Source: Desulfuromonadales bacterium
GTDB taxonomy: Bacteria; Desulfobacterota; Desulfuromonadia; Desulfuromonadales; BM103
Assembly (NCBI GenBank): GCA_030145205.1
Contig: JAQYVZ010000009.1
Location: 1-64,000 of the forward strand
Direction of reading: 5' to 3'
Length of the DNA stretch: 64,000 nucleotides
Shown: positions 1 through 64,000 of the stretch, piece by piece
Layout: each line of letters begins with the position of its first letter
Numbering within the stretch: position 1 is the first letter of the stretch
Notes under the pieces: model-generated
Told to the model about the DNA's origin: nothing
What the model saw: only the letters and a program-made list of their open reading frames with translations
Databases searched by the model: none
Position numbers and translations under genes: made by a program

Positions 1-1
1 A

Positions 2-78
<77 letters not shown>

Positions 79-90
79 AAAGAGAGCAAG

Positions 91-119
91 TTTATCGCTT
101 ATCGCTGACTGAAAGTCAA
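91..119 (-). promoter_or_regulatory. Promoter of tRNA-Arg
   Basis: On the minus strand a TTGACT -35 box (114-119) is followed after 17 bases by GATAAA (91-96), with the tRNA 5' end 13 bases further on. Match and spacing fit a housekeeping sigma promoter. Confidence 0.6.
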
Positions 120-142
120 GCTTTTTCAGGCGTGTTGCAGGA

Positions 143-234
<92 letters not shown>

Positions 235-297
235 GTCTTGTCCTTCTTACTCGGTCGGACAGCTTAGCGCTGTCGGCGACGTTTTTCAATCAAAAAA

Positions 298-463
298 ATG
301 GCGGAGGAGGTAGGATTCTCCCACTACGTCACCAACTCCGTTGGCTCCTGCGTCGACTCCCCTTCGCTCACTGCCGTGTCCCTTGCAGGGACACTCTTCT
401 GACATTTAGTCAGCGTTCGCTCCGCTTCGAATCCTACAAAATCACTGCAGAGCTATTTTAAGA
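298..463. repeat. Small insertion bounded by duplicated tRNA-Ser 3' end
   Basis: The 21 bases at 298-318 are identical to 463-483, which is the 3' end (with CCA) of the adjacent tRNA-Ser(TGA). The two copies bracket about 165 bases of non-coding DNA. The bases GTAGGATTC at 310-318 also recur inverted at 429-437. A duplicated tRNA 3' end just downstream of an intact tRNA is the classic trace of site-specific integration or of a tRNA-targeting small element. No integrase is present here. Seen: the duplication. Inferred: attachment-site scar. Confidence 0.6.
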
Positions 464-549
464 TGGCGGAGGAGGTAGGATTCGAACCCACGGAACTTTC
501 GTTCAACGGTTTTCAAGACCGCCGCCTTCAGCCACTCGGCCACTCCTCC
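464..549 (-). tRNA. tRNA-Ser (TGA)
   Basis: A class II tRNA on the minus strand with acceptor GGAGGAG, anticodon loop CTTGAAA (anticodon TGA, decoding UCA and other UCN codons), a long variable arm and an encoded CCA at 464-466. It starts only about 50 bases after the serS stop and no clear promoter of its own is visible, so read-through from serS is possible. Confidence 0.95.
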
Positions 550-565
550 GTTTATTCGGTGAACT

Positions 566-586
566 GTGAACGGGAGAACCGTTCAC
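566..586 (-). terminator. Hairpin after serS
   Basis: A perfect 8-bp stem (566-573 with 579-586) with a five-base loop lies 12 bases past the serS stop. No U-run follows on the minus strand, so it may be a weak terminator or a processing hairpin between serS and tRNA-Ser(TGA). Confidence 0.35.
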
Positions 587-598
587 GTCGCCAGTCTT

Positions 599-1870
599 TT
601 ACATGGTGATGACTTCTTTGCCTCCCATGTAGGGGCGCAGCACCTCGGGTACAATGACCGACCCGTCAGCCTGCTGGTAATTTTCGAGTACTGCCACCAG
701 GGTGCGGCCGACCGCCAGGCCGGAGCCGTTCAGGGTGTGCGCGAATTCCGGTTTGGCTTTCTGCTCGCGGCGGAAGCGGATGCTGGCGCGGCGTGCCTGG
801 AAATCTCGGAAGTTGGAGCAGGAGGAGATTTCCCGATAAGTTTGTTGGGCGGGCAGCCAGACTTCGATGTCGAAGGTGCGGGCTGCGGAGAAGCCGATGT
901 CGCCGGTGCAGAGATCGACCACCCGGTAGGGCAGTTCAAGCTGCTGTAGAATACTTTCGGCATTGGCGAGCAGTTTGTCAAGTTCTGCGTCGGAGTCTTC
1001 GGGACGGGTGAACTTGACCAGTTCCACCTTGTTGAACTGGTGCTGGCGAATCAGGCCGCGGGTGTCGCGGCCGTGCGCACCGGCTTCTTTTCGGAAGCAG
1101 GGCGTGTAAGCGGTATAGCAGATCGGCAGTTCGGCACCGTCGAGAATCTCGTCGCGGAAGATGTTGGTGACCGGAACTTCAGCGGTCGGGATCAGGAAGT
1201 AGTCCGGATCCTCGAGGTGGAACAGGTCATCCTCAAACTTCGGCAACTGGCCGGTGCCGGTCATGGTGTCGCGGTTGACCATGAAGGGCGGCAGAATCTC
1301 GGTGTAGCCGTGTTTGTCGGTGTGCTGATCAAGCATGAAGTTGGTCAGGGCGCGTTCCAGCCGGGCGCCGGCTCCCTTGCTCAGGGAAAAACGGGCGCCG
1401 GTGATCTTGGTAGCTCGCTCAAAATCGATGATGTCGAGGTCTTCGCCGAGGTCCCAGTGTGCCTTGACTTCGAAATCGAAGTCGCGCGGCGTGCCCCAGC
1501 GGCGGAGCTCAAGGTTGTCCTCTTCCGAAGCGCCTACCGGGCAGATCGGATCGGGCAGGTTCGGAATGGTCATCAGCAGAGCTTTGAGGGTCTCTTCCAC
1601 CTCGCGCAACGCTTCATCCAGTTCCTTGATGCGCGTCGACACGTCTTTCATGCGGGCGATTTCGCCCTGGACCTGGCTTTTGTCCTTGGTCTTGCCGATC
1701 AGCGCCGAAACCTGGTTGCGCTCCGCCTTGAGGGTCTCCGTTTCGCTGAGCAGGCCGCGGCGTTTGGTGTCGAGCTCACGGAAGCCCCCGAGGTCAACGG
1801 TCCCGCTGCGGGTCGCCAGACGGCGTTCGACTTCATCCAGGTTGTCGCGCAGAAATTTCAAATCGAGCAT
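599..1870 (-). CDS. serS: Seryl-tRNA synthetase
   Basis: Charges tRNA-Ser with serine in the cytoplasm. The 423-residue product has the N-terminal coiled-coil arm that grips the long variable arm of tRNA-Ser (about residues 1-100) and a class II catalytic core. Motif 2 is at about 258-285 ([20 protein letters not shown]) and motif 3 at about 382-400 ([17 protein letters not shown]). I chose the ATG at 1870, giving [10 protein letters not shown] as in the family, because GGAG lies about eight bases upstream; an in-frame ATG 27 bases further out adds non-conserved residues. Two serine tRNAs lie immediately downstream, so enzyme and substrates are clustered. Confidence 0.97.
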
Positions 1871-1936
1871 GCTGCAGCTCCGTAGTTTCTTCAACAAGGT
1901 AACCGGGGCGAAATACGCTCCCCCCGAAGAGGGGAA

Positions 1937-1965
1937 TTACTAGCACTTCTCGCGGTTTACGTCAA
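1937..1965 (-). promoter_or_regulatory. serS promoter
   Basis: The minus strand shows TTGACG (1960-1965), a 17-base spacer and TAGTAA followed by T (1937-1942), about 65 bases before the serS start. The leader contains a short C-rich/G-rich hairpin around 1920-1934. Confidence 0.6.
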
Positions 1966-1973
1966 TACCTGAA

Positions 1974-2555
1974 TTAATCCTCGTCCCGACGTCCCTTGAT
2001 CCACCACTCTTGGTCGTCGTCAAACCACCAGCGGGTAGAGTCGGTCATCCAGATGGTTTCGGCCAGTTGCCGGGCCGAGTCGGTCTGCAGCCGCTTGAAG
2101 GTGGCCGGATACCATTCGTCGGCATAGCGGTTACCGAGGTCCTTGTACTCCTTCAACGCCAGGATCATCTCCAGCTGGTCGGCGTCGTGGGCGATCTGCG
2201 CCTCACGCGACTGCTTCGTCATGAATTCGGTCTGCATGGTGCGGTAGTCGTCGCCGAACGGCAGGGTTTTGGCCAGGTCTTCGACTGCCTTGGCCTCATC
2301 CACCTGGCAGTATTTCTTGTTGACGTAATTGAGGTCGCCGGTGCGTGCTTCGGGGATATCGTGGAACAGACAGAGCATTACCACGCGGGAGACATCCACC
2401 TCGCCGTCCATCTGCGCCAGGGTGTAGCCGATCAGGCTGGTGCGGAAGATATGTTCGGCGACCGACTCTGTGCCGGAGCCGAGAAACTGGAAGCCGGTCC
2501 GTGGTGTGCGCTTGAGCATGCCGGCTTCGAACAGGAAGTTGGCGATGTTTTTCAT
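1974..2555 (-). CDS. HD-domain hydrolase (YfbR-like 5'-nucleotidase family)
   Basis: A 193-residue metal-dependent HD phosphohydrolase, related to the COG1896/YfbR group that includes 5'-deoxynucleotidases. The HD signature is complete: H35 (VAEHIFRTS), H65-D66 (CLFHDIPEARTGD) and D124 (AHDADQLE). The start at 2555 is set by GGAGAG just upstream and by the typical MKNIANFLFEAGMLKRTPR beginning; the reading frame is open 39 codons further, but that stretch runs into the repeat element at 2625. The C-terminus ends in a charged tail. Substrate is unproven. Confidence 0.85.
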   Translation of the reverse strand: MKNIANFLFEAGMLKRTPRTGFQFLGSGTESVAEHIFRTSLIGYTLAQMDGEVDVSRVVMLCLFHDIPEARTGDLNYVNKKYCQVDEAKAVEDLAKTLPFGDDYRTMQTEFMTKQSREAQIAHDADQLEMILALKEYKDLGNRYADEWYPATFKRLQTDSARQLAETIWMTDSTRWWFDDDQEWWIKGRRDED

Positions 2556-2624
2556 GGGTGCTCTCCGCTTTTGGTTAAAAGAGAATAGTTTATCCCAGCG
2601 AAGAAGAGAGATAAATGTCTTTTT

Positions 2625-3208
2625 GCGGGTTTCGGCCCACTTGCCATGTTTATCTATTCTTTTTGAAATCAAAATCGAAGGTAAAGTCGACGGGTCGCGT
2701 CCCGCCGGACGCCTTACTCTTTTGCTGGCTCAAAAGAGTAAGCAGAAAAGAGCCTTAACATCCCCTGGCAGGGGGCATGCGTGGACTTGTACGGCGGCAA
2801 TGGTTTCATCCTGCATTGCTGCTCATTCTGATTATGTTGCTACGAAAACACAGACGAGCGTGGGCCATTCCTTGGGCCCACTTATTCTTGCTGCCGTTGC
2901 TGTTAATACCCTTCCCAAATCACGATCGCCAATTCTTTTTCATTACAAACAGTCACGCAGCAAGAAGGGGGGCCTTGAAGGAGAAAGGCTCCCCCAAATG
3001 GTGGCAGCATCTCTGCTGGTCGAGATCCAGTGACGTACTGCTCGCAGACAGTACACCCTCCCCTTATACAGAGGGCCTATAAAGGCCCTTTTCTGCATCC
3101 TCTTTTGGGCCAGCAAAAGAGGATGGCGGCTGGCGGGACGCGACCCGCCGGTTTTGATTTTGTATTGCAGTGAGAAAAGCTAAACATGGCAAGCGGGCCG
3201 AAACCCGC
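2625..3208. repeat. 584-bp element with ~130-bp imperfect inverted terminal repeats
   Basis: The left arm (about 2625-2757) and right arm (about 3078-3208) are imperfect reverse complements. Matching blocks are GCGGGTTTCGGCCC (2625-2638) with its complement ending at 3208, ACGGGTCGCGTCCCGCC (2690-2706) with GGCGGGACGCGACCCGCC at 3132-3149, a block around TTTTGCTGG, and GCAGAAAAG (2742-2750) with its complement at 3087-3095. The interior, about 320 bases, has no convincing gene; an open frame of about 100 codons at 2777-3082 has atypical composition and no family resemblance. The element fills the gap between the HD hydrolase and the EamA gene. It looks like a non-autonomous palindromic (MITE-like) repeat. 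Confidence 0.75.
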
Positions 3209-3217
3209 GACCAACTC

Positions 3218-4087
3218 TTACCCAAACCGAATCAGTGCTACTCCACAGAGGATGAGCAGGGCAGCAGTGAATCGAATGCGCCCACAGGCTTCGCCGAGAA
3301 AAAACACGCCGATCAACACGCCGATCAGCAAACTGATCTGGCGGACCGGCACGGCATAGCTCATCGGTGCCATCTGCAGGCCGTAGCGGAAGGTGAAGAA
3401 GGAGCCCATCATGATTGGTCCGGCGAGGAGGACCAGGGTGCGGCTGTGACGGAACTCAGCCATGATGCGTCCTTTGAACTGCGGCCGCAAGATGTTGAGG
3501 GTCATGAACAGCAACATGAAGGCGACCAGCAGGTAGGTGAAGTGGAAGGGGGGGTAGGCCATCACGCCCTTCTTGTCGACTACCGAGCCGATCGAGTAGA
3601 TGAAGCCGGCCGCCAATGCGGCCAGCACGCCCGGATTCTGCAGATTGTGAAACGGCCGGGCGACCTCGTCCCAGGAGATGCGGCGCAGCTGCACGCAGTA
3701 AGCGCCGCAGAGAATCAGGGCAAGACCACACAGCCCGGTGGAGCTGATTTTTTCATCGAGTAGAAGCACGCCCCAGATCGGCACCCAGAGCATTGAGGTC
3801 TGTGAGAGCGGGTAAGTCAGTGACAGGTCGCCGGTCTGGTAGGCCCGGCCATTGAACAGGTGATAGAACATGAAGCAGGTTGCCCCGACCGCCGCCAGGC
3901 CGACTACTTGCAGAGACGGTACCGGAAATTCCCCGACGATCGGCAGGCCGAGGTTCATCATGCTACCGGAACTGACAAACATCCACCAGATGAAGACGGT
4001 CTTGTCCTTACTGCGCTTTACCAGCAGGTTCCAGAGGGCGTGCATCAGCGCGGAAATCGCGATCAGGGTGAGGGCAAGACTCGACAT
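3218..4087 (-). CDS. EamA/DMT-family transporter
   Basis: A 289-residue integral membrane protein made of two tandem EamA-type repeats with about ten hydrophobic segments and short loops, the standard size for the drug/metabolite transporter superfamily. The N-terminal repeat opens with ALMHALWNLLVKRS and the second half includes FRYGLQMAPMSYAVPVRQIS and a closing GVALIRFG. Members export or import small metabolites in the inner membrane; the substrate cannot be read from sequence. The gene is monocistronic between the inverted-repeat element and fumC, which is divergent from it. Confidence 0.85.
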   Translation of the reverse strand: MSSLALTLIAISALMHALWNLLVKRSKDKTVFIWWMFVSSGSMMNLGLPIVGEFPVPSLQVVGLAAVGATCFMFYHLFNGRAYQTGDLSLTYPLSQTSMLWVPIWGVLLLDEKISSTGLCGLALILCGAYCVQLRRISWDEVARPFHNLQNPGVLAALAAGFIYSIGSVVDKKGVMAYPPFHFTYLLVAFMLLFMTLNILRPQFKGRIMAEFRHSRTLVLLAGPIMMGSFFTFRYGLQMAPMSYAVPVRQISLLIGVLIGVFFLGEACGRIRFTAALLILCGVALIRFG

Positions 4088-4196
4088 GGCGGGTATTGTA
4101 TCCGAGGCGAAAGTTTAGCGAAACTAAAAAAACATCAATCACAATAAAGAATGACGGTGGGGTTTCGCTTCGTTCTGGCACAAAGGCAGGCTGGTG

Positions 4197-4224
4197 TTGA
4201 CAGGCGTGGGGGAGTTGGTATCCT
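4197..4224 (+). promoter_or_regulatory. fumC promoter
   Basis: A consensus TTGACA -35 box (4197-4202) is followed after 16 bases by TATCCT (4219-4224). The fumC start lies about 70 bases downstream. Confidence 0.6.
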
Positions 4225-4296
4225 GCAGAAGCTGTGCAGAATAAAACTCAACTCGCCGGGATTCTTAGCTCTTCCCGCTTTCCGAAGGAGAAACGT

Positions 4297-5703
4297 ATGG
4301 CCGACTATCGCACCGAACAGGATTCTATGGGCACGATGCAGGTGCCGGCCGACGCTTTATACGGCGCCCAGACGGCGCGTGCTCTCGAGAACTTTCCGAT
4401 TTCCGGGCAGCGCTTCCCCCGGCCGTTTCTGCGGGCGCTCGGCATGGTCAAAGAGCATGCCGCCCGGGTCAACCGAGAACTGGCCATTCTGGAGGATCGC
4501 CTCGCTCTGGCGATCATGGATGCCGCCGAAGAGGTGGTGCGCGGCGACCTCGACGAGCAGTTTCCACTCGATATCTTTCAGACCGGCTCGGGAACCAGCA
4601 GTAACATGAACGCCAACGAGGTGATCGCCAACCGCGCCTCGCAGCTGCTCGACGAAGCGGTCGGCGTCCGCAGTGTGCATCCCAACGACCATGTCAACCT
4701 CGGCCAGTCGAGCAACGACGTGATCCCGACGGCGATGCACATGGCTGCGGCGGTCGAAATTCATGAGCGGCTGCTGCCTGCCCTGTCGGCCATGTGCAAG
4801 GTCCTCGGTCGCAAGGCGCTGGAATTCGACGATATCGTCACCATCGGCCGCACCCACTTGCAGGACGCCACCCCGGTGCGGTTGGGGCAGATCTTCGGCG
4901 GCTACTTTCGTCAGACGACCCTCGCCTCCTCTGGCCTGGAGCATGCCCTCAAAGGGCTGTGTGAGCTGCCACTCGGCGGCACGGCTGTGGGGACCGGCCT
5001 GAACACCCACCCGGAGTTCGCCCAACGGGTGATCGCCGGCATGGCCGAAGTAACCGGTCTGCCGCTGTGCGAGGCGAAAGATCATTTCGCCGCCCAGGCG
5101 GGCAAGGAGCAGGTGGTGGCCGCCAGCGGCGCGCTGAAAACCACCGCCGTCGCTCTCTTCAAGATCGCCAACGACATCCGCCTGCTTGGCAGCGGCCCCC
5201 GCTGTGGCTTGGGCCAGCTGCAACTACCGGCAGTTCAGCCGGGCAGCTCGATTATGCCGGGCAAGGTCAATCCGGTGATGGCGGAGAGCCTGATGCAGGT
5301 CTGCGCCCAGGTGGTCGGCAACGATGCGGCGATCACCCTCGGTGGGTTGTCGGGCAATTTCGAATTGAACGTGATGATGCCGATGATGGCGCACAACCTG
5401 CTGCAGGCGATCGACCTGCTGACCAACGCCGTGACCCAGTTCACCGGGCGCTGCCTCGAGGGGTTGGTGGCGGATCGGGAGCGTTGCGAAGCGTTGATCG
5501 AAGAGAGCCTGGCGATGTGCACCGCCCTGGCGCCGGTGATCGGCTACGACCAGGCGGCCGACATTGCCAAGCAGGCGTACGCCGAGAATCGCACCGTGCG
5601 CGAGGTGGCCCGTGACCGGCAGGTCTTGTCCGACGACGAGCTGGACCATTTGCTCGACCCGCGGCCGATGACTGAGCCGGGGGTGCCGGGGAAAACCCGG
5701 TAG
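4297..5703 (+). CDS. fumC: Class II fumarate hydratase
   Basis: Interconverts fumarate and L-malate in the TCA cycle as a cytoplasmic homotetramer. The 468-residue protein carries the superfamily signature at 316-325 (GSSIMPGKVN), the substrate-binding GSGTSSNMNANE at about 97-108 and the GRTHLQDATP segment with T186-H187. Related aspartases share this architecture, but the overall sequence resembles FumC. The ATG at 4297 follows an AAGGAG ribosome site; an upstream in-frame ATG at 4234 adds 21 non-conserved residues and overlaps the leader. It is transcribed alone from the promoter at 4197. Confidence 0.92.
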   Translation: MADYRTEQDSMGTMQVPADALYGAQTARALENFPISGQRFPRPFLRALGMVKEHAARVNRELAILEDRLALAIMDAAEEVVRGDLDEQFPLDIFQTGSGTSSNMNANEVIANRASQLLDEAVGVRSVHPNDHVNLGQSSNDVIPTAMHMAAAVEIHERLLPALSAMCKVLGRKALEFDDIVTIGRTHLQDATPVRLGQIFGGYFRQTTLASSGLEHALKGLCELPLGGTAVGTGLNTHPEFAQRVIAGMAEVTGLPLCEAKDHFAAQAGKEQVVAASGALKTTAVALFKIANDIRLLGSGPRCGLGQLQLPAVQPGSSIMPGKVNPVMAESLMQVCAQVVGNDAAITLGGLSGNFELNVMMPMMAHNLLQAIDLLTNAVTQFTGRCLEGLVADRERCEALIEESLAMCTALAPVIGYDQAADIAKQAYAENRTVREVARDRQVLSDDELDHLLDPRPMTEPGVPGKTR

Positions 5704-5741
5704 TTTGGTCTGCTCTCCTCGGATGGGGAGAAAGAGTTGTT

Positions 5742-5872
5742 CACCCTCACCCCAACCCTCTCCTTTAGGCCCTATAGGTCCGTCAAGGGAGAGGGAGTAA
5801 ATCTGAGAACGTAAAAAAGGTTCCTCTTCCCTGGCGGACCTATAGGGCCTAAAGGAAAGGGGGAAGTCCCCA
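5742..5872. repeat. Palindromic C-rich intergenic repeat, copy 1
   Basis: A unit beginning CACCCTCACCCCAACCCTC, with the core TTTAGGCCCTATAGGTCC, at 5742-5797 is followed by its reverse complement at about 5824-5872. Transcripts would fold into a long hairpin, so it may also end fumC transcription. The same unit recurs near 11886, 16277, 30376-30489 and 59981. Confidence 0.75.
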
Positions 5873-5903
5873 CGAGCCTCCAGTTTGAAGGCAGAACCGC
5901 CTA

Positions 5904-6431
5904 ATGAAAAAATCGAGACGGCAAATCCTGCTCAGCTACAATAAGGAGCGACAGCGCAACCTGCTGGCCAAGGTGGGAGTGCATGACTTCGTGCTGGTCC
6001 TGGATCGACTCAAGCCCGGTTTCAACGTCGCCAAGATTTTCCGCAGCGCCGAGGCCTTCGGTGCCCGCGCCGTGCACCTGGTCGATATCGGTCCTTTCGA
6101 TCCCGGCCCGGCCAAGGGGTCGTTCCGGAAGGTGCCGGCCCGCTTCCATGACGATTTCGCCGCCTGCCACGCCGAACTGCAAGCTGAAGGCTATACGTTT
6201 TTTCTGCTTGATCCGGAGGGTGAAGCGGCACTGGGAGATTGCGATCTGCCGCCGAAGAGCGTTTTTGTGCTGGGGCATGAGGAGTTCGGCTTCAGCTTCG
6301 AGCCGCAGGATTACCCTGACTTGAAGAGGCTGGTGATTCCTCAGTTCGGCAATGTGCAGAGTTTGAACGTCAGCATTGCCGCATCGGTGGTGATGTATGA
6401 GTATGTGCGGCAGCAGAAGGCAGGGAAGTAA
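5904..6431 (+). CDS. TrmH-family (SpoU) RNA methyltransferase
   Basis: A 175-residue SPOUT-class methyltransferase, expected to 2'-O-methylate tRNA or rRNA with S-adenosylmethionine. The three SpoU motifs are visible: motif 1 at about 30-50 (VAKIFRSAEAFGA), motif 2 (FVLGHEEFGFS) and motif 3 at the C-terminal knot (NVQSLNVSIAASVVMYEYVR). There is no N-terminal substrate-binding extension, so it is a minimal enzyme close to TrmH/TrmL size. Target nucleotide is unknown. It stands alone between two repeat-filled gaps. Confidence 0.85.
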   Translation: MKKSRRQILLSYNKERQRNLLAKVGVHDFVLVLDRLKPGFNVAKIFRSAEAFGARAVHLVDIGPFDPGPAKGSFRKVPARFHDDFAACHAELQAEGYTFFLLDPEGEAALGDCDLPPKSVFVLGHEEFGFSFEPQDYPDLKRLVIPQFGNVQSLNVSIAASVVMYEYVRQQKAGK

Positions 6432-6445
6432 AAATCAAAAGCTTT

Positions 6446-6668
6446 GAATTGGCCGCGATCAGAATCTATCAAAATCTATAAAGTCAAAAACAATTGGACG
6501 CTGATCCACGCTGATTTTCGCGGATAAAACCTGAAAAGCATAAAAACGTTTTTTTGGTTTTAAAATCTTTAACCAAAAGCTTTTATTTTGACTTTATCAG
6601 CGAAGATCAGCGTCCAATTGCCTTTGCTTTTGGTGTTACAGATTTTGATAGATTCTGATCGCGGCTAA
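6446..6668. repeat. Inverted repeat element with ~68-bp arms
   Basis: The gap between the RNA methylase and the DUF2007 gene is an imperfect palindrome. The left arm (about 6446-6513) contains CCGCGATCAGAATCTATCAA and CAATTGGACGCTGATC. The right arm (about 6600-6668) contains their reverse complements GATCAGCGTCCAATTG and TTGATAGATTCTGATCGCGG. The centre is AT-rich. No gene is visible inside. It may act as a bidirectional terminator between the convergent genes, or be a mobile palindromic repeat. Confidence 0.7.
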
Positions 6669-6677
6669 TAACGTTTT

Positions 6678-6998
6678 TCATGTTTCACGATTCGACCCGC
6701 ACTTCCAGCACGCCCCGAACTGCCCCTCATGCTGCTCGCCGCAGCTCGGACAGGCCCATTCCTCTGCAACCGCCTCTTCCCCGTTCAGCCAGTTCTCCAG
6801 TAGCAGCTTCGCCCGCGGATAAACCTCATCATCCACCACCCAGAGTTCCGGCAGGCATTCCAGGAAAGGGATTTCCCCCAGGGCGGATGAGAGCTGGTCG
6901 TTGCGGAGCAGGCAGGCGATGCCTTCCCGTTCGAGCAGCTCTTTGAGCAGGCCGGCCTGGGCGCGTTCGTTGAGGGCGAAGGAGCGGAGTTTCTTCAT
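6678..6998 (-). CDS. DUF2007-type protein with zinc ribbon
   Basis: A 106-residue protein whose first about 75 residues resemble the DUF2007 'putative signal transducing protein' fold (MKKLRSFALNERAQAGLLKE, then a WVVDDEVYPRAKLLLENW segment). The last about 25 residues form a four-cysteine zinc ribbon (CPSCG...CWKCG). It starts 17 bases after rnd and is the last gene of the U32-rnd-DUF2007 run. Role unknown; I would expect a small regulatory or adaptor protein. Confidence 0.75.
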   Translation of the reverse strand: MKKLRSFALNERAQAGLLKELLEREGIACLLRNDQLSSALGEIPFLECLPELWVVDDEVYPRAKLLLENWLNGEEAVAEEWACPSCGEQHEGQFGACWKCGSNRET

Positions 6999-7015
6999 GG
7001 CGCAGTGGTTGGCCG

Positions 7016-8140
7016 TCAGCGGAGTTGAACGAGGATCGCCTCGCCGAGCTCCCGGTGCTGCCAGTTTTTCAGGGAGGCGACCTTGGTCAACTCCTCCGGT
7101 GATTGCGGATGGGCGCGGGCCAGCTCCTCAAGCAGGGCGTTGTTGATCAGCACGCCTGGATCGAGCTGCAACCGGGAGGCCGCGCCCTTGCGCCATTTTT
7201 TCAGCGTTTCGAAGCGGGCATCCACCTTGGGGTCGCGTTGGAAGCGGGGCGTCTGCCGCGGGAAGGTCGGCAGTTCTTCGGCCGGGATCGCCTCCCCCTG
7301 CTGGATCGCGGCTAGCAGCTTTTTGCCGAGACGATCGACATGGCGCGGAGAGAGTCCCTCCGTCTGCTTGAGCCCTTGCAGCGTTGTCGGCGCGGCCAGG
7401 GCCATCGCGAGCAGTTCGCGGTTGCCGATCACCTTGAAGGGAGGGCAGTCGCGGCGTTCCGCTTCCGTCTCTCGCCATCGCAAGAGCTGTTCGAGAGTGC
7501 CGAGCTGGCGGCGCTCCAGTTTGCCGGCACCTTTGAACTTCAGGAAGAGGGGCCCGCCGTTGACGGCAAACCGGACTTTCTCCTGGACGCCGAATTCCTC
7601 ATCGGCCCATTCCCGCCGACCCAACTCCTCAAGGCGGGCTGTCAGCAGGTCGGCCAGGCGGAACAGGTGGCGGGTGTCTTCCGCGGCATAGTCGAGCATC
7701 TCGTCCGACAGGGGCCGTTTTGACCAGTCGGCGCGCTGGTAGCGTTTGTCGAGTTTAACGTCGAAGTATTTCCCGAGCAGATCAGCCAGCCCGATTTTCT
7801 CTTCGCCGCAGAATTGGGCGCAGATCAGGGTGTCGAACAGGCCATGAATCTCGATGTCGAAATCGCGGTGCAGGCAGCGCAGGTCGTAGTCGGCAGCATG
7901 GAAGATTTTGCGGATCGATGGATCGGCCAGGATCGGCTTGAGCGGGTCGAGGCTGCTCAGACCAAGCGGATCGATCAGGCAGGTCTCGTCGCCGTAAGTG
8001 ATCTGCAGCAGGCAGACTTTTTCCTTATAGCTGTGCATGGAGTCGGCTTCCAGGTCGACGGCAATCACATCGGTCTGGGCCAGTTTTTCAGCGAGCGCGG
8101 CGACCTGGTCGTCGCGGGTGAGAAGCGGATAAGCAGTCAT
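7016..8140 (-). CDS. rnd: Ribonuclease D
   Basis: A 3'-5' exoribonuclease that trims tRNA precursors and other small RNAs. The DEDDy active site is intact: D29 and E31 (AVDLEADS), D86 (HAADYDLRCL) and Y151 with D155 (YAAEDTRHL). HRDC-type helical domains occupy the C-terminal half. At 374 residues it is the normal family length. It lies 18 bases downstream of the U32 protease gene and 17 bases upstream of the DUF2007 gene, so the three are probably co-transcribed. Confidence 0.9.
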   Translation of the reverse strand: MTAYPLLTRDDQVAALAEKLAQTDVIAVDLEADSMHSYKEKVCLLQITYGDETCLIDPLGLSSLDPLKPILADPSIRKIFHAADYDLRCLHRDFDIEIHGLFDTLICAQFCGEEKIGLADLLGKYFDVKLDKRYQRADWSKRPLSDEMLDYAAEDTRHLFRLADLLTARLEELGRREWADEEFGVQEKVRFAVNGGPLFLKFKGAGKLERRQLGTLEQLLRWRETEAERRDCPPFKVIGNRELLAMALAAPTTLQGLKQTEGLSPRHVDRLGKKLLAAIQQGEAIPAEELPTFPRQTPRFQRDPKVDARFETLKKWRKGAASRLQLDPGVLINNALLEELARAHPQSPEELTKVASLKNWQHRELGEAILVQLR

Positions 8141-8158
8141 AAGCCTTCTTTGTCTGTC

Positions 8159-10564
8159 TCAGGTTAATTCCTGGGTGAAGTTGAAAGAGGAGGTCTCGGC
8201 CAGTTTCTGGTCGCGGCCGACAGCGGTCAGCACTCTCTGCCCCTGGGTGGAAAAGGGCCCGCAGTGCGACAGGTCGATCAGAAAATCAATGCAGCCAAGC
8301 CGGTTCAACTCGGCGAGGTGGCCGCTCAGGGAAAAGTCCTGCTCGGGCCGGACCACGGTCAGGCCGCTGCGGGCATCGACCCGGTAGCCTTCATCACGGT
8401 CGGAGACCAGGGGTCGGTCCGGTTTGACGCCGCGCAAGGGCACGCGGGAGATCATCATCGGCAGGTTGGCGTAGGCGATGATGCGCAAAGGAATCTCCAG
8501 GTCGCGGGCGAGCAGGTCGGTGAGATTGGCCCGGTCATCTTCCACGTAGAGAGTGGCGGCGGTGGCGCCGAGCGACTGCCAGGCCAGGGCCGCCTGACTG
8601 TTCAGAGTGAACAGACGGAAGCCGGTCTCCAGACCGCTGACGGTCTGCCGGGCGAACAGCTGGAACTGGCTGATGTTCTGCAGGCGGAAGCGCTCAAAGC
8701 CGCAGGCCACCAGGTCGTCGACCTCCTGTTGATAGTCGGCCCATTGGCTATCAAAAATCGCCAGCGGCAGCTCCCAGACGATCTGCTGCGTGGCGCGGGC
8801 GTAGCTGCGACCGGCCTTCTCCAGGCGTTGCAGGCTGCCTGGTAGCAGCGGCAGAGAGACCTCCTCGATATTCGGTCCTTTCAGCACCCGCAGGTCGCTG
8901 GCCCGACCGAGACCGATACTGAAACGTGGCTCTCCGTTCGGTAGCGCGTCACGCCGGGCCACCAGGTTGTGCAGGGCCTGGCGCCGGCCGGTGCGATCGG
9001 GCTCCGGCGTCTGGCTGGACAGCTCCTGCTCCAGGTTGCGGTAGAAGTCGCGGCGGATTGCCTTGAGCCGGCTGGGTGGGATCACCAGCGGCGGGAAGGG
9101 CGCGCACGTCAATGTGGCCATCTCGAAGGGGGTCTCACCGCTGCGCTGGAAGACGCCCTCCAGGATTTCCTTGGAGAGCGGCTGCTCCCGGGCCGGGAAG
9201 CCGTCCACAGGATAGGTACGGACCAGACTGAAGTCGGCGGTTTTTGCCGTGATTTGCAGGGAATCGTTGGTCGGCATGGCCGCGGCCAGCTCGATGCGGA
9301 TCCGGCCAGGTTTGATCGTTGCCAGGCGTTTGCGTGCCGCCGATTCGCTGAGAGTGTAAGCCTGGCCGGAGGCGACCTTGTAGACCATGTCGCCCTTGCG
9401 GGCAGTCAGCCCGGCTGGCAGACCGATGGTGACTCGCGCCTTGGCCGGAGTCCTGACAACGCTCTTCTTGCCGAGGGCCAGCTCTCGCAGGGTGAAACCG
9501 GTGCCGGGCCGATCGCTGGCCGGCTGGATACGCAGGCGGTCGCCTTTACTGAGCGGCTCGCGGCTGGCGAAGCCTGGCCGTTGAGCGTCGCCGAATTCGA
9601 CCAAGCCGAGCGGAATACCGGTGGCACCGCGGGTCGACGGGTTGACCATGTCGGCCGGTGTCGGGCCGGTCAAAAAACCCTTGGTCGGCGCGCGGCCGAA
9701 GGAACTTTTCAGCAGCTGCTTGGCTGCGATGACCGCTGCCGCCTGTTCCTTCTCCGGGGCGTCGAGAACCTGCCGGTAGGCGCTGACCACGTTGGCGACA
9801 TACTCGGCGCTTTTCATGCGGCCTTCGATCTTGAAGCTCATTACCCCGGCGGCGGCCATCTCCGGCAGCAGGTCGATGGCAGAGAGGTCGTTCGGCGAGA
9901 AAAAGTAACCGTCCTTCCCCTTGTGGTGGTAGCGGCGGCGGCAGGGTTGGGCGCAGCGGCCGCGGTTGCCGCTCATGCCACCCAGCCAGGAGGAAAAGGT
10001 ACATTGGCCGGAGAAGGAGAAGCAGTGGGCGCCGTGGATGAAGTGTTCCAGGTCGAGGGATGTCTGGTTATGGATGGCGCCAATCTCGGCGAGACTCAGC
10101 TCACGCGCCAGCACCACCCGGCTAAAGCCCATCTGTTCTAGCATGCGCACGCCGGCAGCGTTGTGGATAGTCAACTGGGTCGAGCCGTGCAGTTCCAAAC
10201 CGGGGAAATACTCGCGGGCCAGCCGCCAGACTGCCATGTCTTGCAGGATCACCGCATCGATCTGCATCGCCTCCACCGCCGCCAGAACCTCGATCAGGCG
10301 TGGCAACTCCGCTTCCTTGACCAGGGTGTTCAGCGCCAGGTAGACCTTGCGCTGGTTGTGGTGGGCGTAGGCGACCATCTGTTCAAGATCGGTCAGGCTG
10401 AAGTTCTTCGCTTTGGCCCGAGCGGAAAAGTCCTTCAGGCCGAGGTAGACGGCATCGGCACCGCTGTCGAGCGCGGCGAAGAAGGTTTCCAGGCTGCCGG
10501 CCGGGGCGAGGATTTCCGGGTGCTGTGTGGGTGTGTGCGGCTTCATGCGTGTTCGCTGGTTCAC
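8159..10564 (-). CDS. U32-family protein, large form (RlhA-like)
   Basis: An 801-residue U32 'peptidase' with a long C-terminal DUF3656-type extension. Members of this large class include RlhA, which is needed for hydroxylation of a cytidine in 23S rRNA, so an RNA-modification role is at least as likely as proteolysis. The N-terminal barrel starts EILAPAGSLETFFAALDSGA. The U32 cysteine cluster is clear at about residues 175-220 (HGAHCFSFSGQC, then NRGRCAQPCRRRY). The reading frame starts at a GTG (10564) with a possible ATG six codons later at 10546; neither has a strong ribosome site. It heads the operon with rnd. Confidence 0.85.
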   Translation of the reverse strand: MNQRTRMKPHTPTQHPEILAPAGSLETFFAALDSGADAVYLGLKDFSARAKAKNFSLTDLEQMVAYAHHNQRKVYLALNTLVKEAELPRLIEVLAAVEAMQIDAVILQDMAVWRLAREYFPGLELHGSTQLTIHNAAGVRMLEQMGFSRVVLARELSLAEIGAIHNQTSLDLEHFIHGAHCFSFSGQCTFSSWLGGMSGNRGRCAQPCRRRYHHKGKDGYFFSPNDLSAIDLLPEMAAAGVMSFKIEGRMKSAEYVANVVSAYRQVLDAPEKEQAAAVIAAKQLLKSSFGRAPTKGFLTGPTPADMVNPSTRGATGIPLGLVEFGDAQRPGFASREPLSKGDRLRIQPASDRPGTGFTLRELALGKKSVVRTPAKARVTIGLPAGLTARKGDMVYKVASGQAYTLSESAARKRLATIKPGRIRIELAAAMPTNDSLQITAKTADFSLVRTYPVDGFPAREQPLSKEILEGVFQRSGETPFEMATLTCAPFPPLVIPPSRLKAIRRDFYRNLEQELSSQTPEPDRTGRRQALHNLVARRDALPNGEPRFSIGLGRASDLRVLKGPNIEEVSLPLLPGSLQRLEKAGRSYARATQQIVWELPLAIFDSQWADYQQEVDDLVACGFERFRLQNISQFQLFARQTVSGLETGFRLFTLNSQAALAWQSLGATAATLYVEDDRANLTDLLARDLEIPLRIIAYANLPMMISRVPLRGVKPDRPLVSDRDEGYRVDARSGLTVVRPEQDFSLSGHLAELNRLGCIDFLIDLSHCGPFSTQGQRVLTAVGRDQKLAETSSFNFTQELT

Positions 10565-10792
10565 CTGGGGCGGAGCCCTGTCGGCTCAAGGTAAAAAAGC
10601 CGGGAAAATCCCGGCTGTCGAGTCCTTGAAACTTTAGCATGCCGCATCCCATTGTGGCAAGTGACCTGTCCTCGCGAAGCAAAGGGCACGGATTTTTCGA
10701 CTGTTTATTTAGTAAAACAGTGTTATAGTTTTCTCCTGTGACGTGTCGATCTGCTGTGTGCGTGGTTTTGCTGTGGCCTCAAGGAGGATTTC

Positions 10793-11854
10793 ATGCCGAT
10801 CTCACCCCCGCCGGAAGAGTTTCTGGATCAGCCGGAAATGGAATTGATGGATCTGTTCGGCCGGATGCGTTCCTTTACGGATGGCGCCGGTTTCTCCGGC
10901 GTGCTGCCGGCAATCTGGAAATGTTCGGATGAGAGCCAGGGGATCAAGAAGGCACTCTACGGCTACTTTTTCAATTGCCCCGGTTTCAATCTGGGTCGGG
11001 TCGGAGCCCTACTCGATCCGACCCGGTTGTCAACGGCGATTCATCATGGCAAGGACCTGGTTGTCCTCGGCGGCAGCCACATCGGCGCGATTGAGACCGC
11101 CGGCTTCGGTTACATCGAAAGGGTCCATGGCGAGGTCGCCCCCTGTTGCGGCATGCTGCATCGGGTTCTGCAAGAATATCTCGAGGTCTACCGACGGGCA
11201 GCCCACCTGACCAAGATTTTTCGCGGGCCGGAGGGGGTGCTGATTGAAGTGCCATACAAGTATCTGTTCCGCAAGCCGCCGGGCGAAACGGCCCGCATCC
11301 AGATCCGTCTGAACCGGCTGGTCAACGGTGACGCTCTGCGCGAAGGGACTCTCGGCAAGATCTATCATCTGAATGAGGACTTGGCCGCGCTTTATCAGGC
11401 AACGCTGGCCGGTCTGACCTCAGACCCTCGCCCGATCGGCGCGCTGCTCGGGCCGGAGTGTTTTACCTTCGTCAAGCAGATTGAACATGACAGCCTCGAC
11501 CCGCGTCACATGCTCGAAGCCTCGCTATTCGAATTTCTGCCGAGTGTGGTGAGTTCGCAGCGCCCTCATCGTCGTCTTTGCGATGTTAATACCTGGCGAC
11601 AGTTTCATCGGATTGCTGCCTATCTGACCGACATCCTCGATACCGAGGATCGGCATGTGCTGGTGATTGCCGGGCTGACCATCGATCATTCGGTTCGGCA
11701 CAATACCTTCATCCCCCAGTTCGGTTTCTGGATGGAGCATGGTCAAGCGCTCGAGGCACGCTATTACGGCCCAACGGAACTGGCTGGGATGCTGGCGGAG
11801 CAGGAGGTGTATCGGCCGGCGGAGACGTTCTTGGAGTATGCGGGGATTACTTAG
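10793..11854 (+). CDS. LCIB-like (beta-carbonic-anhydrase fold) protein, putative
   Basis: A 353-residue cytoplasmic protein without signal peptide, preceded by AAGGAGG. Its middle resembles the limiting-CO2-inducible protein B/C carbonic-anhydrase domain. There is a C-S-D-E motif at 44-47 where LCIB proteins have a zinc-ligand Cys and catalytic Asp. H84-H85 follow, then GGSHIGA (93-99) corresponding to the conserved PHIG segment, and a double-Cys motif CCG at 118-120. The arginine that pairs with the Asp in beta-carbonic anhydrases is a serine at position 48, so hydration activity is doubtful. The C-terminal about 180 residues match nothing I recognise. Assignment is by motif memory only and needs a structure or profile search. 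Confidence 0.5.
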   Translation: MPISPPPEEFLDQPEMELMDLFGRMRSFTDGAGFSGVLPAIWKCSDESQGIKKALYGYFFNCPGFNLGRVGALLDPTRLSTAIHHGKDLVVLGGSHIGAIETAGFGYIERVHGEVAPCCGMLHRVLQEYLEVYRRAAHLTKIFRGPEGVLIEVPYKYLFRKPPGETARIQIRLNRLVNGDALREGTLGKIYHLNEDLAALYQATLAGLTSDPRPIGALLGPECFTFVKQIEHDSLDPRHMLEASLFEFLPSVVSSQRPHRRLCDVNTWRQFHRIAAYLTDILDTEDRHVLVIAGLTIDHSVRHNTFIPQFGFWMEHGQALEARYYGPTELAGMLAEQEVYRPAETFLEYAGIT

Positions 11855-11885
11855 ATATCTCGTTGAAGCTGATATTCAAAAAGTG

Positions 11886-11923
11886 TCACCCTCACCCCAA
11901 CCCTCTCCCGTGAAGGGAGAGGG
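11886..11923. repeat. C-rich intergenic repeat, copy 2 (short)
   Basis: TCACCCTCACCCCAACCCTC followed by a short hairpin CTCTCCC-GTGAA-GGGAGAG. It is the truncated form of the unit at 5742 and sits between the convergent LCIB-like and fimT genes. Confidence 0.65.
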
Positions 11924-11944
11924 CGCCTCATCGCTTATTCCTTT

Positions 11945-12559
11945 CTACTGCCATTTCTCCCCATTCCACTTACACAGCGTATAAAGTCCCGGGCGGGTAA
12001 CGCTCAAGGCGTAGGACTGATCATTGTTGCTCAGGTAGATGGCGCCGGGGCCGATGACGCTGCTGCCGAGGTTGTCGAACTTGATGCAGGGATGGTCGTT
12101 GCAGGGCGGGTAGTCCGGGGTGGCGAAGGTGACAGCGTTGGACGGGGTGCCGACCGGGTTGCTGCACGCCTTGCGGTCCAGGTCTGCGACCCAGCCGAAG
12201 TGTGTTCCGGTCGGCAGGGTGTGGTCCCAGAGCTGGATCGCTTCACCCGTATCCGGAGTGCCGTTGCTGTTGTTGTCCTGCCAGCGATAGAGGGCATAGC
12301 GGTTTTGCGGTTCGTCAAAGACCAGGAAGCTGCGCTGGACCTGGAGATGACCGTTGTGCAGCGTCACATTGCCGAGCTGTTCCGCCTGTTGTTGGGCCGT
12401 TTTGATATCCTCCATTACCTGCTGGGTGGCGCGTTGCATCTGCCAGTCGCGCAGCGTGGCTGACGAGCCCCAACTGCCCACCGCCAATAAAATGCCGATC
12501 AGGGCGATCACCAGAAGCAGTTCAAGCAGGGTAAACCCGCGGGCCATTTCCTCGTTCAT
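11945..12559 (-). CDS. GspH/FimT-type pseudopilin
   Basis: A 204-residue minor pilin with a class III leader peptide: MNEEMARG followed by FTLLELLLVIALIGILLAV, where the G/F junction is the prepilin peptidase site and the Glu at +5 is present. The remaining globular domain has four cysteines. It is the last gene of the pilV-W-X-Y1-fimT operon; its ATG overlaps the pilY1 TGA by one base. Expected to join the tip complex that primes type IV pilus assembly. Confidence 0.85.
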   Translation of the reverse strand: MNEEMARGFTLLELLLVIALIGILLAVGSWGSSATLRDWQMQRATQQVMEDIKTAQQQAEQLGNVTLHNGHLQVQRSFLVFDEPQNRYALYRWQDNNSNGTPDTGEAIQLWDHTLPTGTHFGWVADLDRKACSNPVGTPSNAVTFATPDYPPCNDHPCIKFDNLGSSVIGPGAIYLSNNDQSYALSVTRPGLYTLCKWNGEKWQ

Positions 12560-14385
12560 CAGCGGACCCTCCAGCTCAGCAGTTGCAACGATTGGGCGGA
12601 CAGGCCGGCCGGGGCAGTCTGCCGGCGGGCGTGGCCAAATTGGTAGACCCGCCCGGACAGTGAGACAGCGACCGCCGTCTCGTCGCCGACCTGGACCTGG
12701 CCGGGGATTGCGCTGTCCGTGACGGTTTCGAGCTGTGCCTCGCCCTTTTTGTCGAGAATGATCAGGCGCCCGCTGGTCGCATCGTCCTCGGGCGTCCTGT
12801 CCGGATGGTAGCCGCTGGACGCAGCAAAATAGATACGGCCGACCTGGTCAAGGCGTGGCGCGGCCCAGACCTGCTCACCCGGATCGAGCGGGTAGGCCCA
12901 GCGCAACAGGCCACCGGTCGGCAGGATTTCCACGGCGTAGATCGCGTAGCTGCCTTCCGGGTCGGCATGCCCGGCGCCGCCGGTGCCGAACAAGGCAAGT
13001 CGACCATGGGTGGTGACGCCGGCGCCGATCGGCTGAGAGCTGCCGTTCTGCACCTGGTAGACGGGGCCACCCCCAAAGGGGGTGCCGCTGGTTGCATCCA
13101 GAGCCCAGAGCCGTCCCGCCATGTCACCGAACACCAGGTAATCGGCCTGGCCGTTGCCGTCGACATCCATCAAGGCCGGGATCGCGGGGGTGGTGTTGAT
13201 GTTGGTAAGCGGCGGGGCATAGGGGCTGCGCCATTGCCAGAGCAGGCGGCCGTCGCGCGGATCGAGAGCGCAGGCCCGGATGCCGTAGCTGCCGTTGACC
13301 GGGTCGAGACGATCCGTGGCATCGGTTTTTTCAGCAAAAGTGGTGGTCAGGTAGAGGACGGGGTGGATCGGTTCTGTGGCAGGCGTACCGATGATGGCCC
13401 CGCGGGTCTGCCCCGGGTTGGTGCCGGGCAGCGCTTTTTCCCAGAGCAGTTCGGGCTGCTCGGGGTTGGTCACATCGAAGGCGAAGGCACAACTGCGCCC
13501 GAGCAGGGGTTGGCTGGCTGTCCCTGCCAGGTAGGTGCGCCATTGCTGCAGGCCATCGCCGTTCCAGTCGACAAAGAGATCGCTGACCGCCGGCGCACCG
13601 TCAACGTGGATGGCAAACTGGGCGGTGTCCTGCTCGAAGGGCTGCCCTTTGACTCCGGCCAGCAGGCGTCCTGGCAGGTATCCCCATAGCTCCTGGCCGG
13701 TGGCAGAGTCCTCCTGGTTATAGCGGTTGGCGTCCGGTTGCCATTGGCCGGCGTAGAAGGCGTGCAGCAGACCGTCCTCCCCGCCGGCGTAGACCACCTG
13801 GTCCCGATCGGCGGCTTCGCTGACGCGCAAGCTGCGCCCCACCACGGCAGGGGTCGAACGGCTGATCCCCCAAAGACGATGGTGAGCTTCTGCCATGCCG
13901 TCGGGGGCCTCGAACGTAACCTCGCTACGGCCGCGCAGCTGGTTGATCAGGAGGTGTGCCTCGGTCACGCTGTCGACTGCCAGGTCAGGCTGCAGGGCGG
14001 TGGCATCCAGTGGGCTGAGTCGTTGCCAGAAGACCCCCGTGCGGTCGGCCCGATTGGTGAACAGGCTGCGGTAGAGATTGTCCCGGTTGATCAGCGCTGG
14101 CGGGTCGCTGCTGATCAGGTCGCCAGGGGCAGCGCCAACCCCCGCCGCCGGCATTCTCTCGGCAGCATCCCAGAGCTGTTGTGGCGTGCTGTCGGTCAGA
14201 TCGGTCGCACGCAGATGTCCCGCTTGCCCCGGTCGGCTGAAGCTGGCGGTGTAGAGGACGCCGTTGGCCAAGATCGGCGTGGTGGTCACAAATTCCTGCG
14301 GAGCTCCCTCAGCGTACGCCAACGGTGACAGCAATCCGCAACCAACAGTTAGCATCAGGGCGAGTTCTCGCCACGGTATGATCAT
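12559..14385 (-). CDS. pilY1: Minimal PilY1-like protein (C-terminal beta-propeller only)
   Basis: A 608-residue exported protein: signal peptide in the first about 25 residues (LALMLTVGCGLLSPLAYA), then a PQQ-like beta-propeller homologous to the C-terminal domain of PilY1. A calcium-loop motif DVDGNGQAD lies at about 406-414, matching the PilY1 calcium site, and a second loop DWNGDG at about 272. Full-length PilY1 proteins usually exceed 1000 residues and carry an N-terminal von Willebrand-like or adhesin region; here that part is absent and the propeller begins almost directly after the signal. It sits between pilX and fimT as in type IV pilus tip operons and probably caps the pilus. Confidence 0.82.
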   Translation of the reverse strand: MIIPWRELALMLTVGCGLLSPLAYAEGAPQEFVTTTPILANGVLYTASFSRPGQAGHLRATDLTDSTPQQLWDAAERMPAAGVGAAPGDLISSDPPALINRDNLYRSLFTNRADRTGVFWQRLSPLDATALQPDLAVDSVTEAHLLINQLRGRSEVTFEAPDGMAEAHHRLWGISRSTPAVVGRSLRVSEAADRDQVVYAGGEDGLLHAFYAGQWQPDANRYNQEDSATGQELWGYLPGRLLAGVKGQPFEQDTAQFAIHVDGAPAVSDLFVDWNGDGLQQWRTYLAGTASQPLLGRSCAFAFDVTNPEQPELLWEKALPGTNPGQTRGAIIGTPATEPIHPVLYLTTTFAEKTDATDRLDPVNGSYGIRACALDPRDGRLLWQWRSPYAPPLTNINTTPAIPALMDVDGNGQADYLVFGDMAGRLWALDATSGTPFGGGPVYQVQNGSSQPIGAGVTTHGRLALFGTGGAGHADPEGSYAIYAVEILPTGGLLRWAYPLDPGEQVWAAPRLDQVGRIYFAASSGYHPDRTPEDDATSGRLIILDKKGEAQLETVTDSAIPGQVQVGDETAVAVSLSGRVYQFGHARRQTAPAGLSAQSLQLLSWRVR

Positions 14386-14396
14386 TCTCCCCTCCT

Positions 14397-14936
14397 TTAG
14401 TCGACCAGCTGAAAATCGCTGGCACTGCCCGGTTCAAGCCCGGGTCCGGCTTGCGGCGCCCTTTCTGTGAACTGGCGATAGCGGTCAGGCGCACTGTTCG
14501 AGGCAAAGCCGCACAAGGCTTCAACGATCGCCTCCGGTCCGTGTGATGTCGGCAGCCGGGCCAGCAGGTACAGCTGCAGGTCGTTGTCGTGCCGCCAGTC
14601 GTTGTCGCCATCCGGGTTGTCGCGCACGAACAGCTCGACGGAGTGCCCGCCAAGCTCCAAGGTGAAAGTCGGCGTCGCCGGATAGCTGCTGCCACCGGCA
14701 GCCGTTGCCAGGTAGTTGTGCCAGCAGCCGGAGCTGGCGTAGGTCGCGGCCAGCTGGCGGCGTCCCCAGGCGATGCCGGCCGAGGCCGCGTCAAGTGCCT
14801 GACTATGTTGATGAGCCCGGGTGGTGGCGCGGGTCGCATGATGCACCTTGTCGGTCAGGACCAGCGCCAGGACCATCAGCAGGGCGAGGACGAAGAGGAC
14901 GGTTGCCAGGGCCATGCCCCGTTCACTGCAGACCAT
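14397..14936 (-). CDS. pilX: PilX-like minor pilin assembly protein
   Basis: A 179-residue protein whose N-terminus (MVCSERGMALATVLFVLALLMVLALVLT) is the typical PilX pattern: a short charged stretch, ERGMALA, then one hydrophobic helix. The reading frame is open for 53 codons upstream, but those overlap pilW out of frame and look like shadow coding, so I start at 14936. That start overlaps the end of pilW by 14 bases. A globular domain with two cysteines follows. Function: tip complex of the type IV pilus with PilV, PilW and PilY1. Confidence 0.82.
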   Translation of the reverse strand: MVCSERGMALATVLFVLALLMVLALVLTDKVHHATRATTRAHQHSQALDAASAGIAWGRRQLAATYASSGCWHNYLATAAGGSSYPATPTFTLELGGHSVELFVRDNPDGDNDWRHDNDLQLYLLARLPTSHGPEAIVEALCGFASNSAPDRYRQFTERAPQAGPGLEPGSASDFQLVD

Positions 14937-15861
14937 GGTTCTGCATCTCCACGATTTGGGCGACCGCCACCCGGCGGTAGTGATCGTTGAACGGCCCATA
15001 GGTGCGGTCGCCGAGCTGGTAGGTCTGATGGTCGACACGATCGGTCCCGGTCTGGCGACTGCGAACCAGCAGGCTGACGCGGACGCCCCGGACATCGGTC
15101 AGCGGGTCCGGGGCATTGACCAGGGTCCCGTCTCGCAGCAAGTATTCGAATTGCAGCCCGTCAATGTTGGCGTCGAGGATGTTGCGAGAGGTGTAGTTGT
15201 CGCGATACAGCCGGTTCGATCCATCGGCGGCCTGCAAATAATAGCGCTGTGCCCGGACCCCCAGCAGTTCGGTGGCGGTCGGGGCGGCTTGGCGCAGAGG
15301 CTCCTCCAGTTGCAGCACCTGGTCTGCTGCGGCCACTGGATAGCAGCATTTATGGTTGGTCAGCACGATATGATTGATTGCTTCGGGCGCGGGTAAAATC
15401 TCGCGACTGGAGCCGGGTGCCCGGTTGGGGCGACGGTCAAGCCGGAGCTCACTGACGCCGATCGCTGCGTCTTCGGCCAGGGTGATGCGGGGGACAAAGG
15501 AGACCGCCTTGACCAAGGTGAGAGCATCATGACCGGTGGCATCACCATATTCGGGACGGAGTGCCGTGGTAAAGGTTTCGACCGGGTTCCCCGACAGGCT
15601 GTCATGCACCAGGGCGGGAGGGTTGCCGGTGGAAGTCTGCGGCGCGGGGCCCAGGTAGAGAGCCGTATCGCGCAGGTCGTTGACCAGGTAGCGGAGCAGT
15701 CGTTCGGCCCGTTTATGCAGATCATCGCGATGCATTTCTGCCAGGCTGGTCGACTGGAATGACAACAGGGCGGGCAGCAGGATGGTGCCGACGATCGCGG
15801 CAATTGCCATCGAAATCATCAGCTCAATCAGGCTGAAACCCGCTATTTTCGACCTGTTCAT
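14923..15861 (-). CDS. pilW: PilW-like minor pilin
   Basis: A 312-residue type IV pilus assembly protein. The prepilin leader is MNRSKIAG with cleavage before FSLIELMISMAIAAIVGTIL, and the +5 Glu is present. The long globular domain after the N-terminal helix is typical for PilW. Its start overlaps the pilV stop by four bases (ATGA) and its end overlaps pilX, so translation is coupled throughout. Confidence 0.85.
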   Translation of the reverse strand: MNRSKIAGFSLIELMISMAIAAIVGTILLPALLSFQSTSLAEMHRDDLHKRAERLLRYLVNDLRDTALYLGPAPQTSTGNPPALVHDSLSGNPVETFTTALRPEYGDATGHDALTLVKAVSFVPRITLAEDAAIGVSELRLDRRPNRAPGSSREILPAPEAINHIVLTNHKCCYPVAAADQVLQLEEPLRQAAPTATELLGVRAQRYYLQAADGSNRLYRDNYTSRNILDANIDGLQFEYLLRDGTLVNAPDPLTDVRGVRVSLLVRSRQTGTDRVDHQTYQLGDRTYGPFNDHYRRVAVAQIVEMQNHGLQ

Positions 15862-16232
15862 GGCGTTGCCCGGACCGATTGCAGCTGGTAGCTGTGCTGC
15901 TTACCGGCCTGTTCCCAGCGGGCGGTGACGGTCAGGCGGCTCAGGCCGGTTTGCGGCTGTCCCGGTTCGATCAACGGTTCGACTTCGATGGTGCCGACCA
16001 GCTGCGGCAGGTTCGGAAGAGCTGACAGGTGCGCGCTATCGACCAGCTGCATGCGGGCCATGGCTTCGCCCGCCAGATGACGCGCCTGATCATGCAGATG
16101 ATTGCCCCGGTTGACCTGCAGGTTGGTGATCAGTAGCGGCAGCAGACCCATGCTGGCCACCAGAAAAATCACCAGCGAGACCATCAGCTCAATCAGGCTG
16201 AAGCCCTCCTGTTTGTACGTGTTGTGTTGCAT
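15858..16232 (-). CDS. pilV: PilV-like minor pilin
   Basis: A 124-residue prepilin with leader MQHNTYKQEG and mature start FSLIELMVSLVIFLVASMGL, matching the PilV modification-protein family. It is the first gene of the minor-pilin operon and has a clear AGGAGG-type ribosome site before the ATG. The major pilin and the assembly ATPases are not in this window, so this operon supplies only tip and minor subunits. Confidence 0.85.
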   Translation of the reverse strand: MQHNTYKQEGFSLIELMVSLVIFLVASMGLLPLLITNLQVNRGNHLHDQARHLAGEAMARMQLVDSAHLSALPNLPQLVGTIEVEPLIEPGQPQTGLSRLTVTARWEQAGKQHSYQLQSVRATP

Positions 16233-16276
16233 TGTTCCCTCCTTGAAACATTGAATTGAAAATAATCATGAATGGT

Positions 16277-16332
16277 CCCCCTCACCCTGACCCTCTCCTT
16301 TAGGCCCTGTGGGTCCGTCAAGGGAGAGGGGG
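16277..16332. repeat. C-rich intergenic repeat, copy 3
   Basis: The unit CCCCTCACCCTGACCCTC with the core TTTAGGCCCTGTGGGTCC and closing GGGAGAGGG, in the same orientation as the 5742 copy. It lies between radC and pilV and may separate their transcripts. Confidence 0.7.
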
Positions 16333-16383
16333 GATGTTAATAAAATTCTCCGTGTCCCCCGTGGTGGATGGTTCTTTCACGTA

Positions 16384-17070
16384 TCATTCCATCAACCCCT
16401 GGTCGGCGAGGCTGATGTAACGGTCATTGCCGATGATGATGTGATCAAGGACCCGCACGCCCATCAACTGACCGGCCTGGCTGAGACGGCGGGTCAGCTC
16501 CAGGTCTTCCCGGCTTGGTGTTGGATCGCCTGAAGGGTGATTGTGGACGAACAGGACCGCTGCGGCCGATTCGCGTACCACCGGTGCGAAGACTTCCCGC
16601 GGGTGGACGATGCTGGCATTCAAGCTGCCTTCAGAGACCTGCACCTCGCGCAGCACACGGTTTTTGGCGTCGAGCAGCAGGGCAAGAAAGACCTCTTTGC
16701 GGTGATGGCGTAGACGTTCGTGGAAGTGCTGGAAGACGTCGTCTGAGCGAGTGTAACGTGCACCGGGCTGCAGGGCTGTGCTGGCGAAACGGCGAGCCAG
16801 TTCGCCCACTGCCAGCAGTTCAGCGGCTTTGGCCGGACCGATCCCGGGGGTCTGGCAGAGCTCATGAACCGTGGCGTCAACCAGATGGCGCAGATCGCCG
16901 AAGCGCGCCAGCAAGTGGCGGGCCAGATCGAGTGCAGTTGTGTGGGTACGGGAATCGCCGGTGCGCAGAATCAGTGCCAGCAGCTCGGCGTCGCTGAGCA
17001 TGGCCGGACCACCACGCAGCAGCTTCTCCCGCGGCCGGTCGGCCGCAGGCCAGTCCTTGATGCGGGACAT
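16384..17070 (-). CDS. radC: RadC-family JAB-domain protein
   Basis: A 228-residue protein with an N-terminal helix-hairpin-helix region (TPGIGPAKAAELLAVGEL at about 73-90) and a C-terminal JAB/MPN domain with the metal motif VHNHPSGDPTPSREDLELT at about 171-190. Despite the name, a repair role is not proven for the family; members look like metal-dependent hydrolases. Full length and intact. Its 3' end faces the region upstream of pilV in the same orientation. Confidence 0.92.
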   Translation of the reverse strand: MSRIKDWPAADRPREKLLRGGPAMLSDAELLALILRTGDSRTHTTALDLARHLLARFGDLRHLVDATVHELCQTPGIGPAKAAELLAVGELARRFASTALQPGARYTRSDDVFQHFHERLRHHRKEVFLALLLDAKNRVLREVQVSEGSLNASIVHPREVFAPVVRESAAAVLFVHNHPSGDPTPSREDLELTRRLSQAGQLMGVRVLDHIIIGNDRYISLADQGLME

Positions 17071-17182
17071 TGCCCCCTCCTGTCAATTGTCATGAAATCA
17101 ATACAAAACAAGACTTAGAAAGTCTTAACGTTTACGATTTACCATGGAATTTGGCAGGATGCAAGCGGCGTTTTAAAGGAGG

Positions 17183-17437
17183 TCAAAAAATCGGGTCGGC
17201 AAAGGCTCTTGGCTGGTAGCTGAGCTTGATGGCGCCAGATTTGAGCAGGTGGGCTTCAATCGGGTAGGCGGTGTCGTTGAGGACGTCGGCCAGAAAAAGA
17301 GCGAGTTCCTGCAGAGGCTCGCCGGCGATCTGGTCACGCTGCATGCCGTCGCGGAAATAATCGTAGAGGCTGGAATCGATCTGCAGGCTGAGCTGCGGCG
17401 GAGTGCGATCGGTGCTGAGAAATTCATTGCTGATCAT
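17183..17437 (-). CDS. Small hypothetical protein
   Basis: An 84-residue soluble, acidic protein of no family I recognise. The ATG at 17437 has an excellent ribosome site (GGGAGACATC before ATG); an overlapping frame (17173-17427) has none and is rejected. It starts 32 bases after the cytochrome gene and closes the miaA operon. Confidence 0.6.
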   Translation of the reverse strand: MISNEFLSTDRTPPQLSLQIDSSLYDYFRDGMQRDQIAGEPLQELALFLADVLNDTAYPIEAHLLKSGAIKLSYQPRAFADPIF

Positions 17438-17469
17438 GATGTCTCCCTTCGCGCAGCCTGCCGTGGTGG

Positions 17470-17802
17470 TTACTCCTCTTGCTGTTTCATGGGAGAGCCC
17501 CAGAAGGTCCCCAGTACACTCTTGTCTTTTTCGCTCAGGATGGCGCCGCGCTCGATCATTTGCTGCAGCAGGGCATCGAGATCTTGATCCTCCCCCATGG
17601 CGGCGTCGACCCGCTCGCGGGTGTGGCAGATAGTGCAGCGTGCTTCAATGGTTTTCTGGAATTCGTCGTTGCCCGGCAGGCGGTGCGGGTCGTGCATTTG
17701 TGAGGGCGAGGCCGCCAGCGCTGTGCCGGCCAGCAACAGGGCAATCATGCCGGTGGCCAGCAGCCATATGCGTTGATGCTGACAACGGATCGGGAATGCC
17801 AT
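17470..17802 (-). CDS. Small exported monoheme c-type cytochrome
   Basis: A 110-residue protein with a signal peptide ending near residue 31 (LLATGMIALLLAGTALAA) and one covalent heme site C56-T-I-C59-H60. A methionine at about 86 in QQMIERG could be the distal ligand. Monoheme periplasmic cytochromes of this size shuttle electrons in Desulfuromonadales respiration. It lies between the PilZ gene and the 84-residue gene with gaps of 26 and 32 bases, an unusual partner set. Confidence 0.8.
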   Translation of the reverse strand: MAFPIRCQHQRIWLLATGMIALLLAGTALAASPSQMHDPHRLPGNDEFQKTIEARCTICHTRERVDAAMGEDQDLDALLQQMIERGAILSEKDKSVLGTFWGSPMKQQEE

Positions 17803-17828
17803 AGATATCCTTCCTTACGACGTGGAGA

Positions 17829-18215
17829 TCAAAGGGTATTCTGCACCATGGTCTGGACCCAATCATCGATCTGGTCGCCGGTTTCTGTCGGTAGATCGAT
17901 AAACTTCAGGCCCATGCCCGGCTCTAAAGAGGATTTTCTTTCAAAGTGTCGTTTCCAGATGACCTCGCAGAGGCAGCGGAAGGTCAGCTTGCCCGGGGTG
18001 GGTAGAGCAATCTCAATGGTGAATTGTTCGCCCGGCTCGCGCGGCTTGACCGTGCTGATGAACAGACCGCCGCGGCTGATGTTCTTGGCGTAGCCGAAAA
18101 AGGTTTTCTGACCGTCTTCACAAGGGATCTTTTCAACGATCAGCGGGGCGCGCAGGTTGTTGCGCTGACTCTTCTGCTCGGCGGAATATTCCGGGGGGGA
18201 TTCTTGTGGCATCAT
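17829..18215 (-). CDS. PilZ-domain c-di-GMP-binding protein
   Basis: A stand-alone 128-residue PilZ domain. The c-di-GMP contact residues are present: the RxxxR motif at R18-R22 and the NxSxxG motif at N45-S47-G50 (NISRGGLFI). It should bind c-di-GMP in the cytoplasm and relay the signal to a partner. Neighbours are a glycosyltransferase upstream and a cytochrome downstream; regulation of the glycosyltransferase would fit known PilZ biology but is inference. Confidence 0.88.
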   Translation of the reverse strand: MMPQESPPEYSAEQKSQRNNLRAPLIVEKIPCEDGQKTFFGYAKNISRGGLFISTVKPREPGEQFTIEIALPTPGKLTFRCLCEVIWKRHFERKSSLEPGMGLKFIDLPTETGDQIDDWVQTMVQNTL

Positions 18216-18253
18216 GGTCTCCCTGGTCGCATCGACACGGCTATTTGCTTATT

Positions 18254-19552
18254 TTAACACAGAATTCCAGGACTCTCTATTGAAAACAGGGTTGGCTGCG
18301 CCTGCTGTTGGCGAACCCGAACGAGCTGATCCGTCAGATCGCCGCTGGAGTCGAGGCCGCACCAGTCGAAAAGGTGATGCAAGGTGTGTTCCGGTTCTTG
18401 CCGTTCGAAGCCGCTGTCGCAGAGGCGGTGCACCAGGCGCAGAGTTTTCAGTCCGTCGAACCAGCCATGAAACGCGCGCAGGCGCTGGGAGGGCTGACCA
18501 TGATTTTTTTGCAGGCCTTCCCAGGTGTTCGTAAAGGCGCATTCTTCCAGGAATTCCGCGAGGATGGGAGAGAGCTGGCTGGCTTGGTCGGAGAGCCGGG
18601 CGGCGGTTGCCTGCGTGGCGCCGCTGACCGTGGACAACCAGGCCTGCAGAAGCTGAAAGGCTTCAACCGGGTAAAACAGTAACGGGGTCTCGGCGGTCAG
18701 CTGCTGCGTGATGTTGCGACCGGTGCCGAAAGGCGTCCGTTCCGAGACGCGAGATGACGGATGGACGCAGGTGCCGCACAGGGTAGCGACGCCGTCGGTT
18801 TTGACCGCCTGTTGCAGAAAATAGAAGTCCTCGCCGGCCCGGCGGCGGTTCATGCCGCCGCAGCGGATGTAGGTCTCGGCGCGGCAGGCCATGGCGCTGC
18901 CGACGGCGGTGAAAGCGTAGGGGGAACCGGCGGCGGCCAGACCGAGGGCGTAGCTGCGGATGAACAGCTCGTAGCGGTCGATGGCAGCCTGATGGCGGGG
19001 CTCGCTTGCGGGCTGATGACGAAAATTCAGAGCGGCGGCGCCGGCGGGGCTGGTCGCAAAATGCTGCCGAATGGCCGCCAGGTAGTTGGCTTCGACCAGG
19101 GTGTCGGCATCAAGGCAGACCAGGATGGGCGATCGGCTCCAGTCGAGCCGGTCCAGCACCAGGTCGAGACCGATTTTCCGGGCCAGGCCGACCCCACCGT
19201 GGCGCTGCGGCAATTCCAGCCCCGGTGAAGAGGCATCGACCCAGGCCAGCTTGAGACCGGGACAGCTGTCGGTCTGCGCCAGCCATGCCAGGTCAGCCTG
19301 GTTGCAGGCGTGCTGCTGTTCTTCGGCATCGTTGCGCTGGTTGATAACGACGACGACCAGGAAACGGTCCAGCTCCGCGGCCGGGTTCGCTGCCAGGCTT
19401 GCCAGGGTGGTTCGCAGGGAGAGCCCTTCCGCCAGCGACGGGATGACGATCGCGCCGTGAAAGCCTTGACCGGAGTGGCCAGCAAGCGTCCAGGGTGCGC
19501 CCGCTGCGCGCTGTCGCAGATAGCTGTTTGCCTCTTGCGGGAGCAGCGTCAT
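18254..19552 (-). CDS. Family 2 glycosyltransferase
   Basis: A 432-residue predicted GT-A fold transferase. The nucleotide-sugar region begins GAIVIPSLAEGLSLRTTLAS, and a metal-binding DxD appears in LVCLDADTLVEANYLAA at about 170. A later segment (GGMNRRRAGEDFYFLQQAVK) resembles the acceptor-side ED motif of GT2 enzymes. I start it at 19552, where ATGA overlaps the miaA stop; the frame is open 21 codons further inside miaA but without a ribosome site. No membrane segments are evident. Acceptor and sugar unknown; the downstream PilZ gene hints at c-di-GMP control of glycan synthesis. Confidence 0.75.
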   Translation of the reverse strand: MTLLPQEANSYLRQRAAGAPWTLAGHSGQGFHGAIVIPSLAEGLSLRTTLASLAANPAAELDRFLVVVVINQRNDAEEQQHACNQADLAWLAQTDSCPGLKLAWVDASSPGLELPQRHGGVGLARKIGLDLVLDRLDWSRSPILVCLDADTLVEANYLAAIRQHFATSPAGAAALNFRHQPASEPRHQAAIDRYELFIRSYALGLAAAGSPYAFTAVGSAMACRAETYIRCGGMNRRRAGEDFYFLQQAVKTDGVATLCGTCVHPSSRVSERTPFGTGRNITQQLTAETPLLFYPVEAFQLLQAWLSTVSGATQATAARLSDQASQLSPILAEFLEECAFTNTWEGLQKNHGQPSQRLRAFHGWFDGLKTLRLVHRLCDSGFERQEPEHTLHHLFDWCGLDSSGDLTDQLVRVRQQQAQPTLFSIESPGILC

Positions 19553-20463
19553 GAGATGTGAGCCCGCCAGTCTTGCAGCAGCCGGTCCAGCGGATCTGCG
19601 GCGCCGTCCAGCCACTGGATCGCCACGCCCTGCTTCTCCATGCGCCGAAACCAGGTGTCTTGCCGCTTGGCGAACTGATGAATGGCACTGTTGAGCTTCT
19701 GGAACAGGTCGTTGCGGTTGAGCTGGCCCTGCAGGTGTTGGGCGACGAAGCGGTATTCCAGACCGTAGAAGTCGAGTGTCTCCCAGGAGACGCCCTGCGC
19801 GTGCAGGGCGGCAACCTCCTCGATCAGACCGGTCTGCAGGCGCTCCTTGAGACGACGGGTGATCCGTTCCCGCAGCTGGGGGCGAGGCCAGCGGACGCCG
19901 TACACGCGCGGTGTCAGCACGGGCAGGGCGAGCGGCACGGCATCCTTGCTCGCTTCCCCTGTGGCAATTTCGATAGCGCGGATAACCCGATCGCGGTCAT
20001 TCAGGTCGGTGCTGTTGTGCAGATCCTCGCGCAGCTGCAGCAGGCGATCGCGGAGTTCCTCCAGGGAAAGCCCGGTGAGTTGTCGGCGGAGTTCCGGATC
20101 TTCGGGAACCTCAATCAGACGATAGCTGCGTAGCACGGCGTCGAGATACAGACCGGTACCGCCGACCAGGATCGGCAGTCGGCCGCGTTGCTGGATCGCG
20201 TCGAAGGCGCTGCAGAAATTGCGGGCAAATTCAAACAGACTGAATTCATGTCCCGGGTCAACGACGTCGATCAGGTGATAGGGAACCTCGCCATACTCCT
20301 CCAAGTCTTTGCCGCTGCCGATATCGAGCCCCCGGTAGACCTGGCGAGAATCGGCTGAAATGATCTCGCCGTTCAGCGCCCGCGCGGCCTCCACACCGAG
20401 GCGGGTTTTGCCGGTGGCAGTTGGTCCGAGGATGACCAGCAGGTTGAGACGATCAGGCGGCAC
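19549..20463 (-). CDS. miaA: tRNA dimethylallyltransferase
   Basis: Adds the dimethylallyl group to N6 of A37 in tRNAs reading UNN codons. The 304-residue protein begins with the P-loop GPTATGKTRLGVEAA, followed by the substrate-binding EIISADSRQVYRGLDIGSGK and the GGTGLYLDAVL motif at about 100. Normal length. It is the first gene of the operon running miaA - glycosyltransferase - PilZ - cytochrome - small protein and has a good promoter upstream. It is divergent from pcnB. Confidence 0.95.
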   Translation of the reverse strand: MPPDRLNLLVILGPTATGKTRLGVEAARALNGEIISADSRQVYRGLDIGSGKDLEEYGEVPYHLIDVVDPGHEFSLFEFARNFCSAFDAIQQRGRLPILVGGTGLYLDAVLRSYRLIEVPEDPELRRQLTGLSLEELRDRLLQLREDLHNSTDLNDRDRVIRAIEIATGEASKDAVPLALPVLTPRVYGVRWPRPQLRERITRRLKERLQTGLIEEVAALHAQGVSWETLDFYGLEYRFVAQHLQGQLNRNDLFQKLNSAIHQFAKRQDTWFRRMEKQGVAIQWLDGAADPLDRLLQDWRAHIS

Positions 20464-20502
20464 AGGCTTCTCCTTCGTTCACAGCAGGGTTGCGTCAGAA
20501 CA

Positions 20503-20531
20503 GTTATAGTGGCACTCGATGCGGAAAGCAA
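20503..20531 (-). promoter_or_regulatory. miaA promoter
   Basis: The minus strand has TTGCTT (20526-20531), a 17-base spacer and TATAAC (20503-20508), about 40 bases before the miaA start. Confidence 0.55.
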
Positions 20532-20609
20532 TCCCGGGGCTTTGCAGTTGCAGCGATTTCTGCTATAAGTGCAGCGACTTCTCATCATTAAGGAGGCCCG
20601 TCGTAACGA

Positions 20610-21908
20610 TTGGCCGTTCACCCTGTCTCACATCGGATCAAGATGCCCGCTGCTGACCCTCAACCTGAGATTCTCCCCCGCGCGGAACATGGAATCTCCC
20701 GCACGCAGATCGACGAGAACACGCTCAAGGTACTCTATCGCCTGCACCGCAACGGCTACTTGGCCTATCTGGTCGGTGGCAGCGTGCGTGATCTGCTGTT
20801 AGGGCGGACCCCCAAGGATTTCGATGTCGGCACCGACGCGACCCCGGCCCAGGTCAAGAAGCTGTTCCGCAACTGCTTTCTGGTGGGGCGGCGCTTCCGC
20901 CTGGCGCACATCTGTTTCAGCCGCAACGATGTGATCGAGGTGGCGACTTTCCGTCGTCAGCCGGCTCTGGAAGAGCTGCCTGAGGATCCTGCCGAACATT
21001 TCCTGCTGGTCCAGAACCAGTTCGGCACACCTCGCGAGGATGCCTTTCGGCGTGATTTCACTATCAACGCCATGTTTTACAATATCGCTGATTTTTCGAT
21101 TATCGACCATGTCGGAGGCCTGGAAGATCTTGCCGCGCGCCGTCTGCGAGTGATCGGTGATCCGCTGGTGCGCTTTCAGGAAGACCCGGTGCGCATGCTG
21201 CGGGCCCTGGAATTCGAGGCTCGCCTCGATTTCACTCTGGATGAGGTCGCCAGCGCAGGCATTCGCGAGTGCGCTCCGCTGATCAGCGAAGCAGCGCCGG
21301 CCCGGGTGCGTGAAGAGGTGCTGGAGCTGTTCCGGCATGCTGTGGCCGCCAAGGTGTTGCGCAGTGCCCAGACGGCAGGCTTGTTGGATCCCCTGCTTGG
21401 CGGTTACCAGGCGGACCAGGCGACCCTCGATTTGTTGACCCAACTCGACCAGCGCACGACGGCGGGGACAAAATGTGAAGAGGGGTTTGCCCTGGCGGCA
21501 CTCTTCCTCAGTAGCTTCCTGCAAAAATGCCCGGCAACGGGTGACCTTCAGATCGGCGACGTGCTGCAGACCGCCAACCGCGCGATCGGCACTTACAGCA
21601 ACTACTTCCGCATCGCCCACGGCATCCGCCATCAGGCCAGGGAGCTGCTGCTCGGCTGCTACCGATTGGGACGAGGGCGAGGTCGGCGCGGCGAGCGGCG
21701 TTTTTTGCAGCACCCGGCAACCCCACGGTCGCTGGAGCTGTTTATGCTCTGGAGCAGGGTCACCGGCGGCGAGCCTGAGCTGGTCGATTCCTGGCGTGAC
21801 GCTCTACGCAATCGGGAGGAGGCGCCCCAGTCCCAGCCCAAGCCGAAAACCCAGCGGCGGCCTCGGCGGCGACGCAGCGGCAATCGTCGGCCGCAACCCA
21901 ATACCTAG
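20610..21908 (+). CDS. pcnB: Poly(A) polymerase / CCA-adding-type nucleotidyltransferase
   Basis: A class II nucleotidyltransferase that adds A residues to RNA 3' ends. The active-site motif is YLVGGSVRDLLLGRTPKDFD, followed by EDAFRRDFTINAMFYN and the RNA-binding head domain (ILGDPLVRF-type region ending RMLRALEFEARLDF). The C-terminal about 40 residues are very basic (PKTQRRPRRRRSGNRR), typical of PcnB and fitting RNA binding. The frame begins at a TTG (20610) 13 bases after AGGAGG; an ATG at 20643 lacks a ribosome site, so the start is uncertain. Confidence 0.85.
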   Translation: MAVHPVSHRIKMPAADPQPEILPRAEHGISRTQIDENTLKVLYRLHRNGYLAYLVGGSVRDLLLGRTPKDFDVGTDATPAQVKKLFRNCFLVGRRFRLAHICFSRNDVIEVATFRRQPALEELPEDPAEHFLLVQNQFGTPREDAFRRDFTINAMFYNIADFSIIDHVGGLEDLAARRLRVIGDPLVRFQEDPVRMLRALEFEARLDFTLDEVASAGIRECAPLISEAAPARVREEVLELFRHAVAAKVLRSAQTAGLLDPLLGGYQADQATLDLLTQLDQRTTAGTKCEEGFALAALFLSSFLQKCPATGDLQIGDVLQTANRAIGTYSNYFRIAHGIRHQARELLLGCYRLGRGRGRRGERRFLQHPATPRSLELFMLWSRVTGGEPELVDSWRDALRNREEAPQSQPKPKTQRRPRRRRSGNRRPQPNT

Positions 21909-21992
21909 CATTCCAAGTTCTGAGCGATGCGTGTCAGCTGGCGTTCAACGTGATGGCTGACGAGCGCGAGCAGACCTTCCCCACCTGTAGCT

Positions 21993-23891
21993 CTAAATTT
22001 CCTTCAACAACGCTTTAAGTTGGGCAATCTCATCTGGGGTCAGGCGACGGTCCCGGAAAATGGCGCCTTGGTAGATCTGTGCGAAGCGGCGCACGGCGGC
22101 GCTGTTGGTTTGTTCGGCGAGTTCATTCAATCCCAGGTGCTCCGGTGCGGCGTCCGGACCGAGGCGGCGGCGCAGCTGCGCTATGAGCCGGGCTTCGGGA
22201 GACAGACGGGTCCTTCTGCTGACCGCCCAGAGGGAACCTCCCAGCAGGCCGGCTCCGGCCAGTACAACCCAGAAAACCGGTGGCAGCTTCCTGGGATTCA
22301 GATCACGGAGCTGGTTGCCGGCGCTATGGAAGATGCGGATCTGGCGTTGCAAGTCGAAGATGACGACCGATTGGATCCAGTAGTAGTTAAAGGTGTCGGC
22401 CACGCGCTGCAGTTGCTGCCAGGTTGTGGGCTGCGGGTTGGCCAGCGCCGTCGAGGCGTTGTTCGCCCAGAGGCTCGGGTCGACGCGGACCCAGCGGTTG
22501 TTAGCGGTCAGCACCTCCACCCAGACATGGGCTTTGTCTTCACTGACCAGGTAATAACCGCCGAGGGCGTTGTATTCGCCGCCCAGGTAGCCGCCGACCA
22601 GGCGGGCCGGAATGCCAGCCAGGCGGGCCAGGGTAACGTAGGATGAGGCGAAAAACTCACAGTAGCCGCGTTGTTTGTCAAACAGGAAGTCATCAACCGG
22701 GTCGTCGCCGCCGGCCAGGTCGGTCTCCGCGTAAGCCAGGTCCTGGTTGCGGAAGAAGTCGGCCAGAGCGCGTCGGCGGGTATCCAGGTCCGGGTGTTGC
22801 GCAACAATCTGTGCAGCGACGGCTCTTACCCGTGGACTGATCTGGTCCGGCAGAGTCAGGTAGAAGCTGCGCGATACAGGATCGAGTTGGTGCAGGGCGG
22901 CGCCGAGGCGGGCGGTGACTTCGATGCTGTAGCGATGGGTGAGCGCCGAGCGGGCCATGAACATGTGGTCCGCGGTCTGCCGGTGGCGGATGCCGGAGAG
23001 CTGCATGGTGCGGTCGAGGCTGATCAGGCTGCGGTCCTGGCGTGGCTCCGGGTAGAGAGTGACCTGGACCAGCTGGCCACCTTCCAGTCGCGAGGAGCCG
23101 GTGTCGGGTGGGTCGACCCGATGCCAGCGGTTGCCCTGCGGCTGGTTGAGGACCAGCACTCGCCAATAGAGTTCCTCGGGTGGCAAAGAGCCGGTTTCTG
23201 CCCGGAAGGCGAGCCGTGTGACACTCGACATGCGCGCAAAGGCGCCCGGTTGTACCACCTCTGACAGCCCGGCGGTGGCCTGGGCAGCCGGATTGAGAAA
23301 ATTCCACAAGGGGTGCCGGGTGCGCGGCAGGATCGTGAAGAAGATCAGCATCAGCAGGAGCGAGACGACCGGCAGGATCAAGGCAACCCGCAAGGTTTTG
23401 AACAGCTCCTGCCTGGGCAGCGCCAGGGCGGGGTCGGTCACATAGACGGTCAGCAGGACCAGGCCGATGGTGACGGCAAAAATCAGCAGCACCAGGTCGA
23501 TGATGAAGACAATGCTGAGGTTGAGCAGAGATGAACCTGCCAGGACGAACAGCCCGAGCACGAAGATCTGCAGGTAGTCGCGGCTCTCTTTGGGCGAAAG
23601 CAGGCGCACGATCAGCAGGACCACCAAGGCATGCACCACCGGTGTGGCGATTTCGTCACGGGTGATTTGCAAAGCCTGTAGAGCATAGAAGGACAGACCG
23701 GCGATTGCAAACAGGGTCGCCGGCAGTCGGCCCAGCAGGTGACGGCCGCGTCGGTCGCTCCAAGGCCCGATCACCACCGCCGCCAGACCGAGCAGGAGCA
23801 GGGGGCGATCGAGGTAGGGAATGACCGGCAGCAGCCCGAACAGGGCGATGCCGCTGGCCAGCAGCGATAAGAGCGTATCAATCCTGACCAT
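21993..23891 (-). CDS. TgpA-like membrane transglutaminase (DUF3488 + transglutaminase core)
   Basis: A 632-residue inner-membrane protein. About six hydrophobic helices fill residues 1-190, a periplasmic transglutaminase-like domain follows, and one more helix near 550 precedes a cytoplasmic DUF4129-like tail. The Cys-His-Asp triad is visible: Cys at about 409 (RGYCEFFASSYVTLAR), His at about 455 (DKAHVWVEV) and Asp at about 471 (WVRVDPSLW). Its start overlaps the DUF58 gene by 14 bases. The P-ATPase/moxR/DUF58/tgpA arrangement is a common bacterial cassette; the cargo of the transglutaminase is unknown. Confidence 0.88.
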   Translation of the reverse strand: MVRIDTLLSLLASGIALFGLLPVIPYLDRPLLLLGLAAVVIGPWSDRRGRHLLGRLPATLFAIAGLSFYALQALQITRDEIATPVVHALVVLLIVRLLSPKESRDYLQIFVLGLFVLAGSSLLNLSIVFIIDLVLLIFAVTIGLVLLTVYVTDPALALPRQELFKTLRVALILPVVSLLLMLIFFTILPRTRHPLWNFLNPAAQATAGLSEVVQPGAFARMSSVTRLAFRAETGSLPPEELYWRVLVLNQPQGNRWHRVDPPDTGSSRLEGGQLVQVTLYPEPRQDRSLISLDRTMQLSGIRHRQTADHMFMARSALTHRYSIEVTARLGAALHQLDPVSRSFYLTLPDQISPRVRAVAAQIVAQHPDLDTRRRALADFFRNQDLAYAETDLAGGDDPVDDFLFDKQRGYCEFFASSYVTLARLAGIPARLVGGYLGGEYNALGGYYLVSEDKAHVWVEVLTANNRWVRVDPSLWANNASTALANPQPTTWQQLQRVADTFNYYWIQSVVIFDLQRQIRIFHSAGNQLRDLNPRKLPPVFWVVLAGAGLLGGSLWAVSRRTRLSPEARLIAQLRRRLGPDAAPEHLGLNELAEQTNSAAVRRFAQIYQGAIFRDRRLTPDEIAQLKALLKEI

Positions 23892-24708
23892 AGGTTGCCA
23901 ATGTTTCGAGAAGGTGTCGACGTTGCTGCCGGCCGGCGGTTGCCGGAATGATCTGTGTGCCGAGTTGCAGGCCGACCGGTCGACCGGTGCGCAGCATCTG
24001 GATCACCAGGTAGGCGGCAGAGCCGATCCGCTGTTCCTGGGTGCTTCCCGGCACCTCGGCCAGGTCGAGAACGACCGGCGTCTGGGTGGTCGCCTCCAGC
24101 ACCTTGACCTTGAGCGCATCGTGCCGGGCGCTCAGCTTCCAATGGATCAGCTTGAGTGGTTCACCGCCCTGGTAATCGCTGATCCGGCTGATGTCGCCGT
24201 CCTGGCCTTTGGCCCAGGTGGGCGTTTGCCCCTGTCTGCCCTCCGGTCCCGCCTGTGACGGCATCGGGCAGGGCCGTGGCCGTGGCAAGACGATCAGGGA
24301 GCCATCCTCGCGCAAGGTTTTATAACGGATAAAGAAATTGATCGGAAAGCGCGAGCGCAGGGTGACGGCCGGCAGGGTTTGCCGACCGCGTCCCTGGAAG
24401 GTGTAGGTCAGGTTCACGCGGCGCGCCTGCGCGGCATCCACGAAAGGGCAGAGTTGTTCAGTGTTGTCGATCAGCAGTTCCATCAGGAAAATCGGCAGCC
24501 AGCGCCTGTGGTTGACGAGCTGAACGCCGAACAGGGCGGGCGTGCCGTCGTAGACCTCTTCAGCCGGTATGAAACGCACGCCGATGCGAGACAGATTCCA
24601 CTTGCCGAGGATGCCGGAGATCGCCATGAACCCGAGCAGGGCGGAGACCATCAGGTAGAGGAGATTGTTACCGGTGTTAACCGCAGCAAACCCGAGCAGC
24701 AGCGTCAT
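23878..24708 (-). CDS. DUF58-domain protein
   Basis: A protein of at least 276 residues with two N-terminal membrane helices (MTLLLGFAAVNTGNNLLYLM...) and a C-terminal DUF58 domain whose core is GQDGDISRISDYQGGEPLKL at about 165-185. The partner of MoxR-type ATPases. The coding frame continues upstream of the first ATG through GLKLTRAGSFYIL, which is conserved at the start of this family, yet no ATG, GTG or TTG is available there. The true start is probably a rare codon near the moxR stop, making the protein about 16 residues longer. Confidence 0.85.
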   Translation of the reverse strand: MTLLLGFAAVNTGNNLLYLMVSALLGFMAISGILGKWNLSRIGVRFIPAEEVYDGTPALFGVQLVNHRRWLPIFLMELLIDNTEQLCPFVDAAQARRVNLTYTFQGRGRQTLPAVTLRSRFPINFFIRYKTLREDGSLIVLPRPRPCPMPSQAGPEGRQGQTPTWAKGQDGDISRISDYQGGEPLKLIHWKLSARHDALKVKVLEATTQTPVVLDLAEVPGSTQEQRIGSAAYLVIQMLRTGRPVGLQLGTQIIPATAGRQQRRHLLETLATYGQD

Positions 24709-24740
24709 CAGGATGTAGAAGCTGCCGGCCCGGGTCAGTT

Positions 24741-25682
24741 TCAGGCCAAAGGAACCGGAGTTTCGTCGAGCAGCGATCGCAACAGCTCCTTGCAGTCGAG
24801 GGTTTCGTGGTCAGCGCCCGGAATCAGGCGGTGAGCGCAGACCGGCAGGAACAGCGCCTTGATATCTTCCGGAAGAACGTAATCTCTCTCCGCCAGGAAA
24901 GCATAAGCCCGGGCGGTTTCCGCCAGGCTGATGGCCCCGCGGGTGGAGATGCCGGCGAGCAGCATCGGGTGGCGGCGGGTGGCGCTGACCAGCAGATAAA
25001 TGTAGTCGGTGACTTTTTCCGATAGATGGATGTCGGTGCGCACCACGCGCCGGGCTGCCAGCAGCTGATCGTGGCTGATCAGGGGGGTAATGTCGCGGAT
25101 GCTGTCACGGATACTGCCTGACTGAATGATGATTTTTTCCATGGTCTCCGGCGGGTAGCCGATGCCGGTGGTGATCATGAAACGGTCCAGCTGGGATTCA
25201 GGCAGGGGATAGGTGCCGACCTGCTCGACCGGGTTCTGGGTAGCGATCACCATAAAGGGGTCGGGCAGGTTGTGCGTGGTCCCCTCGATGGTCACGCGCC
25301 GCTCCTCCATCGCTTCGAGCAGGGCACTCTGGGTCTTCGGCATGGCCCGGTTGATCTCATCGGCCAGCAGCAGATTGTTGAAAACCGGGCCTTCCATGAA
25401 CTCAAACTGGTTGGCGTTGCGATCGAAAATCGACAGGCCGGTGATGTCAGAGGGCAGCAGGTCGCTGGTGCATTGCACCCGGCCGAAGGAGAGCCCGAGG
25501 GCTTTCGACAGCGCCAGCGCCAGGGTGGTTTTGCCGAGGCCGGGGATATCTTCCAGCAGTAGATGCCCGCCGGACAACAGGCAGATCATCGCCAGTTTGA
25601 TTGCCTTGACCTTGCCTTGCAGGTAGTCGTTGGCCAGCGTGTCGATCGCGGTCAGGATGGCTGTGCGGGGGTGTTCAGTCAT
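24741..25682 (-). CDS. MoxR-family AAA+ ATPase
   Basis: A 313-residue AAA+ chaperone-like ATPase. Walker A is EDIPGLGKTTLA at about 39-50, Walker B LLLADEINRAMPKTQSALLE at about 105-125 and sensor 1 MVIATQNPVEQVGTYPLPE at about 145. MoxR proteins act with DUF58 and von Willebrand proteins to assemble or mature envelope complexes. It follows the P-type ATPase gene by 27 bases and precedes the DUF58 and transglutaminase genes, so all four are likely one transcript. Confidence 0.92.
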   Translation of the reverse strand: MTEHPRTAILTAIDTLANDYLQGKVKAIKLAMICLLSGGHLLLEDIPGLGKTTLALALSKALGLSFGRVQCTSDLLPSDITGLSIFDRNANQFEFMEGPVFNNLLLADEINRAMPKTQSALLEAMEERRVTIEGTTHNLPDPFMVIATQNPVEQVGTYPLPESQLDRFMITTGIGYPPETMEKIIIQSGSIRDSIRDITPLISHDQLLAARRVVRTDIHLSEKVTDYIYLLVSATRRHPMLLAGISTRGAISLAETARAYAFLAERDYVLPEDIKALFLPVCAHRLIPGADHETLDCKELLRSLLDETPVPLA

Positions 25683-25709
25683 TCTGTCTCCTTGGTCTGT
25701 TCCATAACA

Positions 25710-28436
25710 TCAGTCGGTCTGCACCGGGTCGCGCTGACCGACTGTTCTCACCAGTTTAAACCCTTCCATGACCAGAAGTAAAATCATCGCCAGGCCGAGC
25801 AGTCTGAACCAGTCGCCCCAGGCAACCGGCGCGATGTCGAGAACCGTCTGCATCACAGGCAGATGCATGGCCAGAATGTGGACGGTTTGGGCCGCGATCA
25901 CGCCGAGAATCAGCAGCGGGTTGCGGTGGAACGGCACCCGGAATGCGGAGATGCGTTCGGAGCGGCAGTTGAACACATGCACATTCTGGAGCAGGACCAT
26001 CAGCAACAGGACGATGTTGCGCGCGGTCTCAACCGCCATGCCGGCATGGAGCAACCAGGCCCAGGTGCTGAAGGCGAGGCTGCCCATGGCCAGACCTGAA
26101 ATCAGGGTCTGCTGGATCATCAGGCGGTTAAACATTCCTTCCCCCGGAGCGCGCGGTGGTCGCGTCATGCCGCCCGGCTCCCGGTGCTCGAATGCCAGAG
26201 CCACGTCCTGGATGCCGTTGGTGACCAGGTTGAGCCAGAGCAGCTGGACGGCGCCGAGCGGCAACGGCAGGCCGCAGAGCAGGGCCAGGCCGAAGAGGGC
26301 GATTTCGGCCCCGCCGGTGGAGATCAGCAGGTAGACCACCTTGCGGATATTGTCGTAGGCGATGCGACCTTCTTCAATGCCGGCGACGATGGAGGAGAAA
26401 TTATCATCGGCAACGATAATCGACGCGGTTTCCTTGGCGACGTCGGTGCCGCTGCCCATGGCGACGCCGATATGCGCCCGTCGCAGGGCCGGCGCGTCAT
26501 TGACGCCATCACCAGTCACCGCCGTGAAGTGTCCGCTCTGGTTGAGGGCGTCAACAATCTGCAGTTTCTGAAGCGGCGAAACGCGAGCAAAAACCCGCGC
26601 CTGGGCGATCTGCTGTCGAAAGGCCTCCTCGTCTGCCTCGAGTTGGTCCAGTTGCGCACCGCTGACCAGGTCGGTGTCCTCTCTAGCCAGGCCCAGCTCA
26701 CGGGCGATGCCGAGGGCAGTGGCCGGATGGTCTCCTGTGACCATCACCACGCGTACTCCGGCTTTGCGGCAGGTGGCGATTGCCTCGACCGCTTCGGGTC
26801 GCAGCGGGTCGATGAAGCCGACCAGGCCGAGCAGGGTCAGCTCTGGAATATCCTGCTGTGACAGGGGCGCTTCTGGCGACGAGTCAACCGAGCCTGTGGC
26901 GATGGCGAGGACCCGGTAGCCGGCATGGGCCAGGCGCAGGGTCTCGCCTTCGACCTCCAGGATGTCGAGGGGACAGGGTCCGTCGGGGCCTTGCATCTGC
27001 CGGCAGAAGTTGAGCACCTGTTCGACCGCCCCCTTGACAATGCAGCAGGGCTGGTCGGTGTGCAGGAAGCGGGCGGCGTAACGTAATTCCGATTCGAACG
27101 GGATGTCGGCCAGCAAGGTGGCTTGTGACATCTCTGCCTCGGGGTCCAGGCCGAGTTTGTGGGCCAGCGAGAGCAGAGCGATGTCCATGGTGTCGCCGCT
27201 GTGTACCCATTCTCCGAGAGTAAACTTGAGGGAGGCTTCATTGCAGAGGATGCCGGCCTGCGCCAGGCGAAGCAATTGTTGCTGCTCCTGCGGATCAGGT
27301 TCGCCACCGGTGCTGCGTTGGACGTTGCCCGTGCCGTCGTAGCCTTCGCCCTGCACCTGAAAGCTGGCGCCGCTCGGCAGCCAGATCCGCCGCACTGTTT
27401 GCCGATTGACCGTCAGTGTGCCGGTTTTGTCGCTGGCAATGCAGGTGCAGCTGCCGAGCCCTTCGACGGCCGTCAAGCGCCTGACGATCACATTGCGGCG
27501 GGCCATGCGGGTGGTGGCGATGGAGAGGGCGACGGTCATGGCTACGGGCAGACCTTCGGGAATCGATGACACCGCCAGGGCCACCGCCATCAGGAAAACA
27601 TCGCTGAATGGGGTGCCCTGCCAAAAAGCCACAGCGCCGAGCAGGGTGACAAAGGCAAGGACCAGGTAGCTGACCTGGCGGGCAAAGCGTTCCATGCGGA
27701 TTACCAGTGGCGGTTTGCTGCCGGCAGTTTCCGCCACGGCCGTTGCGATATGTCCCACTTCGGTGTGCAGCCCCGTGGCGACCACCACGCCCGTACCGCG
27801 CCCTTGGGCGACGTTCGAGCCCGCAAAAGCCATGCAACTCCTTTCGTTGAGCGAGCAGCCGTTGGCCACCGGTTCGGTCTGTTTGAGGATCGCCTGGGAC
27901 TCGCCGCTGAGCAGCGATTCGTCAATGGCCAGGCCGCGGACTTCCAGCAGGCGTAGATCGGCCGGGACCCGGGCTCCCGATTCGAGCAGAACGATGTCAC
28001 CCGGCACCAGCTCTTCGGCGGAGATAGTGGTCACTGCGCCGTCGCGTCGGACGCGGCAGTTGGTTTTCAAGAGATTGCGCAGCGCGGCGGCGTTCTTCTC
28101 CGCTTTCCATTCCTGGAAGGTGCCGAGCGCCGCGTTGAGCAGGATCACCGCGGCGATAAAGCCGGCATCGGTGAATTCGCCAATTGCCAGGGAAATGACG
28201 GCGGCTGCCAGTAGGATGTAAATCAGCGGGCTCAGAAACTGGTGTAGGAAGATCAGGCCGAGTCCCGGCGGTGGAGACGATGGCAGCAGGTTGGCGCCAA
28301 ACTGCCCCTTGCGAGCGGCAGCCTCCTGCTGGTTGAGACCTGTTGCAGAGCTGCCGGTTTTTTGCAGGGTTGCTGCCGTGTCCCGAGCGTGCCAAGTGGG
28401 GCTGTCGGTTGTTGAAGTGGCGTGTTTTTCGGCCAT
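25710..28436 (-). CDS. Cation-transporting P-type ATPase (type II)
   Basis: A 908-residue inner-membrane pump with the type II layout: N-terminal cation-ATPase domain, actuator domain with LLSGESQ at about 178, phosphorylation site DKTGTLTVN at about 335, nucleotide domain, hinge TGDHPATALG and GDGVNDAPAL, then six C-terminal helices. Helix 4 has PEGLP and helix 6 NLVTNGIQDVALAFE, which resembles Ca2+/Mn2+ or Na+ pumps more than heavy-metal pumps. Ion specificity is not certain. AAGGA precedes the ATG. It is the first gene of the moxR operon and is divergent from folK. Confidence 0.9.
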   Translation of the reverse strand: MAEKHATSTTDSPTWHARDTAATLQKTGSSATGLNQQEAAARKGQFGANLLPSSPPPGLGLIFLHQFLSPLIYILLAAAVISLAIGEFTDAGFIAAVILLNAALGTFQEWKAEKNAAALRNLLKTNCRVRRDGAVTTISAEELVPGDIVLLESGARVPADLRLLEVRGLAIDESLLSGESQAILKQTEPVANGCSLNERSCMAFAGSNVAQGRGTGVVVATGLHTEVGHIATAVAETAGSKPPLVIRMERFARQVSYLVLAFVTLLGAVAFWQGTPFSDVFLMAVALAVSSIPEGLPVAMTVALSIATTRMARRNVIVRRLTAVEGLGSCTCIASDKTGTLTVNRQTVRRIWLPSGASFQVQGEGYDGTGNVQRSTGGEPDPQEQQQLLRLAQAGILCNEASLKFTLGEWVHSGDTMDIALLSLAHKLGLDPEAEMSQATLLADIPFESELRYAARFLHTDQPCCIVKGAVEQVLNFCRQMQGPDGPCPLDILEVEGETLRLAHAGYRVLAIATGSVDSSPEAPLSQQDIPELTLLGLVGFIDPLRPEAVEAIATCRKAGVRVVMVTGDHPATALGIARELGLAREDTDLVSGAQLDQLEADEEAFRQQIAQARVFARVSPLQKLQIVDALNQSGHFTAVTGDGVNDAPALRRAHIGVAMGSGTDVAKETASIIVADDNFSSIVAGIEEGRIAYDNIRKVVYLLISTGGAEIALFGLALLCGLPLPLGAVQLLWLNLVTNGIQDVALAFEHREPGGMTRPPRAPGEGMFNRLMIQQTLISGLAMGSLAFSTWAWLLHAGMAVETARNIVLLLMVLLQNVHVFNCRSERISAFRVPFHRNPLLILGVIAAQTVHILAMHLPVMQTVLDIAPVAWGDWFRLLGLAMILLLVMEGFKLVRTVGQRDPVQTD

Positions 28437-28681
28437 GGGCGCGTCCTTCGGATCACGTGTATGCTGTGCAGAGGTCCGGTTGCCGGGACTATTGCCGGGG
28501 CTGCCCGTGGTTTAGGCGTGGCGGCTGGAGCCATCGACAAGAGCTCGACTCCACCAATTATACCAGTTTGTCGGCGCCTGTTGACGCCCCCGGCAGGTCT
28601 GTGGTTAAATTCGCCAACATCTCCTATCGGGTGGGCGCTGTTGGTCGGTTGGCGGCTTCACAGGCACTCTCCTGATGTCAG

Positions 28682-29209
28682 ATGGACGATGCAAAGGACA
28701 TGACTCAGACCACGGTACTGGCATATCTGGGGCTTGGCAGCAATCTGGGCAACCGCCTCGCGTTCATGCGCGGAGGGCGGGATGCTTTGTGCGCACTGCC
28801 GGAGGTCGAGTTGGCTCAAGCGTCAAGTGTCTACGAGACGGCCGCGCAAGGAGGGCCGGAGGACAGCCCCGACTATCTGAACGTTGTCATTGCGGTTCGT
28901 ACCAGCCTGACGCCACAGGCCCTGCTTGCGGCGTGTCAGACAGTCGAAACCGATTTCGGCCGGGTTCGTACGGGCCAATGGATGCCGCGCACTCTGGACA
29001 TTGACCTGCTCCTGTACGATGAACAGGTGGTTGAAGAGACAGACCTGCAGGTGCCACACCCGCGCCTGCACGAACGCTGCTTTGTCCTGGTTCCTTTCGC
29101 CGAGATTGCTCCGCAGGTCTGGCATCCGCTACGGCATGCCAGCATCGCTGAACTTTTGAAACACTGTGCCGCAGATCAAACTGTGCGTCTGCTGCGGCCC
29201 ACCTGGTGA
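28682..29209 (+). CDS. folK: HPPK, folate biosynthesis
   Basis: Transfers pyrophosphate from ATP to 6-hydroxymethyl-dihydropterin. The 175-residue protein has the N-terminal LGLGSNLGNR and the signature RTLDIDLLLYDEQV with the catalytic Asp pair, then VPHPRLHERCFVLVPFAEIAP. Normal length. Start is uncertain between 28682 and 28700 (six codons apart, MTQTTVLAYLGLGS); neither has an ideally spaced ribosome site. It opens a run with the 85-residue gene and fsa. Confidence 0.93.
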   Translation: MDDAKDMTQTTVLAYLGLGSNLGNRLAFMRGGRDALCALPEVELAQASSVYETAAQGGPEDSPDYLNVVIAVRTSLTPQALLAACQTVETDFGRVRTGQWMPRTLDIDLLLYDEQVVEETDLQVPHPRLHERCFVLVPFAEIAPQVWHPLRHASIAELLKHCAADQTVRLLRPTW

Positions 29210-29214
29210 TATAA

Positions 29215-29472
29215 ATGTTTGTTCGATTACTGCTTTGGATTCTCCTCGGTTTTGTTGTCTATACCGGCTACCAGGCCGTCAAGCGGGTGCTGAATGCACC
29301 CAAGCCCAAGCCGCCCGAAAAAACCAGTCGGGGTGAAGAGATGGTCAAGGATCCGCAATGCGGGACCTATCTGCCGAGATCGGACGCCCATTCAGCGCAA
29401 ATCAACGGTCAAACCTGCTATTTCTGCTCAGAGAAATGCAGAACCGCCTACCAGGACCGGCAACGGTCATAA
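29215..29472 (+). CDS. Small membrane-anchored zinc-binding protein
   Basis: An 85-residue protein with one N-terminal helix ([18 protein letters not shown]), a Pro/Lys-rich linker and a C-terminal domain with C49, C68, C71 and C75 in a TRASH/YHS-like pattern (DPQCGTYLP ... CYFCSEKC). It probably binds a metal at the inner membrane surface. It starts five bases after folK stops, so it is translated from the same message. The family is widespread but its job is unknown to me. Confidence 0.75.
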
Positions 29473-29485
29473 CAAGGAGTCATTT

Positions 29486-30136
29486 ATGAAATTTTTTATC
29501 GATACTGCGGATGTTGATGAGATCCGTGCTGCCGGAGAGCTGGGTCTGGTTGATGGTGTAACCACCAACCCGTCGCTGGTCGCCAAAAGCGGGCGGGATT
29601 TCCAGGAAGTCCTGCGCGAGATCATCTCTCTGGTCGATGGGCCCATCTCCGCTGAAGTTGTTTCGCTCGATGCGGAAGGTATGCTGCGTGAAGCGCAACC
29701 GCTGGCAGCGCTTGCGCCGGAGAAGATTGTCATCAAAGTGCCGATGACCGAAGAGGGACTCAAGGCGACCAAGGCGCTGTCCGAGCAAGGGATCAAGACC
29801 AACGTCACCCTGGTTTTTTCCTCCCTGCAGGCACTGCTGGCGGCCAAGGCGGGGGCGACCTATGTCTCTCCCTTCGTCGGTCGTCTCGATGATATCGGCC
29901 ATCCGGGGATGGAGGGCGTTGAAGAAATCCGCACCATCTTTGATAATTACGGCTATACCACCGAGATTATTGTCGCTTCGGTGCGCAGCCCGCAGCACGT
30001 GCTGCAGGCCGGCCTGATCGGTGCCGATATCTGTACCATTCCTTATAGTGTCATGCTGCAGCTGGCCAAGCACCCCCTGACCGATATCGGTCTGGAGAAG
30101 TTTCTCGCCGACTGGCAGAAGCATCAGGAGCGCTGA
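29486..30136 (+). CDS. fsa: Fructose-6-phosphate aldolase / TalC-type transaldolase
   Basis: A 216-residue class I aldolase of the small transaldolase (FSA/TalC) group. It begins [14 protein letters not shown], with [10 protein letters not shown] near 30, the Schiff-base Lys in [13 protein letters not shown] at about 85 and [18 protein letters not shown] at about 108. The ATG at 29486 follows AAGGAG. It interconverts sugar phosphates of the non-oxidative pentose phosphate route; aldolase and transaldolase members cannot be separated by eye. Likely co-transcribed with folK and coupled to the next small gene. Confidence 0.93.
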
Positions 30137-30321
30137 TGCCGCACGCGCTCAGCCGGTTGATGAGCCAGGAGGTTGAGGTTGCTGCCGCTGATGTGACGGT
30201 GCGTGGTATCTTGCGCGAGATCACTGAGCAGCACGTGACGCTCTGGACCCAGAATGGCTGGGTGAGTGTCCCGCATGATCGAATCAAGGGAGTGCGGGGG
30301 ATTCGAAAGTCCAGTGATTGA
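30136..30321 (+). CDS. Small hypothetical protein, coupled to fsa
   Basis: A 61-residue protein whose ATG shares one base with the fsa TGA. The sequence (VTVRGILREITEQHVTLWTQNGWVSVP) alternates hydrophobic and polar residues and looks like a tiny all-beta, Sm- or SH3-like barrel. No known function. A strong terminator follows. Confidence 0.6.
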   Translation: MPHALSRLMSQEVEVAAADVTVRGILREITEQHVTLWTQNGWVSVPHDRIKGVRGIRKSSD

Positions 30322-30331
30322 TAAATAGAGA

Positions 30332-30359
30332 AGCCGGGGAGAGAGCCCCGGCTTTTTTT
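30332..30359 (+). terminator. Rho-independent terminator of the folK-fsa run
   Basis: AGCCGGGG (30332-30339) pairs with CCCCGGCT (30346-30353) around a six-base loop and is followed by seven T residues. Confidence 0.9.
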
Positions 30360-30375
30360 GTTGTGTTTTTAGTGA

Positions 30376-30489
30376 CCCCCCCCCTCTCCCTCCAGGGGAG
30401 AGGGCCCTCGTTAGGGTCGTTCGCTGCTTGGCTCCCTCTCCCTTGACGGACCCACAGGGCCTAAAGGAGAGGGCTGGGGTGAGGGTGAC
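30376..30489. repeat. C-rich intergenic repeat, copy 4 (composite)
   Basis: A short C-rich unit with its own hairpin (30376-30406) is followed by a full unit in the opposite orientation to the 5742 copy (30433-30489, core GGACCCACAGGGCCTAAAGG). The rest of the 317-base gap up to 30638 is GC-rich with CCGGGGCCGAGACCCCGG as a short hairpin at about 30569-30586; no gene is visible. Confidence 0.7.
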
Positions 30490-30638
30490 CACCCATCATT
30501 AAACTGTGAATTTGACTGTCACCCGTAGCGCCGCCGCCGGAGCCGGATGGCGGGCAAGGAGGTCGGCGTCCGGGGCCGAGACCCCGGTTTAAAAGCAGAA
30601 AAGAATCTCGTGAGCAGCGTGTTCCGTAACAGCGAAAA

Positions 30639-31271
30639 CTATTTTTGCTTTCTTTTGATCACCACCGAATCCAATACCTTCTCCATCTCCCCGAACGCAG
30701 TCTCCGACTTTAACGGATCAGTATAGTAAAAGAAAAACCACTGATCTGGAACAAAGCCGATCACACCGAGAAAGCGGACCGGGTGAGCATGATGCTTGTA
30801 GTCGGCTGATAGCAGGTAGGCATCGTTGGCGCCGACAACCTTCATGCGATTGACGTCCCAGTTGACATCAGACACCTCTTCTTCTCCTTCAAGGCTCTGT
30901 GCGGCGTATTTGGCGGAGTTGCGCAAGGTTTTCGAGCTGGGGGCTTTTTCCCCTTTGTCGAGCGGGCTGAAGTCGATGTCGAGGTGGGCGCCGCTCTGCT
31001 CATGGTAGAGAATCGCCTCGTTGGCAGCCATGCGCTTGCGGGCCGCCTCGAGCAACTGCTCATGGGTGGGCGAGGCTCCCTGCGCGGCGGCCTCATGGGC
31101 GATGTGTTCGGAGATCTCTTCCAGTAACGCTGGCGGAGGCTTCTGGAACAGGGTCCAGCCTTCCGGCACAGATAGCTCCAGGGTCAGGCCGCCGCTGACA
31201 TCGACGTTTGCGGCGAAGGCGGTTCCGGCCAGGACAATCGTGAAAATGAGGGCCTGCAGCAGTCGTAGCAT
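30639..31271 (-). CDS. Hypothetical exported protein
   Basis: A 210-residue protein with a signal peptide ending at about residue 20 (LQALIFTIVLAGTAFA). The mature part begins as a beta-rich segment (VDVSGGLTLELSVPEGWTLF) and contains FLGVIGFVPDQWFFFYYTDP near the end. The layout resembles secreted proteins that share the PsbP/DUF1795-like lipocalin-type fold, but that is a guess. No near operon partner; the next minus-strand gene upstream starts 350 bases away. Confidence 0.65.
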   Translation of the reverse strand: MLRLLQALIFTIVLAGTAFAANVDVSGGLTLELSVPEGWTLFQKPPPALLEEISEHIAHEAAAQGASPTHEQLLEAARKRMAANEAILYHEQSGAHLDIDFSPLDKGEKAPSSKTLRNSAKYAAQSLEGEEEVSDVNWDVNRMKVVGANDAYLLSADYKHHAHPVRFLGVIGFVPDQWFFFYYTDPLKSETAFGEMEKVLDSVVIKRKQK

Positions 31272-31394
31272 AATGAACTCCTTGTTGGCGGCGATTCGAA
31301 ATCTTTTTGCGAGTATGTCACAAGAATATCACCTGACGCTGCGTGCGCACGACTGCTAGTGAAATTTTTTCGACGCGTCGATCCGGCTGGCGCG

Positions 31395-31619
31395 TCAGAG
31401 CTTCCGACGCAGGTCGAGCGCGGCCTTGAGGAGTAGCAGCGCAAAAGGCAGGGCGTGCCACAGCAAGTCGAACTGATCGATGGGACGCGTCAGCTGACCG
31501 CTGAGCAGCATTTGAAACTTCTCGACCAGATGCGGCTGGGGGATGAAGGGGGCCAGGCCCAGTAGGAGCGCTGCCGGGATCAGCAGGGTGTAGGGGAGTT
31601 GGTCCAGGAAGCGTTGCAT
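31395..31619 (-). CDS. Small two-helix membrane protein
   Basis: A 74-residue protein with two hydrophobic helices (YTLLIPAALLLGLAPF and HALPFALLLLKAALDL) separated by HLVEKFQMLLSGQLTRPIDQ. This architecture is widespread in proteobacteria and is often labelled 'RND transporter' in databases although far too short for one. Probably an inner-membrane accessory peptide. Divergent from sixA. Confidence 0.65.
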   Translation of the reverse strand: MQRFLDQLPYTLLIPAALLLGLAPFIPQPHLVEKFQMLLSGQLTRPIDQFDLLWHALPFALLLLKAALDLRRKL

Positions 31620-31715
31620 GCTGTTCTATCCTGTTTCACCCGTTGGCTGGACAAGCGTCGGACACGGGATAAGCTTGACAAGGGAGCCGCGACTCTCTAT
31701 CAAGGAAGAGACCTG

Positions 31716-32222
31716 ATGATGAAAGGATACCATGAAATGCAGCTTTATCTTATGCAGCACGGCCTCGCGCTGGACAAGCAGGACGACCCCGAGCGGCCGC
31801 TTAGCCCGGCGGGAGTTGACCAGGTACGGGAGAGTGCCGCCGGGCTTCGGCAGCTGCGGCTCTCTTTCGACCTGATTGCCGCCAGCCCGAAGCGGCGAGC
31901 CCAGCAAACGGCGGCCTTGGTCGCTGAAGCAGTGCGCTACCCTTACAGCGATATTTTGACGACGGAAGCTCTTCTGCCGCAAGCGAATCCTGAAGATGTG
32001 TTGACTCAGCTGGAGAGCGAAGCTGATGACAGTCGCATTCTGCTGGTTGGCCACCTGCCGCTGCTGGAGGCGTTGGCCACTCGCCTGCTGGGGGGCGGTC
32101 ATGTCGCTTTTGAGCAGGCAGGGCTTTGCCTGTTGGAGCGGACGGACGCTGCTGCACCGGCCTGCCTCCGGTACCTGCTGACGGCCGGTCATCTTTCCCG
32201 TTTTTCCGCCAAGACATCCTGA
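31716..32222 (+). CDS. sixA: SixA-type phosphohistidine phosphatase
   Basis: A 168-residue histidine phosphatase of the SixA branch. The catalytic loop is LMQHGLA with H15, where the usual Arg before the His is a Gln; the second-site SPKRRAQQTA is at about 57-66 and the second His is H113 in VGHLP. SixA removes phosphate from histidine phosphotransfer proteins. I start at 31716, just after AAGGAAGAG; a shorter start at 31737 is possible. A strong hairpin follows the gene. Confidence 0.82.
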   Translation: MMKGYHEMQLYLMQHGLALDKQDDPERPLSPAGVDQVRESAAGLRQLRLSFDLIAASPKRRAQQTAALVAEAVRYPYSDILTTEALLPQANPEDVLTQLESEADDSRILLVGHLPLLEALATRLLGGGHVAFEQAGLCLLERTDAAAPACLRYLLTAGHLSRFSAKTS

Positions 32223-32246
32223 GCCAGACTCCCTAGGTTGATCAAT

Positions 32247-32274
32247 AACCGCCCTAAACCGGTTTAGGGCGGTT
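32247..32274 (+). terminator. Perfect 14-bp palindrome after sixA
   Basis: AACCGCCCTAAACC is directly followed by its reverse complement, 25 bases after sixA. It lacks a long U-run (only TTGTCC follows), so termination strength is uncertain; a protein-binding palindrome is the alternative. Confidence 0.55.
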
Positions 32275-32301
32275 GTCCGCGCAATTCCACGAGAAATCAG
32301 T

Positions 32302-32320
32302 TATAAAATAGTGTTTTATA
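32302..32320. promoter_or_regulatory. AT-rich palindrome, candidate operator of the DUF1302 operon
   Basis: TATAAAA (32302-32308), five bases, then TTTTATA (32314-32320) form a perfect 7-5-7 inverted repeat about 15 bases upstream of a predicted -35 box and 120 bases before the DUF1302 start. Size and symmetry fit a dimeric activator or repressor site. No regulator gene is adjacent. Confidence 0.45.
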
Positions 32321-32335
32321 GTTTGGGGTTTTGTT

Positions 32336-32363
32336 TTGTTTTTGTAAGGTTTTAGTGTATAAA
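32336..32363 (+). promoter_or_regulatory. Predicted promoter of the DUF1302-DUF1329 operon
   Basis: TTGTTT (32336-32341), a 16-base spacer and TATAAA (32358-32363). The leader to the DUF1302 ATG is about 70 bases and contains the hairpin GTCCCTGACCAGGGAC at about 32406-32421. Confidence 0.4.
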
Positions 32364-32443
32364 AGACGAGTTGTGCTCCCAAGAGCGGGGGAGCGTGGGC
32401 TCAATGTCCCTGACCAGGGACGTGAACTGTGTCTGGAGGTGTT

Positions 32444-34492
32444 ATGAGTTTTTTAGTGAAGCAAAAAGGAAGCCTGGGGTTGAAAACTCTTGTACTGGCA
32501 GCATTGGCCCTCTCCTGGGCCGTCCCCGGAGTGGCATTCCAGTTTACTCTGGGTGATGTGCAGGGGAACCTGGATACGACCCTGTCGTATGGCCTCAGTT
32601 GGCGGATGGAGGACCCGGATAAGGACCTGATCGGTCTGCAGGAGGGCGGCAACGCCTATTCGCATAACTTCGATGATGGCAACCTCAATTACGACAAGGG
32701 CGATCTGATCAGCAATACGGCCAAGATCACTTCTGAACTGGCTCTTGATTACAATAACTTTGGCTTGTTCGTGCGTGGCTCGGCTTTCTATGATTTCGAG
32801 AACTACGATGGCGATCGGGAGCGGACCGAACTGAGCAGCGGTGCACTCGACTTGGTCGGCCGGGACGCCGAATTACTCGATGCCTATGTCTCCTGGGACT
32901 TTGCCGCAGGCGATGTTTTTGGCCAGGTTCGGGTCGGCGACCAGGTGCTGAGCTGGGGTGAGAGCACCTTTATCCAGAACGGCATCAACGTTATCAACCC
33001 CTTTGATGTCAGCAAATTGAGGGTCCCAGGTGCCGAACTCAAGGAGGGCTTGGTGCCGGTCGGCTTGGTGAGCGCGTCGATCAGCCCCACGGAAAACCTG
33101 AGTTTTGAAGCTTTCTACCAGTACGACTGGGAGAAGGTCGAGATCGACCCGCCCGGCTCCTACTGGAGCACCAATGATTTCGCCGGTGAGGACGGCCAGA
33201 AGGTTATGCTCGGTTTTGGCGACGTGCATGACAACTACGATGCCTCGCCCGAAGACACCCTGCTCGGTGTGCCGCGTGCTTCAGATGTCTATGCCGATGA
33301 CGACGGCCAGTACGGTATCGCCATGCGGGTTTACGCACCGGCTCTGAATGACACCGAGTTCGGTTTCTACTTCATGAATTATCATAGCCGCCTGCCGGTC
33401 CTTAGCTCCTGGACAGGTGATGGCTCGGGCTTGGCTGCAGCTTCGGCCATGCAGAGTGCTGTCACACCGGCGATCATCACCGAGTATGTCACTTCTGGCG
33501 GAACCGCAACCTTGACCGATCTGGTGACGGCCGGCATTACCGCCGGCGCGATGGCTGGTTCCAGCATCTCGACGGTGCAGGCTGGCGCGATTGCTCAGAC
33601 TCTGATGGCGGTTGGCGGCAATGCTGCGCACCCGGCTTTTGCGAGTGCCGTCTCTGCGGCGACCACTGATGCTTACGCCAAGACGGCCAGTTACCAGGTT
33701 GAGTATCCCGAGGATATCAAGCTGTACGGCATGAGTTTCAACACGACGCTGCAGAGTTCTGGCGTGGCCCTGCAGGGTGAAGTCACCCATCGTCAGGATG
33801 TCCCGCTGCAGATTGATGACCTGGAGCTGCTGCTGGCGACCCTGGAGCCGCTGGGGAACCCGATTGGCGATCCGACCTATTCTCAGTTCGAGAATGCCGT
33901 TAGTGCGGGCGACATTATTGCCAACTTGGGCGCATCGATCTACATCCCCGGCTACGAGCGCCTCGATACAACCCAGGTGCAGATGACGGCGACCAAGTTG
34001 TTCGGCCCGACTTTCGGTGCCGATCAGTTCGTCCTGCTGGGTGAAGCGGCTGTGACCCACATTCACGATATGCCGAGCAAGAGCGAGTTGCGTTTCGACG
34101 GCCCCGGTACACCGGTGACCGGCAACCCGAACCATGCCGATCCTGCTTACCCACTGTCAGCTCACGACAACAAGGAAGCCGAGCCTTCCAGCGCCTTTGC
34201 TGATGAGACCTCCTGGGGCTATCGTCTGGTTAGTAAACTTGACTTCAACAACGCGATCGGCGCGATCACTCTGTCGCCACGCATCGCCTGGGCGCATGAT
34301 GTCGACGGCAACAGCCCCGGACCCGGTGGCAACTTTGTTGAGGACCGCAAGGCGGTGACGTTCGGAATCGGCGCCAACTATCAGAACACCTGGACGGCGG
34401 ACCTGAGCTATACCGAGTACTTCGGTGCAGGGCGCTACAACCTGATCAACGATCGGGATTTCCTGGCTCTGAACATCAAGTACTCGTTCTAA
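32444..34492 (+). CDS. DUF1302-family outer-membrane protein
   Basis: A 682-residue exported protein: signal peptide to about residue 31 (TLVLAALALSWAVPGVA), then a beta-barrel-like sequence rich in alternating aromatic strands (LSYGLSWRM, LSFEAFYQYDWEKVEID) ending in the aromatic C-terminus LNIKYSF expected of outer-membrane porins. DUF1302 proteins are found in degraders of hydrophobic compounds and are thought to be FadL-like channels. Residues about 334-415 are an Ala/Thr/Ser/Gly-rich low-complexity stretch inside the barrel, which is odd and may form a large loop or plug. The start at 32444 has GGAGG seven bases upstream. First gene of the envelope transport block; 13 bases precede the DUF1329 gene. 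Confidence 0.85.
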   Translation: MSFLVKQKGSLGLKTLVLAALALSWAVPGVAFQFTLGDVQGNLDTTLSYGLSWRMEDPDKDLIGLQEGGNAYSHNFDDGNLNYDKGDLISNTAKITSELALDYNNFGLFVRGSAFYDFENYDGDRERTELSSGALDLVGRDAELLDAYVSWDFAAGDVFGQVRVGDQVLSWGESTFIQNGINVINPFDVSKLRVPGAELKEGLVPVGLVSASISPTENLSFEAFYQYDWEKVEIDPPGSYWSTNDFAGEDGQKVMLGFGDVHDNYDASPEDTLLGVPRASDVYADDDGQYGIAMRVYAPALNDTEFGFYFMNYHSRLPVLSSWTGDGSGLAAASAMQSAVTPAIITEYVTSGGTATLTDLVTAGITAGAMAGSSISTVQAGAIAQTLMAVGGNAAHPAFASAVSAATTDAYAKTASYQVEYPEDIKLYGMSFNTTLQSSGVALQGEVTHRQDVPLQIDDLELLLATLEPLGNPIGDPTYSQFENAVSAGDIIANLGASIYIPGYERLDTTQVQMTATKLFGPTFGADQFVLLGEAAVTHIHDMPSKSELRFDGPGTPVTGNPNHADPAYPLSAHDNKEAEPSSAFADETSWGYRLVSKLDFNNAIGAITLSPRIAWAHDVDGNSPGPGGNFVEDRKAVTFGIGANYQNTWTADLSYTEYFGAGRYNLINDRDFLALNIKYSF

Positions 34493-34505
34493 AGGGAGAG
34501 ACATT

Positions 34506-35867
34506 ATGCTGAGACACGCATTTATCTGGACATGTTCACTGCTGTTCATCGCTGGCCTGGTTGGCCAGTCGGCGGCGGCTATCTCGGCCGATGAGGCCGC
34601 CCGCCTCGGCAAGGACCTGACCCCCCTGGGCGCCGAAAAAGCAGGCAATGCTGACGGCAGCATCCCAGCTTGGGACGGGGGCATCACCCAGGTGCCTTCC
34701 GGCTACAAGGTGGGCATGCACCACCCTGACCCCTATTCCGGGGACAAAGCAAAGTTCACGATCACCGCGGACAATATGACGCAGTATGCCGACAAGCTGA
34801 CCGCTGGTCAGCAGGCGATGCTCAAGGCCTATCCCGATTACAAGCTGAACGTTTACCCGACCCGCCGCAGCGTGTCCGCACCGCAATACATTTATGACGA
34901 CACCCGTGCCGCGGCGGTCAAGGCGGAACTGGCTGCCGGTAGTTACGGCGTCCTTGGGGTGAGCTCGGGCATCCCCTTCCCGGTTCCCAAGTCGGGCATC
35001 GAGGTCATCTGGAATCACATCCTGCGCTGGCGTGGCCCCGGGGTCGACCGAAGCTTCGGTCTGGCGCCGATGACGCGTGGTGGCAGTTACACCATGGTGG
35101 AATTCAACGAGAAGGTGAATTTTCTCTACAATGACAAGGGGATGACCGAAGCGGAGATGGACAATGTTATTGGTCTGTTCCGCCAGGAGATTTTCGCCCC
35201 GGCCCGCCTTGCTGGTCGTATCCTGCTGGTGCATGAAACCCTTGACCAGAACAAGGAAAACCGCCGCGCCTGGCTCTACAATCCAGGTCAGCGCCGCGTG
35301 CGTCGTGCACCGAACGTTGCCTTCGATAATCCGAAGGAGGGTGGCGACGGCCTGACCACCAGCGATACGGTTGACATGTACAACGGCAGCCCGGAGCGCT
35401 ACGACTGGAAACTGGTCGGCAAAAAAGAGATGTATGTCCCCTACAACAGCTACAAGCTGCACAGCGACCAGCTGAAATACAAGGACATCCTGACGCCGCT
35501 GCATCTCAACCCGGAGTATCTGCGCTACGAACTGCACCGTGTCTGGGTGGTTGAGGCAACCCTGAAAGACGGTAGCCGCCATGTCTACAAGCGGCGGACC
35601 TTCTACATCGACGAAGACTCCTGGCAGATTCTCGCCATGGATCAGTATGACAACCGCGACCAGCTCTGGCGCGTTTCCGAAGGCCATTGCATCAACTACT
35701 ATGAAGTGCCAGCCTTTTGGACGACGGTTGAGGCGCACTATGACCTGCAGTCAGGTCGTTACATCGCGATCAATCTCAATAACGAGCATTCGATGTATGA
35801 TTTCAGTGTCGAGATCGACCGTAATATGTTTACTCCGGCCGCACTGCGGCGTGGCGGCAAACGATAA
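34506..35867 (+). CDS. DUF1329-family periplasmic protein (LolA-like)
   Basis: A 453-residue protein with signal peptide to about residue 25 (WTCSLLFIAGLVGQSAAA), followed by the family opening ISADEAARLGKDLTPLGAEK and GSIPAWDGGI. The fold is expected to be the half-barrel seen in LolA/LolB, which binds acylated molecules in the periplasm. The pairing DUF1302-DUF1329 is a recurrent two-gene unit. A strong terminator follows 15 bases after the stop. No catalytic motif is visible; a lipid-chaperone role is inference. Confidence 0.88.
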   Translation: MLRHAFIWTCSLLFIAGLVGQSAAAISADEAARLGKDLTPLGAEKAGNADGSIPAWDGGITQVPSGYKVGMHHPDPYSGDKAKFTITADNMTQYADKLTAGQQAMLKAYPDYKLNVYPTRRSVSAPQYIYDDTRAAAVKAELAAGSYGVLGVSSGIPFPVPKSGIEVIWNHILRWRGPGVDRSFGLAPMTRGGSYTMVEFNEKVNFLYNDKGMTEAEMDNVIGLFRQEIFAPARLAGRILLVHETLDQNKENRRAWLYNPGQRRVRRAPNVAFDNPKEGGDGLTTSDTVDMYNGSPERYDWKLVGKKEMYVPYNSYKLHSDQLKYKDILTPLHLNPEYLRYELHRVWVVEATLKDGSRHVYKRRTFYIDEDSWQILAMDQYDNRDQLWRVSEGHCINYYEVPAFWTTVEAHYDLQSGRYIAINLNNEHSMYDFSVEIDRNMFTPAALRRGGKR

Positions 35868-35882
35868 GGTTTTTATGCAAGT

Positions 35883-35914
35883 AACGGCCGGGTGATTTGC
35901 CCGGCCGTTTTTTT
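35883..35914 (+). terminator. Strong terminator inside the envelope transport block
   Basis: AACGGCCGGG (35883-35892) pairs with CCCGGCCGTT (35900-35909), a seven-base loop between them, and seven T residues close it. It separates the DUF1302-DUF1329 pair from the Ycf48-RND-acyl-CoA synthetase genes. Confidence 0.9.
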
Positions 35915-35975
35915 ATGTGCGGGTTTCAAGATTTTCTCCCACATTCAAGCTTTTTCGCGGTAAAATTGCTCTTTA

Positions 35976-37085
35976 TTGTGGCGAACGCTGCCGTTACGTG
36001 ATTTTCCCAAACATCTGAAGGTTCGGATTATTTTGCGTGGTCATGTCTTGATATGCGTGCTTCTGTTGCTGTTGTCGGGGATCGGTTTCGCCGATCTGGC
36101 TCAAGCAGAGATGGCCGAGCATGCGCCTCTGGCGGTTGAGTCCCTGTTGCTGGATGGCCAGGTTGCCGGTAAACGGCTGGTTGTCGTCGGCGAGCGCGGG
36201 CACCTGCTGGTCTCCGATGATGCCGGCCGTAGTTGGTCGCAGCGCTCCATGCCGACCCGGGCGACTCTGACCAGCGTGTTTTTTATCAATGAGCACCTCG
36301 GCTGGGCGGCTGGACACGATGCCGTGATCCTGCGGACCATCGATGGTGGCGAAAGCTGGCAGCAGGTCTACGAAGACCGGGACGGTGACCGGCCGATACT
36401 GGATATCTGGTTCCGGAATGAGCATTTTGGTTGCGCCGTGGGCGCCTATGGCCTGTTCCTGATTACTGCCGATGGTGGCACGACTTGGCAGGAGCAGCTG
36501 TTAGATTCGGAAGCTCTTGTCCCTGTTGCGCAGGAGGTTGCTGGTGACAGTGACTGGTACGAGGGTGAAGAGGACTGGGGCGAAGATGTCCACCTCAACC
36601 AGATCCGCCAGGCGGCGACCGGACGCCTTTACATTGCCGGAGAAGCTGGCAATGTCTATCGCTCCGACGATAGCGGTACCACCTGGCTGACGTTGACGCC
36701 TCCCTATGAAGGCTCGCTGTTCGGCAGTCTCCCCTTGCAGGGAGAAGGCCTGCTGGTCTACGGCCTGCGCGGCAACCTGCTGTTCTCTCCGGATGCCGGG
36801 CTGCACTGGGCGGCTGAAACCAGTGGTGTTGTTGCGACTCTGAACGATGCCATCCGCTTGCGGGACGGTCGGCTTGTGCTGGCCGGACTGGCCGGCACCC
36901 TGCTGGTCAGTGGCGATAACGGCCGCACTTTTACGGCCTATCCGCAGGCAGACCGGGCTGGCCTCTCCCGGGTGATCGAAGTTGGTGACGGCACCCTGGT
37001 GTTGATCGGGACCCATGGCGTGCGACGTTTTCAGTTGCCGGCTCCCCAAGGGCTACCGCCCGTGCAGCGGGAGGGTGACCTATGA
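35976..37085 (+). CDS. Ycf48-like beta-propeller protein, exported
   Basis: A protein of about 369 residues with a signal peptide (HVLICVLLLLLSGIGFADLAQA) and BNR/Ycf48-type propeller repeats recognisable by VSDDAGRSWSQ, RTIDGGESWQQ, ITADGGTTWQE, RSDDSGTTWL and VSGDNGRTF. The frame opens with TTG at 35976; a second TTG at about 36033, just before the hydrophobic stretch, may be the true start, and there is no ATG before the signal. Its stop overlaps the RND gene by four bases (ATGA), so the two are translated together. In related loci this protein accompanies MMPL transporters; it may dock the pump to its periplasmic carrier. Confidence 0.82.
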   Translation: MWRTLPLRDFPKHLKVRIILRGHVLICVLLLLLSGIGFADLAQAEMAEHAPLAVESLLLDGQVAGKRLVVVGERGHLLVSDDAGRSWSQRSMPTRATLTSVFFINEHLGWAAGHDAVILRTIDGGESWQQVYEDRDGDRPILDIWFRNEHFGCAVGAYGLFLITADGGTTWQEQLLDSEALVPVAQEVAGDSDWYEGEEDWGEDVHLNQIRQAATGRLYIAGEAGNVYRSDDSGTTWLTLTPPYEGSLFGSLPLQGEGLLVYGLRGNLLFSPDAGLHWAAETSGVVATLNDAIRLRDGRLVLAGLAGTLLVSGDNGRTFTAYPQADRAGLSRVIEVGDGTLVLIGTHGVRRFQLPAPQGLPPVQREGDL

Positions 37086-39406
37086 AAACCCTTTCTTTTC
37101 TCGACTACATAGAAGAGTACCTGTTCCGCTGGCGCGCCCTGGTGATTGCACTGTTTGTGCTGGTGACGCTGGTGCTCGGCGGCGCGGCCTTCCAGTTGCG
37201 GATCGACGCTGGTTTCGACAAGATGCTGCCGCTGGAGCATCCCTATATGCAGACCTACGTCGATTATCGCAATGATTTCGGCGGGGCGAATCGCATCCTG
37301 GTCGCACTTATGGCCGAGGATGGCGACATGTTTACGGCCGAATTCTTTGAAGCGCTGCGTCTGGCGACTGACGAGGTCTTCTTCCTGCCGGGGGTTGACC
37401 GCAGCCGGGTCAGCTCCCTATTTACGCCGAACGTCCGTTTCACCGAGGTGGTTGAAGACGGCATCGCCGGCGGCAACGTGGTGCCGTCCGATTTCCAGCC
37501 TACGCCAGCTGGCCTCGAACAGGTGCGCCAGAATATCCTCAAAGCCGGCATCGTCGGCCGCCTGGTCGCCAACGATTTCTCCGGGGCAATTATCAGCGCT
37601 CAGCTGATGGAAGTGAATCCGTCCACGGGGGAGAAGCTCGATTACATTGCCGTGGCGCACCAGCTTGAGGAGAAGATTCGTAAGCCGTTCGACACGGACC
37701 AGGTCAATGTGCATATCATCGGTTTCACCCAGGTGATCGGTGACATCGCTGATGGTGCCAAACGGGTGGTGATCTTTTTTGTCCTGGCGTTTTTCATCAC
37801 CGGGCTGTTGGGGTATCTCTATACTCGCTCGCATCGGCTCACCGCGCTGCTGGTCTGTTGCTCCATGGTGGCGGTCGTCTGGCAGTTGGGCGGGTTAACC
37901 CTGCTCGGCTACGGCATCGACCCGATGGGGATCCTGGTGCCCTTCCTGATCTTCGCCATCGGTACCAGTCACGGTGTCCAGATGATTACCGCCAACCGAG
38001 TGGAGATCTTCGAGGGGGCGACCAGCATGAATGCCGCCCGGGCCAGCTTCCGGCGGCTGTTGATTCCCGGCGGTGTCGCCTTGCTTTCCGATACGATCGG
38101 CTTTATCACCATCATGCTGATCGATATCCGTGTTATCCAGGAGATGGCGATCACGGCCAGTCTCGGCGTGGCGGCGATTATTCTGACCAACCTGTTCCTG
38201 CTGCCGGTGCTGCTCTCCTGCATCAACTACCCGGAGGACTATCGCCACCGGCTTGAAGCACGCATCGAGCGTATGGACCACATTTGGCTGCAGGTCTCAC
38301 GTCTGGCCAAACCCTGGCCGGCGCTGGTGGTTATCCTGCTCGCCTGCGGTCTGCTCGGTTACGGCGCCATGCGCGGTACGGAAGTGCAGATTGGTGATCT
38401 GCATCGCGGCGTGCCGGAACTGCGTCCCGATTCCCGTTACAATCTGGATACGACCATGGTCGCCGATCATTTCTCGATCGGAGTCGACATGCTGACGGTG
38501 ATTGTCGAGGCGCCGGCCGATGGCTGCATCGACCACCCGGTGATCGACGCGGTCGACCGGTTCGCCTGGCGCATGCAGAACACCGCCGGTGTGCAATCGG
38601 TGGTCAGCTTGCCGCAGATTACCAAGGTGATCAATGCTGGCTGGAACGAGGGCAGTCTCAAGTGGCGGGTTCTGCCGCGTAGTAGCCAGATGTTGGTGGA
38701 GGCGGTGCAGTACATCCCGACCACGAGCGGCCTGCTCAACGCCGACTGTAGCGTGATGCCGGTGATTATTTTCACAACCGACCACAAGGCGGAGACGCTG
38801 GCGCATGTGGTGGCCGAGGTGAAACGGTTCCAGGCGGAGGAGGGTAGCGACCAGCTACGCTTCCGGCTCGCCTCCGGCAATGCCGGGGTGATGGCGGCCA
38901 GCAATGAGGAGGTCGCCGCAGAACAGTTCCCGATTCTGATCTATGTCTTCTCGATTATCATCGGCCTCTGCCTGATCACCTTCCGTTCCCTCAGAGCGAC
39001 CCTCAGCATCATCCTGCCGTTAGGCCTGGTGTCGCTGCTGGCCTATGCCCTGATGGCGGAACTGGAGATCGGCTTGAAAGTCTCCACCCTGCCGGTGGTC
39101 GCCCTCGGCGTCGGTATTGGTGTCGACTACGGCATCTATATCTATAGCCGTTTCCAGCGGTTCCTAAACCAGGGGATGACGATCTTCCAGGCCTATCACG
39201 AGACGCTCAAGGTCACCGGTAGCGGTGTGGTTTTTACCGGGGTGACTCTGGCGATTGTGACGGCGACCTGGATCGTGTCGCCCTTGCAGTTTCAGGCTGA
39301 CATGGGGATTCTGCTGACTTTTATGTTCCTGGTGAATATGCTGGCGGCCATCTTCCTGCTGCCCGCCCTGGCCAGCTGGCTGCTGCGGATCGGCTCCCGT
39401 CGTTAA
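37082..39406 (+). CDS. MMPL/RND-family transporter
   Basis: A 774-residue inner-membrane protein of the HpnN/MMPL branch of RND transporters. Helix 1 is at about 17-37, a periplasmic loop follows, then five helices at about 220-380, helix 7 at about 418, a second loop and five helices at about 615-765. The repeat halves carry FAIGTSHGVQMITANRVE and GVGIGVDYGIYIYSRFQ, the latter with a buried Asp that could relay protons. The family moves lipids or other hydrophobic molecules between membranes using proton-motive force. Direction (import or export) cannot be read from sequence. Confidence 0.9.
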   Translation: MKTLSFLDYIEEYLFRWRALVIALFVLVTLVLGGAAFQLRIDAGFDKMLPLEHPYMQTYVDYRNDFGGANRILVALMAEDGDMFTAEFFEALRLATDEVFFLPGVDRSRVSSLFTPNVRFTEVVEDGIAGGNVVPSDFQPTPAGLEQVRQNILKAGIVGRLVANDFSGAIISAQLMEVNPSTGEKLDYIAVAHQLEEKIRKPFDTDQVNVHIIGFTQVIGDIADGAKRVVIFFVLAFFITGLLGYLYTRSHRLTALLVCCSMVAVVWQLGGLTLLGYGIDPMGILVPFLIFAIGTSHGVQMITANRVEIFEGATSMNAARASFRRLLIPGGVALLSDTIGFITIMLIDIRVIQEMAITASLGVAAIILTNLFLLPVLLSCINYPEDYRHRLEARIERMDHIWLQVSRLAKPWPALVVILLACGLLGYGAMRGTEVQIGDLHRGVPELRPDSRYNLDTTMVADHFSIGVDMLTVIVEAPADGCIDHPVIDAVDRFAWRMQNTAGVQSVVSLPQITKVINAGWNEGSLKWRVLPRSSQMLVEAVQYIPTTSGLLNADCSVMPVIIFTTDHKAETLAHVVAEVKRFQAEEGSDQLRFRLASGNAGVMAASNEEVAAEQFPILIYVFSIIIGLCLITFRSLRATLSIILPLGLVSLLAYALMAELEIGLKVSTLPVVALGVGIGVDYGIYIYSRFQRFLNQGMTIFQAYHETLKVTGSGVVFTGVTLAIVTATWIVSPLQFQADMGILLTFMFLVNMLAAIFLLPALASWLLRIGSRR

Positions 39407-39442
39407 ATAGGTCCGTTCCGTCTTTTCAGAGAAACCGTTTCT

Positions 39443-41377
39443 ATGACTCGATCCGACGCGAAAAATAATCCTCCTGGTGCTTGGCGTCCTGTTTCAAAAT
39501 CGGTGATCGCTGCGATCATGGCGTCCTGTCATGCGTTCGCTGAGCGGCCGGTTTTTGTTTATCGGGTTTCCGGCAAGGAATTTACGGTTTCCTACGCCAA
39601 GCTGCGTGAAGATGTGGTGTTGCTGGCTCGGGCGTTCAAAGAGCGCAAGGTGGAAGTGGGCAGCCGGGTTTTTATCCTGTCTGATAACCGCTATGCCTGG
39701 ATGGTGACCGACCTGGCCCTGATGGCCTTGGGGGCGGTCAGTGTGCCGCGCGGCAGCGATACCCCCTCTCAGGAACTGGAATATATTCTCGACCATGCCG
39801 AATGCACGTTTCTGGTTGCCGAGACCGACGCTCTTCTGGATCGTCATCAGGAGGTTCTGGGCCGGCATAAGGAGATTCGCTCGATTTTCCTGATTGAGGG
39901 AGTCAAAACGCACAAGCTGTTCAGCAAGCTTTACAGCTACAATGACCTGCTCGACGATCGCTCCTTGACCCCGGCCGACTTTGCCGAGTTCGACGCGATG
40001 GTCTCCGCCCACTCCCTGAATGACCTGGTGACCCTGATCTACACCTCGGGGACGACCGGCAATCCCAAAGGGGTGATGTTGACCCACGCCAACATCCTCT
40101 ACAATGTCGAGAAGCTGCCCCCTATCGTGCGTCTGTGCAAGACAGATCTATGGGTCTCGATTCTGCCGAGTTGGCACATCTTTGAACGGGCCGCTGAATA
40201 CGTCGCCCTCTACGGTGGTAGCTGTATCGTCTATTCCACCCTGAAAACCTTTGCCGCAGATCTCGAGCATTATCGGCCAACCGTGGTTGCCACAGTGCCC
40301 CGCCTGTGGGAGGCGCTCTACAGCAAGGTGAGCAATACCGTTGCCGAGAAGGGGCGTGTCGCGCAGACCCTGTTCAAAGCACTGGTCCGGATTTCCATTC
40401 GTTATCACCGGGCCCGTCGCCAGTGGGCAGGCTGTACGCCACAATTCAAAAAGACCGTGTGGCCGGTCCGTGCCTGGCGCAAGCTGGTTGCTGCGGTCGA
40501 GGTCGTCCTGCTGGCGTTGCCCTATGCGCTCGCACAGAAGAAACTGGCCCCACTGCGGCAGAAGTTTGGCGGACAGTTGCGCATGGCGATCAGCGGCGGC
40601 GGCAGCCTGCCCGCCTACCTGGAACAGTGGCTGGATGCGATAGGCTTACGCATCGCCAATGCCTACGGTATGACCGAATGTGCCCCGGCGATTGCCGGCC
40701 GCGGCTTCAACAGCGAGATGTTTGGAACTCTTGGGCCGCCGGTGGAGGGGACTGAACTGCGGATCGTGGACAGTGACGGGCGTGTCGTCCCTGCCGGCGT
40801 CGAAGGCGAGATTGAGGTCAAAGGGCCCCAGGTGTTCCCAGGGTATTACAACGAGGAGGAGGAAAATCGTAAAGCCTTCACGGAGGAGGGGTTTTTCCGG
40901 ACGGGTGACTTGGGAATGCTGACCATGTCGGGGGAATTGCTGTTGACCGGGCGCTGCAAGGAAATCATCGTGCTGGCCAGCGGCGAGAATATTGATCCGA
41001 CACGCATTGAGGGGGCGATGGGACAGCTGCCCTTCGTGGCGGACGCGGTGCTGGTCGGGCAGGATCGCAAGGGTCTTGCCGCCCTGATCGTGCCGGACTG
41101 GGAAAAACTGAAAGACTTTTTCGCCGAGAAATTCCACCAGGATTCGGAAAGCACTGAAGACCTTCAGAAAGATCCGGCCCTGCGTGAGCGGGTCAGGCAG
41201 GAGATCAATCGTCTGTTGCAGGCCAAGAACGGCTTCAAGCCCTACGAGAAGTTGCAGAAGATCGATTTTCTGAAAAAAGAGTTTACCGTGGGTGAAGAGC
41301 TGACCAACACCATGAAGAAGAAACGTCACGTAATTGAAAAGCAGTACCGGGAGTTGATTGACCGGTTGTTCAAATAA
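39443..41377 (+). CDS. Long-chain acyl-CoA synthetase (AMP-forming)
   Basis: A 644-residue ANL-superfamily ligase that makes acyl-adenylate and then acyl-CoA. The P-loop-like motif is LIYTSGTTGNPKGVMLTHAN at about 197-216; then comes NAYGMTECAP at about 410, TGDLG near 488 and the hinge GRCKEIIVLASGENIDPTRI. The sequence resembles the bacterial FadD15/long-chain class rather than acetyl-CoA synthetase. It begins 37 bases after the transporter, so substrates released to the cytoplasm could be trapped as CoA thioesters (vectorial acylation). Chain length is unproven. Confidence 0.9.
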   Translation: MTRSDAKNNPPGAWRPVSKSVIAAIMASCHAFAERPVFVYRVSGKEFTVSYAKLREDVVLLARAFKERKVEVGSRVFILSDNRYAWMVTDLALMALGAVSVPRGSDTPSQELEYILDHAECTFLVAETDALLDRHQEVLGRHKEIRSIFLIEGVKTHKLFSKLYSYNDLLDDRSLTPADFAEFDAMVSAHSLNDLVTLIYTSGTTGNPKGVMLTHANILYNVEKLPPIVRLCKTDLWVSILPSWHIFERAAEYVALYGGSCIVYSTLKTFAADLEHYRPTVVATVPRLWEALYSKVSNTVAEKGRVAQTLFKALVRISIRYHRARRQWAGCTPQFKKTVWPVRAWRKLVAAVEVVLLALPYALAQKKLAPLRQKFGGQLRMAISGGGSLPAYLEQWLDAIGLRIANAYGMTECAPAIAGRGFNSEMFGTLGPPVEGTELRIVDSDGRVVPAGVEGEIEVKGPQVFPGYYNEEEENRKAFTEEGFFRTGDLGMLTMSGELLLTGRCKEIIVLASGENIDPTRIEGAMGQLPFVADAVLVGQDRKGLAALIVPDWEKLKDFFAEKFHQDSESTEDLQKDPALRERVRQEINRLLQAKNGFKPYEKLQKIDFLKKEFTVGEELTNTMKKKRHVIEKQYRELIDRLFK

Positions 41378-41446
41378 CTGCTGCGCCGAGCATGATTTGA
41401 TGTGTCAGGGTTCTCGAACGGGCCTTGACCCTTGGAGAGTGAAACC

Positions 41447-41788
41447 ATGAGTGATTTGCTATCGTGTCCGGAATGTGGCTCCGAATACACCTACGAAGAT
41501 CGGGGGCTGTTTGTGTGCCCGGAATGTGCCCATGAATGGGCTGTCGAAGCTGTTGACGAGGGAGCTGACTCCGCAAAAGTTATCCGTGATGCGCACGGCA
41601 ATCTTCTGGAAGATGGCGATACCGTGACAGTCATCAAAGACCTCAAGGTCAAAGGTTCTTCCCTGGTGGTCAAGGTCGGCACGAAGGCTAAAAACATCCG
41701 GCTGGTTGACGGTGATCATGATATTGACTGCAAGATTGACGGTATCGGCGCCATGAAACTGAAGTCGGAATTCGTGAAAAAAGCCTGA
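41447..41788 (+). CDS. PhnA/YjdM-family zinc-ribbon protein
   Basis: A 113-residue protein with an N-terminal zinc ribbon (C7-x2-C10 and C24-x2-C27) and the C-terminal KOW-like PhnA domain ([20 protein letters not shown]). The name PhnA is historical: these proteins are not phosphonoacetate hydrolases. GGAGAG precedes the ATG at 41447. It is monocistronic or read through from the acyl-CoA synthetase gene 70 bases upstream. Function unknown. Confidence 0.92.
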
Positions 41789-41819
41789 GCGCATTCACAA
41801 AGCGTGTCCTGTGAGTGGC

Positions 41820-43727
41820 TTAATTGATGGAGTGGTTGCCCTGCAGGGAGAACTCCAGCGCTTCAAATACCTGTTGATCATACAGCGTGTTAACGTCTTT
41901 GCGGATCATGTTGAGAGCGGTGTCAACAGGAAGAGATGTCCGGTAATGCCGCTCCGCGGTCAAGGCTTCAAAAATATCTGCCACGGCAATGATTTTTGCT
42001 CCCAAGGGAATATCTTCCCCCTTCAAACCATACGGATACCCTGAACCATCCAGCTTTTCATGGTGTGCTTCGGCAATTTCCGGCACATTGCTCAAGGTTG
42101 TTTTGAAATTGATCTGGCGCAGAATGGCTCCAGTCTTTTGTGCATGTGTCTTGATTTGTTCGTATTCAGATGGCGTTAATTTGCCGGGTTTTTTAAGGAT
42201 GTCATCCGGGATCGCAAGTTTTCCATAGTCATGGAGCAAAGCGGCCACCCGGACGGCTTCGCAGAAGTCATCATCCAGATGCATAACCCTGCAGATGTCC
42301 AGGGCATATTCAGTGACTTTGACGGAATGGCCTCTCGTCAGGGAATCCCGGGCGTCGATACTGGCGGACATCACTTTCAAAAGAGTTTCGAACTGATCCT
42401 CCTTTTCCTTAAGAAGATTGACGTTGTGCAGGCTTGTTCCCACAGAAGGGGCCACCCCTTCAATCATGCTGAGGTCTAATTGGGCCATGGGCCGTCGGGA
42501 GCGGGGGGTGTCCATCATGAGGACGCCAATTGGCTCGCCCTCGACGCAAATAGGACTGCAGATCAGGGATTTTACCTCCAGGCGTTCTGCGACACTTCGG
42601 CTGCGCTCGGATAAACGAGGTTGGTGCGCGTCCAGATCGTTGATCAACATTGATCGATTTTCACGGAAGCAACGAACCAGAATGTCTTCAGAATTAGGCT
42701 TGTTCAGATGAAAGAGCACGCTGGCAAAAACCTTCAACTGCATTTTGGAGTAGCCGTAACCACCCCGGAATTTGAGCTGAGTCCGGTCGTTGTTGACCAG
42801 AAGGATCGCGCACCGCTCAAAATCGAGCCTTTTTTTCAAAACGGCTGAGACATCTTTCAGGATGTCATCCGTTGTCGAATCGTGTTTGAGGGCGACACCA
42901 ATTTCCTTGACGGTCATGGCGTTGTTATAGGTGACGTTGATTTGATCAACCAGTTTCTCTGTGATACCGCCTGTCTGCATCAGACTGTCGTGGATCTCTG
43001 CTTTTTTAGAATGTTCAGCCAGGAAATTCAGCCCGGTCAGAATGGCCAGGGAGATGGGCAGTAAAGCGGTGGCTGTTGTCATCGGGCTGGTTGTACAGAC
43101 GACGAGAGATGTGAGCAATAAAATCCAGGTGCTATGGATTCTAAGCTTACGCCATTTTGTCGAAGGCAGTGCATCCCAGTTGATTTCGTAGCGACAGGCC
43201 CCTGCGCCTCTGGATATGCACTCTGTGTGTTTGATGCCAGGTTTGTTGTAATTAAAAATCATGACGCCGGACTCAAAAAATCCCATCCGGTTTTCACACT
43301 GGAAAGGCTCTTCAGAAACCCCCGGGTGCGGTGTGACCACGATTTCGACCGAGTTGCCTGAAACCTGTGTACATCTGTAAGTTGACGAGCGGGTTAGTTT
43401 TGAGCTTAGTTGCTCAATCATTCTAAACATGCGCCTGGGACCAACGGCACTCAGAATGTATTGACGCATGACTCCTAAGGCATTTGCGGACACAGCAAAG
43501 CGACCAGCCTCCCGGGCAATCTGATCACAGCCGGTCATGGTTACGGCCGTTTCGTGAAACCTGTTTGCTTGCTCCTGGGTGAACCAGTGGCCTTGGTCAT
43601 AGACCTCGGACAGTCTTATCCCCGACTGTTGCGCAAGATCGTGGAGGTCAATGCCCGGGTAGCGGGAGTGAATAAATTTGAAATACGTCTCAAATATCCT
43701 GCTGTTGTAAAGCTCTTGCCTATTCAT
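41820..43727 (-). CDS. HD-GYP protein with N-terminal sensor, two helices and GAF domain
   Basis: A 635-residue probable c-di-GMP phosphodiesterase. The HD-GYP domain (about 440-630) is intact: ALLHDYGKLAIPDD at about 495, HHEKLDGSGYPYGLKGEDIP at about 560 and the KIIAVADIFEALTAERHYR helix. A GAF domain spans about 285-435. Two close helices at about 203-240 place the protein at the membrane. The N-terminal about 195 residues end with HTECISRGAGACRYEI, a Cys-rich pattern like V4R-type ligand sensors; that match is tentative. It lies 245 bases downstream of a CheY-like gene on the same strand. Confidence 0.88.
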   Translation of the reverse strand: MNRQELYNSRIFETYFKFIHSRYPGIDLHDLAQQSGIRLSEVYDQGHWFTQEQANRFHETAVTMTGCDQIAREAGRFAVSANALGVMRQYILSAVGPRRMFRMIEQLSSKLTRSSTYRCTQVSGNSVEIVVTPHPGVSEEPFQCENRMGFFESGVMIFNYNKPGIKHTECISRGAGACRYEINWDALPSTKWRKLRIHSTWILLLTSLVVCTTSPMTTATALLPISLAILTGLNFLAEHSKKAEIHDSLMQTGGITEKLVDQINVTYNNAMTVKEIGVALKHDSTTDDILKDVSAVLKKRLDFERCAILLVNNDRTQLKFRGGYGYSKMQLKVFASVLFHLNKPNSEDILVRCFRENRSMLINDLDAHQPRLSERSRSVAERLEVKSLICSPICVEGEPIGVLMMDTPRSRRPMAQLDLSMIEGVAPSVGTSLHNVNLLKEKEDQFETLLKVMSASIDARDSLTRGHSVKVTEYALDICRVMHLDDDFCEAVRVAALLHDYGKLAIPDDILKKPGKLTPSEYEQIKTHAQKTGAILRQINFKTTLSNVPEIAEAHHEKLDGSGYPYGLKGEDIPLGAKIIAVADIFEALTAERHYRTSLPVDTALNMIRKDVNTLYDQQVFEALEFSLQGNHSIN

Positions 43728-43972
43728 GATGCAGCCTGTTACTCAGTTTCAGAGATCTTCGTTGTTCCGCTCAAAAGTGCCTGCTCGCTATCTCCAGGGG
43801 GTTTCCCTGTGTGGTGCAAAAGTCAAACTGGATGCGCCGCCTGCAGTTCCGCCAAGACGTTGAGTGTAAAAAAAATAAAAAAGCAACAGCAACAGGTGTT
43901 CGGCCACGTCACGGCGAGTTTTGTCGCGAGTTTTCAATGATCGACAAAAGGCTGAAGCCTTTGGGTGAACAA

Positions 43973-44341
43973 TTAATGTCCAATGACAATCTGCATTATG
44001 GATTTCAACTGATTTTCCTCGATTGGCTTGCGAAGAAAGGTTGAAATCCCCATCATTCTTGCCTCTGAAATTTTGGCCTCGTCATTTTCAGATGAAAGCA
44101 TGATGAGTGGCACAAACCGGCAGTTTGGTATCTGTTTCGCGCGTTTCGTAAATTCAATACCATCCATCCCCGGCATATTCAGGTCCGTGATGATCATGTC
44201 AAACCTGGTGGATTCAGCATGTCGGCAGGCTTCAATACCATTTAATGCTGTTGTGATCTCATAGTTGAGTGAACTCAAGATATCGTCAAGCATAGACAAA
44301 ACGACTGGCGAATCATCGACGACGAGGATCTGTTTCTTCAT
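43973..44341 (-). CDS. Single-domain response regulator (CheY-like)
   Basis: A 122-residue stand-alone receiver. All active-site residues are present: D9-D10 (VVDDSP), phospho-acceptor D53 (ITDLNMPGMDG), S83 and K105 (LRKP). There is no output domain, so it must act through a partner protein; the HD-GYP gene downstream is the obvious candidate. No kinase gene is near. A plausible minus-strand promoter (TTGTTC, 17 bases, ATTAAT) lies at about 44412-44440. Confidence 0.9.
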   Translation of the reverse strand: MKKQILVVDDSPVVLSMLDDILSSLNYEITTALNGIEACRHAESTRFDMIITDLNMPGMDGIEFTKRAKQIPNCRFVPLIMLSSENDEAKISEARMMGISTFLRKPIEENQLKSIMQIVIGH

Positions 44342-44761
44342 GCGTGCCCCTAATATTTTATGTGGTCAGCACCTGTTCCTGTGGCCACAGAGTGTGGACC
44401 AAGACATTGCAGATTAATCCTTTATGATAATATTAGAACAACGTTTCGTTTTCTGAGACTAAACCAAAACTCCAGATAAAGTCAATAATTATAATAAGTT
44501 AAAATGACCCTTTTTGTGATATTTTAAGGTTGTGAAAAATACACACGATTGTGTTGCAACTGTTTAGCAAATATAGTTATTTTTGTAATGAGGAGCAGTA
44601 GAAAAGTGGGAGGCTGTAATAATTTGTGGCGATATTTTTCATTGCAGCGGTAAAAGGGGGAGTCTGATATGTCTGATGCTTGCGGTACATAGCCAAGATC
44701 CGGTTTCCTATGCCTGGGGAGCACGTGACTTAATTCATAAAATTAGTTGGGCAGAAATAGA
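44342..44761. other. AT-rich intergenic stretch without a gene
   Basis: 420 bases between the response regulator and the tRNA pair. It is strikingly AT-rich (for example TTATAATAAGTTAAAATG near 44490), unlike its GC-rich surroundings. A frame at 44524-44724 has no ribosome site and no family likeness. I see no riboswitch or RNA gene I can name. Confidence 0.6.
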
Positions 44762-44799
44762 AAAAGGGTCATCTTCTCATGGGAGAAGATGACCCTTTT
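44762..44799 (-). terminator. Terminator with perfect 17-bp stem after tRNA-Glu
   Basis: AAAAGGGTCATCTTCTC (44762-44778) and its exact complement (44783-44799) with a four-base loop. A T-run flanks both sides (TTTTTC read on the minus strand), so it can stop transcription in both directions; its natural client is the tRNA-Lys-tRNA-Glu transcript. Confidence 0.9.
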
Positions 44800-44805
44800 C
44801 ATTTT

Positions 44806-44883
44806 TGGCGTCCCCAAGGGGATTCGAACCCCTGTCGCCGCCGTGAAAGGGCGGTGTCCTGGGCCAGGCTAGACGATAGGGAC
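44806..44883 (-). tRNA. tRNA-Glu (TTC)
   Basis: Minus-strand cloverleaf GTCCCTATCGTCTAGCC..., anticodon loop CTTTCAC (anticodon TTC, decoding GAA/GAG), encoded CCA at 44806-44808. Second gene of the Lys-Glu pair. Confidence 0.95.
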
Positions 44884-44941
44884 TTGGAGCCTAAAACTTT
44901 CGCATCCGGCAGGAAGGCCCTGTCGGATGCGAAATGAAAAA

Positions 44942-45017
44942 TGGTGAGCCGGGAGGGGATCGAACCCGCGACCATCTGATTAAAAGTCAGATGCTCTACC
45001 AACTGAGCTACCGGCCC
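44942..45017 (-). tRNA. tRNA-Lys (TTT)
   Basis: Minus-strand cloverleaf GGGCCGGTAGCTCAG..., anticodon loop CTTTTAA (anticodon TTT, decoding AAA/AAG), encoded CCA at 44942-44944. First gene of the pair, 11 bases after its promoter. Confidence 0.95.
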
Positions 45018-45028
45018 ACAGAAGGAAC

Positions 45029-45057
45029 TTTATAGCTGGAAGCTTTTTGAGTGTCAA
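45029..45057 (-). promoter_or_regulatory. tRNA-Lys/Glu promoter
   Basis: The minus strand carries consensus TTGACA (45052-45057), a 17-base spacer and TATAAA (45029-45034). It is the best promoter match in the window. Confidence 0.8.
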
Positions 45058-45086
45058 CTCTTTTTTCGAAAAATGTTGCTAGCTTC

Positions 45087-47679
<2,593 letters not shown>

Positions 47680-47703
47680 GTTAACTATCCTTGTTGATGC
47701 CGA

Positions 47704-49287
47704 TCAAAAAGTTATCTGGTGGGCCGACAGGATATGCTCGTGAGCCCGTAGTTTGTCTAGGGTGTCTTCCGGGATACTGCTGTCGACGCTGATCAGGGAG
47801 ACGGCCTTGTCGTTAATGACCTGGCGGGAGAGGTTCATCATCGCAATGTTGATGTTCGCTTCGCCGAGAACCTGACCGATATAGCCGATCATACCCGGTC
47901 GGTCGGCGTTGAACAGAACGAGAATGTGTCCCTTTGGAATGGTTTCGACGCTGTAGCCGTCCATGCTGACGATACGATAGTCACGTTCGTTGAACATGGC
48001 CCCGGTGACGCAATGTTCACCGCTGCTGCCGGTGATGGTCAGCCGGATCAGGCTGGAATATCCCAGCGATTCCTTGCTCTTGGTTTCCATGATGCGGATG
48101 CCGCGCTCCCGGGCAAGATGGGGAGCGTTGATGTAGTTGACCGTGGGGCCGACCATCGGGGTCAGCAGGCCCTTGAGTGCGGCCATGCTGAGCGGTGCGA
48201 CCGGGAAGTCGGAGACGCTGCCGGCATATTCGAGACGGACCTCTTCGACCCCCTTGGCGGACAGTTGGGCCTGGAAGGCGCCTAGGCATTCCGCCATGTT
48301 GATGTAGGGCCGCAAGGTCTGTAACAGTTCTGCACTGATTGAGGGGACGTTGACTGCGTTGACGATCATGCCCTGCTGCAGAAAGTCAATCACCTGGCGG
48401 GCGACCTGCACGGTGACGTTGATCTGGGCATCGCGCGTGGCGGTTCGCAGGTGGGGGGTGCAGATCACCTGGTCGGACTTCAAGAGCGGATGGTCTGGCG
48501 GTGGGGGTTCTTTACAGAACACATCCAGCGCCGCGCCAGCAATCTGGCCGCTTTCCAGGGAAGCAATCAGAGCGTCTTCGTCGATCAAGCCACCAGTAGC
48601 GCAGTTGATGATATAGCTGCCCGGCTTCATGCTCGCAAGCGTCTCTGCATTCAGGAGGTTGCGGGTTTCAGCGTTGAGCGGGGTGTGCAGGGTCACAAAA
48701 TCGGCGCGGGCCAGCAACTCTTCCAGCTCAACCTGCTCGGCGCCGAGCAGACGGATGGTTTCGCCGGCGAGATGCGGGTCGTACACCACGGCTTTCATCT
48801 TGAGCGCGCGGGCGCGTTCGATGACGAGGCGGCCGATTTTGCCGGCACCGACGACTCCAAGGGTCTTCCCGGCGATCTCAACACCGTAATAGCGATCCGT
48901 TTCCCAGTGGCCGCTCTTGGTCGAGGTACAGGCGGAAGGGATCTGTCTGGCCAGGGCCATGAGCATGGCAATGGTGTGCTCGGCAGTGGTTGTCGTGCTG
49001 CCGAACGGCGTGTGCATGACAACCACGCCCTTGTGATTCGCCGCCTCCAAATCGATATTGTCTGTGCCGACACCGGCGCGGCCGATCGCCTTCAGGTTGC
49101 GGGCAGCAGCAAAGACCTCTTCGGTGACCTGGGTACCGCTACGGATGACCAGAGCATCGACGTCCTGAACCGCTTGCAGCAACTCCTCGCTGGACAGACC
49201 AGGTTGGTAGTCGACAGTGAAGTCGCCGGCAGATTCGAAGAGCTTGAGCCCTTCCGCAGGAAATTTGTCGGAAATCAGGATCTTCAT
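47704..49287 (-). CDS. serA: D-3-phosphoglycerate dehydrogenase (long form)
   Basis: Oxidises 3-phosphoglycerate to start serine synthesis. The 527-residue enzyme has the NAD-binding motif LGVVGAGKIGRLVIERA at about 142-158, the catalytic His in CTPHLRTATRDAQ at about 279, an intervening ASB domain and a C-terminal ACT domain (GYSVETIPKGHILVLFNADR onward, about 445-527), the arrangement that gives serine feedback in long-form enzymes. First gene of the serA-hisZ-purA operon, linking serine, histidine and purine synthesis. Confidence 0.96.
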   Translation of the reverse strand: MKILISDKFPAEGLKLFESAGDFTVDYQPGLSSEELLQAVQDVDALVIRSGTQVTEEVFAAARNLKAIGRAGVGTDNIDLEAANHKGVVVMHTPFGSTTTTAEHTIAMLMALARQIPSACTSTKSGHWETDRYYGVEIAGKTLGVVGAGKIGRLVIERARALKMKAVVYDPHLAGETIRLLGAEQVELEELLARADFVTLHTPLNAETRNLLNAETLASMKPGSYIINCATGGLIDEDALIASLESGQIAGAALDVFCKEPPPPDHPLLKSDQVICTPHLRTATRDAQINVTVQVARQVIDFLQQGMIVNAVNVPSISAELLQTLRPYINMAECLGAFQAQLSAKGVEEVRLEYAGSVSDFPVAPLSMAALKGLLTPMVGPTVNYINAPHLARERGIRIMETKSKESLGYSSLIRLTITGSSGEHCVTGAMFNERDYRIVSMDGYSVETIPKGHILVLFNADRPGMIGYIGQVLGEANINIAMMNLSRQVINDKAVSLISVDSSIPEDTLDKLRAHEHILSAHQITF

Positions 49288-49315
49288 GGGTTCTCACCGC
49301 AAAAAATAATCACAT

Positions 49316-49342
49316 GGGAAAGAGGGATTACTCCCTTTCCCC
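49316..49342 (-). terminator. Likely terminator of pepA
   Basis: GGGAAA (49316-49321) pairs with TTTCCC (49336-49341) and the inner G/C runs pair with a small bulge. On the minus strand a T-run (ATTATTTTTT, 49300-49309) follows the hairpin shortly afterwards, upstream of serA. Confidence 0.5.
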
Positions 49343-49428
49343 AACGTTACAAACTAGCAACCGGGACACCAGCTGTCAAGCGCAAAGGCGGCGTTTTTCT
49401 GTCGGTATTTCCCCTGAATCGGTGGAAA

Positions 49429-50940
49429 TCAGCTGCGCAGAGACTGCTGCCGCAAAAAGTCTGTCAACAGGCGGACGCCGACGCCGGTGCCGCCTGCCGG
49501 GCCGTCGGGGGACGCTGCGCTGCGCCAAGCGGTGCCGGCAACATCCAGATGCGCCCATTGCATCCCTTTGGTGAACCTGCCCAGGAAGGCGGCTGCAGTG
49601 ATGGCCCCGGCTGGTCGTCCCCCGGTGTTTTTGATGTCGGCTACGGAGCTTTTGATCTGCTCGTCGTACTCATCCCAGAGTGGCAAAGGCCAGAGACGTT
49701 CGCCGCTCTGGTCGCCCGCCTTGCGCAACGCCTCGATCAGGCGTTCGTCGTTGCCGAGGACCGCGGTCGCGTGATGTCCAAGCGCGATGATGCAGGCGCC
49801 GGTCAGGGTTGCCAAGTCGATCACCTGACGTGGTTCGAAGCGTTTGACGTAGGTGAGCGCGTCTGCGAGGATCATTCGCCCCTCGGCGTCGGTGTTGAGC
49901 ACCTCGATAGTTTGTCCGGACAGGCTGGTCAGGATGTCGCCCGGTCGGATGGCTGTGCCGGAGGGCATGTTCTCTACGGCCGGGACCACGCCGACCAGAT
50001 TGATCGGTAGTTCGAGCAGGGCGGCGGTCAGCATGGTGCCGAGCACCGCGGCGGCGCCGGCCATATCCATCTTCATTTCATCCATTTTTTCGGCGGGTTT
50101 CAGCGAGATGCCGCCCGCGTCGAAGACGACCCCCTTGCCGACCAGGGCAACCGGTGCTTCTCCTGCGCCGCCGCCCTGGTATTCGAGGGTGATCAGAAAG
50201 GGTTCGCGGGCGCTGCCCTGGGCAACGCCCAGCAAGGCGCCCATTCCTTCCTCGCGTAGCGTGTCGCGGCCCATGATCTCGCAGCGCATGCCGGTCTCTT
50301 CCGCAATGCTGCGGGCCTGCTCGGCCAGGAACGCTGGAGATTTGATGTTGCCCGGTTCGTTGACCAGATCCCTGGCCAGAAAAACGCCGCGCACCAAGTT
50401 GCGGGTGTTGGCGATTTCGCGCGCGGCCAGCGTCTGTTCCGCCGGCGTGTTGACGAGCAGGGAGATTGTCTCCGGAGAGGTCTCCTGGCGGGCATCTTCA
50501 CCCGTCTGGTAGCGGTCGAAGCGGTAACCGGCCAGCAGCAGTCCTTCCGCCGTTGCCCGAATCCGGTCGGCCAGTGGCGTATTCGGCAGGTCGAGCAGGG
50601 ACAGGGCGCAGCTCAGGGTGCGTAGTTTGCTTTTTCGGAGTTGGCCGATGGCGGTGGCTGCCGCTTTGCGGAGCTGTCCGGCAGTGCAGTTGCGGCGTGT
50701 TCCCAGGCCAGTCAGCACAATGCGGGCCGCCGGGAGTGTTCCGAGCGGGCGCAGCAGCAGGGTCTCTCCCGGTTTGCCCGCAAACTCTCCGGCGCGCCGG
50801 GCTTTGGTAAGGGTGTTTTGGAGCTGGGTGTCAAGCTCCTTCAGCAGCGGAGTGCTGAAGTCTTTTTCAAAGACGCCCAGAATCAGGCAGTCGGTTTTCT
50901 GTTTTAAGGGGCTGGTTCGGCAGATTTTAGCTTGCATCAA
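49429..50940 (-). CDS. pepA: Leucyl aminopeptidase (M17)
   Basis: A 503-residue cytoplasmic metallo-aminopeptidase. The C-terminal catalytic half contains VGKGVVFDAGGISLKPAEKM at about 265-284 and the signature NTDAEGRMILADAL at about 345-358, which together supply the two-metal site ligands. Some family members also bind DNA (XerA/PepA role in recombination); nothing here supports or excludes that. Normal length. Followed by a terminator and preceded by a TPR protein gene 65 bases away. Confidence 0.95.
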   Translation of the reverse strand: MMQAKICRTSPLKQKTDCLILGVFEKDFSTPLLKELDTQLQNTLTKARRAGEFAGKPGETLLLRPLGTLPAARIVLTGLGTRRNCTAGQLRKAAATAIGQLRKSKLRTLSCALSLLDLPNTPLADRIRATAEGLLLAGYRFDRYQTGEDARQETSPETISLLVNTPAEQTLAAREIANTRNLVRGVFLARDLVNEPGNIKSPAFLAEQARSIAEETGMRCEIMGRDTLREEGMGALLGVAQGSAREPFLITLEYQGGGAGEAPVALVGKGVVFDAGGISLKPAEKMDEMKMDMAGAAAVLGTMLTAALLELPINLVGVVPAVENMPSGTAIRPGDILTSLSGQTIEVLNTDAEGRMILADALTYVKRFEPRQVIDLATLTGACIIALGHHATAVLGNDERLIEALRKAGDQSGERLWPLPLWDEYDEQIKSSVADIKNTGGRPAGAITAAAFLGRFTKGMQWAHLDVAGTAWRSAASPDGPAGGTGVGVRLLTDFLRQQSLRS

Positions 50941-51005
50941 TCGGTTGACTCCGTGGTTCGGGGGTGGAAAGTGTGGAGGGCGGGCCTTTGCCAGCTGATG
51001 TCGGT

Positions 51006-51446
51006 TCAGTGCTTGCCCAGCTTTGCCAGAAGTTTTCCGGCGGAACGGTTGAGGAAGTGTTCCCGTTCCAGAGAGGCAAAGACCGGATTTTTACGCAGGC
51101 CGAGACGGTGCAGCTCGTCGATAATCGGCTGATATCGCTTGTGCTTTAAACCCTTGCGGAACGTGAGGATGGCGCGTTTTCTCTGCCGGGCCAGTACGTA
51201 GACGCGCCCCAGCATGTAGTAGTGCTCCGGGTTGTTCGGCTCTACAGCCAGGGCCTGCTGGCAAAGTTTTTGCGCTTTCTGGAACTGACGACGTTCCCGT
51301 GCCAGGCAGTAGGCGAGAGCCGACTGGATGGTCGGTGTGGGCTGGACCTGAACGGCATTTTCCAGGTGCATCAACGCGACCAGGGTGTCGTCCTGGCGCA
51401 GCGCGTTCAAGCCTTTTTCAACCATCTCCTGGCTGGATGTATCCAT
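51006..51446 (-). CDS. TPR-repeat protein
   Basis: A 146-residue soluble protein made of about three tetratricopeptide-like helix pairs (DDTLVALMHLENAVQVQPTP, AQKLCQQALAVEPNNPEHYY, LGRVYVLARQRKRAILTFRK), then a basic tail. TPR proteins are adaptors; the partner is unknown. Probably transcribed with pepA. Confidence 0.78.
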   Translation of the reverse strand: MDTSSQEMVEKGLNALRQDDTLVALMHLENAVQVQPTPTIQSALAYCLARERRQFQKAQKLCQQALAVEPNNPEHYYMLGRVYVLARQRKRAILTFRKGLKHKRYQPIIDELHRLGLRKNPVFASLEREHFLNRSAGKLLAKLGKH

Positions 51447-51502
51447 AGGTGTTTTTCCTTGTAGGGTGAAACTCTATTAGTTTCTAAACAGGATAACCCA
51501 GC

Positions 51503-51536
51503 TTGCCCAAACCGGCAAGTCAGCCGGTTTGGGCAA
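51503..51536. other. Perfect 14-bp stem-loop in a divergent promoter region
   Basis: TTGCCCAAACCGGC (51503-51516) and its complement (51523-51536) flank a six-base loop, between the 5' ends of the TPR gene and the PstS-like gene. Neither gene ends here, so an ordinary terminator role is unexpected. Confidence 0.5.
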
Positions 51537-51647
51537 TGCGATAAATCTTGCGTCATGCGGGCAGTGATGCTAGCCTAAAAGACTGATTTTCCTGTTTAAT
51601 GACTCCATTTGTAACGTGCTAAGGCTCGGCGGCGCAGAGAAATAACC

Positions 51648-52472
51648 ATGGCGGGTGTTTTACGAATCATCGGAATGCTGCTTGTTGTGTTGACAGGCGT
51701 ATTGCTGCACGGGCCGCTTGCGGCCGAGGGCCACGAGTTCCTGACCCTGCGGTTTATCGGGCCGGACCCCCTGCAGCGGTTGTTCATGCCGAAAATGGGG
51801 GAACTGTTTTTCGAGCAGACCGAGATTCATGTCGATGTTGTGAAGGGAAGCGCGCAGCAGGGTCTGCAGGCCGTGTTGTCCGGTGAGGCTGACCTGACCG
51901 GCCTGGACAGGCCGTTGACCGATGTCGAAAAAGCGCAAGGCCTGGTTGCCCACACGTTGGGTTGGGACGCCCTGGCGGTCGTTGTCCATCGCGACAACCC
52001 GCTCGCCGGTCTGGAGATGGAAACGCTTCGGGGTATTATGTCTGGGCGTATCACCCGGTGGCAGGATTGCGGAGGCGCGGACCTGCCGGTCGTGGTCGTG
52101 GCCTGCCCGCGGGGGTCGCGGGTCAGAGGGCTTGTGCGCGAACTGGTTCTGGCTGAGGAACCTCTGCTGCGCCGGGCGGTCGTTTCGGCAATCGTCGACC
52201 AGGCGGACAACCATGTCGCCATGTTCCCGGGCGGGATTGCTCTCCTCGGGGCCACCATGGTTGATAACCCCAAGGTCAAAGTTCTGCTGATCGAAGGTGC
52301 TGCGCCGGTTGTAACGGCTCTGGCCAGTGAACGCTATCCGTTGACCAAACCGCTTTCCCTGGTGACCCGTGGCGAGCCACGGAACGAGCTGGCCGTGCTG
52401 GTCGACCTGGCGCGCGGTTCCGTCGGCAAAAGTATTTTCGCGGAACATTTTATCCCGCGGCTGCAAGAGTGA
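51648..52472 (+). CDS. PstS-like periplasmic binding protein
   Basis: A 274-residue exported protein (signal peptide IIGMLLVVLTGVLLHGPLAA) of the PBP-like phosphate-binding class. Typical features are GLQAVLSGEADLTGLDRPLT, DALAVVVHRDNPLAGLEMET, the IMSGRITRWQDCGG motif and a C-terminal YPLTKPLSLVTRGEPRNEL. No permease or ATPase gene is next to it; instead a chemoreceptor gene follows after 59 bases. Such stand-alone proteins may act as ligand-binding partners in sensing. Ligand unknown. Confidence 0.8.
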   Translation: MAGVLRIIGMLLVVLTGVLLHGPLAAEGHEFLTLRFIGPDPLQRLFMPKMGELFFEQTEIHVDVVKGSAQQGLQAVLSGEADLTGLDRPLTDVEKAQGLVAHTLGWDALAVVVHRDNPLAGLEMETLRGIMSGRITRWQDCGGADLPVVVVACPRGSRVRGLVRELVLAEEPLLRRAVVSAIVDQADNHVAMFPGGIALLGATMVDNPKVKVLLIEGAAPVVTALASERYPLTKPLSLVTRGEPRNELAVLVDLARGSVGKSIFAEHFIPRLQE

Positions 52473-52531
52473 GAAGATGTACACCAGGTTGCTGCTGGTG
52501 GCGTAAACGGTTTTTTTGATGAGGTCATAAT

Positions 52532-54889
52532 ATGAAACTGCGCTTCAAAATTCTGCTTGCCCTAGTGATTGTCTCGGTTGTGCCTCTGGTGGTATCCCTT
52601 TGGATTGCCGGCGGGATGTCGATCAAGGAGCTGGAAGTTCAGTTGGCGGACCGGGTAGAGCGGGCGTCGATTTTCCTGCAGCAGACCACGACGAATTCGT
52701 CGACAGAGAATCTGAAATATATCAAGCTTTTGGCCGGCAACCCGTTCATGGTCAACGCAGTTTACTCTACGACCTTGAGCGGAGATGAGTCGCAACTGGT
52801 CTCCGTGCTGACCAACGAAGACCTGCCCTTCGACCAGGTGCAAATTCTGGACATTGAGGGCAACCAGATTTACCGGCGTATGTATGACATGGACGAGCTT
52901 CCCTCCACGTCCGGTGTGGAGCATCCGGTCATTGAAGCGACGCTGGAGGGTGAGGCCTATGCGGAAACCGGGGTGTTCGATGGTCGCATGGCGATTGTTG
53001 CGGCGGCGCCGATTCAGATGTACGGCGACCCGATCGGTCATATAGTCGGTGTGACGTTTTTCGATGCACGCATGGCCAGGCGTTTGAAGAGCCTGAGTGC
53101 AATGGAGATCGCTTTTTTTGACGGCCGCGGTATTTTTTACTCCACAGCGGAAGAGCTGGGGCGCATCAACCTTGATGAGGTCCTCAACACCAATGAGTTC
53201 CAGATGCAGATCGAAGGGCGCAACCAGCGAGTGTCCTACGTGTCGATCGGCAATAAGGAACGGGGTGTGCTGATGGCTCTGGATATAACCGACATCGGCC
53301 TGGCCGAAGGACGCATTCAGAAACTGTTGCTGATTGTTGCGACGGTGGCGACCATGGCTGCCTTGTTGGTTGGCATGTTTGTGGCGGCGGGGATCGTGCG
53401 GCCTTTGCAGCAAGTGGTCGGCAACCTGAAAGAGATTGCCGAAGGTGAGGGTGACCTGACGCGGGAGCTGGCAGTCAAGAGCAAAGATGAAGTCGGCCTG
53501 CTGGCGACCAGTTTCAACGGTTTCCTGCTACGGCAGCGGGAGCTGGTGAGCCGGGTCCTGGGCGTCACCCGGGAGCTGTCGGAGTCCAACGAGAGAATCA
53601 AGTCCTCGTCGCATGAGGTAATGGAAGGTGCGGTGCGCCAGTCGCAGTCGCTGGAAGAATCCTCGCGTGGCATCGAGGGGATTGATGAGGCTGCGGGCGG
53701 AATTTCGGAAAGTACGGGGCACCTGGTCTCTGCGGCGGAGGAAAGCTCCTCGGCTATGCTCGAGCTGGGGGCGACCATCGAGGAAATCGCCAGTCAGATG
53801 GAGAAGCTGTTCGCCACCGTTGATGAAACCTCCAGTTCGATCAATGAGATGTCGGTCGCCAGCCAGGAGGTGTCGGAAAATGTCAACATCCTGACTTCGT
53901 CGACGGAAGTGACCGTCTCGTCGATGATGGAAATGGATGCCTCCATCAAGGAGATCGAGGAGAATGCCGCCCTGACCAGCCAGTTCTCCAACGAGGCGGC
54001 GGAAGATGCCCAGCAGGGCAAGCATACGGTCGAGGAAACCATCCGCGGCATCGAATCGATTCGCGACACAGTTGATCACGCCAGCCAGGCAATTATGGAG
54101 CTGGGCAACCAGTCGAGCGAAATCGGCAAGATTCTGACCGTTATCGACGAGGTGGCGGACCAGACCAGCCTGTTGGCGCTGAACGCAGCGATCATTGCCG
54201 CCCAGGCGGGCGAGCATGGCAAGGGCTTTGCTGTTGTCGCCGATGAAATTCGCGAGCTGGCCGAGCGCACCGCCGTTTCGACCCGGGAGATTGCCACGAT
54301 CATCGGCAACCTCCAGGAGGGAACCCAGGAAGCGGTGCTGGCTATGAACAAAGGCAGTGAACGAGTCCACGCGGAGGTCCAACGCTCGCAGCAGGCCGGC
54401 GTGGCCCTTGAGAAGATCCGGACCAGTACCCTGAAGGCGATGGAGCAGGTCAACGGCATCGTACGGGCGACCCAGGAACAGTCGCGGGGCAGCCGGCAGG
54501 TAACCGACTCCATGAATCAGGTCGCTTCCATGCTGGAGCAGATCGCCTCCGCGGTCAATCAGCAGTCGTCCGGCAACCGGCAGTTGGCGGAAAGCGCGGA
54601 AGCGATGCGGGATATCGCGGCGCACGGCAAGCAAAGTACCGGTGAACAGGCTCGCGGCGTACGCCAGATCACACAGAGCATGGAACAGATTCGCTCCATG
54701 ATTGCCCGGATCGACGAGGCAACCAAGGAAATGTCCCAGCGCAGCCGACAGGTTGTCGATGCGGTCAACAGTGTCCACAAGGTGGCGGAGGGTAACGCCA
54801 GCCGGACAGCCGAGTTGGATCAGGTCGTCGAAGCGCTCGATCGTTTGACTGGTGAACTGCAAAGCGAGGTCGGGGCGTTCAAGGTATGA
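52532..54889 (+). CDS. Methyl-accepting chemotaxis protein
   Basis: A 785-residue receptor. Helix 1 is at about 6-28, a periplasmic ligand-binding domain (single Cache-type likely) spans about 30-265, helix 2 lies at about 268-292 ([24 protein letters not shown]) followed by a HAMP domain, and a long coiled-coil signalling region runs to the end. The hairpin tip is [20 protein letters not shown] at about 546-565; compared with E. coli Tsr, the trimer-contact Glu and Arg are replaced by Ile and Gln. Its stop overlaps the next gene by four bases. Confidence 0.9.
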
Positions 54890-55671
54890 TCGATCGGACC
54901 GTGTCCCTGACAATCCTGGGCTCCGGAACCAGTACTGGAGTCCCGGTTCTGGGGTGCGGGTGCGATGTCTGCCGTTCCGATTTGCCGCGCAACCAGCGCA
55001 CCCGCTGCAGCGCTTTGCTGAGCTGGGCGGGGCGCAATATCCTGATCGATACCTCGACCGATTTTCGGCAGCAGGGGCTGCGGGCAGGTCTCGATCGGGT
55101 GGATGCGGTTCTGTTTACGCACACGCACGCGGATCACGTGCATGGGATTGATGATCTGCGCACGCTTTCTCCTGCGAGAGGCGCCGCCATCCCGGTGTAC
55201 GGTTCACATCAGACGGTCGAGGCGATCCAGCGGGTGTTCAGCTATATTTTTCAGGGGGACGGCGAGCCTGGCTATCGGCCGCGTCTGCAGCTCAGTGCAG
55301 TGGCAGCCCCTTTCGAGCTATTTGGGCAGGTTGTGACACCTGTTCCGCTGGAGCATGGTGATGGGCAGTGCTTCGGCTACCGGGTCGGGCCGCTGGCCTA
55401 TCTGACCGATTGCAGCAGGGTTCCCGAATCCTCGTTGCCATTGCTGGTCGGGCTCGAACTGCTGGTGGTGGATGCTCTGCGGTTTACCGCGCATGACAAA
55501 CACTATACGATTGATGAGGCGATTGCGCTGGCGGGGGCTCTGGATGTCCCCCGGGCCGTGCTGACACACCTCGGCCATGATGTGGATTACGTTCGGCACG
55601 GTGCCGATTTACCGGCGGGCATCGAGTTCGCCTACGACGGCCAGCAGCTGACCCTGCAGGTCGGAAATTAA
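54886..55671 (+). CDS. MBL-fold metal-dependent hydrolase (PhnP-like)
   Basis: A 261-residue metallo-beta-lactamase fold enzyme with the metal motif H79-T-H81-A-D83-H84 and an N-terminal cysteine cluster C24-x-C26-x2-C29 (GCGCDVC) found in the PhnP/PqqB-like branch. PhnP cleaves cyclic ribosyl phosphates, but no phosphonate genes are nearby, so the substrate here is open. It overlaps the chemoreceptor gene by four bases (ATGA), so they are co-translated, which is unexpected for these functions. Confidence 0.85.
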
Positions 55672-55690
55672 CGTGGGACCAAAGAGACTG

Positions 55691-57529
55691 ATGAGCACAA
55701 CGCGACCCCAGGAAATACGACTGCACGGGCATCTCGACGATACCATCGAGTATTTTGCGATGGCCGTGGCTCGTGATGTTTACAGCCGTTATTTTTTCGA
55801 GACGGGTGAGACGTCGCTGCGGTTTTTTTCGCCCGGCAATGAATTTGTGCTGGAGGAGGCGCAAGCCAGGCACCGTGGCAACGGTGGCTCCTTCTGCGAA
55901 TACATGTTCGGCGTCGACCAGCCGTTGGCGGATCTTGCCAAGACCGACGCCCGCAACCGGCTGGTGCTTTACGGGGCCTTTTATCAGCAGACTGGTCACC
56001 TGGAGTTTACGGCGAAAACGGATGAAATTCAGAGCTATGAGCGCATCTTTTTTGATGGCAATGCCATCCATAACTACTTTTTCTTTCTGACCGGATCGGT
56101 CTCGGGAGGTTTGCAGGAACAGCAGGAATCTTTAGCGCGGTTGCTCGGCAAGACCCTTAAGCAGTCGCCTAATGTTGGTCTTGGGGACGATGCGGAGTTA
56201 ATGGAAGAGATCTATAGCCTGCTCGGGCATCGTAGCTCCTTCTACCTGGTCAAACTGGTCAACAAGAAGCACAAGCAGTATCACGATCTGTTCAGTGAAC
56301 TCTACACCACCTACAAGGCGATTCCGGATGAAGAGTTCCAGCAGTTGCAGCAGTTGGCCGAAACGCTGCAGATCGACAAGTACCAGCAGGAGCGCATCCG
56401 GATTGACGTCATGTACAAGCATCCGGACAACCAGCGGATTGTCGATGAATACAAGAACATCCTGATCGAATGCAATCGCAAGGGCACCATCAACCAGCTG
56501 GAAAATGCTCGTCTGACCCGCTTGAAGACCCTTTCGGTGCGGAACAAAATCCCGTCAGCACTCTTCTATACGCTGGACGAATTACTCAAACATGACAAGT
56601 TGGTCGATCTGGACGAGCAGGATTATCTGGCTGAGACCCGGCAGGTTCTCGAGGGGATTTTCTTTGCCGAAGCCATGATTGACGTCAGCATCACCGCAGA
56701 GGATATGGGCGTGCTGCTGCACGCCAAGCGCCAGGCGAGTGAGAACCGCGACCATACCTTTGAACATATCCTGCTGGAAACCGGCAAGGCTTGTGATGAG
56801 ACGATTCACGAAGGGGGGGACATCTCTCTGCTGGAGAACTTCTCGTACATCGTCACCTTCTTTGATCGCTACGACAACACCTCGGCGGTGATCAACGAAC
56901 TGGCTTTTATGGAAAACTCCCGTTTTGCAGAGGAGCAGGTGCGCAGCCTGCTCGGCAGCAAGAAGGCTTTCTGCGAGCTGGGCCGGGATCTCTGGACCGA
57001 CCTGTTTTTCCTGCCGATTTTTGAAAACAAGTACCTGGGGCAGTTCGGCCGCAAAAAGATTATCAGCCTCGAGAATGGCCTGAAGATGATTGAAGACGGT
57101 CGCCTCACAGTGGATGCCCTGCTGGTGCAAATCCGGGGGGTCGGGCAGGAGGAGCGTCTTTACGGAATCCTGCTTTCGCATGTAAAAGAGCGGATTCGCA
57201 ATTTCTATTCGCGCTACAATACCCGCGCTGAGCAGGATGAACTGCTGGCCGAGGTCTCCGAAGAGCTGCACAACAAGAAAGTTTATGATGGCGAGATCCC
57301 GGCCGCCCTGTTCCGCAATGTTGTCGTCAACATCAAGAAAGAGGCGGTCTACCTGCACAACCTCCTGCCCGGCATTATTGCCGAACGTGATGTCGCACTG
57401 CGCGAGGACTTCCTTGACAACAGCGGCCTCGATCGGTTCTATGTGGAGGAGCTTGAACGGGAGTACTTTGAACTGAACAACCTTGACATGGACAACCTCT
57501 ACCAGATTCGTAAAGGCTATGCCGATTGA
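55691..57529 (+). CDS. Large conserved protein of unknown function (TIGR04442-like)
   Basis: A 612-residue soluble, charged, mostly helical protein with no signal peptide or membrane helix. I recognise the general pattern of a Desulfuromonadia-restricted conserved family (TIGR04442) from memory, without proof. Notable segments are FFETGETSLRFFSPGNEFVL near the start and a Leu/Glu/Lys-rich helical middle and end. The frame opens at a GTG (55673), but the ATG at 55691 has the better spacing to AAGAG and I use it. It lies 19 bases after the MBL gene and 30 before fusA, so it belongs to the same run. Confidence 0.7.
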   Translation: MSTTRPQEIRLHGHLDDTIEYFAMAVARDVYSRYFFETGETSLRFFSPGNEFVLEEAQARHRGNGGSFCEYMFGVDQPLADLAKTDARNRLVLYGAFYQQTGHLEFTAKTDEIQSYERIFFDGNAIHNYFFFLTGSVSGGLQEQQESLARLLGKTLKQSPNVGLGDDAELMEEIYSLLGHRSSFYLVKLVNKKHKQYHDLFSELYTTYKAIPDEEFQQLQQLAETLQIDKYQQERIRIDVMYKHPDNQRIVDEYKNILIECNRKGTINQLENARLTRLKTLSVRNKIPSALFYTLDELLKHDKLVDLDEQDYLAETRQVLEGIFFAEAMIDVSITAEDMGVLLHAKRQASENRDHTFEHILLETGKACDETIHEGGDISLLENFSYIVTFFDRYDNTSAVINELAFMENSRFAEEQVRSLLGSKKAFCELGRDLWTDLFFLPIFENKYLGQFGRKKIISLENGLKMIEDGRLTVDALLVQIRGVGQEERLYGILLSHVKERIRNFYSRYNTRAEQDELLAEVSEELHNKKVYDGEIPAALFRNVVVNIKKEAVYLHNLLPGIIAERDVALREDFLDNSGLDRFYVEELEREYFELNNLDMDNLYQIRKGYAD

Positions 57530-57559
57530 TGCGGCGGCCCCTGCTCTTGTACTGTCATT

Positions 57560-59632
57560 ATGAAATCCTCCAGCCTCAACAAGATACGCAACATCGGCAT
57601 CATCTCGCACATCGATGCGGGCAAGACGACCGTTTCCGAACGCTTCCTCTATTACACGGGTGAAATTCACAAACTGGGCGAAGTCCATGACGGTCTGGCG
57701 ACCATGGACTGGATGGAGCAGGAGCAGGAGCGGGGGATTACGATTACCGCGACCAGCACCACCTGCTTCTGGAAAGACCTCTGGATCAACCTGATTGATA
57801 CGCCCGGACACATCGACTTTACCATCGAGGTGGAACGCTCGTTGCGGGTTCTGGATGGTGCTGTGGCAATTTTCAGTGCGGTGGAAGGCGTTCAGCCGCA
57901 GAGCGAATCGGTATGGCGTCAGGCGAATCGTTATCAGGTCCCGCGGATCTGCCTGATCAACAAGATGGACCGGATCGGTGCGGATCACCAGGCTGTGTTG
58001 ACACAGATGACGGAGCGTCTTGACGCGCGCCCGGTGTTGATGCAACTGCCTGTCGGTGAAGAGAGTGACTTCGTCGGCGTTATCGATCTGGTGGCGATGC
58101 AGCAACAGCTCTTCTCTGAAACAGATCTGGGCGCAACCGTTGAGACGACCGAGATTCCGGTGGAGTTGCAGCCGGAGGCCAAGGCGGCTCGGGACGTGCT
58201 GGTCGAGGCGGCCGCCGACTGGGACGATGAGCTGCTGGACAATTTTCTCGAAGGGCGGGAAATTGTCGCTGAGCGACTGCTCAAGGCCTTGCGACGTGCT
58301 GTTCTGGCTTGTGCCCTTTCCCCGGTTTACCTTGGTTCCGCTCTGCGCAACAAGGGGATTCAGCCGGTGCTTGATGCAGTCGGCAGTCTTCTGCCCTCTC
58401 CGTTGGATATCCCGCCGGTGCCGGCGCACCATCCGGAGAGCGGACATGCTGAAGAGCTTCGCTGTGACCCGACTGGTCCTCTCTGCGCTTTGGCCTTCAA
58501 GGTCCTCTCTGATGATGGCCGTAAACTGACTTATCTCAGGATTTATTCCGGCAGCCTGAAGGCGGGGGCGGTGATTTACAATTCAACCCGCGGTTGCCAG
58601 GAGCGTGTCGCCAGACTGTTTCGGATGCACTCCCATAAGCGAGAGCGGCTCGATCTGGCACAGGCTGGTGATATTGTCGCCGCGACCGGTTTGAAGGAGG
58701 CGCTGACGGGCGACGCGCTGTGTGCTCCGGAGCACCTGCTGATGCTGGAAGGTTTGCAGGTTGCCGAGCCGGTGGTGTCGCTGGCTGTCGAACCGAAGCG
58801 GATCCAGGATCGTGACAAGCTGGGGCTCTCCCTGGAGAAGCTGCAGTGGGAAGACCCGACTTTCCGTGTCCGGGAAGATGAAGACACCGGCCAGACCATT
58901 CTGACCGGAATGGGCGAGTTGCACCTGGATGTGGTGATGACCCGGCTTGATCGCGAGTTTGGAATTGCTGTCAATGCCGGTCAGCCGCAGGTCGTTTACC
59001 GTGAAACAGTGACGAAGCCGGTGGCTCACCAGGAAGTGTTCGAGCGCGAACTGGACGGCAAGATGCACCGGGGAGATGTCACCCTCCGATTGACTCCGTT
59101 GAAGCGGGGTGCCGGTATGCACTTTGTTCTGCCGAAAGACGCCGAAACGACGCTTCCGGAGGAAATCTGTCTGGCGCTGCAGGAAACCTTGCAGCAGATA
59201 AGCCAGTCCGGAGCGCTGATTGGCTATCCGCTGGTCGATATCGAGATTGCGGTTGAACGGCTGCCCTATGATGCCGGCACGACCTCAGTGCTGGGGATCC
59301 GGGCCGCGGTGCAAAAGGGGATGATGGAGGCAATTCGGGCGGCTCGACCGACGCTGCTCGAGCCGGTTATGGGGCTGGAGATCACCGTGCCGAATGAGTC
59401 TTCAGGGAAGGTTCTCGGCAGCTTGCAGCAGAAGCGTGGTCGGGTTGATGGTCATGAGGCGCAGGGTGTGGTGGATGTCATTCGGGCCAGTGTGCCTCTG
59501 TCGGAGATGTTTGGTTACATGACCGAGTTGCGCAGCGCCACCCAGGGGCGTGGAACCTTCACAATGGAGTTCAGTCATTACGATCTGGCGCCTGCTTCTG
59601 CTCTGGAGCGATTTGGGTTCTCGCAGAAATAA
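57560..59632 (+). CDS. fusA: Elongation factor G (paralogue-type)
   Basis: A 690-residue translational GTPase. G1 is [11 protein letters not shown] at about 18-28, G3 DTPGHIDF at about 83-90, G4 NKMD near 137, followed by domains [23 protein letters not shown] is the domain III-V hallmark. It is not in a str operon (no rpsL, rpsG or tuf here), which suggests a second EF-G copy of the kind many delta-proteobacteria have. Whether it drives translocation or a special recycling function is unproven. A terminator follows directly. Confidence 0.9.
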
Positions 59633-59640
59633 CGACTTCT

Positions 59641-59668
59641 GGCCTCGCTTCTGGTGAGGCCTTTTTTT
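59641..59668 (+). terminator. fusA terminator
   Basis: GGCCTC (59641-59646) pairs with GAGGCC (59656-59661), followed by seven T residues. Confidence 0.85.
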
Positions 59669-59699
59669 ATACTCCCTGGAGACTTCACGCTAAACTCTA

Positions 59700-60022
59700 G
59701 TGAGGAATGGTTCAGCTTTCTAACCGGGGTTTCGCCCCCGGACGACGACCGACCTTTTACTCGTCTAAAAGGTCGGGCCAAAAGGACGCCCGACATCACC
59801 ACCCGCCATAGCGCTTTGCGCGACGGTGGGTTCCCTCCACTGCGCAGACGTTTTTGGGCCGTACAAAAACTCGCTGCGCTCAGACAGTTTGTCCGACTTT
59901 ATCCCAAAACATCCACTCCGTTCCGGTGGCGCTGTACGGGAGAGCGGGACAGACACGCTTCACCCAGAAACTTGGATTAACTCCCTCTCCCCTGGCGGGA
60001 GAGGGTTGGGGTGAGGGGACCC
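59700..60022. repeat. Composite non-coding repeat region between fusA and the phosphatase gene
   Basis: No gene in these about 320 bases. Visible parts: a stem-loop CGACCTTTTA/TAAAAGGTCG at about 59749-59774; a stretch (TTTTTGGGCCGTACAAAAAC to TGGCGCTGTACGGGAGAGCG) with short opposed motifs; and at 59981-60020 a copy of the C-rich intergenic repeat family (copy 5). The texture resembles the insertion at 319-440 near the tRNAs. It separates the convergent fusA and phosphatase genes. Confidence 0.6.
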
Positions 60023-60102
60023 TAGTCAGAAATAAAAGCAGAAAGAGGGTGGGAAGGCCTAGGTCCCTGCAGGGCGTTTGTGGGGTTTGGGAATCTTCCC
60101 TT

Positions 60103-61284
60103 TCAACCTGAAAACCGGATGCCGATCAGAGTGATGTCATCCAGCGGTTCTCGGTTGTCGCCGAAAGCGTGCAGGCACTTGACCGTGTGCTCCATGGTTC
60201 CCTCCAGGCCATCGGGGTGCGGTGATTGCAGGCACTCTTCGAGGCGCTCGGGTCCGAAGGCTTCCCCGTTTGACAGGCCATGTTCAGTGACGCCGTCGGT
60301 GTAGAGGAACAACCTGTCGCCGGCTCTCATCTGAATCTCCCCCTCCTCAAAAGCAACCAGATTGCCGAGTCCGATGATGGTTCCGCCGCATTCCAGGCGC
60401 TCGATCTTCCCGCTGCTGCGGACCAGGATTGGGGCCGGGTGTCCGGCGCTGCAATAACGGACTGCGCCACTGGCTTCGTCAATCAGCAGGTAAATCAGGG
60501 TGAAGAACTCCTCGAAGCGTTCGAAGGGGTATTCCCGCTCCAGGTCAGCCATCACTGCGGCCGGTGTATGGATGGTGTAGTAGGGTGGTGTGTCCACCTG
60601 GCGTTTCGGAATATGTCCGGTATGGGGTGACAGGCTTTGCTGGATGGCCACCGAGACCATGGCCGACGAGATGCCGTGACCGCTGACGTCGACGAGATAG
60701 GTCATGATGGTCTTCTCGTCGAGATGGGCGACATTGAACAGGTCGCCGCCGACTTTTCTTGATGGCATAAAACGCCAGGCGTAAGAGAGCTTTTGGTAGT
60801 CGGGGTACTGCTCAGGTATCAGGCGACGCTGGATTTCGGCAGCCGACTGCAACGCTTCCTGCAATTCCTCCTGCTGGTGTCTGGCGCGCTGTTGGACCTC
60901 TGCATATTGGCGGGTGAGCCGGCGGATTGTCTGCAAGGTGTTGATCCTGGCGGTAATTTCTGCGGGGTTCCACGGGTCGAACAGCCACTCTGCGGCGGGT
61001 TTCAGGCGGTCGAGTCGTGACCGGTCCGTTCCGTCTGTCGAGTGGTAGGCCAGGCAGGCGGCTGCTTGCGCCTGACAGTGGCTGACGAACGTCTCCCAAA
61101 GAGACTCGGGATGCTTGTCGAAGCTCGCCAGGTCGACGATGTAGACGGCGGGGGGCGGGTTGTGTTGAGGCAGCAGGGCGTCCGGTGCGGCGAAGGTCAC
61201 CCGGTATTCGCTACCGGCCAGGTAGCGGCGCAATGTCTCAAGGGTGTCGTTCGGCTCGGTAATCAGGTGTACGCCAGAATGCAT
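60103..61284 (-). CDS. PP2C/SpoIIE-type serine phosphatase with degenerate receiver
   Basis: A 393-residue protein. The first about 115 residues look like a receiver fold (HLITEPNDTLETLRRYLAG, then AVYIVDLASFDKHPESLWET with a possible D51), but the double-acid pocket is incomplete. A coiled coil at about 120-155 links to the phosphatase domain: metal ligands in KVGGDLFNV at about 175-183, VDVSGHGISS near 199, CSAGHPAPI near 274 and FLYTDGVTE near 320. Such RsbU-like enzymes act on anti-sigma antagonists. It is divergent from the sigma-54 activator gene. Confidence 0.85.
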   Translation of the reverse strand: MHSGVHLITEPNDTLETLRRYLAGSEYRVTFAAPDALLPQHNPPPAVYIVDLASFDKHPESLWETFVSHCQAQAAACLAYHSTDGTDRSRLDRLKPAAEWLFDPWNPAEITARINTLQTIRRLTRQYAEVQQRARHQQEELQEALQSAAEIQRRLIPEQYPDYQKLSYAWRFMPSRKVGGDLFNVAHLDEKTIMTYLVDVSGHGISSAMVSVAIQQSLSPHTGHIPKRQVDTPPYYTIHTPAAVMADLEREYPFERFEEFFTLIYLLIDEASGAVRYCSAGHPAPILVRSSGKIERLECGGTIIGLGNLVAFEEGEIQMRAGDRLFLYTDGVTEHGLSNGEAFGPERLEECLQSPHPDGLEGTMEHTVKCLHAFGDNREPLDDITLIGIRFSG

Positions 61285-61455
61285 GGGAACTCCTTATGGG
61301 AGTTATTAAGTCAAGTATCCCTTAAAATGACTGTAGACGCAACCGGCAGGGGTGTGAGATGGCTTTACTTGGTGGAGCGAGTGGCTTAAGATGTGTTCTT
61401 TGTGTAGAAAAAGTACACGGCGGGGTGTTCCCCCTGTGATGGAGGATACGGAATC
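61285..61455. other. Divergent intergenic region, phosphatase / sigma-54 activator
   Basis: Holds both 5' ends. An imperfect palindrome GTGTA-GAAAAAG-TACAC at about 61402-61418 and a GGGG-TGTT-CCCC stem at about 61424-61435 precede the activator gene. No -24/-12 sigma-54 promoter with correct spacing was found. Confidence 0.4.
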
Positions 61456-64000
61456 ATGACCTACGACCCATTGACGACCGATGCTCAGGTCACCAAGATT
61501 CGTCATTTCGGCAAGGAGAACCTGGCGGATATTCTGCACTGTATCGGTGAAGCGGTCCCCTTGCTGACCGGCCAGCCACGTTGCCGTCTTTACCTCGAGG
61601 ATCTGACCAGCGGTACGCTCGTCTGCAGCCTGGCGACAGGCAATGTCGGTTCCCAGGTTCGGAGCCGGCCCTTTCCCTTGAACGGGCCGGATTTCGTGGT
61701 CTCACGGGTGTACATCGAGCGGCAGGAGGTCGAAATTGACTCCGTCCAGGCCCTGCCGGAGGCTGTGCGGAAAATCGCTGCCGAGTTCGATCTGCAGGCA
61801 ACCTTCCAAATTCCACTGCTGCACGCCGGGCGCTCCATCGGTGTCCTCTGTATCGACAGTGAGCGGATCGGAGAGCTGCCCGGATTGAGCGAACGGAAGC
61901 GGCTCAGAGAGTTTTTGTCCCAGATCATATCGATTCTCAACAAGGCGCGTAAGCATCATCAGCAGATGGTTCTGGCGCGGCAGGTCGATGAGGCGCGCAA
62001 GACGGCGGCTGCCGGGACCATGATGAAATCGGCTGTTCGATTGATTGACAAACTGGCCCTGGCGTCTGTGCTGGTGCCTGTTGACGCGATGGCGGATGGG
62101 CAGAGCCAGGGGTTGGCTATTCTTGCGGCCCACTCGCAGGACCCGGCGATGCAGGCATTGTATAAGCGGGAGAGCGTGGTCGACTTACGGGAAGGCAGTT
62201 CTTTGCTGTCGCGCTATATCAACCCGGAGGGAGTGATCGTCGATGACCGGTTGCTCATACCGCTTTCCTTACCTGATTTGTCTGCCATGAATCTTCAGAA
62301 AAAATACCTGACGGAGCAGATCGGCCTGCATTCCCTGTACATAGTGCCTCGTTACGACCGGCGTACCCGCCGGATCACCTGCCTAGTTAATTATTACACC
62401 CGGGAGGCACATCGGTTTACCGCTTTTGAGCAGGGTTTGCTCGAATCTCATGCTGAAATGGCCGAGCGGGTTGTGCAGAAAATCGGTGACGAACATATGG
62501 AGATCCAGGTCCTGTCGGAGATCAACGACCTGTTACAGGAAGGCTTTGAAGGCTCCCGTTCCATGCTTAACCGGGTGCTCGCCAAAGCGACGGAGCTGAT
62601 CGGTGCTGACACCGGCAGTATCGCTCTGGTCCAGGAGCGCAACGGTGAGTTGCTGTTGCTTGTCGAAGAAGCGGACGGTTCCCTGGTCGGCGCGAAAAGC
62701 AAGGACTGGCTGAAACAGAATATTCCGCCGCTGCGGGTCGGCGGAGCGGAACTGGCGCCGCAAGAACGTAGTCTGACCGGTTTTGCCGCGCACCAGCTGC
62801 AGCCGAAGATTGTCGCCGATACGCTGCAAGAACAACTGGACGGAGGGTTCTATCTCCAGCTTACGGAAGGGATTCGTAGTGAAATTGCGGTTCCTGTCAC
62901 CCTTGAGGATCAGGCTCTTGCGGTGATCTGCCTGAACAGTCTTGCCCCCAATTTTTTCACAGAAGAGCATCAGCGGATTCTTGAGATTATTGTCCAAATG
63001 ATCGCCCGGCATCTGGCGAGGCTGCTGCAGATCGAGCGGCTGACATCGGAGATTCAGCAGCTGCGCAGCGATGTCTCCTATCGCGATCCGAAGATTTCGT
63101 CATATCGTCTGGGCAATCTGATCGGCAATTCTCCCGGGGCACGCGAGGTCGTTGCGACTATTGAAGCCGTCGCCCCACCTCTGTACAACCGGCTGGCCCG
63201 GTGGCGGCAGATGGACCTGCGTGAAGCCAGCTTCGGATTGCCGACGGTCCTGATTACCGGGGAAACCGGCAGCGGCAAGGAGTTCCTCTTTAACAATCTC
63301 TACTCGCGCCTGAATGAAATGTTTCAACAGGAAGATGATGCGTCTAGGCCGTTGCCGGTCACCAAGAGCAATATCGCGGCCTACAGCGGCGAGTTGACCT
63401 ACTCAGAACTGTTCGGGCACAAGCGTGGTGCTTTTACCGGGGCACATGCGGACCGGCGCGGCATTCTCGAAGAGGCGAACGGCGGTATCGTGTTCCTGGA
63501 CGAGATTGGGGATGCCGACCAGAAAACCCAGGTGCAGCTGCTGCGCTTTCTGGACAACGGCAGTTTTGTGCGTCTGGGTGAGAATCGAACCCGCTATGCC
63601 CGGGTGCTGCTGGTGGCAGCGACCAATCGCGATCTGCGTCAACTGATTGCGGCGGGGCAGTTTCGCGAAGACCTGTTCCACCGCTTGTCTGAGCTGACTA
63701 TTGACGTTCCCAGTCTGAACGAGCGGCGCGAAGATATCCCCGATCTGGCGATCCATCTGCTGGGGCAGCTGCATCGCCTCTATTGCCACCGAAGCGAGTC
63801 TCCCCAGGATGTCCCCGGCATCGATCCTCAGGCGCTGGCGCTGTTAGCGGGGCATCGTTACAGCGGCAATATCCGGGAGTTGCGGTCCCTGCTGTTGCGG
63901 GCACTGTTGTTCCGAACCGGCCAGGTGATTACACCGCGGGAGATCGAAAAGGCTATGGGGAAGAGCACCTCCCGTCAGGAGACGTTGCCGGTTGGGGGGG
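61456..64000 (+). CDS. GAF-domain sigma-54-dependent activator (runs off the window)
   Basis: 848 codons are visible and the gene continues past the edge. The ATG at 61456 has GGAGG ten bases upstream. The N-terminal about 550 residues contain at least two GAF-like domains (for example FQIPLLHAGRSIGVLCIDSE at about 117 and IAVPVTLEDQALAVICLNS near 478) and no receiver. The AAA+ domain has Walker A GETGSGKE at 602-609, the sigma-54 contact loop GAFTGA at 658-663 and Walker B VFLDEIGD at 679-686. A DNA-binding domain would lie beyond the edge. The protein should switch on a sigma-54 regulon in response to a small ligand or redox cue. Confidence 0.88.
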   Translation, partial: MTYDPLTTDAQVTKIRHFGKENLADILHCIGEAVPLLTGQPRCRLYLEDLTSGTLVCSLATGNVGSQVRSRPFPLNGPDFVVSRVYIERQEVEIDSVQALPEAVRKIAAEFDLQATFQIPLLHAGRSIGVLCIDSERIGELPGLSERKRLREFLSQIISILNKARKHHQQMVLARQVDEARKTAAAGTMMKSAVRLIDKLALASVLVPVDAMADGQSQGLAILAAHSQDPAMQALYKRESVVDLREGSSLLSRYINPEGVIVDDRLLIPLSLPDLSAMNLQKKYLTEQIGLHSLYIVPRYDRRTRRITCLVNYYTREAHRFTAFEQGLLESHAEMAERVVQKIGDEHMEIQVLSEINDLLQEGFEGSRSMLNRVLAKATELIGADTGSIALVQERNGELLLLVEEADGSLVGAKSKDWLKQNIPPLRVGGAELAPQERSLTGFAAHQLQPKIVADTLQEQLDGGFYLQLTEGIRSEIAVPVTLEDQALAVICLNSLAPNFFTEEHQRILEIIVQMIARHLARLLQIERLTSEIQQLRSDVSYRDPKISSYRLGNLIGNSPGAREVVATIEAVAPPLYNRLARWRQMDLREASFGLPTVLITGETGSGKEFLFNNLYSRLNEMFQQEDDASRPLPVTKSNIAAYSGELTYSELFGHKRGAFTGAHADRRGILEEANGGIVFLDEIGDADQKTQVQLLRFLDNGSFVRLGENRTRYARVLLVAATNRDLRQLIAAGQFREDLFHRLSELTIDVPSLNERREDIPDLAIHLLGQLHRLYCHRSESPQDVPGIDPQALALLAGHRYSGNIRELRSLLLRALLFRTGQVITPREIEKAMGKSTSRQETLPVGG

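Follow-up and report, generated by a model that had tools for sequence, protein, structure and literature searches.

Five neighbouring genes on one strand, coding for an outer-membrane barrel, a periplasmic carrier, a periplasmic propeller, an inner-membrane transporter and an acyl-CoA ligase, raise the question of what is carried across the cell envelope here, and in which direction. They lie in a stretch of 64,000 nucleotides (hereafter the window; contig JAQYVZ010000009.1 of assembly GCA_030145205.1) from a bacterium of the order Desulfuromonadales. A preliminary description of the window had proposed a trans-envelope pathway for fatty acids, terpenoid acids or aromatic lipids, with both import and export as candidate directions. 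The first four genes are a cassette of the published AmeABCD type, for which the grouping and the idea of transport are already known. Our reading, to which we assign a probability of roughly 0.57, is that this cassette has become specialised in the window's lineage for the uptake of long-chain fatty acids or similar hydrophobic carboxylates.

The five genes and their products

All five open reading frames, here termed A to E, are present on the plus strand as originally described, and each product has a Pfam match. Gene A (32444..34492) encodes a DUF1302 outer-membrane barrel (PF06980, 5.9e-181), gene B (34506..35867) a DUF1329 periplasmic protein of the LolA fold (PF07044, 1.2e-157; LolA_like, 1.5e-13), gene C (35976..37085) a Ycf48-like propeller (PF14870, 1.5e-20), gene D (37082..39406) an MMPL/HAE3 RND transporter (PF03176, 9.7e-25) and gene E (39443..41377) an AMP-forming acyl-CoA ligase (PF00501, 1.2e-81). 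The locus had been drawn from 32302 on, where no gene begins; the frame of A opens with a GTG at 32429, and the ATG at 32444 has a better placed Shine-Dalgarno-like GGAGG. The start of C is uncertain, being either the TTG at 35976 or a later TTG near 36036. C and D overlap by the ATGA reported earlier (37082-37085), and 36 bases separate D from E. The barrel C-terminus noted for A is likewise there, as a terminal phenylalanine, and where signal peptides had been named, the first three proteins have hydrophobic N-termini, as read directly from the sequence. A search for a shared operator 5' of A in 15 sequences (the window and 14 relatives) gave none that we claim, and a sigma-70 scan returned one promoter-like site, on the minus strand, against 4.2 expected. 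Eight close relatives have a core upstream of A in common, TTGTTGTATA, which is absent from the window.

Among NCBIfam models, the Ycf48 equivalog NF010237 scores C at 76.4 bits, below its cut-off of 326. The best model for D is TIGR00921 (HAE3), at 159.6 bits and again below the cut-off (351.9), and E reaches no cut-off among the 25 matches listed. A pump of the HpnN kind, to which the preliminary description had likened D, and with it hopanoid export, was rejected: TIGR03480 scores D at 56.4 bits with a cut-off of 751.85, a likeness at the superfamily level only. No membrane-fusion or TolC-type family is among the Pfam matches of any of the five proteins, and A matches PF06980 only, which places it outside the FadL barrels (PF03349).

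The predicted structure of A (pLDDT 91.9) contains 18 strands that are eight or more residues long, as in the Occ/OprD channels, which are its nearest folds: the BenF-like 3jty gives Z 23.7 (rmsd 3.3 over 325 residues) and OccK1 (3sys) Z 23.4, with porins of other families scoring close behind. The Occ/OprD family is named for carboxylates, and an inward-facing arginine ladder is a feature of its channels; in A, R21, R78, R130, R245, R283, R602 and R638 (mature numbering) are conserved at more than 90%. The barrel is interrupted by a four-helix insert (33422..33679, plus strand; mature residues 294-379 by the model's secondary structure). Because the alginate exporter AlgE scores close behind (Z 21.5), the fold of A decides neither direction nor cargo; FadL is not among the 50 fold matches listed, which is no evidence of absence. 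In the model of B (pLDDT 92.3), the LolA fold is preceded by an extra stretch of about 135 N-terminal residues. The protein matches LolA3 of P. gingivalis (9tp6, Z 21.5, rmsd 2.6 over 236 residues) and the DUF1329 protein 4z48 (Z 19.4), both from model residue 136 onward, and PF17131 at 51.3 bits (cut-off 30), placing B in the LolA superfamily.

Pump D carries an asymmetric pair of motifs in its transmembrane helices. Ser296-His297 in TM4 (codons at 37967..37972, plus strand) is the same in 95 of 95 rows from ordinary and 7 of 7 from variant cassettes, and Asp682-Tyr683 in TM10 (39125..39130, plus strand) in 94 of 95, the remaining row having a gap, and 7 of 7; these 102 rows include duplicates, some organisms having been fetched twice. 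MmpL3 has Asp-Tyr in both aligned halves, whereas D keeps it in TM10 and has Ser-His in TM4 in all 102 rows. By analogy with MmpL3, the motif residues of D may form a proton relay. Besides D, the MMPL matches of the window's own genome (frames of 1036-1100 aa and one of 542 aa) were not useful as a control for TM4. The Ser-His signature is new as far as our searches go.

Published relatives, gene order and the hairpin between B and C

The contiguous DUF1302, DUF1329, Ycf48/COG4447-type and HAE3 RND genes of the window belong to the same families, in the same order, as AmeABCD of Castellaniella defragrans, a likeness drawn from the description in that paper (PMC6394551). There, in 2018, deletion of the four genes, which lie in a terpene island, was reported to lower monoterpene tolerance and to raise the net Nile Red influx of CCCP-treated cells, and was read as loss of monoterpene efflux. 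The same source reports reduced growth on monoterpenes for an ameB insertion, describes HAE3 pumps as transporting into the periplasm, and states that composition and organisation of AmeABCD are conserved in the lineage. Unlike AmeABCD as published, the window's set is followed by a ligase, relatives of the window place the set before a fad operon, and lipases precede it elsewhere.

In P. putida, PP_0765, PP_0766, PP_2018 and PP_2019 are reported to be needed for growth on Tween 20; a novel transport system was suggested, in which the DUF1329 protein is predicted to touch both barrel and pump (PMC10866462). These genes comprise DUF1302 and DUF1329 (PP_0765/PP_0766) and a periplasmic protein and efflux-type transporter (PP_2018/PP_2019), as in the window. 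By their locus tags they form two separate loci, whereas the window has one stretch with a hairpin at the same boundary. Given the AmeABCD deletion and the Tween 20 phenotype, the preliminary description's 'little biochemical definition' understated what is on record for these families. The benzene degrader ORM2a strongly expresses a 'Nanopod' cluster of porin-like, DUF1329, YCF48-related and MMPL proteins (106, 158, 65 and 60 spectra), which resembles the window's first four genes; it differs in having two more genes between them, in lying on a genomic island and in being proposed for benzene (PMC13101534). AupA/AupB of Marinobacter are similarly an outer- and inner-membrane pair for hydrophobic uptake, but have a FadL-like barrel and a narrow distribution, and the mutants' growth on palmitic acid is described as unaffected (PMC5989066). 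TOL_3187 of Thalassolituus is built differently: by its description, a single protein combines domains of the MMPL and LolA-like kinds (PMC6304351).

Whether these families stand together more often than by chance had been proposed as a check, and the cassette passes it: the order A-B-C-D is found in 67 of the 80 best named loci listed (the best 80 matches to the window's DUF1329 protein, of at least 595 pattern matches), and 12 of the other 13 end at a contig edge. The closest among the matches listed are Deltaproteobacteria- or Desulfuromonadales-type MAGs, including Desulfuromusa sp. BB25. Among the relatives, 23 of 35 fetched loci have the same order, the rest being cut loci or a variant order, C-D-A2-B. 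Cassettes of three or four parts, whose order varies, also occur in five of six plasmid records examined (out of 40 matching records, picked from rows bearing annotation). Some cassettes adjoin genes of aromatic, amine or aldehyde metabolism, some sulfatases and some none of these. With such catabolic neighbours, also on plasmids, the cassette family overall looks like a transport system for hydrophobic growth substrates, fatty acids being the likely ones in the window's lineage.

Between B and C lies a terminator-like hairpin of 12 pairs followed by a T-run (35883..35909, plus strand). Such hairpins with a T-run were found at 52 of 107 distinct B-C junctions, where base shuffles gave an expectation of 0.5; the 52 are made up of 24 of 31 junctions in relatives, 27 of 75 in the named loci listed, and the window's own. 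Other junctions rarely have one (A-B 2/101, C-D 4/108, D-E 0/24). For these counts identical junctions were removed and at least eight pairs required; a looser rule with duplicates retained gave 54 of 113. The hairpin sequence varies between lineages, and its recurrence is new as far as our searches go. Because the hairpin separates B and C, we doubt a single five-gene transcript: the cassette would be split into A-B and C-D(-E), and one transcript for all five genes need not exist. The hairpin fits more barrel and carrier being made than propeller and pump, the pattern of the ORM2a spectra, and it fits the two separate locus-tag pairs of P. putida. If the carrier is abundant, a shuttle would be favoured rather than a fixed conduit; a promoter of their own for C and D explains the hairpin equally well.

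FadL and the cassette before the fad operon

An orthologue of ligase E, 60-80% identical, directly follows D in ten relatives of the same family (G010, G001, G003, G018, G015, G012, G008, G014, G006 and G017; that of G008 is partial, at a contig end). The main cassettes of two further family members (G004, G011) continue past D without it, and the extra cassette copies L062-L064 also lack it. In genomes of other families (G041, G048, G049, G057), D is followed by a different ligase, 29-31% identical to E, which opens an operon of ligase, FadB, thiolase and acyl-CoA dehydrogenase (the genes of one such operon, L047, were checked by Pfam). With about 30% identity to it, E is not that fad-operon ligase. 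In the window's own genome, the neighbours of the next-best ligase (L075) matched no fatty-acid family.

The place directly before this operon is often occupied elsewhere in the order by FadL (PF03349), which differs from the cassette in being a single outer-membrane channel with neither carrier nor pump. Of 62 FadB loci in 56 genomes, FadL stands upstream at 14, the cassette at 13, both at none and neither at 23 (each with at least 6 kb of upstream sequence seen), and 12 reach a contig end. These loci are 61 of 75 listed places, 14 not having been fetched, plus a same-genus fragment, and FadB was counted only at 300 bits or more, which leaves out L055 (G042), where a lipase-cassette set is divergent from ligase-FadB. 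The 80 named loci were kept out of the count, since several, judged by their length, are the same contigs as fetched relatives (L111 and G008, L112 and G106, L113 and G078, L115 and G113, L144 and G057). Usually the order is FadL-ligase-FadB-thiolase-ACAD or A-B-C-D-ligase-FadB-thiolase-ACAD. As exceptions, L193 has FadL directly before FadB and a weak ligase match before FadL, L258 has no ligase seen, L054 has the cassette without a ligase, and L229 starts inside B. On the FadB tree, FadL and cassette change places at least five times (60 rows; a quick tree with long-branch warnings), and a single genus (g45) holds both states, with the cassette in G106 and FadL in G108 and G109. This exchange is unreported in the open-access literature searched, which does not imply its absence elsewhere.

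The same tendency is seen in whole genomes. Ten of the 13 genomes with a cassette before the operon have zero FadL-family matches (E up to 0.001), and G049, G075 and G098 have one or two each. Across 136 genomes of the order, 45 have the cassette (a DUF1329 match, E up to 1e-100) and 30 a FadL above 300 bits, with both in G032 only (Fisher p 3.9e-5, kinship ignored); among 65 genomes with FadB, cassette and FadL again occur together in one (p 1.5e-5, kinship ignored). The 300-bit limit was set after two score classes had been seen, and the association is weaker if any FadL match is counted (23/45 cassette genomes vs 72/91 others, p 0.0013). A tree-aware test on 13 independent pairs is not significant (median p 0.125, range 0.031-0.625), with on average 4.4 pairs opposite, 0.3 alike and 8.3 without difference, the same direction as the Fisher trend. 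In G032, the gene before the fad operon is FadL, and the cassettes, which are divergent, lie elsewhere. In G043, the FadL before the operon is broken by a stop or frameshift, perhaps through decay or perhaps through sequence error, and a lipase-cassette set lies elsewhere (L052). Two loci of Perlucidibaca (Moraxellaceae; L173, L174) have FadL and a ligase beside the cassette.

Lipases provide a second link to fatty acids. A VolA-like lipase gene directly precedes A in 10 of the 80 best named loci listed (L116, L172, L176, L178, L181, L183, L184, L185, L188 and L189, from a Nitrospirota MAG, Lysobacterales, Rudaea, Tahibacter, Marinicella and other Proteobacteria) and in L049, L052 and L055. 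PF12262 was confirmed in five of these 13 (L049, L116, L185, L055, L183), and the other eight rest on a custom profile. VolA of V. cholerae is described as releasing fatty acids from phosphatidylcholine for uptake (PMC9496633). At L049, a single strand carries in succession lipase, cassette, ligase, FadB, thiolase and acyl-CoA dehydrogenase, and at the gammaproteobacterial L171, the cassette has genes for acyl-CoA dehydrogenase, thiolase and a FadB-like protein before it and a ligase after it. As far as our searches go, this linkage of the cassette to lipases and beta-oxidation is new.

Cargo and direction

Taken as an uptake route, the cassette would stand in for FadL. The Occ/OprD-like barrel A would admit the acid, the LolA-fold protein B would shield it across the periplasm, and the Ycf48-like propeller C may dock the loaded carrier on D. 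Proton flow through the relay of TM4 Ser-His and TM10 Asp-Tyr could then let D move the acid into the inner membrane or through it, where ligase E would trap it as acyl-CoA. We infer the substrate in this organism, the direction and the energy coupling, as well as the hand-off by the carrier and the docking role of the propeller. Gene order and the fad and lipase linkages support the hydrophobic acyl route of the preliminary description, the HpnN likeness being the part that fell; from its lists, FadL's position and the fad operon favour fatty acids in this lineage, and import over export.

RND pumps are known mainly as exporters. We only tentatively put forward that D is a proton-driven RND transporter working inward, as part of a four-protein, carrier-fed system for active import of long-chain fatty acids across both membranes that can displace FadL. 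The same tentative proposal would have lipase to beta-oxidation in one stretch in some relatives, and the asymmetric His/Asp relay as the mark of the pump lineage. The exchange of FadL and cassette before the same operon offers a concrete genetic test of a second fatty-acid uptake route, to which the cassette points in Gram-negative bacteria, and of inward transport by an RND protein. From it, a substrate and a direction can also be suggested for DUF1302 and DUF1329, widespread families of unknown function that recur in degraders of terpenes, hydrocarbons and aromatics.

The window's own assembly counts against the uptake reading. It (3.72 Mb, 317 contigs, listed as 100% complete) gave no match for thiolase, nothing better than E = 1.5e-6 for FadB (none at 1e-150), two low-scoring acyl-CoA dehydrogenase matches and one FadL-family gene of the lower-scoring type. 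A 9.9-kb same-genus stretch, in which an acyl-CoA dehydrogenase lies by thiolase and FadB, matches the assembly over only 306 unrelated bases. Because thiolase and a close FadB were not found, E cannot be tied to beta-oxidation in this genome, and with the same-genus stretch missing as well, any use of imported acids here would be putative. Either the assembly missed thiolase and FadB, or the acids are used for lipid synthesis or repair.

The main rival, unlikely in our judgement, is an efflux conduit that removes toxic hydrophobics such as fatty acids, terpenes or aromatics, with ligase and beta-oxidation genes merely using or detoxifying them. The ameABCD deletion, with its lowered monoterpene tolerance and raised Nile Red influx, and the described direction of HAE3 pumps into the periplasm speak for it (PMC6394551), and catabolic neighbours suit tolerance as well as uptake. 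Against it are the position of the cassette in FadL's place before the fad operon, the lipase genes that precede it and the need for its P. putida counterparts on Tween 20 (PMC10866462); the reduced monoterpene growth of the reported ameB insertion is explained by uptake too (PMC6394551), and Pfam finds no membrane-fusion or TolC-type partner in the five proteins. Traffic could also run outward for another purpose. In other systems, lipids or lipoproteins are moved outward by carriers of the LolA fold and by MMPL pumps, so that pump and LolA-like carrier might deliver lipids from inner to outer membrane for envelope maintenance, with the ligase recycling acyl chains. The LolA-fold match of B and an assembly without detectable thiolase and FadB are consistent with this, but an inward direction is indicated by the lipases, by the position shared with FadL and by the beta-oxidation genes, no lipid-biosynthesis neighbour recurs in the looked-up ORF clusters of the 35 relatives' loci, and we consider it improbable.

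Fatty-acid import, which we prefer, has a last competitor that shares its direction: the window's copy might import other hydrophobics, such as aromatic or terpenoid acids or alkanes, for activation by E. Paralogous and plasmid cassettes adjoin aromatic, amine or aldehyde oxidation genes, a similar cluster is reported as expressed by a benzene degrader (PMC13101534), and E shares only about 30% identity with the fad-operon ligase and reaches no cut-off among its listed NCBIfam matches. We think this very improbable for the window's copy, since other families of the same order have the cassette on the fad operon itself.

Genes on either side of the cassette

In the window, the cassette (DUF1302 barrel gene A, DUF1329 carrier gene B, Ycf48-like propeller gene C and MMPL pump gene D) is preceded by a gene for a SixA-type phosphohistidine phosphatase (31716-32222, plus strand; TIGR00249, score over the cut-off), and in nine loci from relatives an ORF of the same cluster likewise lies upstream of A. 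About 70 bases beyond the acyl-CoA ligase gene E, on the same strand, starts a PhnA/YjdM-family gene (41447-41788, plus strand; PF03831, 1.7e-32); at 113 residues, it was too short for the size cut-off used in the first ORF list.

Further and variant cassettes

Relatives G010 and G012 carry additional copies. In one pair of loci (L063 and L064), Pfam searches of L063 place genes for a quinohaemoprotein amine dehydrogenase subunit, a radical SAM protein and an ABC transporter after the cassette, and ORF clustering gives the same clusters 3′ of the cassette in L064. Another copy in G010 (L062, 10420-19000) has four related ORFs after it, of which the two checked are sulfatases, as well as a gene encoding a glyoxalase/polyketide-cyclase-type protein.

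Variant cassettes with a divergent DUF1302 occur in G010, G012, G016 and G032 (L066-L073), seven with the order C-D-A2-B and the remaining one cut by its stretch. Where the neighbouring genes were looked up, several of these cassettes adjoin genes for molybdenum hydroxylase or aldehyde ferredoxin oxidoreductase, which suggests a different substrate.

Incomplete sets and possible relics

One locus (L134) holds two DUF1302-DUF1329 pairs, the first accompanied by C and D; neither was seen with the second as far as the end of the match. On plasmid pBHB of Comamonas sp. 7D-2 (L261), a cassette-family pump gene sits amid transposase genes; the plasmid gene tables, which are incomplete, list neither a DUF1302 nor a DUF1329 gene next to it.

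Upstream of the fad operon in G043, FadL is split into two overlapping frames (L196, 5970-7471), perhaps through decay or a sequence error; this genome has a lipase-cassette set elsewhere. In G050, a short fragment adjoining gene A (L044, 15974-16213), recognised by our own VolA-like lipase profile, is perhaps a relic.
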